DNA from: Sneathiellales bacterium
Lineage (GTDB): Bacteria > Pseudomonadota > Alphaproteobacteria > JANQFL01
Direction: 5' to 3'
Assembly (NCBI GenBank): GCA_028277845.1
Contig: JANQFL010000088.1
Location: 1 to 45,465, forward strand
Length of the DNA stretch: 45,465 bases
In this document: positions 1-45,465 of the stretch, piece after piece
Layout: every line of letters starts with the position of its first letter
Numbering within the stretch: position 1 is the first letter of the stretch
Program-made: the position numbers and the translations under genes
The notes under the pieces: generated by a model
Databases searched by the model: none
What the model was told of the DNA's origin: nothing
The model's input: only the letters and a program-made list of their open reading frames with translations

Positions 1-521
1 GTGATGCCCAGTTCGCGGCACAACAGCACGAAATCGCGGATGGTGCAGAAGTGGATGTTGGGCGTGTCGTACCAGGCATCCGGTAACGTCTCGGTCATCG
101 GCATGCGGCCTTTCAGCAACAGATGCAGGCGCACGCGCCAATAGCCGAAGTTGGGGAACGACACGATGGCGCGGCGGCCGATGCGCAGCAGTTCGGACAT
201 TACCTGTTTGGGATTGTGCGTCGCCTGCAACGTTTGACTGAGGACGACGTAGTCGAACGCGTCGTCGGGATAGGTCGACAGATCCTTGTCGGCGTCGCCT
301 TGAACGACCGACAGCCCCTGGGCAACGCAAACGTTCACACCGACCTGACTGAGCTCGATACCGCGGCCGTCGACATCCTTCTCCGCCGTGAGGTAGCGCA
401 ACAGGGTACCGTCCTCGCAGCCGACATCGAGCACGCGCGCACCGGGCTCGACCATGTCGGCGATCGTTTGCAGATCGACGCGCAGGCGGTTCGACAATCC
501 GGGGCGGGTGGGCGCGTTCAT
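1..521 (-). CDS. metW: MetW methyltransferase-like protein (3' end beyond window)
   Basis: Class I SAM-dependent methyltransferase-like protein that accompanies MetX in methionine biosynthesis of many proteobacteria; its exact biochemical role is unsettled. Reading leftwards from the ATG at 521, the protein begins [20 protein letters not shown]. It shows the SAM-binding motif [16 protein letters not shown] near residues 29-43 and an acidic motif II (GIELS) near 55. Residues [11 protein letters not shown] and [14 protein letters not shown] are typical of MetW. The start overlaps the metX stop by 4 bp (ATGA), so the two are translationally coupled. About 173 codons are present and the C-terminus is cut off by the window edge. 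Confidence 0.93.
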
Positions 522-1660
522 GTATCCTTCAATCCCCTGTGCTCGGCGGCGCCGTTGAGAAAACCGCTGAGAATATTGAACAGTTCCGGTTCGTCGAGCA
601 GGAACGCGTCGTGACCCTTGTCGGTCTCGATTTCCACGAAGCTGACATTGGCGGCGGCGGCGTTCAAGGCATGCACGATAGCCCTGTTCTCCGCCGTCGG
701 GAACAACCAGTCGCTGGTGAACGAAACGACGCAAAACCGGGTCTTGCTGTCCATGAACGCGTTGGCCAACACGCCGCCATACTCGGCCGCCAGATCGAAA
801 TAGTCCATTGCCCGGGTGATGTAGAGATACGAATTGGCGTCGAAACGGTCGACAAAGCTTGATCCCTGATAGCGCAGGTAACTTTCCACCTGGAAATCGG
901 CTTCGAAGCCATAGGACACTTTTTCCCGGTCCTGCAGACTACGGCCGAACTTGCGGTGCAGGGCCGCTTCGGAGAGATAGGTGATGTGCGCGGCCATACG
1001 GGCGACGGCCAGCCCGGCGCGCGGATTGGTGCCGTGTTCGAAATACGTCCCGTCCTTCCAGTCGGGATCGGACACGATGGCCTGCCGGCCCACTTCGTGG
1101 AACGCAATGTTCTGCGCCGAATGCTTGGCGGCACAGGCAATGGGGACGGCCGAAAACACCCGGTCGGGATAACTGGCCGCCCATTCCAGCACCTGCATGC
1201 CGCCCATGGACCCGCCGATGACGCAGAACAGATCGCCGATACCGAGATGGTCGAGCAGCATGGCCTGCGCCCGCACCATGTCGCCGATGGTGATGACGGG
1301 GAAACCCAGACCCCAGGGCTGCCCGGTCTCCGGGTTGATTTCCTTGGGGCCGGTGGTGCCCATGCACCCACCCAGCACGTTGGAACAGATGACGTAGTAC
1401 CGGTCCGTGTCGATCACCTTGCCGGGGCCCACCATGCTGGTCCACCAGCCTTCGCGGCCGGTTACGGGATTCCCGCCAATGACATACTGATCGCCGGTCA
1501 AGGCGTGGCAAATCAGGATGGCGTTGCTGCGGTCGGCGTTGAGTTTGCCCCAGGTCCGGTAGGCCACGGTAATCGGCCCGAGCACCGTGCCGCTGTCCAA
1601 CTGCAGCGGACGGTCCCGGCCGAATTCCACCGTCAAACCCAACTGAATCTCGGTCATCAA
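518..1660 (-). CDS. metX: Homoserine O-acetyltransferase (MetX)
   Basis: Transfers an acyl group (acetyl from acetyl-CoA; some family members use succinyl-CoA) to the hydroxyl of L-homoserine, the first committed step of methionine synthesis in the cytoplasm. The 380-residue alpha/beta hydrolase has the usual MetX length. The nucleophile elbow GGSMGG places the catalytic Ser at about residue 151; Asp317 (SDWLF) and His350 (DKGHDAF) complete the triad. The N-terminal [12 protein letters not shown] and GCMGTTGP segments are MetX signatures. Two ATG codons lie in tandem at 1660 and 1657; either could be used. metW follows with a 4-bp overlap. The gene is divergent from the chorismate mutase gene across about 230 bp. 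Acetyl versus succinyl specificity cannot be decided from sequence alone. Confidence 0.95.
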
Positions 1661-1766
1661 TCAACACTCCGCCAGACGGGAACAAATGCGGATCATATCG
1701 GAAAATGCCCCGTCCGCCGCCGCGAACAGAGGCTTCACCGGCCCATCTGTCAATTTAGGGGATGCT

Positions 1767-1796
1767 TAGCTAGGGTTTGTGCCCGATCAATGTCAA
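1767..1796 (-). promoter_or_regulatory. Possible metX promoter
   Basis: On the minus strand a consensus TTGACA (1796-1791) is followed after 18 bp by TAGCTA (1772-1767), about 105 bp before the metX start. The -35 match is perfect but the -10 match is weak, and a second TTGACA occurs at 1754-1749. This leaves a leader of roughly 100 nt. I could not fit that leader to a SAM-II riboswitch. Confidence 0.3.
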
Positions 1797-1888
1797 CGTT
1801 TTCTTTGATTTTAGCGCCCGCCGCGACTACTACTATGCGGCCCTCGACCACCCGGGATGCGCCCAAACCACGTAATGATTGACCTGCG

Positions 1889-2764
1889 ATGAGCGACCGT
1901 GAAACCGATTTAGACGACCTGCGCCAGGAGATTGACGGTCTGGACGACGCGATCCACGACTTGTTGATCCGTCGTGTCGAGATCGTCGAAAAGATCTCCA
2001 CGGTTAAAAAGCAGGACACTGCCGGCAACGGCACGATCCGTCCGGGACGGGAAGCACAGATCGTTCGCCGGCTGCTCGACCGTCACAAGGGCGCGCTGTC
2101 ACGGACCGTCGTCAGCCGGGTTTGGCGAGAACTGATTGCAGCGCTGTGCCGCCTTCAGGGACCATTGCAAGTTGCCGTTTGTGCGCCCGAGAAATCTGTC
2201 GGCTATTGGGACCTGGCACGAAGCCACTACGGTTCGGCTACGCCGATGAGCCTGCACCATTCGGCCCAGATCGTGCTGCGCATGGTCAGCGAAGGCGATG
2301 GCGTTGTCGGCATGCTGCCGGCGCCCAGTTCCGATGATGCGTCCCCTTGGTGGCCGTACATGGTGACCCGCGTGGACGACGCGCCGAAAGTCATCGCCCG
2401 CCTGCCGTTCGTCGAGGATCGGGGCGGCCGGTTCGAGGATCTGTCCGCCTGGGCCATCGCCAAAGCCGCCCCCGAACCGTCGGGTAACGACGTTTCGTTG
2501 CTCGCCGTACAGGCGGACGAGGAAATCAGCCGGGCGACACTGCGCGAGTCCTTGAGCACCTCGGGTTTCGACTGCGAGGACACGACCATCTTCACCCATG
2601 GCAGCCAGGAAGCAGGCTGGACCCATATGGTTGAAGTCAACGAGTTCGTCCATCCGGACGACGCCCGGCTGGAAACGGTTGCGGAAAACAGCCAGAACCG
2701 GATCAAGGGCATCATCACATTAGGCGCTTATGCCGTGCCGGTACCGGCCCCCGAAAGCACCTAA
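1889..2764 (+). CDS. Chorismate mutase (AroQ type) with long C-terminal extension
   Basis: Rearranges chorismate to prephenate, the branch point to phenylalanine and tyrosine. The N-terminal ~90 residues are an AroQ-type helical domain: DLDDLRQEIDGLDDAIHDLL with the conserved LRxxID pattern, then an R-rich helix (RRVEIVEKISTVKK), then RPGREAQIVRRLL and VSRVWRELIAAL. The remaining ~200 residues have no catalytic motif I recognise. They contain SLLAVQADEEISRATLRESL, which looks like a degenerate ACT or prephenate-dehydratase-like region; that is inference. Such two-part proteins of about 290 residues occur next to hisC and tyrA in Rhodospirillales. hisC follows after 35 bp, so the three genes form a tyrosine-branch operon. 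Confidence 0.85.
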   Translation: MSDRETDLDDLRQEIDGLDDAIHDLLIRRVEIVEKISTVKKQDTAGNGTIRPGREAQIVRRLLDRHKGALSRTVVSRVWRELIAALCRLQGPLQVAVCAPEKSVGYWDLARSHYGSATPMSLHHSAQIVLRMVSEGDGVVGMLPAPSSDDASPWWPYMVTRVDDAPKVIARLPFVEDRGGRFEDLSAWAIAKAAPEPSGNDVSLLAVQADEEISRATLRESLSTSGFDCEDTTIFTHGSQEAGWTHMVEVNEFVHPDDARLETVAENSQNRIKGIITLGAYAVPVPAPEST

Positions 2765-2799
2765 GTCCCAACTCACGACCTAACCCAACGAGACCAGAA

Positions 2800-3897
2800 A
2801 TGACTACGCCGACCCCGCAGCCGGGTATTCTCGATATCGCACCGTACAAAGGCGGTGAATCCGGTGTCGAAGGCCTGTCCGATATCATCAAACTGTCCTC
2901 CAACGAATCCGCCTTGGGCCCGAGCCCGCGGGCGGTGGAAGCCTACAAGGCGATTGCGGACGATTTGCATCGATACCCGGACGGCGGGGCCTATCTGCTG
3001 CGCCAGGCCATCGCCGCGCGTTACGGTATCGCGGCGGATCAGATCGTGTGCTCGAACGGATCGGACGAGTTCATTTCGCTCATCACCGCCGCCTATTGCG
3101 GTGAAGGCGATGAAGTATTGTTCAGCCAGCACGGCTTCCTGATGTATCCGCTGGCGGCCATGGCCGCCGGCGCGACTCCGGTGACCGCACCGGAAACCGC
3201 GTACACGGCCAGTGTCGACGCCTTGTTGGCCAAGGTGACCGACCGGACCAAGCTGGTGTTCCTGGCCAATCCCAATAACCCGACGGGAACCTACTTGCCG
3301 TCGGCTGAGGTGAAGCGCCTTCGCGACGGGCTCCCGGAGGATGTCATCCTGGTGGTGGACGCGGCCTATGCCGAGTTCGTGTCCAACAACGATTACACCT
3401 CGGGCATGGAGCTTGTGTCTGACAACGCCAATACGGTCATGACCCGGACATTTTCCAAAATCTACGGGTTGGCCGGTTTGCGGATCGGCTGGACATATTG
3501 CCCGCCGCACATCATCGACGTCATTCACCGGGTCCGCGGTCCGTTCAACGTCAACGCGGCGGCCCAGGCGGCCGCCTGCGCGGCATTGGAAGACATCGCC
3601 CACACGGACGCGGCCAAAGGCCATAACGATACGTGGGTGCCTTGGCTCATCAAGGAACTGGGCGCCATCGGGCTTGAATGCATTCCCAGCGTCGGCAACT
3701 TCCTGATCATCCGCTTCCCCGCCGAGGAAGGCCGGACGTCGCGGGACGCCGATGCCTTCCTCAGCCGGCGGGGAATTCTGCTGCGCCGCATCGATGGTTA
3801 TGGCCTGCCCGAATTTCTGCGTATGACGGTCGGCACCGAGGCGGAAAACAAGGCGGTGGTCGACAATCTGCGGGAGTTCATGGAACTCGACCGATGA
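2800..3897 (+). CDS. hisC: Histidinol-phosphate / aromatic aminotransferase (HisC family)
   Basis: Fold-type I PLP aminotransferase of 365 residues. HisC converts imidazole-acetol phosphate to histidinol phosphate with glutamate. Enzymes in this genomic position often also transaminate prephenate or phenylpyruvate. Visible features are the N-terminal LSSNESALGPSP, the PLP-ring segment ANPNNPTGTY (157-166), DAAYAEF (187-193) with the PLP-contacting Asp and Tyr, and the Schiff-base Lys220 in TRTFSKIYGLAGLRIGW. The start ATG lies behind a weak GAGACC. The stop overlaps the tyrA start by 4 bp (ATGA). Its position between chorismate mutase and tyrA argues for an aromatic amino acid role at least in part. 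A second HisC-like gene lies at 35569-36669. Confidence 0.92.
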   Translation: MTTPTPQPGILDIAPYKGGESGVEGLSDIIKLSSNESALGPSPRAVEAYKAIADDLHRYPDGGAYLLRQAIAARYGIAADQIVCSNGSDEFISLITAAYCGEGDEVLFSQHGFLMYPLAAMAAGATPVTAPETAYTASVDALLAKVTDRTKLVFLANPNNPTGTYLPSAEVKRLRDGLPEDVILVVDAAYAEFVSNNDYTSGMELVSDNANTVMTRTFSKIYGLAGLRIGWTYCPPHIIDVIHRVRGPFNVNAAAQAAACAALEDIAHTDAAKGHNDTWVPWLIKELGAIGLECIPSVGNFLIIRFPAEEGRTSRDADAFLSRRGILLRRIDGYGLPEFLRMTVGTEAENKAVVDNLREFMELDR

Positions 3898-4838
3898 GCT
3901 CGGAACCACTCTTTAAACATTTGGCGCTGATCGGGGTCGGCCTGATCGGATCGTCCATCGCGCACGCCGCCCGCGAACGCAATCTGGTCGGCCACATTTC
4001 CTGCACCGCGCGCAGCGAAGCGACGCGGCAGACGGCGCTCGATCTGGGTATCGTCGATAGCGCGCATGCCAGTGCGGGCGACGCGGTGACCGGGGCCGAT
4101 CTGGTCATCCTGTGTGCACCGGTCGGTGCCTATGGCGCCATCGCCGCCGACATCAGCGCCCATCTCAGCCCCGGCGCGATCCTGAGCGACGTGGGATCGG
4201 TCAAGCAGGCGGTGGTGCGCGACGTCGGCCCGTTGGTGCCGGAGGGCGTGCACTTCATCCCCGGCCATCCGGTTGCGGGTACCGAGCAATCGGGGCCTGA
4301 GGCCGGCTTCGCCGAACTGTTCGATGGCCGTTGGTGCATCCTGACGCCGCCACCCGGCGCCAACCAGGATGCCGTCGACCGGTTGAGCGGCTTCTGGGCG
4401 AAACTGGGCAGCATGGTGGAGATCATGGACCCGCGGCACCATGACCAGGTCTTGGCGATCACCAGCCATATCCCGCATTTGATCGCCTACAACATCGTCA
4501 GCACGGTGGACGATCTGGAAAAGGTCACCGAAGCGGAAGTGATCAAGTACAGTGCCGGTGGTTTCCGTGACTTCACCCGGATCGCCGCGTCCGATCCGGT
4601 CATGTGGCGCGATGTGTTCCTCAACAATCGGGAAGCCGTGTTGGAGATGCTGGGCCGTTTCTCCGAGGATTTGGCGGCGCTGCAGCGGGCCATCCGTTGG
4701 GGCGAAGGAGATAAGCTCGAAGAGACCTTCACCCGGACCCGCCGCATCCGGCGCGAGATCATCGACGCCGGTCAGGACCTCAGCGACCCTGATTTCGGGC
4801 GATGGTCGTCACATCCGGAAGAGGAAGAAGGGGAATAG
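3894..4838 (+). CDS. tyrA: Prephenate/arogenate dehydrogenase
   Basis: NAD(P)-dependent oxidative decarboxylation of prephenate (or arogenate) in tyrosine synthesis. The reading frame is open further upstream, but the ATG at 3894 overlapping the hisC stop (ATGA) gives a standard 314-residue protein beginning MSSEPLFKHLALIGVGLIGS. GVGLIGSS is the Rossmann dinucleotide motif at residues 14-21. SDVGSVKQAV and FIPGHPVAGTEQSGPEAG (about 121-138) are TyrA active-site segments with the catalytic His. ITSHIPHLIAYNIV and GGFRDFTRIAASDPVMWRD belong to the C-terminal dimerisation domain. There is no ACT domain, so feedback control by tyrosine is not obvious. The last 59 bp overlap the convergent DUF2125 gene. 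Confidence 0.94.
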   Translation: MSSEPLFKHLALIGVGLIGSSIAHAARERNLVGHISCTARSEATRQTALDLGIVDSAHASAGDAVTGADLVILCAPVGAYGAIAADISAHLSPGAILSDVGSVKQAVVRDVGPLVPEGVHFIPGHPVAGTEQSGPEAGFAELFDGRWCILTPPPGANQDAVDRLSGFWAKLGSMVEIMDPRHHDQVLAITSHIPHLIAYNIVSTVDDLEKVTEAEVIKYSAGGFRDFTRIAASDPVMWRDVFLNNREAVLEMLGRFSEDLAALQRAIRWGEGDKLEETFTRTRRIRREIIDAGQDLSDPDFGRWSSHPEEEEGE

Positions 4839-5820
4839 GCCCCATCGTCAGCATGCCGTCCTGAGCCGTCACCGGCACTTTCAGGACCTTGCGCCCCTCG
4901 TCGTCGCGCCGCGCCAGCAAGCCGAGCACGGCCTTGATCATGCCGGAGTCCTTGCGCCGGACCACGCCGCCCTCGACCAGGGCGTCGACGAGAGTATTGA
5001 AGCCAGACACCCGCGATGTCAGGGCACCGAGCGGCCTGAGTTGCTGATCCAGACTGACGGTCCCTTCGGCACGGGCATCGACCCCGCCCCAATTCAGGTT
5101 GAGGGCATGCACGTCGACCGTCCCGCCGGCGTCGCGCCAGGTCGTCAACTGCTTCGCATCGAACCGCGACGGCACCGGTCCCTGCACGGTGCCGACCAGT
5201 GTGGCTTTGTCGACCGATGGCCCGAGCGGCCCTGACGCGCGCGGCGGCAGCGTCACATCGTCGGCCGACGCGGAGACATGGATCAAGTCCTGATCGCCGT
5301 CGTCGGACTGTTGCGGGCGCAGACTGAGCGTGATCGTTTTGGCAGCGTAGGTGTCACCGTCGATCTGTTCCGCCGCCACACCGTCCTGGACCAACGCCTC
5401 CACCTGGGTCACACCGTCGGTGCTCAGAGACGGCCGTACGACAAGACGCTCGGTGGTCACGAGCCAATCGCCCGTCATGACGCCGCGCGAAACCAGCAAC
5501 CGATGCGGCCCGATCGCGTCGATGACCGGCTCGTCCAGTCCAAACAGTCCCGCCGCGGCCTCTATGCGCGTGCTGCTCCAGGCCCAATCGGCCTCTTCGA
5601 CACCCTGCGAGACGATGGGTTTGTTGACGGCGACGGTCAGCGACAGGGGAAAACCCTTGGTTTCCAAGCCGGAATGTTCGATCTGCACCCCGGCGCGGCG
5701 CTGGTCTTCCATCCATTGCACCAGACCGGATTCGACGCCGGCGGCGGTTCCGAACCAATAGGCCGTATAGCCGCCGAATGCGGCGGCGGCCAATCCGCTT
5801 GCCCAGTAAATCGCTTTCAC
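4780..5820 (-). CDS. DUF2125 domain-containing protein
   Basis: A 346-residue protein of unknown function with an N-terminal hydrophobic anchor (IYWASGLAAAAFGGYTAYWF, roughly residues 4-23), so it is probably exported or inner-membrane anchored facing the periplasm. The body is rich in beta-type segments such as FPLSLTVAVNKP and DVHALNLNWGG, as in DUF2125 proteins. I chose the GTG at 5820 because GGGGAATGG lies just upstream and the hydrophobic segment follows immediately. The frame is open further upstream (to 6081), but the extension has no protein-like character. The gene is convergent with tyrA and the coding ends overlap by 59 bp. The same tyrA neighbour is common in Rhodospirillales; a functional link is not known. 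Confidence 0.82.
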   Translation of the reverse strand: MKAIYWASGLAAAAFGGYTAYWFGTAAGVESGLVQWMEDQRRAGVQIEHSGLETKGFPLSLTVAVNKPIVSQGVEEADWAWSSTRIEAAAGLFGLDEPVIDAIGPHRLLVSRGVMTGDWLVTTERLVVRPSLSTDGVTQVEALVQDGVAAEQIDGDTYAAKTITLSLRPQQSDDGDQDLIHVSASADDVTLPPRASGPLGPSVDKATLVGTVQGPVPSRFDAKQLTTWRDAGGTVDVHALNLNWGGVDARAEGTVSLDQQLRPLGALTSRVSGFNTLVDALVEGGVVRRKDSGMIKAVLGLLARRDDEGRKVLKVPVTAQDGMLTMGPIPLLPLPDVTTIARNQGR

Positions 5821-5968
5821 GACGATACCATTCCCCGTACAAGCATGCCTGCCCCCAACACATGCCGGTCTTATAGCACTGCAACAGACGAATGGGACCA
5901 TTGCATGGCGGCTTGTTGCCAGCATTGTGATCGGCACTGTATGAAGGACGCACGCGTAACCGAGGTGT

Positions 5969-6874
5969 GTGTTTCCTGTGACCGACGCCCCATCGTCGAC
6001 CAAGCCGTCATCGTCCGCCTGGATCGCCCTCATGCCGGGCGTGTTCGTGGTGTTGTGGGCCACGGGCTTCATCGGCGCCAAACTGGGGCTGCCTTACGCC
6101 GAACCCATGACGTTTCTGGCCTGGCGCTTTTCCATTGTCGCCGTCGTATTGTTCGGTGTCGCCCTGGTTTTGCGCGCGCCGTGGCCCAAGTCCCGGATGC
6201 TCACCGTGCATATTGCCGTCGCCGGGCTGTTGCTGCACGGCGCCTATCTGGGCGGTGTCTTCGCGTCGATCGGCGAAGGCGTGCCGGCGGGTGTCTCGGC
6301 CCTGATCGTCGGCATTCAGCCGCTTTTGGTCGCCGCAGTCGCCGGGCCGTTTCTCGGCGAACGGGTCACCAAGCTGCAGTGGCTCGGTTTGGTGCTTGGG
6401 CTCGCCGGCGTGGCGCTGGTGGTCTGGAACAAGCTCAACCTGGAAGCCGGTACGCCGTTCGGCATGGCGCTTTCGGTCTTTGCCCTGCTCGGCATGACGC
6501 TGGGCACGGTCTACCAGAAAAAGTACTGCACCGGCATGGACATGCGGACCGGCAACGTCATCCAGTTCTCCGCCGCCGCCATCGCCATGTGGCTGCTGGC
6601 GGTCGCCCTGGAGACCATGGTGGTGCAGTGGACCGGCGAGTTCATCTTCGCCATGGCATGGCTTGTGATCGTACTGTCGTTCGGCGCCATCACACTGTTG
6701 CTGATCCTGATCCGCCGCGGCGCCGCATCCAAGGTGTCCAGCCTGTTCTACATGGTGCCGCCGTGTACCGCTTTGTTCGCCTGGTTCCTGTTCGGCGAAA
6801 CCCTGGATGCCATGGCGTTTTCCGGCATGGGCCTGGTGATGGTCGGCGTCGCCATGGTCAACATCCGGCAGTGA
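5969..6874 (+). CDS. EamA/DMT-family transporter
   Basis: Drug/metabolite-type exporter of about 301 residues with ten predicted membrane helices in two EamA halves. Helix 1 is ALMPGVFVVLWATGFIGAKL, and the canonical 'ATGFIGAKLGLPYAEPMTFL' region follows. SLFYMVPPCTALFAWFLFGE near the C-terminus is the conserved second-repeat end. The substrate cannot be told; family members export amino acids, metabolites or drugs. The start is either GTG at 5969 or GTG at 5978; GAGG at 5962-5965 fits the second better by spacing. The GNAT gene begins 4 bp after the stop, suggesting co-transcription. Confidence 0.9.
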   Translation: MFPVTDAPSSTKPSSSAWIALMPGVFVVLWATGFIGAKLGLPYAEPMTFLAWRFSIVAVVLFGVALVLRAPWPKSRMLTVHIAVAGLLLHGAYLGGVFASIGEGVPAGVSALIVGIQPLLVAAVAGPFLGERVTKLQWLGLVLGLAGVALVVWNKLNLEAGTPFGMALSVFALLGMTLGTVYQKKYCTGMDMRTGNVIQFSAAAIAMWLLAVALETMVVQWTGEFIFAMAWLVIVLSFGAITLLLILIRRGAASKVSSLFYMVPPCTALFAWFLFGETLDAMAFSGMGLVMVGVAMVNIRQ

Positions 6875-6878
6875 CGGC

Positions 6879-7343
6879 ATGAGCAACCCGGTGACGTTCC
6901 GCAAGGCAACACGGTCGGACCTGCCGGCGATCGTCGCCATGTTGGCCGACGACCATCTTGGCCAAAGCCGGGAAGATCCCTCTTCGCCGCCCAATCAGCT
7001 TTATCTGGCCGCCTTCGACGCGATCGAGGCCGACGACAACCAGTTGCTTGCCGTCGCAGACTCCGGTGGCGAGATTGTCGGCTGCCTGCAATTGTCCTTC
7101 GTACCGGGCCTGTCGCGCCTCGGCATGTGGCGCGGCCAGATCGAAAGCGTGCGCATCGCCGGCAGTCAGCGTGGCCAGGGCACCGGTCGCGCGATGATCG
7201 AATGGGCCATCGACCGATGCCGTGCACGGGGCTGCAAACTCGTGCAACTGACGTCCGACAAAGCCCGGCCGGACGCCATCCGGTTCTACGAACAACTTGG
7301 TTTTAAGGCAAGCCACGAGGGCCTGAAGCTCTCCCTCGACTAA
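6879..7343 (+). CDS. GNAT family N-acetyltransferase
   Basis: Cytoplasmic acetyl-CoA-dependent N-acetyltransferase of 154 residues. The N-terminus FRKATRSDLPAIVAMLADD is a typical GNAT beta1-alpha1 segment. The acetyl-CoA pyrophosphate-binding loop is QRGQGTGRAMIEWA (about residues 96-109), and FYEQLGFKASHEGLKL forms the C-terminal signature. Homologues with this pattern are often annotated as acting on small metabolites or antibiotics, but no substrate is evident. It follows the EamA transporter by 4 bp. Its stop overlaps the stop of the convergent racemase-family gene by 4 bp. Confidence 0.92.
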   Translation: MSNPVTFRKATRSDLPAIVAMLADDHLGQSREDPSSPPNQLYLAAFDAIEADDNQLLAVADSGGEIVGCLQLSFVPGLSRLGMWRGQIESVRIAGSQRGQGTGRAMIEWAIDRCRARGCKLVQLTSDKARPDAIRFYEQLGFKASHEGLKLSLD

Positions 7344-8035
7344 GCGCCGTTCACCGCCCGGCGCAACGCCGCCCGGGCCAGCAGCCGGGTCGAATCGAGG
7401 GTCGGCAGCGGTGAATTGCCGTCGTCGATGATCAACGGAATTTCGGTGCAGCCGAGGATGACGGCGTCGCAGCCATCGTCGTGCAGCCGGCCCATGGTCT
7501 GTTGAAAATACGTCACCGATTCCGGCTTGAATTCCCCGTAGACCAGTTCGTCCATGATGATGCGGTTGGTTTCGGCGATATCCGATTCGGACGGCCGTAC
7601 GCATTGCAATCCGACGGCCGCCAGTTTGTCGGGGTAGACGTCGCTTTTGACCAGCCACCGGGTGCCGGTCAGACCGAGGCGTCTGAAGCCCCGTTCGGCG
7701 GCCTCACCCGCCACCACGTCGGCGATGTGCAGCCACGGCAACGGCGATCGCGGCGCGACATGATCGAGGGCCTGATGGATGGTGTTGTCCGGGCAGATCA
7801 GGAAATCCGCGCCCACCTTGGCCAGTTTCTCCGCCGACGCCAGCATCAGGGCCCCGACGCCCTGCATGTCACCGGCATCGAGGCATGTCACATAATCGGC
7901 CAGCGACGGTGTGTGCATGGTGACTTCGGGATGGGCATGCGGTCCGAGCAACGACGCGCCCTCGGCGCATATGGTGCGGTAACACAGCGACGCCCCTTCG
8001 GCCGAACAGGCGACAATGCCGATGTGCTGGGTCAT
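7340..8035 (-). CDS. Aspartate/glutamate racemase family protein
   Basis: Cofactor-independent amino-acid racemase fold of 231 residues. The two catalytic cysteines sit in ADFLICPDNTIHQ (about residue 79) and AVILGCTEIPLI (near residue 190), the usual pair for proton exchange on the alpha carbon. The N-terminus HIGIVACSAEGASLCYRTI is characteristic of the aspartate racemase branch. I chose ATG 8035 because GAGGG stands about 10 bp upstream and the protein aligns naturally from MTQHIG; the longer open frame (to 8266) is not protein-like. Substrate could be aspartate, glutamate or another acid. Convergent with the GNAT gene. Confidence 0.9.
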   Translation of the reverse strand: MTQHIGIVACSAEGASLCYRTICAEGASLLGPHAHPEVTMHTPSLADYVTCLDAGDMQGVGALMLASAEKLAKVGADFLICPDNTIHQALDHVAPRSPLPWLHIADVVAGEAAERGFRRLGLTGTRWLVKSDVYPDKLAAVGLQCVRPSESDIAETNRIIMDELVYGEFKPESVTYFQQTMGRLHDDGCDAVILGCTEIPLIIDDGNSPLPTLDSTRLLARAALRRAVNGA

Positions 8036-8187
8036 GGATGCGCGTCCCTCAGTTACGAATGACAATCTATCGTATTTAGGCGGCGGCGACGAATGCGCAA
8101 CGCATACGACCGGCATGCGCGGCATGACAATCGAGCGAAAACGTGAGACTGTCGATGCTGTCCGGATGCGTGTCGGGGAAAGTGTGC

Positions 8188-8697
8188 ATGGCCGTTGAAG
8201 ACCTGCGAGCCGAACTGTTGGAATTCGACGGCATCGCCGTTTCCATCCTGTCTGAGGCACGTGCACGCCACCGGGACGATGAAGGATTTCTCGACGGACT
8301 CGTCGCGCTGTTCGCCGACGAAAACAGTACCGTCGCCGACGGTGCGACCTGGATCCTCAAGGCGGAATTGGAAGACGGGACGGTGCTGCCCCGGGTGGCG
8401 ACGGAGGCGCTGATCACGTCGCTGGACACCCTGTCCTCATGGCCATCCGTTTTGCACGTCTTTCAGATCGTCGACCGGCTCGATTTGAACATGGACCAGG
8501 CCGGTCGCGTCATCCTGCGGGCAAAAACCTTTACCGGCCATAAACGGCCGTTCCTGCGCGCCTGGAGCATGCATGCGGTCGTGGTCTTGGGGCGCCGGTT
8601 CCCGGAGTTCAGCCAGGACGCCGAAGCGGCGTTGACCTGCGGCGAGGCCGATGCCGCCGCCTCGGTCCGCGCCCGCGCCCGCCGGCTACGGCAATAG
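8188..8697 (+). CDS. Hypothetical protein, HEAT-like helical repeats
   Basis: A 169-residue soluble protein with no motif I can name. It is almost entirely amphipathic helices in a repeating pattern, for example FLDGLVALFADENSTVADGA, RAWSMHAVVVLGRRFPEFSQ and VRARARRLRQ at the end, reminiscent of HEAT-type repeats. That makes a protein-interaction role plausible but unproven. ATG 8188 is preferred over the upstream ATG 8143 because GGGGAAAG lies 6 bp before it. Downstream, before the convergent SpoVR gene, a small GGGCC-GTA-GGCCC hairpin has no T-tract. Confidence 0.7.
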   Translation: MAVEDLRAELLEFDGIAVSILSEARARHRDDEGFLDGLVALFADENSTVADGATWILKAELEDGTVLPRVATEALITSLDTLSSWPSVLHVFQIVDRLDLNMDQAGRVILRAKTFTGHKRPFLRAWSMHAVVVLGRRFPEFSQDAEAALTCGEADAAASVRARARRLRQ

Positions 8698-8763
8698 TCA
8701 ATTCACCGTTTAAGAGAGATCAAGAGGCGCGGAGGGCCGTAGGCCCGACAGGAAGAGTCAGAA

Positions 8764-10197
8764 TCAATGCACGGACTGCTGGCCGAAACCTTCGTCGCCG
8801 TAGGTCCAGAGGATTTCCTCTTCCTGCAGGCGGGTTTCCAGCACCACCTTGCGGCCCCACAGATGATGGATATAGCGCAGGGCCTTTTCGGCGTATTCCA
8901 TCTGCAGTTCGCGGCCGTCGAAGGCGTGGCGCAGCAACATGGTACGGGCGCCGTCGCAATCGGCGTCGATGATGCTGATCACCGGCATGGAACCGGTGCC
9001 GGTGAAACGCAGCAGGGTTTCCTTAACGTCCTGCCAGTTCTCCTCGTCGGAGACCTTGGTGATGACCCGCTCGTTGCCCTTCTTCTGGTGTTCGAACAGG
9101 TCGGCCTTGCGCATGCATTCCTCGGTCAGGAAGCGGCGCAGGAAGGAGACATCGCGGTCGGTCTCGCGGATCTCGAACAGCTTGTCACGCGCCGGCTTGC
9201 CCATGTCGGGGATGAGATCCGCTTCGGCCGGCGACGGGTCGGTGTAGCGCCGTTCGATATCGTCCCACAGGTTCAGACCGAGATTGTAGGGGTTGATGCT
9301 GCCGGGCGTCGGCCGGACGACCTGGTTGTGGCGCACCAGGAATTCCATGTGAATGTCGGCCGGCAGTTCGAGCGCGTTCATGATGGCCCGGTGCCAGTAG
9401 CAGGCCCAGCCTTCGTTGATGGTCTTGGTTTCGATCTGCGGCAGGAAGTACATCGCCTCGTCGTGCACGATGGTCAGAATGTCGCGCTGCCAGTCCTCGA
9501 GCCGCGGATTGTGGTCGCGGATGAACAGCAGAATGTCCTCTTCCGGTTCCAGCGGAAATTTGTGCAGGTCCGGCTCTTCGGTCTCGACCGGTTTGTGGAT
9601 GGCTGAAAACGGATCGTGCGGCGGCTGCGACTGTTTGTGCAGCCAGTCTTCCTGTTCCTCGCGGCCAAGCTTGCGGATGCCGGGATTGCGCCGGCACTGG
9701 AACGACAGGGCGTGGGCGGAATCGAGCCAGCGTTCCACCTTTTCCTCACCGATGGAGGGCGATTCCACATACTGCCGCACCCGGTCGGCATGGGACTTGA
9801 ACTGCCCCACCACATGCTCGGCGCGGATGTGATCGAAGGTGAAGTTGTTCTTGAAGAAGTCGTTGTGGCCGTAGACGTGGGCGATGGTCAGGATCTGCAG
9901 GCACAACGAATTGTCGCTCATCAGGTAGGCGATGGAGGGGTCCGAGTTGATCACCATCTCGTAGGGCAGGCCGCTGACGCCGTGGTCGTACATGGTTTTC
10001 TGCCGTTCGTACGACTTGCCGTACGACCAGTGCGGATAGTGGCTCGGCATGCCGGAATAGGCCATGGCCGTCAGCATCTGGTGATGGTCGCAGACCTCGA
10101 ACTCCTGCGGGAAACAATCGAGGCCGAATTCCTCCACCTTCTCGCGGATCACCGCATCCCAGCGCTGCAGGTCCTTGATGTCGTAATTCACCGCCAC
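8764..10197 (-). CDS. SpoVR family protein
   Basis: Homologue of E. coli YcgB and Bacillus SpoVR, about 477 residues, biochemical function unknown. Signature segments include MPSHYPHWSYGKSYERQKTM, YEMVINSDPSIAYLM, VYGHNDFFKNNFTF and NEGWACYWHRAIMN. I chose the GTG at 10197, which overlaps the stop of the DUF444 gene by 1 bp (TAGTG) and gives VAVNYDIKDLQRW; the frame is open further upstream inside DUF444 but out of character. Third gene of the prkA-DUF444-SpoVR operon, which in enterobacteria is induced by nitrogen limitation and stationary phase. Co-occurrence suggests it acts in the PrkA pathway. Confidence 0.93.
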   Translation of the reverse strand: MAVNYDIKDLQRWDAVIREKVEEFGLDCFPQEFEVCDHHQMLTAMAYSGMPSHYPHWSYGKSYERQKTMYDHGVSGLPYEMVINSDPSIAYLMSDNSLCLQILTIAHVYGHNDFFKNNFTFDHIRAEHVVGQFKSHADRVRQYVESPSIGEEKVERWLDSAHALSFQCRRNPGIRKLGREEQEDWLHKQSQPPHDPFSAIHKPVETEEPDLHKFPLEPEEDILLFIRDHNPRLEDWQRDILTIVHDEAMYFLPQIETKTINEGWACYWHRAIMNALELPADIHMEFLVRHNQVVRPTPGSINPYNLGLNLWDDIERRYTDPSPAEADLIPDMGKPARDKLFEIRETDRDVSFLRRFLTEECMRKADLFEHQKKGNERVITKVSDEENWQDVKETLLRFTGTGSMPVISIIDADCDGARTMLLRHAFDGRELQMEYAEKALRYIHHLWGRKVVLETRLQEEEILWTYGDEGFGQQSVH

Positions 10198-11450
10198 TAG
10201 CTCTGCTCCGCCTTGCGTTCCTTCGACAGGAATGCCTTGAACGAGGACCAGACGTCTTCCTTGCCCTTGATGGAAACGGCCTGATAGTTGTCGGACTTGA
10301 TTTCCTCGAACTTCTTCAGCATGGACGACTGACCGAACAGGCCCGTGTCCGGCTTGATTTCGCCATAACCGAACAGGTTGCAGCTGTCGCACAGTTCCTT
10401 GGCCAGCTTGATCGCCTTGGGATTGTCGTACTCGAAATTGTCACCGTCCGAGCAATGGAAGGCGTAGACGTTCCACAGTGACGGATGGTAGCGCTCGGCG
10501 ATGATCTCCAGCGCCTTGGCGTATCCCGACGATATCAGGGTGCCGCCCGATTCCCCCTTGTGGAAGAAGTCGTCCTCGGACACCTCGCTGGCCTTGGCGT
10601 CGTGGGCGACGAAGACCAGGTCGATGGTGTCGTAGCGGGTACGGACGAACTGGTAGAGCAGGAAGAAGAAACTGCGGGCCAGGTATTTCTTGGTGGTGTC
10701 CATGGACCCCGAGGTATCCATGATGCAGATCACCACAGCATTGGACTCGTAGGCGATGTCGGGCTTGCGGCGCCGGTAGCGCATGTCGCCCTTGTGAAAA
10801 CGGAAGCGGCCGCCGCCGCCCGCATCGGGCGTCGTGATCGCCATGTGGTTGTCGCCGCCATTGCCATTGGGCAGCGTCGCCACCTTGCGGCGGATGCGCG
10901 ACTTCATGGTGCGCTTTTTGTCCAGGTGGGCACGGATACCCGCCCGGCGGTATCCCTTGCGGCGTGTGGTGCGCTGGGCAATGGTCTGCTTCAGCGCCTT
11001 GCGCTCCATGTCGGGCAGTTCGAGGTCCTCGAACATCAGGTCGACCAGTTCATCGATGCTGATGTCGGTCTCGTAATAATCGACACCGGGCTCGTCGCCG
11101 CCCTGTTGCGGTTGCCCCTGGCCGTCCTGGTCCTTGCCGACCACCTGGCCTGGCTGGCTGTCGCCGTCGCCCTGCCCGACCTGGCCGGAATTGTCGCCAT
11201 AGACGAAACGGTATTCCTTGATACCCCGGATCGGCACCTTGACGATGGTGTCACCGGAGCGGCCGATGATGGCTTCCTCGGCGACGATGTCGGCGATGTT
11301 GTCGCGGATCGCTTCGCGGATCTTGGCCCGGTGCCGCAGACGGTCACTGGCGCTGCGGTCGGACTGGCGCGATTGGGAGGGGGAATACGGGCGGAAAACG
11401 GCTCCGCCCGCGTTTCCGGTGGTGGATTTGCCTGTGGCCATAACGGTCAA
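10197..11450 (-). CDS. DUF444 / YeaH-type protein (VWA-like)
   Basis: 417-residue homologue of YeaH/YhbH. The C-terminal half has a von Willebrand A-like fold with a MIDAS-type DTSGSMD motif (VVICIMDTSGSMDTTKK) and GESGGTLISSGYAKALEII, so metal-dependent protein binding is likely. The N-terminus carries RAKIREAIRDNIADIV, followed by a Gln/Gly/Asp-rich low-complexity linker (about residues 90-125). Two starts are possible, ATG 11450 and ATG 11438. It lies 28 bp downstream of prkA and overlaps the SpoVR start, so the three genes are one transcription unit. Confidence 0.93.
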   Translation of the reverse strand: MTVMATGKSTTGNAGGAVFRPYSPSQSRQSDRSASDRLRHRAKIREAIRDNIADIVAEEAIIGRSGDTIVKVPIRGIKEYRFVYGDNSGQVGQGDGDSQPGQVVGKDQDGQGQPQQGGDEPGVDYYETDISIDELVDLMFEDLELPDMERKALKQTIAQRTTRRKGYRRAGIRAHLDKKRTMKSRIRRKVATLPNGNGGDNHMAITTPDAGGGGRFRFHKGDMRYRRRKPDIAYESNAVVICIMDTSGSMDTTKKYLARSFFFLLYQFVRTRYDTIDLVFVAHDAKASEVSEDDFFHKGESGGTLISSGYAKALEIIAERYHPSLWNVYAFHCSDGDNFEYDNPKAIKLAKELCDSCNLFGYGEIKPDTGLFGQSSMLKKFEEIKSDNYQAVSIKGKEDVWSSFKAFLSKERKAEQS

Positions 11451-11478
11451 TCGCCTTCCCTTGATTCAGGTGCGCCCG

Positions 11479-13410
11479 TCAGTCCCTCCACAGATTGTTG
11501 GCGGCGTATTTCAGCACCACCTCGGCCGTGCTTTCGTTGTAGCCATTGGCCAGCAGGTTCTCCACCAGGGCCTCGTACTTGCCGCGCTGATCTTCGTCGC
11601 GGGTCCGCGCCTTGGTGATGACCCGGCTGATCTCGCGCACCGACTCCATCAGCTTCTTCTCGATGGCTTCCTTCAAGGGCTCGTAGCTCTTGTAGGTGAT
11701 GGTTTCGCCGCGCCGGCTGGCCGACCACAGATAGGCGATGACCTCCTGGCGGAAGCCTTCGGCCGCAGTGCCGATGATGGCGATCTGTTCCTCGATGGAT
11801 TTGAGGAATTCCTCGTCGGGCTGCAGTTCCTCGCGGGTGTTGCGGTCCTTGAGGCTGGTCTTATTGACGTAGGCCTCGGCGTGATCGAGGTAGTTCTGGA
11901 ACAGGGTTTCGGCCTGCTCCTCGTAGGCAAAGACGAACGCCTTGGTGATCTCACGCTCGAGGATCTCCAGGTAGGCCTTGTGGATGGTGTCCTGAAGGTA
12001 TTCCAGATAGCGCTTGCGCCGGTCGTCGGGCAGTTCCGCTTCCTTGACCATGTCGATCAACACTTCGCGGATATGGATCGGCGTGACCCCTTCCGGACTC
12101 TTGGTCAACGCCGTGTCGATGGCCTTCATGATGAAGCGGGGTGAAATACCGCTCATGCCTTCGTTGGTGGCGTCTTCCTTCAGTTCGCGCAGATCGATCT
12201 TCTTGGTGCGGCCCTTCTCGACCACTTCTTCGCCGTTGTAGATCTTCAGCTTGGTAATCATGTCGCATTTCTGCGACGGCTCGAGCCGCGAGAGGATCGA
12301 GAACATGGCGGCGATTTCGATCGTGTGCGGCGCGATGTGCGCATCGAACCCGGATCTGCGCAGCATCTTGTGGTAGATACGGGCCTCGTCGGTGAGGCGC
12401 AGATTGTACGGCACCTTGACCGTGACGATCCGGTCGAGCACGGCCTCGTTGGTGTGATCGGCCTTGAAGCGCTGCCACTCGGCTTCGTTCGAATGGGCGA
12501 TGATCACGGTGTCGACATAGATGGTGCCGTGGCGGCCGGGAGCCGGCACGATCTTTTCCTGCGTCGCCGTAATGACCGAGTGCAGGTATTCGGTTTCGTT
12601 CTTAAAGATCTCAATGAATTCGACCAGGCCGCGGTTGCCGCGGTTGAACGCACCGTTCAAATCGAGGACCCGCGGGTCGCCTTCGGAATATTTGTCGAGT
12701 TTGGAAATGTCTTCCGAACCGATCAGCACCGACGTGTCCTGGTTGTTCGGGTCCACCGGCGGCACGACGGCGACGCCGCGGCGTTCGAGTTTGGAAAACT
12801 CCATGGTCGTGACCGGGAAATCGTCATACCGGCCCTGAAACTCCGTTTCCAGCCTGTGGCGGCAGACCGGGCACAGCTCGCCCTCGATCTTGACGTCGAG
12901 CATCTTCTCGAATTCGCGGCGCAAATGGCGCGGAACGAGGTGCAGCGGCTCCTCGTGAATCGGGCACCCTTCGATCACATGGATCGCGCCGGCTTCCTCC
13001 AAACCATCCTTCAGCCGTTCGGCCAGGGACGACTTGCCGGCACCGACGGGGCCCATCAGATAGAGTACCTGACGGCTTTCCTCGCCCTTCAGGGATGCGG
13101 CGTGGAAATAGCGCACGACTTTTTCGATCACGTCTTCGACGCCGAAGAAATCGTCCTTGAAGAAATTGAATATTTTCGGGGGTTCGTCGCCCCAGATTCG
13201 GGCCAATCTGGAGTCTTCTTCAACGGCGGCATCGGTCGTGCCGGCCTTCATAATCACGTCGTAGAGGTGCGCATGCGCAAGGCAAGGAATTGCGGAATCC
13301 CCTCGAACCTTCTCGAGGTACTCCAGGAAGCTTCCTGTCCACTGCTGCCGTTTCTTGTCGGCGTGATCCTTCTCTATGATCTCCGCAAAATCTGCCTTCT
13401 TAGCAACCAT
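11479..13410 (-). CDS. prkA: PrkA family serine protein kinase / AAA+ protein
   Basis: 643-residue PrkA/YeaG homologue, close to the usual ~640. An AAA-type P-loop MGPVGAGKSSLAERL sits near residues 96-110. VIEGCPIHEEPLHLVP and the CPVCRHRL cysteine pair are hallmark PrkA segments, and the kinase-like C-terminal domain includes EILEREITKAFVFAYEEQAE. PrkA proteins have been described both as Ser/Thr kinases and as AAA+ proteases; which applies here is open. ATG 13410 is chosen over an upstream start at 13461 because GGAG lies 8 bp before it and the family N-terminus begins there. First gene of the operon with DUF444 and SpoVR. Confidence 0.94.
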   Translation of the reverse strand: MVAKKADFAEIIEKDHADKKRQQWTGSFLEYLEKVRGDSAIPCLAHAHLYDVIMKAGTTDAAVEEDSRLARIWGDEPPKIFNFFKDDFFGVEDVIEKVVRYFHAASLKGEESRQVLYLMGPVGAGKSSLAERLKDGLEEAGAIHVIEGCPIHEEPLHLVPRHLRREFEKMLDVKIEGELCPVCRHRLETEFQGRYDDFPVTTMEFSKLERRGVAVVPPVDPNNQDTSVLIGSEDISKLDKYSEGDPRVLDLNGAFNRGNRGLVEFIEIFKNETEYLHSVITATQEKIVPAPGRHGTIYVDTVIIAHSNEAEWQRFKADHTNEAVLDRIVTVKVPYNLRLTDEARIYHKMLRRSGFDAHIAPHTIEIAAMFSILSRLEPSQKCDMITKLKIYNGEEVVEKGRTKKIDLRELKEDATNEGMSGISPRFIMKAIDTALTKSPEGVTPIHIREVLIDMVKEAELPDDRRKRYLEYLQDTIHKAYLEILEREITKAFVFAYEEQAETLFQNYLDHAEAYVNKTSLKDRNTREELQPDEEFLKSIEEQIAIIGTAAEGFRQEVIAYLWSASRRGETITYKSYEPLKEAIEKKLMESVREISRVITKARTRDEDQRGKYEALVENLLANGYNESTAEVVLKYAANNLWRD

Positions 13411-13928
13411 GATCGGGTCTCCGTTACCACAGAATTCACTGTCGTCCCTTCGCGCCTCCAACCCCTGGTTGAAACAATCCCTCCGTCTCCGGCAAGTTGA
13501 CCTCGCCGGAATTGCTCCTATTATTACCAGTTTATTACTTTATATATTGTGCGTTAATTTACAGTTAATGCAACTATATTTTTTTTCTACTCAAATTTAT
13601 TTGATGAGAGTTTTGTATGTATGCGAATTTTATTTAGTAGTACTGAATAACCAAATATCTGCCCTTGCCCGGAAACGACAATTTCTCGAATCCGGGGGCC
13701 GTATTTCACAGCTTGGTCTTCAATTCCGGCAGCAATAGGGCTGTGGCCCGGAAATTTGTAACACCCGTTACTCGATTACATCCTCATGGCCCCCTTCTTG
13801 ATCCTCCTGTGCATGGCCCGACACATCCTGTGGATTTGATTCATTTTACTTTGTGTTAGCCTTGCCGGCCGCCATGGTTGGTGGACGGCACGACCGGCAC
13901 TCAAGCCGGCAAACGGGAAGCGCTTAGG
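13411..13928. other. Gene-free 518-bp divergent intergenic region with AT-rich core
   Basis: This separates the divergent prkA operon and the oxidoreductase gene. The core at about 13515-13660 is strikingly AT-rich against GC-rich neighbours and holds the promoter candidate for prkA. A small dyad GTAAC-ACCC-GTTAC lies at 13758-13771 and could be an operator for the rightward gene. Short open frames here (for example 13665-13859) have no start context or protein character and I do not call them. Confidence 0.6.
13541..13568 (-). promoter_or_regulatory. Possible prkA operon promoter
   Basis: On the minus strand TTAACT (13568-13563) is followed by a 16-bp spacer and TATATA (13546-13541), about 130 bp upstream of the prkA start, in an exceptionally AT-rich stretch. 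It resembles a sigma-70-type promoter. A sigma-54 or stress sigma site would be equally reasonable for this operon; I did not find a convincing GG-N10-GC element. Confidence 0.35.
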
Positions 13929-16900
13929 ATGGATTTTTCGCAGGTTGGCCTCGACGACAAGTACACGGTCGAAAACGGACGCATTTTTTTAAGCGGCATT
14001 CAGGCGCTGGTGCGACTGCCGCTGATGCAGCAGGCCCATGACCGGGCCTCGGGCCTGCATACCGCGGGGTTGATTTCCGGTTACCGGGGCTCGCCCCTGG
14101 GTGCGTATGATCTGTCGCTGTGGCAGTCCCGGCAGCTATTGAAAGCCAGCGGCATCCACTTCGAGCCGGGTCTCAACGAAGATTTGGCGGCGACAGCGGT
14201 CTGGGGCTCGCAACAGGGCGATATTCTGGGCAAATCCAAGTACGACGGCGTATTCGGTATCTGGTACGGCAAGGGTCCGGGTGTCGACCGGTGTGGCGAC
14301 GCCTTCAAGCACGCCAATTTCTCCGGATCTGCGGCGCACGGTGGCGTATTGGCCGTGGCCGGCGACGATCCGGGCGCCGAGTCGTCCACCCTGCCTCATC
14401 AGAGCGAGCAAGCCTTCATGGCCGCGCAAATCCCGACCCTCGCGCCGGCCGACGTACGCGAAATTCTGCTGTTCGGCCTGCTTGGGTTCGCGGCGTCCCG
14501 GTTCAGCGGTTTGTGGATGGGTTTCAAGACCGTGGCCGATGTCCTCAACACATCCACCTCGATCGACATCGCCGCCGATATGGCTCGGATTACAATACCC
14601 GAATTCGATATGCCGCCCGGCGGCCTTAACATCCGCTGGCCGGACGATCGCTGGGCCCAGGAAAAGCGGGTCCAGGACTTCAAGCTACCCGCCATCCGTG
14701 CTTTCGCGCGCGCCAACGGTTTTGATCGCCGCACCCTGGGCCGGCCGGCACCGCGCTTGGGGATCGTCACCACGGGTAAGACCTACTTGCAGGTCGTCCA
14801 GGCCTTGTCCGACCTGGGCCTCGATGAGGCTGAAGCCGATGCGCTTGGCCTATCGGTCTTCAAAGTCGGTATGAACTGGCCGCTCGAGCCGGGCGGTATC
14901 CGCGATTTTGCCCAGGGCGCCGAAGAAATACTCGTGATCGAGGAGAAGCTCTCGCTGATCGAAAGCCAGTTGAAGGATCAGGCCTATGGCTGGCCGGCCG
15001 ACAAGCGTCCGCGCATCTGTGGCAAACACGACGAAACCGGCGCGCCCCTGGTGCCGACAAGCGGCGAGCTGTCGGCCGGACAAATCGCCGGCTTCATTCT
15101 CGACCGGCTCGCCCGGTTCGGCGACCACCCCGCCGTTGCCCGCGCCCGTCAACGCCACGAAACGCGACTCGGACCGCCGTCATCGGGAGAGGCAGAATCC
15201 GCGCTGCCGGCGGGCATTCCGGCCAATCCGGCGGCCATGCGCATTCCGCACTTTTGTTCGGGGTGCCCGCACAACCGTTCAACCGTCATTCCCGAAGGTT
15301 CCATTGCCCTGACCGGTATCGGCTGCCATTCCCTCGCCATGTGGAAGCCAGACCGGACCACCATCACCCTGCCCCACATGGGCGCCGAGGGCGTGACCTG
15401 GGTCGGTCAGGCGCCGTTTTCCGAGATGCCGCATGTGTTCCAGAACATGGGGGACGGCACCTACTACCATTCGGGCTTGTTGGCCATCCGCGCGGCTGTC
15501 GCGGCCAAGACCAACATTACCTACAAAATCCTCTATAACGACGCCGTCGCCATGACCGGTGGCCAACCGGTGGAAGGCCAGCCGACCGTGCCGCAAATCA
15601 CTTTGCAGCTTTACGCCGAAGGCGTGCGCCGCACTTACGTGGTCACCGACGACGTGCATAAGTACCCGGTTGGCGCCGAATTCGCGCCGGGCGTGGAAAT
15701 CCGCCATCGCGACGATCTGTTGGAAATCGAGGAAGAACTGCGGGACACGCCGGGCGTGACCGCACTGGTCTACGATCAGACCTGCGCCACCGAATTGCGC
15801 CGCCGGCGCAAGCGCGGCAAATTGCCGACACCGGCACGGCGCGCATTCATCAACCAGGCCGTCTGCGAGGGGTGCGGCGATTGCGGCGCCGTATCCAGCT
15901 GCCTGTCCATCGTGCCGGTCGATACGGAATTCGGCCGCAAGCGCATGATCGACCAATCGAGCTGCAACCGGGACATGTCCTGCGTCGACGGCTTTTGCCC
16001 CAGCTTCGTCACTGTGACCGGCGGCACCGTACAGAAAGCGGATGCCCACCCCATTGTTGTAGAACAGGTACCGCTGCCGGAACCGGATCGGCCCGAGATC
16101 GGCGAGTCCTACGGCATTTTCCTGGCCGGAGTCGGCGGTACCGGTGTGGTGACGATCAGCGCACTGCTGGGCATGGCGGCCCATCTGGAGGAAAAAGCCG
16201 TTTCGTCTCTCGATACCACGGGCCTCGCCCAGAAGGGTGGCGCCGTCACGTCGCACATCCGGATCGCGCCCAACCGGGATGCCGTCCTGCCCCCGCGTAT
16301 CGAAAAAGCCGGCGCCGATGCGCTGATCGTCTGCGATATGGTCGTCGGCGTGACCCCGCCGGTGATGACCACGATTCGGCCCGGGCACACCAGGGCGGTT
16401 GTCAACACCCATCAAATTCCGACGGCTGGGCTCAGTTTCGATCCGGATGCCCGGCTCGATCAATCCGGCATGGAAGACAAATTCCGCACTGCTCTGGGCG
16501 ACAACCACACCACGACGGTCAATGCCAATGTCGCCACGGGACGGCTGATGGGCGATACCGTGTTCACCAATGTGTTCCTGCTGGGACACGCCTACCAGCA
16601 GGGGTTGATCCCTCTGTCCTCCGCCGCCATCGAACGGGCCATGGAGCTGAACGGCGTCGCCATTGACGCCAACAAGGCCGCTTTCCGGCTCGGCCGGCGG
16701 GCCGCCGCCGACCCGAACGCGCTGGTCGATGCGTTGGCGCCCAAATCGGACGACGGCCGTTCTATGCGGACCTTGGACGACCTGATTGACCACCGCGTCG
16801 GCCATCTGACCCGGTACCAGAACGCCGCCTACGCCGACGCCTACCGCAATTTCGTGGCCAAGGTCAGGGCGGCCGAACAAAGTATTTCCGGCTCGGAAAC

Positions 16901-17423
16901 GTTGACCATGTCGGTGGCACGCAACCTGGCCAAGCTGATGGCGTATAAGGACGAATACGAGGTCGCCAGGCTGTTCAGTGACGGTACGTTCGATGAGTCC
17001 GTGCGCCGCGCCTTGGGGTCCGGCGTCACGCTGCGATACCACTTGGCGCCGCCGTTGGTTTCCGGATCCGGCGGCGTGGCAGGCAGGCCGGCCAAGCGCA
17101 GCTACGGTCCGTGGGTGCGGCCGGTCTTTTCGATTTTGGCCGGCCTCAAAGGCCTACGCGGTTCAGCGTTCGACCCGTTCGGCCGCACCGAGGAACGTCG
17201 CATGGAACGGCAACTCATCGCCGAATACAGGGCGACCGTCGAAGGACTGCTCCATCGCCTGAACGGAGACAATGCGAACTTGGCAGTGGAAATCGCTGAT
17301 TTACCGGAAAAAATCCGTGGATTCGGACCGGTCAAACAGCGCAGCGTCGCCGCCGTCAAGGCCCGGGAGACGGAACTGCTTTCCCGGTTCAACCGGCCGG
17401 TAGAGGCTGCCGCCGCGGAGTAA
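13929..17423 (+). CDS. Indolepyruvate ferredoxin oxidoreductase family protein (fused, with DUF6537)
   Basis: Oxidatively decarboxylates aryl or branched 2-oxoacids to acyl-CoA with ferredoxin as acceptor; cytoplasmic. The 1164 residues fuse all parts of the enzyme. The N-terminal pyruvate-oxidoreductase-like region contains GLISGYRGSPLGAYD. CSGCPHN stands near 444, followed by the TPP domain with GIGCHSLAM and QNMGDGTYYHSG (~505). Iron-sulfur cysteines CEGCGDCG and SCNRDMSCVDGFCPSF occur at ~646-690. The gamma domain has GVGGTGVVTISALLG (~735), and the C-terminal DUF6537 ends in GFGPVKQRSVAAVKARE. ATG 13929 is chosen over 13878 because MDFSQVGLDDKYTV matches family starts. The next gene, a Liv-type binding protein, suggests amino-acid breakdown. 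True substrate unknown. Confidence 0.93.
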   Translation: MDFSQVGLDDKYTVENGRIFLSGIQALVRLPLMQQAHDRASGLHTAGLISGYRGSPLGAYDLSLWQSRQLLKASGIHFEPGLNEDLAATAVWGSQQGDILGKSKYDGVFGIWYGKGPGVDRCGDAFKHANFSGSAAHGGVLAVAGDDPGAESSTLPHQSEQAFMAAQIPTLAPADVREILLFGLLGFAASRFSGLWMGFKTVADVLNTSTSIDIAADMARITIPEFDMPPGGLNIRWPDDRWAQEKRVQDFKLPAIRAFARANGFDRRTLGRPAPRLGIVTTGKTYLQVVQALSDLGLDEAEADALGLSVFKVGMNWPLEPGGIRDFAQGAEEILVIEEKLSLIESQLKDQAYGWPADKRPRICGKHDETGAPLVPTSGELSAGQIAGFILDRLARFGDHPAVARARQRHETRLGPPSSGEAESALPAGIPANPAAMRIPHFCSGCPHNRSTVIPEGSIALTGIGCHSLAMWKPDRTTITLPHMGAEGVTWVGQAPFSEMPHVFQNMGDGTYYHSGLLAIRAAVAAKTNITYKILYNDAVAMTGGQPVEGQPTVPQITLQLYAEGVRRTYVVTDDVHKYPVGAEFAPGVEIRHRDDLLEIEEELRDTPGVTALVYDQTCATELRRRRKRGKLPTPARRAFINQAVCEGCGDCGAVSSCLSIVPVDTEFGRKRMIDQSSCNRDMSCVDGFCPSFVTVTGGTVQKADAHPIVVEQVPLPEPDRPEIGESYGIFLAGVGGTGVVTISALLGMAAHLEEKAVSSLDTTGLAQKGGAVTSHIRIAPNRDAVLPPRIEKAGADALIVCDMVVGVTPPVMTTIRPGHTRAVVNTHQIPTAGLSFDPDARLDQSGMEDKFRTALGDNHTTTVNANVATGRLMGDTVFTNVFLLGHAYQQGLIPLSSAAIERAMELNGVAIDANKAAFRLGRRAAADPNALVDALAPKSDDGRSMRTLDDLIDHRVGHLTRYQNAAYADAYRNFVAKVRAAEQSISGSETLTMSVARNLAKLMAYKDEYEVARLFSDGTFDESVRRALGSGVTLRYHLAPPLVSGSGGVAGRPAKRSYGPWVRPVFSILAGLKGLRGSAFDPFGRTEERRMERQLIAEYRATVEGLLHRLNGDNANLAVEIADLPEKIRGFGPVKQRSVAAVKARETELLSRFNRPVEAAAAE

Positions 17424-17582
17424 CGGACTCTCCCGTCCGGCTTTGGACCGTTGCGTCAAGAAGCCACTTAACCTCTTGATGCGGTTGCATTAAGCTGTGA
17501 TCAACCGCCCGGTGACGTGCGCCGGGCAAGGCGCGTCACGTCCGCGCCATAACGATAATTTTGGGGGAATACAGGAGGATTC

Positions 17583-18824
17583 ATGTCCCGGAAAACCTAT
17601 GTCTCACGCCGTTCGGCCTGGCTTGGCCGGACCGCCATTGCGGCCGTCATTGCGGCAGGTACGTTTGCCGCGCCGGCCCTCGCCCAAGACGTCAAGATCG
17701 GCGCCTTGTTCGGCGTTACCGGCCCGCTGGCCAATTACATCCCGCCGATCCAATCGGGCGCCGAATTGGCGGTCAAGGAAGTCAACGCCCAAGGGGGCAT
17801 CCTGAAAGGTGGTAAACTCAGCTTGATCATCGGTGACACTCAGGCCACCGCCCAGGTTTCGGTCGATGCCGCCAACAAGCTGGTCAATGTCAACAACGTG
17901 ACCGCGATCGTCGGCGCTCTGGCCAGCGGCGCCACCATTGCCGCCGCCAACTCGGCCACGGTTCCGGCAGGCGTATTGATGGTTTCACCTGCGTCGACCT
18001 CGCCGGCCATCACCGACCTCAAGGACAATGACTATCTTTTCCGGGTCGTGCCGTCGGATGCCTATCAGGGCAAGATGCTGGCCAAGCTGTTGCTGCGGGA
18101 AGGCGTCAAAAAGGTGGCGCTGACCTACATCAACAATGACTACGGTGTCGGCCTGGCCGGTGCCTTCCGCGCCAACTTCACGGCCGGTGGCGGCACCATC
18201 GCCGGCGACCAGTCGCACGAACCCAAGAAAAGCTCGTACCGTTCCGAACTGGCGACCCTGTCGTCGGGCGGCGCGGAAGCCCTTGTGCTGATCGCCTATT
18301 CCAACGATTCGGGCCCAACCATGATCCGCCAATCGTTGGAAAACGGTTTCTTCGGCAAGTTCATCGGCACCGACGGCCTGCGCGATCCGAAAATGGTCGA
18401 ACAACTCGGCGGCCAAAACCTGGAAGGCATGATCTTCTCGACGCCGGGTGAAGTCCCGGGGACTTCGGCCGCGGCCAAGCTGAACAAGAACTTCACCGCC
18501 CATGATGCCGATAGTGTCGGCAAGCCGTTTGCGGCCCAAACCTACGACGCGGCCTTCCTGGTCGCCCTGGCCGTCGAGAAGGCCGGCAGCACCGACCGCG
18601 AAGCCGTGCGCGACGCCCTGCGCGCCGTCGCCAACCCGCCCGGTGCCGTCATCGAGCCCGGCGAATGGGCCAAGGCCAAGAAGCTGATCGCCGAAGGCAA
18701 GGACATCAACTACGAAGGCGCCTCGGGCCCGCAGGACTTTGACGGCCAGGGCGAAGTGGCCGCCGTCATCGACCAATGGACCATCCGCGGCGGCAAGATG
18801 GTCAAGGTCGGCCAAATCCAATAG
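17583..18824 (+). CDS. Branched-chain amino acid ABC transporter substrate-binding protein
   Basis: Periplasmic ligand-binding protein (Peripla_BP_6, LivJ/LivK type), 413 residues. A Sec signal peptide covers about residues 1-35 (RRSAWLGRTAIAAVIAAGTF, cleavage after ALA). The mature start DVKIGALFGVTGPLANYIPP is the typical first lobe, followed by GAELAVKEVNAQGGI, then GALASGATIAAANSATVPAG and TYINNDYGVGLAGAFRANF. A perfect AGGAGG at 17573-17578, 4 bp before the ATG, predicts strong translation. No permease or ATPase genes follow. The livGFHM set at 30350-33749 lacks a binding protein and is an obvious candidate partner, although 12 kb away. Ligand could be branched or aromatic amino acids. 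Confidence 0.93.
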   Translation: MSRKTYVSRRSAWLGRTAIAAVIAAGTFAAPALAQDVKIGALFGVTGPLANYIPPIQSGAELAVKEVNAQGGILKGGKLSLIIGDTQATAQVSVDAANKLVNVNNVTAIVGALASGATIAAANSATVPAGVLMVSPASTSPAITDLKDNDYLFRVVPSDAYQGKMLAKLLLREGVKKVALTYINNDYGVGLAGAFRANFTAGGGTIAGDQSHEPKKSSYRSELATLSSGGAEALVLIAYSNDSGPTMIRQSLENGFFGKFIGTDGLRDPKMVEQLGGQNLEGMIFSTPGEVPGTSAAAKLNKNFTAHDADSVGKPFAAQTYDAAFLVALAVEKAGSTDREAVRDALRAVANPPGAVIEPGEWAKAKKLIAEGKDINYEGASGPQDFDGQGEVAAVIDQWTIRGGKMVKVGQIQ

Positions 18825-18846
18825 GCGTCCTCGAACGCAATTCTTC

Positions 18847-18878
18847 AAGCCCCTTCCCAGGCCGCCGGGAGGGGGCTT
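18847..18878 (+). terminator. Rho-independent terminator after the binding-protein gene
   Basis: The stem AAGCCCCTTCCC (18847-18858) pairs with GGGAGGGGGCTT (18867-18878), with one G-U pair and an 8-nt loop, followed by TTCTCTTT. It lies 23 bp after the stop. The convergent PAS gene ends at 18895, so it may act in both directions. Confidence 0.8.
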
Positions 18879-18894
18879 TCTCTTTGCGCATATA

Positions 18895-19524
18895 TTAGGA
18901 CGCTCTGTCGAGAAGAGCCGTTAGCGGTGTAAAGGTTTTGCTCGGAACCACGTCCCGTTGCTGCTCGGCCTGTTCCGAAACCGGCGAATAGATGGTGGCC
19001 CCGAGGATGTATGCGCTGACCCCTTGCTCGTTCTGCAACGGTACGAACAGGCGCTCGCCAATTCCCGGCCGTTGAATGGTGTGCATGTAGACGGGTCCGA
19101 TGGAATGGCAGACACCGGGCGCGTTGAGCACCTTCATGTACTGTTCCGATACCAACTCCCAAGCTTCGTCGCCGATGACCTCGCGGAACAAACACCCGAC
19201 GATATTTGTCGCATACAGCGCCTTGACATCTTCTCCGGCCAGGCGGCATCGGAACTCGGTGGTTCCCGGAAGGTGCTCCTGTATCCAAATATTCGGCAAA
19301 AGACGGGGGATGTCCAATGGGTCGATGTCGCGCCGCCCGGGGGGCTTCAATCCATCCACCTTCGTGAGCCAGTAGTCCAACAGCGCCTGCAGCTTGCCGT
19401 TTTTGATTGCGGGTGATGCATCAAGCTCCTCGATGGCCCGCGGCAAGCTGGTTGCTCCGTATGTCGTAGGATCGCTGATACCGGCACCATTCCTCGTCTT
19501 GATCCACACAAGCGGCACGTTCAT
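18895..19524 (-). CDS. PAS domain-containing protein (PAS_5 type)
   Basis: A 209-residue soluble protein with a single PAS_5-like domain and no attached output domain. LLDYWLTKVDGLKPPGRRDI and DPLDIPRLLPNIWIQE form the conserved entry of PAS_5 proteins. FRCRLAGEDVKALYATNIVG, the IGPVYMHTIQ segment and RLFVPLQNEQGVSAYILGAT follow as the PAS core strands. Role is probably ligand or redox sensing, unknown in detail. I chose ATG 19524 (MNVPLVWIK) because GGAAAG is 5 bp upstream. The alternative ATG at 19557 is TTG in the duplicated copy at 24 kb, which argues against it. The first ~50 codons and upstream sequence are duplicated at 24076-24276. Confidence 0.82.
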   Translation of the reverse strand: MNVPLVWIKTRNGAGISDPTTYGATSLPRAIEELDASPAIKNGKLQALLDYWLTKVDGLKPPGRRDIDPLDIPRLLPNIWIQEHLPGTTEFRCRLAGEDVKALYATNIVGCLFREVIGDEAWELVSEQYMKVLNAPGVCHSIGPVYMHTIQRPGIGERLFVPLQNEQGVSAYILGATIYSPVSEQAEQQRDVVPSKTFTPLTALLDRAS

Positions 19525-19582
19525 GCGGCTTTCCGCAGACAAGAATAATCGAATCATACGGCGCCCGAAAGCAACTTACCCG
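19382..19582. repeat. 201-bp direct repeat, copy 1 (5' end of PAS gene)
   Basis: Ungapped match to 24076-24276 at a constant offset of 4694 bp; by hand I count 8 mismatches in 201 bases (about 96% identity), most of them clustered at the low-coordinate end. The copy comprises the first ~47 codons of the intact PAS gene plus 58 bp upstream. At its high-coordinate edge it abuts a truncated methyltransferase gene exactly. Coding changes between copies are conservative (Ile/Val, Asn/Ser) or silent. Confidence 0.95.
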
Positions 19583-19731
19583 CCGCCGCAACCGAGTTCC
19601 AGCACATCCATGTCGGGCCGGAGATACGTGGGCGAGATCTACAGCATTTTCTGATAAACACTTTCGTCCGGGATCGGCTTCGCGGTGTAGCGTTTGGCAA
19701 TCCGGTCCCAGAAACGACTTGAGCCGCTCAT
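19583..19731 (-). pseudogene. Truncated class I SAM methyltransferase remnant
   Basis: Starting at the ATG at 19731, the minus strand encodes MSGSSRFWDRIAKRYTAKPI then PDESVYQKML, an in-frame TAG (19641-19639), then ISPTYLRPDMDVLELGCGGG. The pattern FWDxIAxxYxxxPI...YLRPDMxVLExGCG is the N-terminus of a family of SAM-dependent methyltransferases and ends in the SAM-binding motif I. The gene is cut off exactly where the 201-bp repeat begins, so about three quarters of the protein is missing. The combination of premature stop and truncation makes it a dead gene. Confidence 0.8.
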
Positions 19732-19875
19732 GGACAATACTGCTCCCCAACCAATGATGAATTGCGACAATTGGCTTAATTTATGTCTTACCGATATTTT
19801 GGCTAGGGTACCGGGTAGTAACGAAGTGGTTAGTAATTCCGGCTTGAATAGCGGTCTTCCGAAACGGCGCAAATC

Positions 19876-21333
19876 ATGAGTGAGGGAATGGACGGCGCAA
19901 TTCGATTTCTGCTCAATGGCGTGCCCCGCGCCTTGACCACCGTCGCGCCGAATACGTCCGTTCTCTCGTATCTCAGAGAAACGGAATTGCTGTGCGGCAC
20001 CAAGGACGGTTGCAGTACCGGCGGTTGCGGTGCCTGCACGGTGGCGTTGGCGGAACTGTCTGAAGACGGACTGCACTACCGGTCCGTCAACGCATGTAAC
20101 CTGCCCGTCACCGAATTGCACGGCAAGCTCCTGGTCACCATCGAAGGGCTGGCCGGCAAAGACGGACGCCTGCATCCCGTACAAGCGGCAATCTTGCGGC
20201 AGCATGGAACGCAATGCGGCTACTGCACGCCCGGTGTCGCGATGTCGCTTTTTTGCCTGAATCATCGGAAACGCGGAAATGAAGCGGACGACGCGGAAGT
20301 GATCCGTTCCCTGTCGGGTAATATTTGCCGTTGCACGGGGTATCGGCCGCTCTTGGCTGCGGCGCGGGACATCGCGGATGGGAGCGAAGACTGGTATCTG
20401 GAAAACGAACATCGGCTTGCCGAACAATTACGCGACCACGTCGGTGCGACACGCATCGTCCTAGAGACCGAGGATTGGCGCTTCGTCGCCTCCCGATCCT
20501 TGACTGATGTGCTCGATGAATTGAAATCCAACCCGGAAGCGACGTTGATTTGCGGCGGGACTGCCTCTTCCCAATCCCGTGCGAGGACAAATGGCCGCGC
20601 GACCGTCGTGTCGATCGCCGATGTCGCGGAGTTGCGCAAGGTCGAAACGGCGGTTGATACGATCGAGATCGGCGCGGCTGTTCCTTATGAAGACATGCTG
20701 CCGGTTTTTGACCGTACGCATCCGGATCTTGCCGCACTGATTCGGCGCCTCGGCTGTCAGCAAACGAGGAACCGGGGGACACTGGGTGGTGCTATCGGAC
20801 AAAAACGCCTTACGGGCGACGTGATCGCCGGACTGTTGGTTCTGGGCGCCGACGTCGTTTTGCGATCGCCGGACGATGAACGATCGGTTTCGTTGGACAC
20901 CTATAATGACGAACCCGACTTGCGCTGCCGGACGGGCGAAGTCATCACCCGCATCAAGATCCCCTTGTGCGGTCCTGATGAAGTTTTCCGCACGTACAAG
21001 GTTTCGATACGCCGGGACCTGGCCCTGCCCGTTCTGACATCGGCGTATTACGCACGTGTGCGGGACGGTCGCATTCAGGACGCGCGGATCGCCTACAGTG
21101 GACTGAACGGACAAACCGTCCGTCTGAAAGCCTTCGAACAGGCTGTTTCCGGGCTGTCACCGTCGGTTGGGCTCGCGACCGACACATTGGACGACTTGGC
21201 GAAGTCGATACACGAGTATGCCGTGGACGATGAATCGAGCGCATATGCCCGATCCCTTGCCGTCAATCTGCTGAAGCGGTTCCTCGCCGAGATCGCCCAT
21301 GCAGATCAACCCGTGCAAGTGGCGGCATTATGA
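19876..21333 (+). CDS. Molybdenum hydroxylase small subunit (XdhA-like, 2Fe-2S + FAD)
   Basis: Electron-transfer subunit of a xanthine-dehydrogenase-family enzyme, 485 residues, close in size to Rhodobacter XdhA. Plant-type 2Fe-2S cluster ligands are Cys46, 51, 54 and 74 (GCSTGGCGACTV, VNACNLPV). The second cluster uses Cys114, 117, 151 and 153 (QCGYCTPG, GNICRCTGYRP). The FAD domain spans about 195-365 and the CO-dehydrogenase flavoprotein C-terminal domain about 370-470. The usual FAD loop GGNIA...GD is here GGAIGQKRLTGD (304-315), a clear departure. Start is ATG 19876, or ATG 19888. The stop overlaps the large-subunit start by 4 bp (ATGA). Confidence 0.9.
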   Translation: MSEGMDGAIRFLLNGVPRALTTVAPNTSVLSYLRETELLCGTKDGCSTGGCGACTVALAELSEDGLHYRSVNACNLPVTELHGKLLVTIEGLAGKDGRLHPVQAAILRQHGTQCGYCTPGVAMSLFCLNHRKRGNEADDAEVIRSLSGNICRCTGYRPLLAAARDIADGSEDWYLENEHRLAEQLRDHVGATRIVLETEDWRFVASRSLTDVLDELKSNPEATLICGGTASSQSRARTNGRATVVSIADVAELRKVETAVDTIEIGAAVPYEDMLPVFDRTHPDLAALIRRLGCQQTRNRGTLGGAIGQKRLTGDVIAGLLVLGADVVLRSPDDERSVSLDTYNDEPDLRCRTGEVITRIKIPLCGPDEVFRTYKVSIRRDLALPVLTSAYYARVRDGRIQDARIAYSGLNGQTVRLKAFEQAVSGLSPSVGLATDTLDDLAKSIHEYAVDDESSAYARSLAVNLLKRFLAEIAHADQPVQVAAL

Positions 21334-23642
21334 AACAGGGGCTGAACGGCGGCGTTCACACACCGATCGCCCATGACAGCGCGGTCAAACACGCCAACGG
21401 CCAGGCACAGTTTGTCGCGGACCGGCCGCTGCCCCACGGTTGTCTGCACGCCTGTCTGGTGACCAGCCCGCACGCCCACGCCAGTATCGTTCATATTGAC
21501 CGGGACGCTGCACTCGCCATGCCCGGCGTGCATGCGGTGGTAACGGCAACCGACATTCCCGGCTTCAACGACGATGGTTTGAGCATTCCAGGAGAAGGCG
21601 TTCTGGCGGAGGCACATGTCGGTTGTGTCGGCCAGCCGGTCGCCGCAGTCGCTGCTGAGACCCTGGAGCAGGCCCGCGTCGCTGCGTCCCGAATCGATGT
21701 CCAATACGAACCGCTTCCCGCCGTTTTGACGATCGAGGATGCGCTTGAGCAAAAGCAATTCGTGACCCATCCCGTTGTCTTGCAAAGAGGGAGCCCCGCG
21801 CAGGAGCTTGGACATGCGGCACACCGGATTCGCGGCCAATTGTCGATCGGCAGCCAAGAGCACCTTTATCTGGAAACGCAGATCGCCGTTGCCATACCCG
21901 ATGAAGACAGCACAGTAGAGATCCGGTGCTCCACACAGAACCCGTTCATGGTGCAACGCTCGGCGGCCAAGATCCTTGGTATTCCGCTGAATGCTGTAAC
22001 GGTCGATGTCCGGCGTGTCGGCGGCGGCTTCGGTGGCAAGGGCATGGGCGCAGTTCAGGTCGCCTCCACCGCAGCTTTGCTCGCCTGGTCGTCCGGTCGG
22101 CCGGTCCGATTGAAACTTGACCGCAAAACCGATCTGCAGGTGACGGATAAACGGCATGAATGCCTAGTCACATACGAAGCCGGATTCGACGACGATGCAC
22201 GCGTCAATGCCATCGCAATAACCGTGGCCGCCCGTTGCGGCCATCAGCTCGGCATGTCGCGCACGGTGCTCGAACGCACGATCATGCACGCCGACAACTG
22301 CTATCACTTCGACAATCTGCTGTTTCGCGGCTTCGGTTGCCGGACCAACACGGTTTCCGCCGGTGCCATGCGGGCCTTTGGCACCCTGCAGGGCATGGTC
22401 GGGGTCGAAGCGGTCATGGACCATATCGCCCGCCATCTGGATATGGATCCGCTGACAGTCCGCGCGCGCAACTATTATCGTGACGAAGCACGAAACACGA
22501 CGCCGTACGGCCAAGTGGTGGAAGACAATCTGATCGGCGAGACCGTTGCCCAGGTGCAGACAGCTTCCGAATGGGACCGGCGGCGGCGCGAAATAGACGG
22601 CTTCAACGCCGACAACCCGGTATTGCGCAAGGGTCTCGCTATGGTGCCGATCAAGTACGGTATCGGCATGCACCTCGAGCACCTGCATCAGGCCAGCGCT
22701 CTCATCAACGTATTCGCCGACGGCAGCGTGCATCTCAATCACGGCGGCGCGGAAATGGGTCAAGGCCTGTTCATTAAGATGGCGCAAATCGTGTCACAGG
22801 TGCTGCAGATCGATATCGGGCACATCCGCCCGATGGCGACCAACACCGAGAAAATCCCCAACGCGACGCCGACGGGTGGCTCAATCAGCACCGATTTGAT
22901 CGGCAAGGCGACGGAAAACGCCGCCGGTATCATCCGTGAACGGTTGACCCGTCTGCTGGCCGCCCGGTTCAAGGTTCCAGCGCATGCCATTGCTTTTGCC
23001 GACAACCAGATAAGCGTCGGCAACCGATGGATATCCTGGAAAGAACTGATCAACTTCGCCTACCACGCGCGCATACCGCTGATGGCGACTGGGTATTTCC
23101 AGACACCGAAAGTGCATTTCGACCGGCAGAAGTTGCAGGGCCGGCCATATGAGTATTTCGTCTACGGGGCGGCGGCGACCGAAGTAGCGGTCGATACCCT
23201 GACCGGTGAGACTCGCGTACTGCGCGCCGATATCATCGAGGATGCCGGGCATTCTCTCAATCCGGCCATCGACATCGGCCAGGTCGAAGGCGGTTTCGTG
23301 CAGGGCATGGGCTGGATGACCATGGAGGAAATCACCTGGGACGAAAACGGCCGATTGCGAAATGACGGCCTCGGTACCTATCTGGTGCCGATGGCGTCGG
23401 ACGTTCCCACGGATTTCCGGGTTCAGTTGTTGGCCAACCGGCCGAATGCGGAAGAAACGATTTACCGATCCAAGGGAATCGGCGAACCACCGCTGACAAT
23501 GGCCTTGTGCGTGTGGCTGGCCATACGCGACGCGGTGCAATCCCTGGGCGCGCCGGGACGGGTTGCCGAACTCGATATCCCGGCGACCCCTGCCCGCGTT
23601 CTCGCGGCGATCGAAGACATCCAGCGCCCTCGGGCACCGTGA
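21330..23642 (+). CDS. Molybdenum hydroxylase large subunit (XdhB-like)
   Basis: Molybdopterin-binding catalytic subunit, 770 residues (Rhodobacter XdhB is of similar length). It hydroxylates a heterocycle or aldehyde using water. MGQGLFIKMAQIVSQVL and GGGFGGKG (231-238) are cofactor-binding loops, and SKGIGEPPL carries the catalytic Glu719. Gln176 (SQEHLYLET), Arg316 (LERTIMH) and the AMRAFGTLQGM loop correspond to active-site positions of xanthine dehydrogenase. The purine-anchoring Glu that normally ends GGGFGGKE is Gly238. No xdhC or other maturation gene is adjacent. The substrate is therefore probably not xanthine; aldehyde or N-heterocycle oxidation is possible. Confidence 0.9.
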   Translation: MKQGLNGGVHTPIAHDSAVKHANGQAQFVADRPLPHGCLHACLVTSPHAHASIVHIDRDAALAMPGVHAVVTATDIPGFNDDGLSIPGEGVLAEAHVGCVGQPVAAVAAETLEQARVAASRIDVQYEPLPAVLTIEDALEQKQFVTHPVVLQRGSPAQELGHAAHRIRGQLSIGSQEHLYLETQIAVAIPDEDSTVEIRCSTQNPFMVQRSAAKILGIPLNAVTVDVRRVGGGFGGKGMGAVQVASTAALLAWSSGRPVRLKLDRKTDLQVTDKRHECLVTYEAGFDDDARVNAIAITVAARCGHQLGMSRTVLERTIMHADNCYHFDNLLFRGFGCRTNTVSAGAMRAFGTLQGMVGVEAVMDHIARHLDMDPLTVRARNYYRDEARNTTPYGQVVEDNLIGETVAQVQTASEWDRRRREIDGFNADNPVLRKGLAMVPIKYGIGMHLEHLHQASALINVFADGSVHLNHGGAEMGQGLFIKMAQIVSQVLQIDIGHIRPMATNTEKIPNATPTGGSISTDLIGKATENAAGIIRERLTRLLAARFKVPAHAIAFADNQISVGNRWISWKELINFAYHARIPLMATGYFQTPKVHFDRQKLQGRPYEYFVYGAAATEVAVDTLTGETRVLRADIIEDAGHSLNPAIDIGQVEGGFVQGMGWMTMEEITWDENGRLRNDGLGTYLVPMASDVPTDFRVQLLANRPNAEETIYRSKGIGEPPLTMALCVWLAIRDAVQSLGAPGRVAELDIPATPARVLAAIEDIQRPRAP

Positions 23643-23648
23643 TTCACA

Positions 23649-24075
23649 TCAGTAGCGTAGATCGGCTTTGGCACGCGCGATCCATTCCCGATTCAAAGCG
23701 CCGCCCTGCTTCTTGGTTCGGCTCGTGTCGAGAGAAAACACGTGACCCGTTTCAATGCCGACGAAGTCGCGGACCTGACGACACACGGTATTTGAATTGT
23801 CCAGCAGGTTTTCATAAAACACGTTCAGTGGATCAATATCGCCGAGAGCGAACAAGCGTTCCAAGCCTGCCCACTGCGCCTGAATGTGGAACATGGCTTC
23901 GTTGACTAGTTTGTAGTCGTAGACCGCTTATCTACAGAGGTCCGCCATGATTTGTTTTGACAGGCGATGCATAATGACACGGCCCATGCGGTTCGATTCC
24001 GCCAGTAAATCGCAAACAGTTTGCTACCCGACCGCAGCACCGTGCAAACCAGATACTGCGTGACCTCGCCTTCGT
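23649..24075 (-). pseudogene. Decayed Stf0-type sulfotransferase
   Basis: Two frames on the minus strand carry pieces of a PAPS-dependent Stf0/NodH-like sulfotransferase. The N-terminal piece (about 24075-24020) reads YEGEVTQYLVCTVLRSGSK, with the RSGS phosphosulfate-binding loop. After a frameshift and a stop, the C-terminal piece (about 23925-23649) reads YDYKLVNEAMFHIQAQWAGL, then DPLNVFYENLLDN and RQVRDFVGIE, the conserved Stf0 tail. Around 100 central residues are missing compared with a normal ~250-residue enzyme. The first few codons are replaced by the 201-bp repeat. A short ATG-started frame 23894-23649 (81 codons) survives but cannot be functional as a sulfotransferase. Confidence 0.75.
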
Positions 24076-24276
24076 AGCGCCTGCAGTTTGCCGCTCTTGA
24101 CCGCGGGTGATGCATCAAGCTCTTCGATGGCCCGCGGCAAGCTGGTTGCTCCGTATGTCGTAGGATCGCTTATACCGGCACCATTCCTCGTCTTGATCCA
24201 CACAAGCGGCACGTTCATGCGGCTTTCCGCAGACAAGAATAATCGAATCAAACGGCGCCCGAAAGCAACTTACCCG
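24076..24276. repeat. 201-bp direct repeat, copy 2 (orphan 5' end of PAS gene)
   Basis: Second copy of 19382-19582 in the same orientation, carrying the first codons of the PAS_5 protein on the minus strand. After LQA the frame runs out of the repeat into the sulfotransferase remnant in a wrong frame and stops at 24024, so no protein function is expected. The upstream in-frame start is TTG here instead of ATG. Confidence 0.95.
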
Positions 24277-24374
24277 GCGTCATCGCCGCGATAAACACGG
24301 ATTTCCCTTTTCCCGGCCGCCACTGACGGCCTGTCGCGAAACCGCCGCGGGAAGCGGCTGATCAGATTCGGCCG

Positions 24375-24404
24375 GGCCGGGTTTCCGCGCACGGGAACCC
24401 GGCC
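24375..24404 (+). terminator. Strong hairpin upstream of the serine hydrolase gene
   Basis: GGCCGGGTTTCC (24375-24386) and GGGAACCCGGCC (24393-24404) form a 12-bp stem with one mismatch and a 6-nt loop; ATTTGCATT follows. It lies in the 244-bp gene-free stretch 24277-24520 and may be a terminator or an intergenic palindrome; the T-tract is weak. Just downstream, 24430-24450 holds two tandem copies of a 13-14-bp unit (GCCATTTATGAAC / GCCATCTATGAAC). Confidence 0.5.
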
Positions 24405-24520
24405 ATTTGCATTCCCGTTACGGAACAGCCATTTATGAACGGCCATCTATGAACTGACATATAGCCAGGCTAATGGTAGTGGCCCCGACCGCAAGGTCCA
24501 TTTGGAGGTGTTGACAGGAT

Positions 24521-25600
24521 ATGCTGCAAAGTCTGATCGTCGTCGCGCTGGTACTCGGTGGATTGGGTATCGGCACTCAGTCGGTGCGGGCGCAGGACAA
24601 CGCCGTAGAGCAGCAGATCAAAAAGGCTTTCGCGGCAGGCCGGTTGAAGGGCCTGCACAGCGTGCTGGTGACGCTGCAGGGCAGGACGTATGCCGAGGTC
24701 TATTTTTCCGGCGCCGACGAGCGTTGGGGCACGCCGACCGGTGACCGTATACACGGCCCGGACAGCCTGCATGATCTGCGCTCGGTTTCGAAATCGATCG
24801 TCGGCCTGTTGTACGGCATCGCGCTGTCGGAAGGCCGGGTGCCCGGTCTCGACGAAAGCGTGATCGCCCGGTTTCCCGAATATGCGGACCTGGCAGCCGA
24901 TCCCGAACGCCGGGCGATCAAGGTGCGCGACCTTCTGACCATGCGTATGGGCACGGACTGGAACGAGGACCTGCCTTACACGGACAGACGCAACAGCGAA
25001 ATCGCCATGGAACTGGCTGCGGACCGCTACCGGTTCGCGCTCGATCGGCCCATGGTGGACGAACCCGGCACGGTCTGGCGTTACAATGGCGGCGCCACGG
25101 CCATTCTTGGCCGCCTGATCGCCAAGGGCACGGGCCGGCCGATCGATGCGTACGCCGCCGAAAAGCTATTCACCCCGCTGGGCATCACACGGTTCGAATG
25201 GGTCGCCGGCGCCGACGGAGAGCCCTCCGCCGCATCGGGACTGAGGCTGAGCATCCGTGACCTGGCGAAGATTGGCCATATGATCGCCGGCGGCGGCAAG
25301 GTCGGCGGCAAACAGATCGTCCCGCCGGAATGGCTGAAGGCCGCGTTCGCGCCGCAAACGACCCTGAGCAGCGGCCTACGCTACGGCTATCACTGGTATC
25401 TTTCGCCGCAAGGCGAGCCACCGGTCTGGGTGTCGGGATTCGGCAACGGTGGGCAACGCCTGACGGTGCTGCCGCAACGCGGCCTGGTGTTCGCTTTCTT
25501 CGCGGGCAACTACAACGACCCCGGCGCCTGGCGCGTCCCGGTCTCGTTGATGGAGACCATCCTCATCCCCGCCCTCAAGGCGGAGACTGCCGAAAAATAG
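24521..25600 (+). CDS. Exported serine hydrolase (beta-lactamase family, class C-like)
   Basis: 359-residue member of the penicillin-binding/beta-lactamase superfamily (PF00144). An N-terminal signal peptide (LIVVALVLGGLGIGTQSVRA) predicts export. The SxxK catalytic tetrad is SVSK, Ser88 to Lys91, in LRSVSKSIVGLLYG. The second motif tyrosine is likely Tyr188 in VWRYNGGATAILGRLI, and the C-terminal motif region reads VSGFGNGGQRLTVLP. Members hydrolyse esters, peptides or beta-lactams; this pattern resembles EstB/CubicO-type enzymes more than true AmpC, so antibiotic resistance should not be assumed. Stands alone. Confidence 0.88.
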   Translation: MLQSLIVVALVLGGLGIGTQSVRAQDNAVEQQIKKAFAAGRLKGLHSVLVTLQGRTYAEVYFSGADERWGTPTGDRIHGPDSLHDLRSVSKSIVGLLYGIALSEGRVPGLDESVIARFPEYADLAADPERRAIKVRDLLTMRMGTDWNEDLPYTDRRNSEIAMELAADRYRFALDRPMVDEPGTVWRYNGGATAILGRLIAKGTGRPIDAYAAEKLFTPLGITRFEWVAGADGEPSAASGLRLSIRDLAKIGHMIAGGGKVGGKQIVPPEWLKAAFAPQTTLSSGLRYGYHWYLSPQGEPPVWVSGFGNGGQRLTVLPQRGLVFAFFAGNYNDPGAWRVPVSLMETILIPALKAETAEK

Positions 25601-25634
25601 CAGTCCCGCCCTTCATGGCGCGCTCTAATCACTC

Positions 25635-26006
25635 TCATTTCCTCGCCGCCAGCAGAGCGACCTGCATCTCAAGATGCTTGAAGGCCCGCAGGATACGGTT
25701 GGCCTGCATCGACGGAAGCATGCCGACCTTGGCGATGACGGCGCTCAAGACAAAGAACGACGCCAGCAAGCCCCAGCGCACCACGTCGACCACGTCCGTC
25801 GCCGCGTAACACTTCCAGGCGAAGTAGATACCGAAACCGAACCAGATGGTGGCGGAAACGATCAGGAGCCAATTCATCCAGCCCGTCTTGCCGCGGAACA
25901 GGTCGATGAGCTGCGCCGGGTAGCTCTGATCACGGCCGATCCTATCGAGGATGGCCCGGTCTTCATCGTCCAGTGTTTGGCTGATCATTTCATCCAATTT
26001 GTCCAT
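25635..26006 (-). CDS. DUF6768-type membrane protein, sigma-factor partner
   Basis: 123-residue protein with an acidic soluble N-terminus (MDKLDEMISQTLDDEDRAIL) and two membrane helices, WMNWLLIVSATIWFGFGIYF (about 43-62) and WGLLASFFVLSAVIAKVGML (about 78-97), then a short cytoplasmic tail. The layout fits DUF6768 proteins, which are encoded next to ECF-like sigma factors. ATG 26006 is preceded by AAGGAG at good spacing and lies inside the last 17 bp of the upstream sigma gene, so translation is coupled. It may act as an anti-sigma factor or membrane partner; that is inference from position and topology. Confidence 0.8.
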   Translation of the reverse strand: MDKLDEMISQTLDDEDRAILDRIGRDQSYPAQLIDLFRGKTGWMNWLLIVSATIWFGFGIYFAWKCYAATDVVDVVRWGLLASFFVLSAVIAKVGMLPSMQANRILRAFKHLEMQVALLAARK

Positions 26007-26565
26007 GGTCTTCTCCTTCCAGCGCCAGACGCAATTTCTGGCGCGCATGCATGAGGCGGGACTTCACCGTCCCCACCGGAACGTCGAGCGCGACGGCCGT
26101 TTCGGCGACGCTCAATTCCTCGAGATAAAACAGCGCGACGGCGGCCCGGTGCTCGTTCGGCAGTTCGGCCATCGCGGCATAAAGCGCCCGGCGCTCGGCC
26201 GGACATGCCGCGGGGTCGTCGATTACGGGGTTCGGAACGGTTTCCCGCGCTACGGCCTCGCGCACCTTGCGGCTCTTTTGCAATCCGGCGATGAACTTGG
26301 CGCAGCGGCGGGTGATGATGCGGAACGCCCACACGGTGAACGCTCCGTCATCGTTGAGCCCCTTTAGGCCACGCAGGATCTCCAGCCAGCCGTCCTGCAC
26401 CGCCTCGCGCGCCTGGTCGGCATCGCCGAGCAAACGGTAGGCGTGGCGCAAAAAGCGGTCCTGAAACCGGTGTACCAGTTCCTCCTGCGCCGCCTTGTCG
26501 CCGAGTCGCGACGACGTGACGAGAAACCGCTCGACGATCTGCTTGGCGCTCCGCCCGGTATCCAC
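25990..26565 (-). CDS. ECF-type RNA polymerase sigma factor
   Basis: Sigma-70 family factor of 191 residues. Region 2 includes LLGDADQAREAVQDGWLEIL and AFRIITRRCAKFIAG. Region 4 has AVALFYLEELSVAETAVALD then VPVGTVKSRLMHARQKLRLA, a clear helix-turn-helix with the ECF-type GTVKSRL. It would direct transcription of a small regulon and probably its own operon. I prefer the GTG at 26565, which has AGGGGG 5 bp upstream; ATG 26604 in the same frame lacks a ribosome-binding site. The gene overlaps the DUF6768 gene by 17 bp. Confidence 0.88.
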   Translation of the reverse strand: MDTGRSAKQIVERFLVTSSRLGDKAAQEELVHRFQDRFLRHAYRLLGDADQAREAVQDGWLEILRGLKGLNDDGAFTVWAFRIITRRCAKFIAGLQKSRKVREAVARETVPNPVIDDPAACPAERRALYAAMAELPNEHRAAVALFYLEELSVAETAVALDVPVGTVKSRLMHARQKLRLALEGEDHGQIG

Positions 26566-26584
26566 CGTTTTCCCCCTAATTCCG

Positions 26585-26599
26585 GGTCCACTATGGACC
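26585..26599. promoter_or_regulatory. Perfect dyad upstream of the sigma-factor gene
   Basis: GGTCCA-CTA-TGGACC is a perfect 6+3+6 inverted repeat 20 bp before the preferred GTG start. On the minus strand a TATACA (26609-26604), a -10-like hexamer, lies just upstream. Position fits an operator overlapping the start of transcription; the binding protein is unknown. Confidence 0.4.
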
Positions 26600-26634
26600 T
26601 TCATGTATAAGGTGGCAAAACGCTGGAGATCGGT

Positions 26635-27225
26635 TCACTCGAATAGCAAATAGTTTCTCCCGTCCTTCGGCAGCGCCTTGGCCGCTGACGGCAGTGCCGC
26701 GATCCGGCCGGCCCATTGCGCCAATGCCGGGCACTGCTCGCGCCAGACGAAGTCGATGCCGCGCTCCTCCAGCTTAAGGGCGCAGATCAATGTGATCTGG
26801 GCTATGTTCAGGGGGCCGTTCATCAGCGCATGACCGATCTCCCTGTCCCACCACGTGGTCAGCCGGCGCGCCCGTTCCTTCTCGTGGGCGATGATGGTGG
26901 CGGAGCGGTCTTCCTCCGGCCGCGCCAACTCGCGCACCCACACGCTCAGTCCGTCGATCAGGCTGCGCGCCCGCGCCTCCAACCGCCTGAGCGCCCAGCC
27001 GTCGTCGCCATCGGGATAGTCGAACACGGGGTGCCCGTCATAATGGTCGAGATAGCGGATGATCAGGTGCGATTCCTCGATGCCCGTGCCGTCATCCAGC
27101 ACCAGATACGGCACCCGGCCGGAGGGATTGACCGTGTAATACCAACTCTCTTGCGTCCGCGTCTTCGCCCGGACGAATTCGATCTTGTCCTCGAGCCCCT
27201 TCTCGAACACGACGATACGCACCAT
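26635..27225 (-). CDS. Glutathione S-transferase family protein, 5' end frameshifted
   Basis: Glutathione S-transferase-like protein. The intact part (196 codons from ATG 27225) contains most of the thioredoxin-like N-domain (NPSGRVPYLVLDDGTGIEES with the cis-Pro and ES glutathione contacts) and the helical C-domain up to LPSAAKALPKDGRNYLLF. The normal N-terminus MKIYLTP lies upstream in another frame from ATG 27269, which has GAGG 8 bp before it. A tandem GGTTG duplication at 27241-27250 shifts the frame. Removing one unit restores MKIYLTPTSAFGWMVRIVVF, a standard GST start including the catalytic-position Ser. As sequenced, the product lacks beta-strand 1 and this Ser and is probably impaired. 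Confidence 0.8.
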   Translation of the reverse strand: MVRIVVFEKGLEDKIEFVRAKTRTQESWYYTVNPSGRVPYLVLDDGTGIEESHLIIRYLDHYDGHPVFDYPDGDDGWALRRLEARARSLIDGLSVWVRELARPEEDRSATIIAHEKERARRLTTWWDREIGHALMNGPLNIAQITLICALKLEERGIDFVWREQCPALAQWAGRIAALPSAAKALPKDGRNYLLFE

Positions 27226-27269
27226 CCATCCGAAGGCGGAGGTTGGGTTGGGGTGAGATAGATTTTCAT
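27226..27269 (-). other. Detached N-terminus of the GST gene (5-bp duplication frameshift)
   Basis: Minus-strand ATG 27269 begins MKIYLTP in good translation context, then leaves frame because of two adjacent copies of the pentamer GGTTG (plus strand, 27241-27245 and 27246-27250). The rest of the GST continues in the other frame from codon WMVRIVVFEKG. Confidence 0.75.
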
Positions 27270-27349
27270 CAAAGATTACCTCGCAGACAGATTCGACGGC
27301 GTGCCGGCTATCCTCCCGTTGACGCTTTGACCGCGTCGGCCGGGAGACT

Positions 27350-28765
27350 ATGATCCAATCACGTTTCGACGCGTTACCGGAGTATTATCAGCGTAGCAAC
27401 CGATCCGAGATCACCGTCATTTTTCGTTCACGCAGCGCACCCGCATTTCTTTTGATCGCCTACCTGCTGGTCGCCATTGCGCCGTTGGCATTGGCATATC
27501 TGCAAGGCAAGCCGAGCCGCCCGTTCGGCGATGAGCTGTCATCCGCCCTGGCCATGGTGGCGTTCGCCATGCTGCTGATGGAGTTCGTACTGTCCGGCCG
27601 CTTCAAGAGCGTCTCGGATTCCACCGGCATCGACCTCACGATGCGGTTTCATCAACTGATCGCGCGTACGATGACGGTGATTGTCCTGGTTCACCCGTTC
27701 CTTTACGTGACGCCGCACAAACCACCGCTGCCCTGGGATACCACCGGCCAATTGACCCTGGGCCTCACGCCCGCCTCGCTCGTCACCGGATTCGCCGGTT
27801 GGGTACTGCTTCTGCTGTTGGTATTCAGTGCCGTCTTCCGCGATCAGATGCCGTTCCGTTACGAGACCTGGCGGCTCTCCCATGGCCTGGGCGCCGCTCT
27901 GATCGCCGCCACGGGTACCCATCACGCCATCGACGCCGGTCGCTACAGTGCCGACCTGGCCCTGCTGGTATTGTGGCTCGTCCTGCTCGGTCTAGCCGTC
28001 TTCACCCTGGTCTACGTCTATGTCATCACCCCACTGCTGCAACTGCGCCATCCCTACCGGGTCGCATCGGTGGAACGGGTTGCGCTCAAGACCTGGAAAC
28101 TGACCGTGGAACCCGTCGGCGGAGAGGCCCTGCCCTTCGAAGCCGGCCAGTTCTGCTGGCTTACACTGGACCGCTCGCCGTTCGCCATCACCGAACACCC
28201 GTTCTCGATCAGCTCGGCGCCGGCCGAGCGGCCGGCCATCGGCTTCACCATCAAGGAGGTCGGCGATTTCACCCGCACCATCGGCGCTATCCAGGTTGGC
28301 GCCCGCGCCTATCTGGACGGCCCCCACGGCAACCTGACCCTGGCCGGCCGCGACGGCAGTGACGGTGGCGGGGGCATCGCCTTCATCGCCGGCGGCGTCG
28401 GCCTGGCGCCGATCATGAGCATGTTGCGCCAATTGCGCGCCGACGACGACCGACGCCCGATGAAGCTCTTATACGGCAACCGCATCGCCGAGCAGATCAC
28501 CTACGGGGACGAACTCGATGAACTCACGAACACCCTGGATATCGAGGTCCACCACATCCTGTCCGAACCGCCCGACGGCTGGGACGGTACCGTCGGCCAG
28601 TTGGACCAAACCGTCCTGCACGACCATTTCAGCTTCGACGGCCACACCCGCTGGCTCTATTTCGTCTGCGGCCCGGCCCCGATGATCGATGCCGTCGAAG
28701 ACAGCCTCGAAGCCATCGGCATTCCGATGGGGCAGATCGTGTCGGAGAAGTTCAGCTATGACTGA
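27350..28765 (+). CDS. Ferric reductase-like transmembrane flavoprotein
   Basis: 471-residue membrane oxidoreductase of the ferric reductase/NADPH oxidase type. Six or so membrane helices span about 25-225. Paired histidines in RFHQLIARTMTVIVLVHPFL and RLSHGLGAALIAATGTHHAI are likely b-type haem ligands. The C-terminal ferredoxin-reductase module has the FAD motif EHPFSISSAP (about 283-292), the glycine-rich FIAGGVGLAPIMSML for NAD(P) (about 345-360) and CGPAPMIDAVEDSL near the end. It moves electrons from cytoplasmic NAD(P)H across the membrane, to iron or another acceptor. Start ATG 27350 follows GGGAG. It is divergent from the GST and followed by a tiny membrane gene. Confidence 0.9.
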   Translation: MIQSRFDALPEYYQRSNRSEITVIFRSRSAPAFLLIAYLLVAIAPLALAYLQGKPSRPFGDELSSALAMVAFAMLLMEFVLSGRFKSVSDSTGIDLTMRFHQLIARTMTVIVLVHPFLYVTPHKPPLPWDTTGQLTLGLTPASLVTGFAGWVLLLLLVFSAVFRDQMPFRYETWRLSHGLGAALIAATGTHHAIDAGRYSADLALLVLWLVLLGLAVFTLVYVYVITPLLQLRHPYRVASVERVALKTWKLTVEPVGGEALPFEAGQFCWLTLDRSPFAITEHPFSISSAPAERPAIGFTIKEVGDFTRTIGAIQVGARAYLDGPHGNLTLAGRDGSDGGGGIAFIAGGVGLAPIMSMLRQLRADDDRRPMKLLYGNRIAEQITYGDELDELTNTLDIEVHHILSEPPDGWDGTVGQLDQTVLHDHFSFDGHTRWLYFVCGPAPMIDAVEDSLEAIGIPMGQIVSEKFSYD

Positions 28766-28777
28766 TCGGAGAAACAC

Positions 28778-28861
28778 ATGCGGCATCGACTGACGATGGC
28801 TGTCTACTGGGGCACGACGGTTCTTGTCATCGTGGCGGCGATTGCGTTCGCCGTGCGGTAA
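28778..28861 (+). CDS. 27-residue single-span membrane peptide
   Basis: A very short frame that starts 12 bp after the ferric-reductase stop. It encodes MRHRLTMAVYWGTTVLVIVA followed by AIAFAVR: a basic N-terminus, one hydrophobic helix (about 7-26) and a terminal Arg. GGAGA sits 6 bp before the ATG. Position, ribosome-binding site and composition all support a real small protein co-translated with the flavocytochrome, perhaps a small accessory subunit. Function is unknown, and the length is below most annotation thresholds. Confidence 0.65.
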   Translation: MRHRLTMAVYWGTTVLVIVAAIAFAVR

Positions 28862-28873
28862 GCCCATCGTACG

Positions 28874-29380
28874 TCAGAGATGGGGACGGTATTCTCGAAG
28901 TGCAGCCAGAACGCCGTCCAGTTGTAACATATCCAACGCGCGAATATTGTGTTCTCCGGGATTTGAAAACCGCATCGAGACATATCGCTTTCCACGCTTT
29001 TCCTTGAGCATGAGTTTCAATTTGCCCCAACCGTGACGTAGCACACGCGTATCGAGACTTTCACCGATGATCGAATGGAATAGTGATCGGGAACCCGTTT
29101 TCTCGATCGTGCCGCGTTTGTGGAAATCACCCAATACGGCGATCACATCGTCGATGTGTGGTTTTTCCAGAACGACATCACTCGATCCGTCGGCGCCGGG
29201 GAATCGCATAGTAACGAACCGCGTGCCGTCCCGTTCGGCGAGAATGACATACAGTTCACCGCCGTCGCGACTCGCCACGGTTTTTTCGTCCAACGTCGTC
29301 TCGACGAAGTGGTGATAGAAATCCGTCAGCGACGGCTGCTTCTCATCCGGATCGGAAAACAGATTGCGCCATACGCTCAT
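28874..29380 (-). CDS. Hypothetical protein with internal repeat-like halves
   Basis: 168-residue soluble protein not recognised. Two halves share a pattern: LYVILAERDGTRFVTMRFPG followed by LEKPHIDDVIAVLGDF, and LKLMLKEKRGKRYVSMRFSN followed by LDMLQLDGVLAALREY. Each half is a beta-hairpin ending in R(Y/F)V(S/T)MRF, then a helix that starts with an LDxVLA-like motif, so the protein looks like an ancient internal duplication. ATG 29380 is chosen because the longer frame begins at a TTG (29404). It is divergent from the lipoprotein gene and tail-to-tail with the 27-residue membrane peptide gene. Confidence 0.65.
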   Translation of the reverse strand: MSVWRNLFSDPDEKQPSLTDFYHHFVETTLDEKTVASRDGGELYVILAERDGTRFVTMRFPGADGSSDVVLEKPHIDDVIAVLGDFHKRGTIEKTGSRSLFHSIIGESLDTRVLRHGWGKLKLMLKEKRGKRYVSMRFSNPGEHNIRALDMLQLDGVLAALREYRPHL

Positions 29381-29465
29381 GGCATTCGGCCTTTTCCCAA
29401 CCAATGATCAAAAATACTAGATTTTCATCTAAGCACTTCTTGGTATGGTTGGGAATGAATGATCA

Positions 29466-29804
29466 ATGAAACCGTCGGCGGTACTTATGATATCCGTTCG
29501 AAACACACGTATGTTCGTGGTGATGGCATTCCTGATGGCGGGATGCGATTTCACGGAATCCATTTCCGAAATGTCCACGCAAACGGAAAAGGTTGGCGCG
29601 TCGGTCGCACGGGAACTCGGCGTCAAACCGCAATTCGGCTGGAACATGAAAAACGGCAGGCTGGTCGAAATGACCGCCTATTTCGACGGGGCTGCCGACA
29701 CGAGCAAGCCGGTGAGAGCATATGTCGACGCGGTCAAGTCCTCCATTCAGGCCCACATGGAACAGCAGCCCGACAATCTGGTCGTCATGTTCGTTGTTGA
29801 ATGA
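29466..29804 (+). CDS. Small putative lipoprotein
   Basis: 112-residue protein with a lipoprotein signal: after RNTRMFVVMAFLMAGC, the lipobox LMAGC places the lipidated Cys near residue 27. The mature ~85 residues (DFTESISEMSTQTEKVGASV onward) have no family I recognise. It is probably anchored in a membrane facing the periplasm. GGGAATGA upstream of ATG 29466 is a fair ribosome-binding site; a second in-frame ATG at 29487 would also keep the signal. The DUF6882 gene follows 56 bp downstream in the same direction. Confidence 0.65.
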   Translation: MKPSAVLMISVRNTRMFVVMAFLMAGCDFTESISEMSTQTEKVGASVARELGVKPQFGWNMKNGRLVEMTAYFDGAADTSKPVRAYVDAVKSSIQAHMEQQPDNLVVMFVVE

Positions 29805-29860
29805 ATCGAAGCGCTCCACGACGAACAAATCCACCTCCACAAACCAGGGCTTGAAATCCG

Positions 29861-30322
29861 ATGACCGAAGAGGAATTCGAAACCTATCTGGCCGAAGCAT
29901 TGGACGAGCTGGAGGCGAAGCAGGACTGGTTGATGGCGGAATACGGCATAGGAATGTATGACCGCTTCCACATCGACTATACCACAGGTCGATTGGTTTT
30001 TTTCGAGGACGATGATCTCGTCGTCGAGACCACGATTATCCCGGTCGCAACGCATGTGCCCAAAAAAGACAGTTTGCAGTGGGCGTGGGCGAATATACAG
30101 CTGCCATCTTCCGTCAGGCAAGAAGCCGCGGCGGTGAAAGAACTATCGCGTTTCACCGGTTTCGAATTGTTCGAAGACAGGATTGTCAAATGCGACGCCG
30201 AGATGGCGTGGAAACTGACGGCCTCGGCATGCCAATTCCTGGGTACGATCGGCGCCTATCGCGTTCCGCATGGAAAAGTGAACAGCTATGTACTGATCAA
30301 ATCAATCATGCTGCTCATGTAG
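29861..30322 (+). CDS. DUF6882-like protein
   Basis: 153-residue soluble protein. YDRFHIDYTTGRLVFF followed later by SLQWAWANIQLPSSV and a C-terminal GTIGAYRVPHGKVNSYVLIK match the pattern of DUF6882 proteins (an xxWDY-like strand, WAWANP-like motif, YR segment). Function of that family is unknown to me; the motif set also resembles small bacterial proteins of antagonism or immunity loci, but nothing else here is toxin-like. It is convergent with livM after a 27-bp gap. Confidence 0.65.
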   Translation: MTEEEFETYLAEALDELEAKQDWLMAEYGIGMYDRFHIDYTTGRLVFFEDDDLVVETTIIPVATHVPKKDSLQWAWANIQLPSSVRQEAAAVKELSRFTGFELFEDRIVKCDAEMAWKLTASACQFLGTIGAYRVPHGKVNSYVLIKSIMLLM

Positions 30323-30349
30323 CGTTCTACATATTTTCGCTCACCGTTT

Positions 30350-31324
30350 TCAATCTCCCCCCGCTTTCTCGCCCCCGTTCTTCCCCGGAATCACCGGTGG
30401 CTTCTCCGGGATCAGGCCCTTGGCGTAGAACTGCAGCACCAGTTGCAGGATGAGGCCGATCAGGAAGACGCGGATGTATGACGCACGGATGGCCCAGTCC
30501 GAGGGCAGGAAGCCGGTGAACAGCTCCGTCATCGACCAAATGGTCCAGACGATGAAGGCGCCCAGGATCGCGCCTTTGTTGTTGCCGCTGCCGCCGATAA
30601 TCAGCATGACCCAGACGAGGAACGTCACCAGCAGCGGTTCGAAGGCTTCCGGCGAGATGAACTTGAAGGCGTGGGCCGACAGGGCGCCGCCCAGGCCCAT
30701 GAACATGGCGCCGAAAACGAACGCCTCGAGCCGGTAGCGCTCGACGTTCTTGCCCGCCGCCTCGGCCGCGGTTTCGTTCTCGCGGATCGCCCGCATGACC
30801 CGGCCCCACGGCGCCTTCAGGCCGCGCTCGATGAGCCAGTAGATGGCCAGCACGATGACCACGACGACGGCCAGGAAGCCGAGCTCGGACCACGGCTGGC
30901 CCCGGCCGTCGAACGGCCGCGGGATGTGGGAAATGCCCAGCGACCCGCCGGTCAGCCACTGTTCGTTCTTGAGGATCAGGCGCAGGATTTCGGCGATGCC
31001 CAAGGTGGCGATGGCCAGATAGTCGCTGCGCAGGCGCAGGCAGATCTTGGCCACGGCGTAAGCGATGATGCCGGCGGTGATCATGGACGCCGCCATGCCG
31101 ACCGGCACCGGCAGGCCGAAGCCGCCGAAATGGCCGGCATGTTCCGGCGTCGTCAGGATGGCCGAGGTATAGGCGCCGACGGCGAAGAAGCCGGCGATGC
31201 CGGCGTTGAACAGGCCGGTGAAACCCCACTGCACGTTGAGACCGAGACAACTGACGGCATAGATCCCGGTCATGGTGAGCAGCGAGATGCCGTACATGAA
31301 CAGGCCGAAGATCTCCAGGTCCAT
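30350..31324 (-). CDS. livM: Branched-chain amino acid ABC transporter permease LivM
   Basis: Second inner-membrane permease of the Liv importer, 324 residues, with 8-9 helices. LNVQWGFTGLFNAGIAGFFA (about 29-48) and DYLAIATLGIAEILRLILKN are LivM signatures, and WGRVMRAIRENETAAEAAGK is the cytoplasmic coupling segment that contacts the ATPases. ATG 31324 overlaps the livH stop by 1 bp (TGATG). The frame is open further upstream inside livH, but that part is not protein-like. Last gene of livGFHM. Confidence 0.93.
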   Translation of the reverse strand: MDLEIFGLFMYGISLLTMTGIYAVSCLGLNVQWGFTGLFNAGIAGFFAVGAYTSAILTTPEHAGHFGGFGLPVPVGMAASMITAGIIAYAVAKICLRLRSDYLAIATLGIAEILRLILKNEQWLTGGSLGISHIPRPFDGRGQPWSELGFLAVVVVIVLAIYWLIERGLKAPWGRVMRAIRENETAAEAAGKNVERYRLEAFVFGAMFMGLGGALSAHAFKFISPEAFEPLLVTFLVWVMLIIGGSGNNKGAILGAFIVWTIWSMTELFTGFLPSDWAIRASYIRVFLIGLILQLVLQFYAKGLIPEKPPVIPGKNGGEKAGGD

Positions 31325-32214
31325 CAGAACACCCTCCCGCGGAACAGGCCGCTCGGCCGCACGATCAGCATCAGCACCATGACGGCGAAGGCCACCGCCG
31401 TCTTGTAGCTCGGCTCCAGCAGCGGCTCGGTGCCGATCCATGGATAGGACGACAGTTCCTCCATGAAGCCGATGACCATGCCGCCGGCGATGGCGCCGTA
31501 CGGCCGGCCCAGGCCGCCGAGGATGGCGGCGGCGAAGATGGGCAGCAGCAGGTCCCAGCCCATGTTGGGGTTGAGCTGGGTGTCCATGCCCAGGAACACG
31601 CCCGCGGCGGCGGCCATGCCGGCGCCCATGATCCAGGTCCAGACGATGATCTTCTTGGTGTTGATGCCGGTCACCCGGGCCAGGTTGGCGTCGTCGCTCA
31701 TGGCCCGCATGGCCTTGCCCATGCGGGTGTAGGCCAGGAAGTAGTGCATCACCCCGACCAGGAAAATGGTGCCGCCGACGATGACGAAATGCCGCTCGGC
31801 GACGCGCAGCGCGTCGAACAGGATGATCGGCCGCTGAATGCCGGTCTGATAGGGCGTCACTTCGACCCCCCAGAACAACTGCACCGCCGCCCGCACCATC
31901 AGCGCGATGCCGAAGGAGGCGATGACCAGCACGATGGTCGGCGACGAACGGAACGGCCGGTAGAACGCCCAGTCGATGCCGACGGCCACGGCAGCGGTCC
32001 CGGCAATGGCGATGGGCAGGGCCATCATCGGCGACCAGCCGAGCGCCAGCACGACGGTCAGGGCCAGATAGGCGCCCAGGGTCATCAGGTCGCCGTGGGC
32101 AAAATGGGCGAAGCGCAGAATACCGAACAGCATGGAGACGCCGATGGCGCCGAGGGCGTAGATGCTGCCGAGCACCAGGCCGGGAATGAGGTAGAAGTTG
32201 ATAAATTCCAGCAT
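31324..32214 (-). CDS. livH: Branched-chain amino acid ABC transporter permease LivH
   Basis: First permease of the Liv importer, 296 residues. YLIPGLVLGSIYALGAIGVS then MLFGILRFAHFAHGDLMTLG are the classic LivH N-terminal segments. GKAMRAMSDDANLARVTGIN (about 170-189) is the EAA-like loop that contacts the ATPase, and LGGLGRPYGAIAGGMVIGF forms the C-terminal helix pair. It starts 6 bp after livF and runs into livM. Confidence 0.94.
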   Translation of the reverse strand: MLEFINFYLIPGLVLGSIYALGAIGVSMLFGILRFAHFAHGDLMTLGAYLALTVVLALGWSPMMALPIAIAGTAAVAVGIDWAFYRPFRSSPTIVLVIASFGIALMVRAAVQLFWGVEVTPYQTGIQRPIILFDALRVAERHFVIVGGTIFLVGVMHYFLAYTRMGKAMRAMSDDANLARVTGINTKKIIVWTWIMGAGMAAAAGVFLGMDTQLNPNMGWDLLLPIFAAAILGGLGRPYGAIAGGMVIGFMEELSSYPWIGTEPLLEPSYKTAVAFAVMVLMLIVRPSGLFRGRVF

Positions 32215-32220
32215 CGCGCC

Positions 32221-32939
32221 CTACCCCTCCCCGGTCCCGCCGAGGAAAGACTCCGCCACCTCCCGGTTGGCCAGCAGGTTCGCCCCGGTGTCGGTGAACC
32301 GGTTGCGGCCGACCGCCAGCACATAACCCTTGTGGGCGATCTCCAGCGCCTGCCGGGCGTTCTGCTCGACCATCAGAATGCCGACGCCGGTGTCGTTGAC
32401 GGCGATGATGCGTTCGAAGATTTCCTGCATGAACAGGGGCGACAGGCCGGCGGTGGGTTCGTCCAGCAACAGCAGCTTGGGTTCGACCATCAACGCCCGC
32501 CCGATGGCCACCATCTGCCGCTGTCCGCCCGACAGTTCGCCGGCCGGCTGCTTGCGCTTGTCCTTCAGGGGCGGAAACAGGTCGTACATCTGCTCGAGCA
32601 CGCCGGAAAAGTCGTCGCGCCGGACAAAGGCGCCCATTTCCAGGTTCTCGTGCACCGTCAGATTGGGAAAGACGTTGCTTTCCTGCGGCACGTAGGCCAT
32701 GCCGCGCGGCACGAGCTGTTCCGGCGGCTTGTTGGTGATGTCCTCGCCACCCAGGCTCACGCGGCCTTCCCGCACGTGCAGCAGGCCGAACACCGCCTTC
32801 ATGGCCGTCGACTTGCCGGCGCCGTTGGGGCCGACGATGACCACGATCTCGCCGGCGTCCACCGCCAGGTCGACGCCGTTGAGAATGTCCAGGCCGCCAT
32901 AACCGCCGAACATGCCCGTGGCCTGCAGCAGGGACGCAC

Positions 32940-32943
<4 letters not shown>
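32221..32943 (-). CDS. livF: ABC transporter ATP-binding protein LivF
   Basis: 240-residue ATPase of the Liv importer. Walker A GPNGAGKST lies at about 38-46, signature LSGGQ near 138 (GELSGGQRQMVAIGRAL), Walker B LLLLDEPTAGLSP after it, and the switch His region is ILMVEQNARQALE. The start is a GTG at 32943 whose GTGA overlaps the livG stop by 4 bp. Confidence 0.94.
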
Positions 32944-33749
<806 letters not shown>

Positions 33750-34074
33750 TCAGCCCCCCGGCCGCCGTCCGCACAATGCAAGATTACTCAAACCGCACAC
33801 TCCCGATACAGGGTTGCCCCCTGTTTGTTGCTGCTACGATATACGACCCGAATGGGTTCGTCATGTAAGAGCTGGATGCTCATTTTCACCCGCTCAATCT
33901 GCTGTCAAATCTGGATTGCATAAGTAATGACTTTCTAAAGCGTTTTGGACGGCAAATCTTGCCATTCCAAAGCAAATAGTCTGTCCAGTACTTAGAGTCT
34001 TTTGTTGCTATGCAGATTCGCTCAATTTGAACGATTGAGATAATCTCCAGGAAACAACCAAATGGGGAAACGCG
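33750..34074. other. 325-bp intergenic region between livG and the DUF6161-like gene
   Basis: Divergent intergenic stretch. Base composition changes within it, from GC-rich near livG to clearly AT-rich from about 33810 onward, matching the gene that follows. I see no convincing promoter, RNA or repeat. The transition is the likely edge of acquired DNA. Confidence 0.5.
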
Positions 34075-35445
34075 ATGGCTAGCGTTGGAGAATTCGAATC
34101 TCCTATAACGATCGAAATTAACGGTGTCGGTATTACCACTTTCGAAAACACTGAAGAACTTAGCGACTGGGCCAAGGACGAAGTTGCTGGCTGGGGAAGA
34201 GTAAAAATTGCTCTCGAGAAAGACCGACTTGCCGACATTCCTAACATTTTGGATGAAATGTTAGCCACACCAAGACACATCGAAAACACGATTGCCGACT
34301 ATTTAGTCCAGCCGAACAATAAACGAAACCAGCATTTGGCAAACCTCGAAGCCGATTTAAAAATGTACGAGAACCCACGTTTACGCATTTCCATTCGATC
34401 GCCAGAGGGTCAACGCATTCTTAGTGCCGCAAAAGACGACCCGGATGTTGCGCATATTCTGTTTGCACGCGCCTGCCATCAAAACACTCGTAGCGATAAG
34501 GTCCTCGATCTTGATAGGTATGTATCAGCTTTCTACCGCACCCTCGAAAATGGTCGAAGTATCGAGAAAGAAGCTGAAGCGCATACTTCGGCAATGGAAG
34601 CGCTTAGAGACACTTGGCATAAACGATTCTTGGATCAAAAACGAAGTTTAACAAGTTGGGCAGAAGAGCGTGAAGACGTATTGAAAACACTAATCGACGG
34701 CGTAAGCGAGACCACGAAAGGTGTCGAATCCGACCGATCCGAATTTTCCCGTCAAATGTCAGCAATCAAAAAATCCTATCTCGAAGAAATAAAAATGCGC
34801 GCATCCAAAACATACTGGGCCAAGAAGGGAATACGAAATCGACTTGCAGCGTATGGATGGCTTTTTCTGTTCGCTACAATATTGGTTGGGGCAATTATTT
34901 ACATGCCTAGCTTATATGACAACGTACTAACGGTTCTCAAAGGACCGGCAACTCAAACAGCGGAATTGGCAAAACCTAGCGCCAATGGCAAAGCACCAGT
35001 CGACAATAGTACTCCGAGTACAGACCCTTCTGCCGTAGACACCAATAGCGCCGATCTGCCCACCGGTGACACTGGTAGAACACAACCAACTGCAGTCGGT
35101 ACAGATATAGTCGGACCTACCACGCACTACACAGCCAGAACCTTGGCACCTACCGATTTTATCTTTTTTGTAATCCCGGCCGTGTTGCTGATTTGGGTTC
35201 TACGTATTCCCGCCTCACAATTCAGAATTAATCGTGAAATAGCAGATGACGCAGATGAACGCGTTTCGATGATTGAAACGTTCTTGGCATTGGAGCAGGA
35301 AGAAAAAGCCATGCCTGAAGAGAGGTGGATAGTATTGCAAGCATTGTTCCGCCCCCATGCCCGTGGCTCTGAGGAAGACATGCCCAAAACATTTTATGAG
35401 GCTTTGATCGACAAAGTCGTTCCCTCGAGAACCGGTACTACCTAA
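34075..35445 (+). CDS. DUF6161-like membrane protein, AT-rich
   Basis: 456-residue protein whose codon use and base composition are far more AT-rich than every neighbour. A soluble N-terminal ~260 residues with long charged helices (YRTLENGRSIEKEAEAHTSA) precede a membrane helix (AYGWLFLFATILVGAIIYMP, about 263-282). A low-complexity Thr/Ser/Pro/Ala loop (~290-360) leads to a second helix (FIFFVIPAVLLIWVLRI), and the C-terminal domain has DADERVSMIETFLALEQE and WIVLQALFRP. The last pattern is what I know from DUF6161 proteins, which occur patchily and are often in defence-like or mobile contexts. Function unknown. Confidence 0.7.
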   Translation: MASVGEFESPITIEINGVGITTFENTEELSDWAKDEVAGWGRVKIALEKDRLADIPNILDEMLATPRHIENTIADYLVQPNNKRNQHLANLEADLKMYENPRLRISIRSPEGQRILSAAKDDPDVAHILFARACHQNTRSDKVLDLDRYVSAFYRTLENGRSIEKEAEAHTSAMEALRDTWHKRFLDQKRSLTSWAEEREDVLKTLIDGVSETTKGVESDRSEFSRQMSAIKKSYLEEIKMRASKTYWAKKGIRNRLAAYGWLFLFATILVGAIIYMPSLYDNVLTVLKGPATQTAELAKPSANGKAPVDNSTPSTDPSAVDTNSADLPTGDTGRTQPTAVGTDIVGPTTHYTARTLAPTDFIFFVIPAVLLIWVLRIPASQFRINREIADDADERVSMIETFLALEQEEKAMPEERWIVLQALFRPHARGSEEDMPKTFYEALIDKVVPSRTGTT

Positions 35446-35485
35446 ACAGGCGATCCGCGTCGTGTTGCCGTTACTAAAACATAGG

Positions 35486-35567
35486 GTCTGAACAGTGTGG
35501 CTACCCCGATCAAGTTCGGGTATGGCTGATGTAATTGGTTACTTGGCCTGAACGATCTGGCTCCCCC
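35486..35567. repeat. Degenerate intergenic repeat pair with small hairpin
   Basis: Two imperfect copies 60 bp apart: GTCTGAACAGTGTGGCTACC (35486-35505) and GCCTGAACGATCTGGCTCCC (35546-35565). Between them CCCGA-TCAAGT-TCGGG (about 35506-35521) is a perfect 5-bp stem. It resembles the decayed REP-like palindromes scattered between alphaproteobacterial genes. It lies at the far edge of the AT-rich gene. Confidence 0.45.
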
Positions 35568-35568
35568 C

Positions 35569-36669
35569 TTACACCATAAACCCCTTCAGCCCCTCGACCA
35601 CCGCCTCGTTCTCTTCGCGCAGACCGATGGTGATGCGCAGATAATCCTCCAAGCCGTAATCCTCGACCCCACGCACGATGACGCCGCGCTCGGCCAAATG
35701 GTTCAGCGCGGCGGCGGCGCGGTGGTTGGTGTCGGACGGGAACTTGGCCATAACGAAGTTGGCCTGGCTCGGCACGGCGGAGAGGCCCAATGACGATAAC
35801 TGCCCGCTCATCCAGCTTCGTTCCTCCGCGGTGCGGTCGCGCACCCGGGCGACGAAGTCGAGATCGCCAAGCGCCGCCACGGCGCCGTCCTGGGCGATGG
35901 CGTTGACGTTGCCGATGCCGCGCATGCGGTTCATGACGCCGATCATCGACGGCGAGGCATAGGCCCAGCCGACCCGCAGGGCCGCCAGCCCGAATGCCTT
36001 GGAGAACGTCCGGGTCATGATGACGTTGTCGCGGCCGTCGATCAGTTCGGCGCCGTCGGTGTAGTCGTCTTCCACCACATATTCGGCGTAGGCCGAATCG
36101 ATGACGAACACCACGGAAGACGGCAGGTTGTCGCGCAGCCGTTGCACTTCGCGCGCGGGAATGTAGGTGCCCGAGGGGTTGTTGGGATTGGCCAGGAAAA
36201 CGACGCGGGTCTTGTCGGTGACCCGCTCCAGCAGCATATCCACCAGGGTCGTCAGGTCCTTTTCCGGTGCGGTCACGGCGGTGGCGCCGACCCGCATGGC
36301 GACGATGGGAAACTGCATGAAGCTGAATTCGGAAAACAGGATCTCATCGCCCGGCCGGGCATAGAGACGGGCGATGATGTCGAGCAGTTCCTCGGATCCG
36401 TTGCCGCAGATGATCTGGTCGGGATCCAGGCCGTAGGTCGAACCGATGGCCCGGCGCAGTTCGGTGCTGGCCGGATCGGGATAGCGGAAAAGCCGTTCAC
36501 AACGGTTTTGCGCAGCCGCCTGTGCCTTCGGGCTCATACCGAAACTGGATTCGTTCAATGACAGGTCGATCAGCTTGCGGGGCGTGGACACGCCGGCCTT
36601 CTTGACCACCGAAATACCGATGTCGGGGATGTAGGGCTGCGGTCGGGACGATTGCGGAACGGCACTCAT
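35569..36669 (-). CDS. HisC-family PLP aminotransferase (second copy)
   Basis: 366-residue fold-type I aminotransferase, paralogous to the gene at 2800-3897. LIDLSLNESSFGMSPKA is the N-terminal substrate arm, ANPNNPSGTYIP (160-171) and DSAYAEYVV (191-199) bind PLP, and Lys224 in TRTFSKAFGLAALRVGWAY forms the Schiff base. ATG 36669 is chosen; the frame is open upstream through the aldolase gene but is not protein-like there. It lies 23 bp after the HpcH/HpaI aldolase, so the pair is probably a catabolic operon, and a role other than histidine synthesis is likely. Substrate unknown. Confidence 0.9.
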   Translation of the reverse strand: MSAVPQSSRPQPYIPDIGISVVKKAGVSTPRKLIDLSLNESSFGMSPKAQAAAQNRCERLFRYPDPASTELRRAIGSTYGLDPDQIICGNGSEELLDIIARLYARPGDEILFSEFSFMQFPIVAMRVGATAVTAPEKDLTTLVDMLLERVTDKTRVVFLANPNNPSGTYIPAREVQRLRDNLPSSVVFVIDSAYAEYVVEDDYTDGAELIDGRDNVIMTRTFSKAFGLAALRVGWAYASPSMIGVMNRMRGIGNVNAIAQDGAVAALGDLDFVARVRDRTAEERSWMSGQLSSLGLSAVPSQANFVMAKFPSDTNHRAAAALNHLAERGVIVRGVEDYGLEDYLRITIGLREENEAVVEGLKGFMV

Positions 36670-36692
36670 GGTTGTCCTCGGGGCTTGTGCGT

Positions 36693-37433
36693 TCAGGCGC
36701 CAAAGGCGTCGACGGCGCTTTGGGCGGTGCCGCCGATCATGGCGATGTCGTTGGTCAGGGTGACCAGGTGGAAGCCCCGGTCGCGGTAGGCCAGCGTCTC
36801 CTCCATGGAGCGGGTGAACATGCCGATGCCGATGCCGGCGTCGGTGCAGGCCGCATGGATCTTTTCGACGGCCTCGGCATGGGGCGGGCCATATTCGGGA
36901 AACTGTCCGATGGAAAGGCCGAGGTCGGCGGGGCCAATGAAAATCATGTCGACGCCGGGCGTCGACGCGATTTCGGCCACGTTTTCCAGCCCCTTGGCGG
37001 TTTCCACCATGACGGCGACCAGGATGGCGTCGTTGGCTTCGGCCACATAAGCGGGGAAGTCTTTCAATGGCCGCATACCGCCGGCGGAGCGGCGACCGTC
37101 GGGCGGATACTTGGCATAGGCCACGGCCCGCGCCGCCTCGGCGGCGTCCTCGATCATCGGCACGATGACGCCCATGGCGTCCATGTCGAGCACCGAGCCG
37201 ATGGCATAAGGCGCGTTGTCGGTCACGCGTACCAACGGCGTGGCATGGGGCAACGTGACGCCGATGGCGGCATGCAGGTCCTGCAGGTCCCACACGCCAT
37301 GCTGCATGTCGAACACCACGGCGCCGGGGCCTGTGCGCGCTGCGGTTTCGGCGACCAGAGCCGAGCCGAGGCACAGCCAGTGGCACCCCACGCGCCCGCC
37401 GGTGCGGACCGCATCTTTGACTGAATTCCTCAT
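36693..37433 (-). CDS. HpcH/HpaI aldolase family protein
   Basis: Class II (metal-dependent) aldolase of 246 residues that cleaves 2-keto-3-deoxy or 4-hydroxy-2-oxo acids to pyruvate (or oxaloacetate) plus an aldehyde. VVFDMQHGVWDLQDLHAAI holds the catalytic His (about 45), Glu143 in AVMVETAKGLENV and Asp169 in FIGPADLGLSIG are metal ligands. The N-terminus GCHWLCLGSALVAETAA is the family start. First gene before the HisC-like aminotransferase. A terminator of the gene upstream ends about 40 bp before its ATG, so it should have its own promoter. Confidence 0.93.
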   Translation of the reverse strand: MRNSVKDAVRTGGRVGCHWLCLGSALVAETAARTGPGAVVFDMQHGVWDLQDLHAAIGVTLPHATPLVRVTDNAPYAIGSVLDMDAMGVIVPMIEDAAEAARAVAYAKYPPDGRRSAGGMRPLKDFPAYVAEANDAILVAVMVETAKGLENVAEIASTPGVDMIFIGPADLGLSIGQFPEYGPPHAEAVEKIHAACTDAGIGIGMFTRSMEETLAYRDRGFHLVTLTNDIAMIGGTAQSAVDAFGA

Positions 37434-37464
37434 GTCTCCCGTCAGGCTTTTCGTGCTGAGCCTA

Positions 37465-37491
37465 AAATTCGGCGGGGTCCATCGCCCCGCC
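37465..37491 (-). terminator. Terminator of the tautomerase-NTF2 gene
   Basis: Read on the minus strand, GGCGGGG (37491-37485) pairs perfectly with CCCCGCC (37477-37471) around a 7-nt loop, followed by GAATTTT. It lies about 65 bp after the stop of the upstream gene and 30 bp before the aldolase start. Confidence 0.75.
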
Positions 37492-37555
37492 GTTGTTATG
37501 CCCGCAGCATAGCCGGAATCGCTTTAAGCTTAAAATGATTTTCTTGGAAAACCGG

Positions 37556-38125
37556 CTAAAGCGCTTGATTTGCCTTGTGTTCCGCCAAATCGTTCCAAAC
37601 CTTCTGGTCGGCGATCTTTCCGCCAGATACCGTGAAGACATCGACGAAACGGATGTCCTCGAACGCGGAACCGTCGGGCCACTCGCCGTACAAGGTGCCG
37701 TAACAGGTCACAACCGCCCCGTCGCCGAACGGCGCTTCGTGAAAGGCGTCGTAACTTTTTTTGACCCAGTTGTAGCGGTCTTTGGCCCAGGCGGTGAGTT
37801 CCTCGGGCCGCGAGAACACGACCGGTCCGGGAAACGCCATGTGGAACCCATCGCCCAGAAATTCCTTCGCCGCATCTAGGTCCCGTGCCTCCATGGCGTC
37901 CAGATACCCGCGCACGACGTCCGAAGCCGACGGCGGTGGCGTGCCTGGCGTCCGGCGCACCCGGCCGCGCATGTAATTGGCGGCCGGGACTTCGTAGATC
38001 TGAACCGTCGTGCCGTCGAGCGGCGCGCCGATGGTGCCGCGCACCGCATCGGTGAGCGCGTGCCCCAGTTTTTCGCGGGTTTCTTCGGAATATCCTTCCA
38101 TCAACGTGATCGAAACGACGGGCAT
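37556..38125 (-). CDS. Tautomerase / NTF2-like (SnoaL) two-domain fusion
   Basis: 189 residues in two recognisable parts. Residues 1-~60 (MPVVSITLMEGYSEETREKL) look like a 4-oxalocrotonate tautomerase-family subunit with the N-terminal Pro that is the general base after Met removal; VQIYEVPAANYMRGR is its usual C-terminal strand. Residues ~67-185 are an NTF2-like/SnoaL domain (VVRGYLDAMEARDLDAAKEF then FVDVFTVSGGKIADQKVW). It probably isomerises an enol-keto intermediate. Its start faces the GntR gene across a palindromic region. The order of domains is visible; the joint role is inference. Confidence 0.8.
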   Translation of the reverse strand: MPVVSITLMEGYSEETREKLGHALTDAVRGTIGAPLDGTTVQIYEVPAANYMRGRVRRTPGTPPPSASDVVRGYLDAMEARDLDAAKEFLGDGFHMAFPGPVVFSRPEELTAWAKDRYNWVKKSYDAFHEAPFGDGAVVTCYGTLYGEWPDGSAFEDIRFVDVFTVSGGKIADQKVWNDLAEHKANQAL

Positions 38126-38174
38126 GACGGCTCCTCTTGTCCCCCGGGAGCGATTCCGGGCTTCCCAAACAATG

Positions 38175-38196
38175 AATGATATATCATTATATCATT
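38175..38196. promoter_or_regulatory. Palindromic operator candidate in GntR divergent region
   Basis: AATGATATATCATT (38175-38188) is a perfect 14-bp palindrome, followed directly by ATATCATT (38189-38196), giving three ATCATT/AATGAT half-sites. It lies between the divergent tautomerase-NTF2 gene (start 38125) and the GntR regulator (start 38267), in an otherwise GC-rich sequence. Position and symmetry suggest the binding site of the adjacent GntR regulator controlling both directions. Confidence 0.6.
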
Positions 38197-38266
38197 TAAA
38201 TCCGGAGGACGATGGTCAATCAAGCTCGTCCAATCAGGGCCGGATCGTGACAACGGGGAGTTCAGG

Positions 38267-39076
38267 GTGCAGAACCACGCCGTCAGCAGCATGCACGATG
38301 GCCCGGGGGTCGACGACCGCCTGCCGACACCGTTGTACCATCAGATTTTCCTGATTCTGCGCGACAAGATCCTCGACGGCAGTTACGCCCACGACTCGGT
38401 GGTGCCCAGCGAGCAGGAACTGAGCACCATGTACGGCGTCTCCCGCATCACGGCGAAGCGGGCCCTGAACGAGCTCGCCGCCTCCGACCTGGTGGTCCGC
38501 CAGCGCGGCCGCGGCACCCGGGTACGGTATCTGGCGCCTTCGCCGCCCGTGCGGTCTTCGGTCGAGGGTTTGCTGGAAAACCTGCTGGCCATGGGTTTGG
38601 AGACGGAAGTCCGGCTGCTGGAATTCGGTTATGTCCGGGCGTCGCCGGACGTCGCCCGGGCCCTGGCCTGCCCGGCCGGGACCACGGTGCAGCGGGCCGA
38701 GCGGGTGCGTCTGCTGGAGGGCGGGCCGTTTTCCTACCTCACCACGTATGTGCCGGAGGTCATCGGCCGGTCCTACGACGAGGCCGATCTGGCGGAACAG
38801 CCTTTGCTGGTCCTGCTGGAACGCAGCGGCATTACGGTCGAGAAGGCCGAGCAGACCATCAGCGCGACCCTGGCGGACAACACCGTGGCCCCCTTGCTGG
38901 AAGCCGAAGTGGGATCGCCGTTGTTGCGCATCAACCGTATCGTTTACGACCAGACCGAACGGCCGGTGGAGTACATCACCGCGCTCTATCGGCCCGATCG
39001 CTATCAATACCGCATGGACCTGACCCGCGTGCGCCCGGAGGAATCGGCGAGCGCGAGCTGGAGCCCGGCGGGATAA
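38267..39076 (+). CDS. GntR-family regulator (HutC/UTRA type)
   Basis: 269-residue transcription factor. An N-terminal winged helix (LYHQIFLILRDKILDGSYAH, then SEQELSTMYGVSRITAKRAL and RQRGRGTRV) covers about 22-88. The UTRA effector domain (about 110-258) has PFSYLTTYVPEVIGR and SPLLRINRIVYDQTERPVEY. UTRA regulators sense small metabolites, usually of the pathway next door. GTG 38267 is supported by GGGGAG 6 bp upstream. Divergent from the tautomerase fusion and directly upstream of the TRAP genes, so it probably controls both. Confidence 0.92.
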   Translation: MQNHAVSSMHDGPGVDDRLPTPLYHQIFLILRDKILDGSYAHDSVVPSEQELSTMYGVSRITAKRALNELAASDLVVRQRGRGTRVRYLAPSPPVRSSVEGLLENLLAMGLETEVRLLEFGYVRASPDVARALACPAGTTVQRAERVRLLEGGPFSYLTTYVPEVIGRSYDEADLAEQPLLVLLERSGITVEKAEQTISATLADNTVAPLLEAEVGSPLLRINRIVYDQTERPVEYITALYRPDRYQYRMDLTRVRPEESASASWSPAG

Positions 39077-39273
39077 GACGAGGAGTTTACTGGCTGTAAG
39101 AGCGTGCAGCTTTCACAATCCGGCATGCTTCGAAGAAGGACCGAAGACTGAAAGGAAGACATCATCGCCCAAGACCGCCCATAGGGCGGCGCAGTATCGA
39201 AGAACACGTCATTCATCCGTGAAGCAGGCGCCGAAAACGCGGCGCCGACGAATCAACGAGGGAGGTTCATCAC

Positions 39274-40287
39274 ATGCGTACCGTTTGGTTCAATACCGCC
39301 GCCGCGGCCGTTCTGGCCGCCACGGCCCTGACGACCGCTCCGGCCCAGGCCGAGACCACCTTGTCGCTGGTCTATCCGTTCCCGGATTTCCTGGTCTACA
39401 CCAAGAGCTGCAAGGCCCTGGTCGAGAAGATCAACGCCGCCGGTGCCGGCGAAGTGAAGATCGACGTCAAGCCGTTCAACTCGATCAAGATGTTCCAGCA
39501 GCCGGGCGCCGTCAGCAAGGGCTCGGTCGACATGACCTGTACCCCGGCTGCGTTCTACGCCCAGAAGATTCCGGAAAACGAGGCCATCTCCACCTCCAAT
39601 TCGTCGCCCGCCATCGTGCGCAAGAACGGCGGTATGGCGATCATCGACGAGTTGCATCAGAAGAACTTCAACATGAAGTATCTCGGCTGGATCGATAGCG
39701 GCATCGGATTCTACATCTACACGCAGGACCCGCCGAAGTTTAACGCCGACGGCCTGCCCGATTTTTCCGGCGTCAAGATGCGCGACAACCCGATTTACGG
39801 CGCGTTCTTCCGTGCGCTCGGCGCCTCGACCCACAACATGCCGTCCAACGAAGTCTATTCGGCGTTGGAGAAAGGCGTCGTCAACGCCAGTGCCTGGGCG
39901 GCCCTGGGTCTGATCCAGTTCAAGTGGGACAAATTCCTGCGCCATCGGGTCGATCCGACGTTCTACCAGACCGACATCGGCCTGATCATGAACCTGGACG
40001 CCTGGAAAAGCCTTTCGCCAAAGGCCCAGAAGATCGTTCAGGACACGGTCATCGCGCACGAGAACTCGAGCCGTGCCGCCCGGATTTCCGAAGCCCAGGC
40101 CGAAGCCAAGCAGTTGAAGGCGGAAGGCATGAAGTTCTGGCCGGCGCCGGCTGCCGACAAGTATCTCGGCGTGGCCATCGATTCGGCCTACGGCCGTGTC
40201 GCCGAGCGTCTGAAGAAACAGGGCAAGGGACTGGACGCCATGAACAAGCTGCGCACGGCGTATCAGGAAAAAGCCTCCGACATGTAG
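39274..40287 (+). CDS. TRAP transporter substrate-binding protein (DctP family)
   Basis: 337-residue periplasmic binding protein of a tripartite ATP-independent (TRAP) importer. The signal peptide is AAAAVLAATALTTAPAQA (cleavage about residue 26, mature start ETTLSLVYPFPD). GAFFRALGASTHNMPSNEVY and ALEKGVVNASAWAALGLIQF are the DctP ligand-cleft segments; the Arg that usually clamps the carboxylate is likely Arg169 in GVKMRDNPIYG. GGAGG at 39261-39265 is well placed. A strong terminator follows. Ligand probably an organic acid or similar, not identifiable from sequence. Confidence 0.93.
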   Translation: MRTVWFNTAAAAVLAATALTTAPAQAETTLSLVYPFPDFLVYTKSCKALVEKINAAGAGEVKIDVKPFNSIKMFQQPGAVSKGSVDMTCTPAAFYAQKIPENEAISTSNSSPAIVRKNGGMAIIDELHQKNFNMKYLGWIDSGIGFYIYTQDPPKFNADGLPDFSGVKMRDNPIYGAFFRALGASTHNMPSNEVYSALEKGVVNASAWAALGLIQFKWDKFLRHRVDPTFYQTDIGLIMNLDAWKSLSPKAQKIVQDTVIAHENSSRAARISEAQAEAKQLKAEGMKFWPAPAADKYLGVAIDSAYGRVAERLKKQGKGLDAMNKLRTAYQEKASDM

Positions 40288-40420
40288 TCGGAAACCTGAG
40301 TGTCGGAACCGGTCGAACATAAACCGCGAAACGCGCAACTGGATTTATTTGCAGCCATTGCGCATCATGATTGAACGGGTTGAGTTCGGTCCGGATCCGA
40401 TGGTCGGACAAGTCGTACCG

Positions 40421-40449
40421 AAGCCCGCTCCCCGGCAGGGAGCGGGCTT
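40421..40449 (+). terminator. Strong terminator/attenuator between dctP and dctQ
   Basis: AAGCCCGCTCCC (40421-40432) pairs perfectly over 12 bp with GGGAGCGGGCTT (40438-40449) around a CGGCA loop, then TGATTT. It separates the binding-protein gene from the permease genes in the same direction and would give excess binding protein over permease. Confidence 0.85.
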
Positions 40450-40501
40450 TGATTTACGATGAGATTGGGGCACGCGTAACGATGACCATACCGGCAAGGG
40501 C

Positions 40502-41014
40502 ATGCTGCAACTGTTGAACAGGGCACACGAATGGTTGCTGCGCGGCCTGATGGGCGTCGCCGCCATCTATCTCGGCCTGATGATGGTCGCGATCATTTAT
40601 GCCACCGTGTTCCGCGCCCTTAACATGGCGTATTCCGGCTACTCCTTCGTCTTCATCGAGTATGGCTTCATCTACTGCCTGATGCTGGGGGCGCCTTGGA
40701 TCGTGCGCCAGCGCGGCCACGTTTACATCGAGATCCTGACGGCGACCGTATCGCCCGGCGTCCGCAACGTGCTGTCCCGCTTCATCGCGCTGGTCTCGAC
40801 ACTGGTCTGCCTGTTGTTCGCCTATTACAGCGGCATCCTGGCGGCGGACGACATCCGCTACGCCGAGATCGACGTGCGCGGATCGTTCGACATTCCGCGT
40901 TGGATCGTCACCATCATGCTGCCCATCGGCTTCGGCCTGATGGCCATCGAATTCGCCCGCTTCATATTCGGCAAGGAGACCATGCACACCGGCCAGGCAG
41001 GTGTGCATGAGTAA
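40502..41014 (+). CDS. TRAP transporter small permease (DctQ family)
   Basis: 170-residue membrane protein with four helices: LMGVAAIYLGLMMVAIIYAT (about 17-36), FIEYGFIYCLMLGAPWIV, LSRFIALVSTLVCLLFAYYS and WIVTIMLPIGFGLMAIEFARF. The APWIVRQRGHVYIEIL segment is the DctQ signature (typically APxxLRxxxHVRVD). Start ATG 40502 has only a weak AGGG upstream. It assists the large permease; dctM starts 32 bp after. Confidence 0.9.
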   Translation: MLQLLNRAHEWLLRGLMGVAAIYLGLMMVAIIYATVFRALNMAYSGYSFVFIEYGFIYCLMLGAPWIVRQRGHVYIEILTATVSPGVRNVLSRFIALVSTLVCLLFAYYSGILAADDIRYAEIDVRGSFDIPRWIVTIMLPIGFGLMAIEFARFIFGKETMHTGQAGVHE

Positions 41015-41045
41015 CCCGGCCGTCACGGAAACAGGTTGCTGAGCC

Positions 41046-42383
41046 ATGGAGTGGTATTGGACCCTCGCCATGCTGCTCGGCGCCATTCTGGCGCTCATGG
41101 CCATCGGCATGCCCGTGGCCATCGCCTTCATTGCCGTCAACGTGACCGCGGCCGCCTATTACCTCGGCGGCCGCGGCGATTTCCTGACCGTCCTCGAACG
41201 GGGCGTCGGCGTACTGGCAGGCAACGCCTTCGAATCCATGACCACGTTCGCGCTGGTGCCCATTCCCATGTTCCTGCTGATGGGCGAACTGTTCTTTCAC
41301 ACCGGCCTGGCCAACCGCATGTTCAACGCGGTCGAGAAACTGATGGGCCGGGTTCCGGCACGGCTGTCCTACGTCACCGTCGCCGGCGGCACGGCCTTCG
41401 CCACCCTGTCCGGCTCCAGCATGGGCTCGACCGCCCTGCTCGGTACCTTGATGGTGCCGGAGATGAGCAAGCGCGGTTACAAGAAGCACATGTCCATCGG
41501 CCCGATCCTGGGCACCGGCGGCCTGGCCATGCTGATCCCGCCGTCCGCCCTGGCCGTGCTGCTGGGCACCCTGGCCGAACTGGATATCGGCAAGCTGCTG
41601 GTCGCCGGTATCATGCCCGGCCTGATCCTGGCGGTGATGTATGCCGTGCTGATCTACGTGCGGGCGAAGATCGATCCCGACGCCGCGCCGAACTACGAAA
41701 TCGAATATGTCTCGTGGGCGACCCGGGCGCGCCTGTTCACCTTCGACGTTCTCCCGATGGTGTCCATCGTCATCGGCGTCATCATGTTGATCATGTTCGG
41801 CATCGCCACGCCGTCGGAAGCGGCAGCGTTTGGCGGGTTGGGCGTCATCATTTTGGCCGTGCTTTATCGCAGCCTGACTTTGCAGGCCTTGTGGAAATCG
41901 CTCGAGGGCGCCGGCCGGGTCACCATCGTCGCGTTGCTGATTATTTTCGGTTCCAGCACGTTCAGCCAGATCCTCTCCTTCTCCGGCGGCAGCAACGGCC
42001 TGATCGAATGGGTCACCGGCTTCGACGTCGCGCCGATCGTCATGCTGCTGATCATGTTCGGCATATTGATGATCCTCGGCATGTTCATGGACCAGTTGTC
42101 CATGATGCTGCTGACCGTGCCGATCTTCTTCCCGCTGGCCATCAGTTACGGCTTCGACCTGATCTGGTTCGGCGTCATCATCCTGCTGGCGCTCGAGATC
42201 AGCTTCACCACGCCGCCGTTCGGCCTGTTGCTGTTCGTCATGCAGGGTGTGGCGCCGCCCGGCACCAAGTTCAGCGAAATCTGCATCGCCGCCATTCCCT
42301 TCATGCTGTGCGCCATGGCACTGGTCGCCCTGCTGATCGTCTGGCCCGACCTGGCACTCTGGCTTCCCAATCTGGCGGATTGA
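41046..42383 (+). CDS. TRAP transporter large permease (DctM family)
   Basis: 445-residue inner-membrane sodium-coupled permease of the TRAP system, about 12 helices. TFALVPIPMFLLMGELFFHT is the family hallmark and GGTAFATLSGSSMGSTALLG is the substrate/ion-binding hairpin. The second scaffold has ITPPFG-like SFTTPPFGLLLFVMQGVAP near the end. Works with the DctQ and DctP genes upstream, under likely GntR control. Confidence 0.94.
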   Translation: MEWYWTLAMLLGAILALMAIGMPVAIAFIAVNVTAAAYYLGGRGDFLTVLERGVGVLAGNAFESMTTFALVPIPMFLLMGELFFHTGLANRMFNAVEKLMGRVPARLSYVTVAGGTAFATLSGSSMGSTALLGTLMVPEMSKRGYKKHMSIGPILGTGGLAMLIPPSALAVLLGTLAELDIGKLLVAGIMPGLILAVMYAVLIYVRAKIDPDAAPNYEIEYVSWATRARLFTFDVLPMVSIVIGVIMLIMFGIATPSEAAAFGGLGVIILAVLYRSLTLQALWKSLEGAGRVTIVALLIIFGSSTFSQILSFSGGSNGLIEWVTGFDVAPIVMLLIMFGILMILGMFMDQLSMMLLTVPIFFPLAISYGFDLIWFGVIILLALEISFTTPPFGLLLFVMQGVAPPGTKFSEICIAAIPFMLCAMALVALLIVWPDLALWLPNLAD

Positions 42384-42470
42384 CCGCCGGTTCAACTGCG
42401 GGCTTGTCATTTGTCCGCAGGCGGGGGATAGATAGCGCCGTTCCGGTTTTCAGAGTGTCGCGACCCGCCC

Positions 42471-43667
42471 ATGCCATCGGCTCCCGCCAATATGAACGCT
42501 GACACCGCGCCCCACGTTTTTCTCGTCGCCGGCGAGCCGTCGGGCGACAATCTGGGTGCGCGGCTGATGGCGGCTCTGAAAACCATGACCGGCGGCCGCG
42601 TCACCTTCTCCGGCATCGGCGGCGGCGCCATGACCGCCGAGGGCCTGACCAGCCTGTTCCCCATTCGCGAGCTGGCGTTGATGGGGTTCGCGGAAATCCT
42701 GCCGCACCTGCCGCGGCTTATCCGGCGCCTCAATGAAACCGCAGAGACGGTGAAGCGAACCCGGCCCGATGTGGTCGTGACCATCGACTCGCCCGGCTTT
42801 ACCCTGCGCCTCGCCAAACGCCTGCGCGGCACCGGCATCCCCATCGTGCACTATGTTGCGCCGCAGGTGTGGGCCTGGAAACCGGAACGGGCGGCGGAAC
42901 TGCACGGGCTGGTCGACCACCTGATGACCTTGCTGCCGTTCGAGCCGCCCTATTTCGAGAAACACGGCATCCCCAGTACGTTTGTCGGCCACCCGGTCCT
43001 GGAATCCGGCGCCGGTCACGGCAATGGTGATGCCTTTCGCCAGCGCCACGGATTATTGCCGGATGCACCCCTGCTGTGCGTCCTGCCTGGCAGTCGCAGC
43101 AGCGAAGTGGGTCGGTTGCTGCCCGTATTCGGCGCGGCGGTGGACAAGTTGGGCGGACGGTATCCCGGCCTTTCCGTCATCGTACCCGTGGCCGAAACCG
43201 TGGCGGCGCTGGTTTCCGATGAATCGTCGGGTTGGACCGTGCCGACCATCCCGGTCACCGATCCAATTGAAAAATTCGATGCCTTCGCCGCCTGCTCCGC
43301 GGCATTGACCAAGTCCGGCACCAGCACGCTGGAACTGGCCATTTCCGGCGTGCCCATGGTGGTGTCGTACCGTATGAACCCCGTCACCGGATATCTGGCC
43401 AAGCGCGCCCTGCAGATCCCCAACGTCGCCTTGATCAACCTTCTCGCCGGACACACGCTGGTGCCGGAACTGCTGCAGGGCGACTGCAATCCCGACAAAC
43501 TGGCCGACGCGCTCAGCCGGCTGCTGGACGACGCGAACCTGCGCGACCGGCAACGGTCCGGTTTCCGCGACGCCCTGGCAAAACTGGGCGGTCTTACGCC
43601 GCCGCCGAGCGCACGGGCGGCCAAGGTGGTGCTGGAGGTCGTCGGCCAATCGGCAGTGGCTGATTGA
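42471..43667 (+). CDS. lpxB: Lipid-A-disaccharide synthase
   Basis: Glycosyltransferase (family GT19) joining UDP-2,3-diacylglucosamine and lipid X into the lipid A disaccharide at the inner face of the membrane. 398 residues, near the usual ~380-395. FLVAGEPSGDNLGARLM is the LpxB N-terminus, FPIRELALMGFAEILPHLPR the membrane-contacting segment, HYVAPQVWAWKPERA the catalytic core, and FAACSAALTKSGTSTLELAI the sugar-nucleotide site. Start is ATG 42471 or 42492; neither has a good ribosome-binding site. It is not beside fabZ-lpxA-lpxI, its normal partners. Confidence 0.94.
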   Translation: MPSAPANMNADTAPHVFLVAGEPSGDNLGARLMAALKTMTGGRVTFSGIGGGAMTAEGLTSLFPIRELALMGFAEILPHLPRLIRRLNETAETVKRTRPDVVVTIDSPGFTLRLAKRLRGTGIPIVHYVAPQVWAWKPERAAELHGLVDHLMTLLPFEPPYFEKHGIPSTFVGHPVLESGAGHGNGDAFRQRHGLLPDAPLLCVLPGSRSSEVGRLLPVFGAAVDKLGGRYPGLSVIVPVAETVAALVSDESSGWTVPTIPVTDPIEKFDAFAACSAALTKSGTSTLELAISGVPMVVSYRMNPVTGYLAKRALQIPNVALINLLAGHTLVPELLQGDCNPDKLADALSRLLDDANLRDRQRSGFRDALAKLGGLTPPPSARAAKVVLEVVGQSAVAD

Positions 43668-43705
43668 CTGTCCGACCAAACTGACGTCGGTTGCGGCGGA
43701 CGACT

Positions 43706-44167
43706 CTATCGGACAGCGAACAAGGAGATCGCTACGGAAGACGCATACCTGGCGCCCGTACCGACAAACAGCGTCGTGTTGACCCAGGCGTATCTCGGAT
43801 CGCCGGTTTCCAGCTTGGCGTGGGTCCGCATGTAGTATTCGGACGGGTCCACGTCTTCGCCGTCAGCAAGCCGCTCAAGCACGTCCTCGGGTCCATGCCG
43901 GTATCCGGTGTTGATGATTTCCACCAGTGCACCGTCATCGGATTCGAAGGCATAGCGGGTGTCGAGATACGCGCATCCGTTTCTATACACCGTCTGCCAG
44001 TCAGCGCCGAGATTGAGGATGGTGCCCGAGAGCCGTTCACCCTGCACCTTCCCGCCGACAATGGGAATAATCCGCCGGTTCCCGGCGCGCCCCTCACCCA
44101 ATTCGCGCACGGGACCCAGTTCGACCGTCAGATCGCAGGCATGTTCAAGGCTTGGCGGTGTCAGCAT
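43706..44167 (-). CDS. DUF3237 family protein
   Basis: 153-residue soluble protein. GNRRIIPIVGGKVQGERLSG and NLGADWQTVYRNGCAYLDTR are the DUF3237 signatures, and YAWVNTTLFVGTGAR is the C-terminal strand pair. Family function is unknown; a lipocalin- or cupin-like barrel is likely from the alternating strands. ATG 44167 is preferred to the GTG at 44176 because GGGGGTGG lies just ahead. Stands between lpxB and the DegT aminotransferase, in the same direction as the latter but separated from it by only 36 bp. Confidence 0.85.
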   Translation of the reverse strand: MLTPPSLEHACDLTVELGPVRELGEGRAGNRRIIPIVGGKVQGERLSGTILNLGADWQTVYRNGCAYLDTRYAFESDDGALVEIINTGYRHGPEDVLERLADGEDVDPSEYYMRTHAKLETGDPRYAWVNTTLFVGTGARYASSVAISLFAVR

Positions 44168-44203
44168 CGTAACCACCCCCGTTCGTTCAATTGCGCGGCA
44201 ATG

Positions 44204-45352
44204 TTATTGTCCCACAACTTTACCAACGGCGTCACAAATCCGGTCGACATCGCGCTCTTCGAGGTAGCCGTGAATAGGCAGCGACATGACGGTGCGGCTC
44301 ATCCGCTCGGCGGCCGGCAGCGACCCCTCGCCCGCACCGTATTGGGCGTAGGCCGGCTGCAGGTGCAGCGGCAAGGGATAGTAGATGCGGGCGCCGACGC
44401 CATTATCGTTGAGGGTCTTGATGACGTCGTCGCGGTTTTCGGTCATCACCGAATAGAGCGCCCATGCTGATGTCGAACCGTCGGGAACGTCCGGCGTCGT
44501 CACCACATTGTGCAGCCGCTCGCGGTAGCGCTCGGCGACGGCCCGGCGCACCGTCATTTCCTCGTCGAAGACATCCAGCTTGCACAGCAGGATGGCCGCC
44601 TGGATGGTGTCCAGCCGGCTGTTCATGCCGATGGCGACGGCCGTATGGCCGTTCTGGCCGTGATTGGCCAGGCAGCGGTACTTCTCCGCCAACTCGGCGC
44701 TGTCGGTGAAGATGGCGCCGCCGTCGCCGTAACAGGCCAGCGGCTTGGAGGGGTAGAAGCTGGTGGTGCTGGCCGGCGCCATGGCGCCCACCGTCCGGCC
44801 GTTGGCCGACCCGCCGAAGCTTTGCGCCGCGTCGGCCAGGACGAACAGGCCGTGTTTCTCGGCAAGGGCGTGAATGGCGGCATAGTCGGCCGGCAGGCCG
44901 AACAGGTCGACGGGAATGACCGCCTTGGGCCGTAGCGTGCCGGCCTTTTCCACATCCTCGATACGTTCCGCCAAATGGTCCGGCGACATGTTGTAGGTCG
45001 CCAGGTCGATGTCGACGAAGACCGGCGTCGCTCCCAGGGTCACAACCATCTCGGCGGTCGCCAAAAAAGTCATGGCGGGTACGAAGACGGCATCGCCGGG
45101 ACCGATGCCTTCCGCCATCATCACGATCTGCAGGGCGTCGGAGCCGTTGGCGCAGGCCACCACGTGATGGGCACCGGTATAAGCGGCCAGCCGGCTTTCC
45201 AGCTCCCGCACTTCCGGGCCGAACAGGTATTGCCCGCTTTCCAGAACGGCGGAAACGCGGGCCTGGATGCGTTGTTCCAGCCGCTGATACTGGGATTTCA
45301 GATCGACGATGGGATAAGACGTGGCCGACACGGATACCGCCTGAGTGTTCAA
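44204..45352 (-). CDS. DegT/DnrJ/EryC1-family sugar aminotransferase
   Basis: 382-residue PLP enzyme of the sensory-transduction/sugar aminotransferase class, which transfers an amino group to a nucleotide-linked keto sugar. ANGSDALQIVMMAEGIGPGD and VPAMTFLATAEMVVTLGATP are family segments. VIPVDLFGLPADYAAI and LADAAQSFGGSANGRTVGAM position PLP, and FYPSKPLACYGDGGAIFTD contains the Schiff-base Lys (about 192). MNSRLDTIQAAILLCKLDV follows. Closest in type to WbpE-like enzymes of surface polysaccharide synthesis. The start codon is uncertain: TTG 45352, or a GTG near 45331. No sugar-nucleotide partner gene is in view. Confidence 0.9.
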   Translation of the reverse strand: MNTQAVSVSATSYPIVDLKSQYQRLEQRIQARVSAVLESGQYLFGPEVRELESRLAAYTGAHHVVACANGSDALQIVMMAEGIGPGDAVFVPAMTFLATAEMVVTLGATPVFVDIDLATYNMSPDHLAERIEDVEKAGTLRPKAVIPVDLFGLPADYAAIHALAEKHGLFVLADAAQSFGGSANGRTVGAMAPASTTSFYPSKPLACYGDGGAIFTDSAELAEKYRCLANHGQNGHTAVAIGMNSRLDTIQAAILLCKLDVFDEEMTVRRAVAERYRERLHNVVTTPDVPDGSTSAWALYSVMTENRDDVIKTLNDNGVGARIYYPLPLHLQPAYAQYGAGEGSLPAAERMSRTVMSLPIHGYLEERDVDRICDAVGKVVGQ

Positions 45353-45465
45353 AGGAAACCTAGAGCAGTTCCTCTTTAGATGGAAGCATTCTGACGGAGC
45401 GTATTGGCGCCAAGGCCAAGGCTGGCGGTGAAGGCCATACCTGGCGGTATGGCCGAGACGGCAGC

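Follow-up and report, generated by a model that had tools for sequence, protein, structure and literature searches.

A divergent xdhAB gene pair between 201-bp direct repeats of PAS_5 gene 5' sequence in a Sneathiellales genome

Gene content of the locus and the direct repeat

The window analyzed here, a stretch of 45,465 nucleotides from a draft Sneathiellales genome, carries an xdhA-like and an xdhB-like gene with intact frames that overlap by 4 bases, enclosed by two copies of a 201-bp sequence (Table 1). An earlier note on this DNA had placed the two copies in the same orientation with 8 mismatches and no gaps, and re-alignment reproduced its coordinates and counts exactly; an automatic repeat finder carried the alignment on to 204 bases, at the cost of a ninth mismatch. 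The same note had described xdhA/xdhB-like genes and two dead genes between the copies, and this gene content also holds: one dead gene is a 5'-terminal piece of a SAM-dependent methyltransferase gene, the other a gene for an Stf0 sulfotransferase. A strong hairpin with a 13-bp stem (24375-24404) is found between the right repeat and a gene for a beta-lactamase-fold protein.

Table 1. Features of the xdhAB locus (positions in the window).
Feature	Position	Strand	Description
PAS_5 (MopJ-like) ORF	18895..19557	-	220 aa as called; Pfam PAS_5 4.9e-11, residues 55-187
Left repeat copy	19382..19582	+	5' region and start of intact PAS ORF; 96% identical to right copy, ungapped
Class I SAM-dependent methyltransferase, 5' fragment	19583..19733	-	In-frame TAG; cut at left repeat
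xdhA-like gene	19876..21333	+	485 aa; retains both [2Fe-2S] motifs, FAD-binding motif altered; Pfam and NCBIfam matches
xdhB-like gene	21330..23642	+	770 aa; TIGR02965 match; aligned to 1JRO chain B
Decayed Stf0 sulfotransferase gene	23649..24075	-	Start lost at right repeat; frameshift, internal deletion, in-frame TAG
Right repeat copy	24076..24276	+	Truncated PAS start
Stretch upstream of the PAS gene at a hypothetical empty site	24277..24520	.	Used in junction simulation

Whether the 201-bp unit recurs had been raised earlier, and a DNA search of the whole genome (5.39 Mb in 124 contigs) returned these two copies alone, both at the xdhAB locus. In 483 kb of sampled sequence from the same genome there is no other dispersed direct repeat of at least 100 bp and at least 85% identity, and the sole other direct-repeat group is a short-period tandem array (L084); the repeat flanking xdhAB is therefore far above chance. 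The two copies share no exact run longer than 79 bp, and their flanks are distinct. The mismatches are unevenly distributed, with six of the eight in the leftmost 48 bases of the repeat (binomial P = 0.003 under a uniform model, in a post hoc test of a pattern that was spotted before testing), and four of these six fall on third codon positions.

The repeat contains the 5' part of the 220-codon PAS ORF and 25 bases upstream of it. Alignments of PAS_5 relatives from across the class mostly begin at residues 45-55 of the query, the relatives themselves usually start at positions equivalent to residues 22-47, and codons 1-43 of the ORF have a GC1 (0.44) below GC2 (0.53), the opposite order to that in the other window genes that were checked. 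The called start is thus likely too early and the true start probably lies between codons 12 and 45. Read this way, the repeat probably consists largely of upstream or weakly conserved 5' sequence, plus some 10-15 conserved codons. It runs to about codon 58, only just past residue 55, the first residue of the PAS_5 domain match; in the right copy a TTG takes the place of the called ATG and homology stops past codon 58. Consequently the earlier description of the repeats as a piece of a PAS_5 gene, and not a transposon end, is right as to their being 5' sequence of a host gene, and needs amending in that they comprise mainly the 5' region of the ORF and barely reach the PAS domain. The ORF resembles MopJ-like PAS_5 proteins in its PAS_5 domain (Pfam, 43.1 bits), but it scores only 43 bits on the NCBIfam MopJ model against a cut-off of 200, and for this reason we did not name it MopJ.

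Both ends of the insert fall within genes, which suggests a randomly broken DNA fragment. The methyltransferase remnant comprises the first ~50 codons and ends exactly at the boundary of the left repeat. It is 37-55% identical over the same residues to 12 relatives on plasmids, most of them annotated as class I SAM-dependent methyltransferases, and the full-length protein of one relative is 213 aa (computed from 5001-5642). At the other edge the motif CTVLRSGSKLF of the Stf0 remnant starts just inside the repeat boundary. Beyond it the reading frame shifts, a large internal part is deleted, and a TAG precedes the C-terminal third of the gene; its read-through translation, with X at the stop, matches Pfam Sulphotransf (5e-11) over profile positions 155-244 alone. 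No intact source copy of either fragment was found in the genome. The edge remnants carry at least three lesions in ~190 codons and the 1255 codons of xdhAB carry none, which suggests that xdhAB has presumably been under selection.

Motif changes in the XdhA- and XdhB-like proteins

XdhB scores 959 bits on TIGR02965, above the curated cut-off of 849.5, and XdhA scores 377.7 bits on TIGR02963, under the curated cut-off of 467. The closest relatives are 52% identical for XdhB and 35-39% for XdhA; the best XdhA identity is 39% across a sample of 398 genomes from the phylum, and at most 37% among four genomes from the order of the best XdhB relative. Within its own genome the second-best match to XdhB is 32% identical. 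A search of contigs with XdhB returned relatives of 24-45% identity, with no methyltransferase, Stf0 or PAS match adjoining them. There is no xdhC beside xdhAB, and the genome's highest-scoring XdhC-type match, at 105 bits, falls under the family cut-off.

We compared the motifs of the two proteins in an alignment with Rhodobacter capsulatus XDH (PDB 1JRO, 2W3R) and 18 relatives, and in a wider census of 50 XdhB and 43 XdhA relatives. The query resembles the R. capsulatus enzyme in its two subunits, in an XdhA with Fe-S and FAD-type domains, in the catalytic residues retained in XdhB, equivalent to the base catalyst Glu730 (GEPP) and to Arg310 (the Arg of LERTIMHAD), and in the [2Fe-2S] motifs of XdhA, present as CGTKDGCSTGGCGAC, QCGYCTPG and NICRCTGY. 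It differs, besides lacking an adjacent xdhC, at several positions of XdhB and in the FAD motif of XdhA. The equivalents of Phe344 and Phe459 (R. capsulatus numbering, alignment to 1JRO chain B), which we take to be the two active-site Phe residues of XDH, are both Met. The equivalent of Glu232 is Gly, so that the query reads GGKG where all 50 XdhB relatives read GGKE. Glu232 is a purine-contacting residue in XDH that contributes about 1.5 kcal/mol of transition-state stabilization and a similar share in binding, and the effect of Arg310 is larger than that of Glu232 (PMC9966888). In XdhA, the motif GGN-x-ANASPIGD is replaced by GGAIGQKRLTGD and GGTD has become GGTA; the former motif is kept in 41 of the 43 XdhA relatives, the two exceptions being distant Bacteroidales. 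Judging from XDH structures, these GGN..ASPIGD and GGTD elements presumably bind FAD.

Together, the changes at Glu232, at the two Phe residues and in the FAD motif make a change of substrate and a weakened or lost binding of FAD likely, as far as residues can be read from an alignment, and the product of these genes is probably not a normal xanthine dehydrogenase. More tentatively, and with the odds somewhat against it, xdhAB may encode a repurposed enzyme of the XDH family, devoid of the xanthine-holding Glu and of canonical FAD binding, that would act on another substrate and pass electrons from the Fe-S clusters to a different acceptor rather than through FAD to NAD, and that would represent a divergent branch not sampled before. 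The automatic name xanthine dehydrogenase is unsafe here, since XdhB scores as XDH yet its substrate-binding residue is gone. The pair offers a testable case of function change within the XDH family.

Hallmarks of mobile elements and composition of the insert

Among the listed open reading frames there is no transposase or integrase within the insert or the repeats. The insert ends show no terminal inverted repeats, the end-to-end matches being of 8 bases or fewer and in the same orientation, and the window contains no tRNA. A composite transposon or IS-bounded module was rejected on these grounds, the repeats being PAS 5' sequence with two copies in the genome and accompanied by neither a transposase nor inverted ends, as was an integrative element at a tRNA with att repeats, given a window free of tRNA and an insert free of integrase ORFs. 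The module is absent from 72,556 plasmid records, where the strongest similarity at the DNA level, about 64%, is to ordinary xdhAB, and no plasmid or phage genes were found inside the insert. Compared with its own genome, the insert lies at the 77th percentile in tetranucleotide composition and at the 27th and 38th percentiles in GC3. These values are host-like; they lend no support to a foreign composition of the insert, and they neither support nor exclude a foreign origin.

Origin of the arrangement and its stability

We propose that the locus is the scar of an old, one-off insertion that was not driven by an element and that left ~201 bp of target on both sides, a reading to which we assign a probability of about one half. 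In outline, illegitimate recombination would have placed a fragment with random ends, bearing the front of the methyltransferase gene, xdhAB and most of the Stf0 gene, within the 5' region of the PAS_5 gene, with about 201 bp of target left flanking the insert on either side. Fill-in of a break with widely staggered ends might account for this flank, as might an earlier tandem duplication of the PAS locus of which one copy was then partly replaced. The latter route is made plausible by tandem PAS_5 pairs, which are frequent across the class and of which this genome has examples (C76:1022-1537 with 1613-1903, and C2:18719-19550), and the clustered mismatches, mostly at third codon positions, also favor it. 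The PAS gene would have remained intact on the left side. Later the two cut edge genes would have degenerated, whereas the frames of xdhAB stayed open, presumably through selection on an altered molybdenum hydroxylase. When crossovers between the copies were simulated at four points, each one yielded the same continuous 226-codon PAS frame, which matches the uninterrupted ancestral site that would be expected under an insertion. In its direct repeats of host sequence, ragged ends, lack of element genes and restorable site, the locus resembles scars of long target duplication or of tandem duplication; it differs from the target duplications of transposons in that its 201 bp are longer and the generating event is one we infer. 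Several observations weigh against this proposal: 201 bp is long for a filled-in break, the host-like composition gives no support for foreign DNA, and mismatches clustered at one end and mostly at third positions are less easily explained by one clean duplication of the target than by a second PAS copy that had diverged. If the proposal holds, the locus would be an ordinary but clean example of bacterial gene gain without a mobile element, a ragged fragment lodged between copies of the start of a host gene.

The same mismatch pattern, six of eight nearest to the PAS domain and most of those at third positions, would suit a right copy that used to be a functional gene, and it argues for an ancestral pair of full tandem PAS_5 genes with the methyltransferase gene, xdhAB and Stf0 lying between the two or next to them. 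The body of the right PAS gene would then have been deleted into Stf0, the 5' parts would have been kept alike by gene conversion, and no insertion would be needed. The abundance of such pairs among relatives, with examples in this genome, also speaks for it, but the members of pairs elsewhere match the query separately at roughly 25-36% identity and are not 96% twins, the scheme requires conversion and at least two deletions, and the arrangement is absent from the relatives compared. We consider this history rather unlikely. A Campbell-type or otherwise homology-assisted integration, in which circular or incoming DNA with a PAS 5' piece recombined with the chromosomal copy, would be expected to produce direct repeats of host sequence around the insert, and a diverged donor combined with a conversion tract could explain why divergence is concentrated at one end. 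Such a donor, however, must already have carried the PAS piece fused to the cut methyltransferase and Stf0 genes, and with the module missing from the plasmid records and the insert devoid of plasmid or phage genes this origin appears improbable. An assembly artefact, with one copy or junction misjoined, comes to mind in a draft of 124 contigs, but a simple misjoin is unlikely because the longest run shared by the copies is 79 bp and each has separate flanks; with 8 positions also differing between them, we give this explanation hardly any weight.

As the earlier note had foreseen, exchange between the copies would delete the module and leave a single intact PAS ORF, an outcome borne out at every simulated crossover. 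Such exchange is physically plausible and loss of the module is possible, as recombination in silico restores one intact PAS ORF. The further suggestion that the module may be unstable or vary between strains found no support: no sign of mobility or strain variation was observed, and the ragged ends, the ordinary composition and the 4% divergence of the repeats suggest an old, fixed event. A module that is at present mobile or phase-variable, excised by recombination between the 201-bp repeats, would draw on exact shared runs of up to 79 bp and on the restored PAS ORF, and longer repeats do recombine in Deinococcus, where 438-bp direct repeats 1.5-10.5 kb apart do so (PMC4627823). Against this stand the decayed edge genes, the undefined ends and the lack of a recombinase, and excision would remove the only XdhB of this family in the genome; we regard current mobility as very unlikely. 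The insertion that we favor would instead have settled long ago, as the divergence of the repeats and the decay of the edge genes suggest.

Two further genes in the window deserve mention. The gene at 34075-35445 encodes a membrane-type protein of 456 aa with sub-threshold Pfam matches only (DUF6161, DUF2207_C); its GC3 of 0.43 lies at about the 2nd percentile of sampled ORFs from the same genome, and it was possibly acquired. At 37556-38125, near an HpcH-type aldolase-like gene and a gene for a TRAP (DctP) solute-binding protein, a single ORF carries a tautomerase domain at its N terminus fused to a SnoaL/DUF4440 domain.
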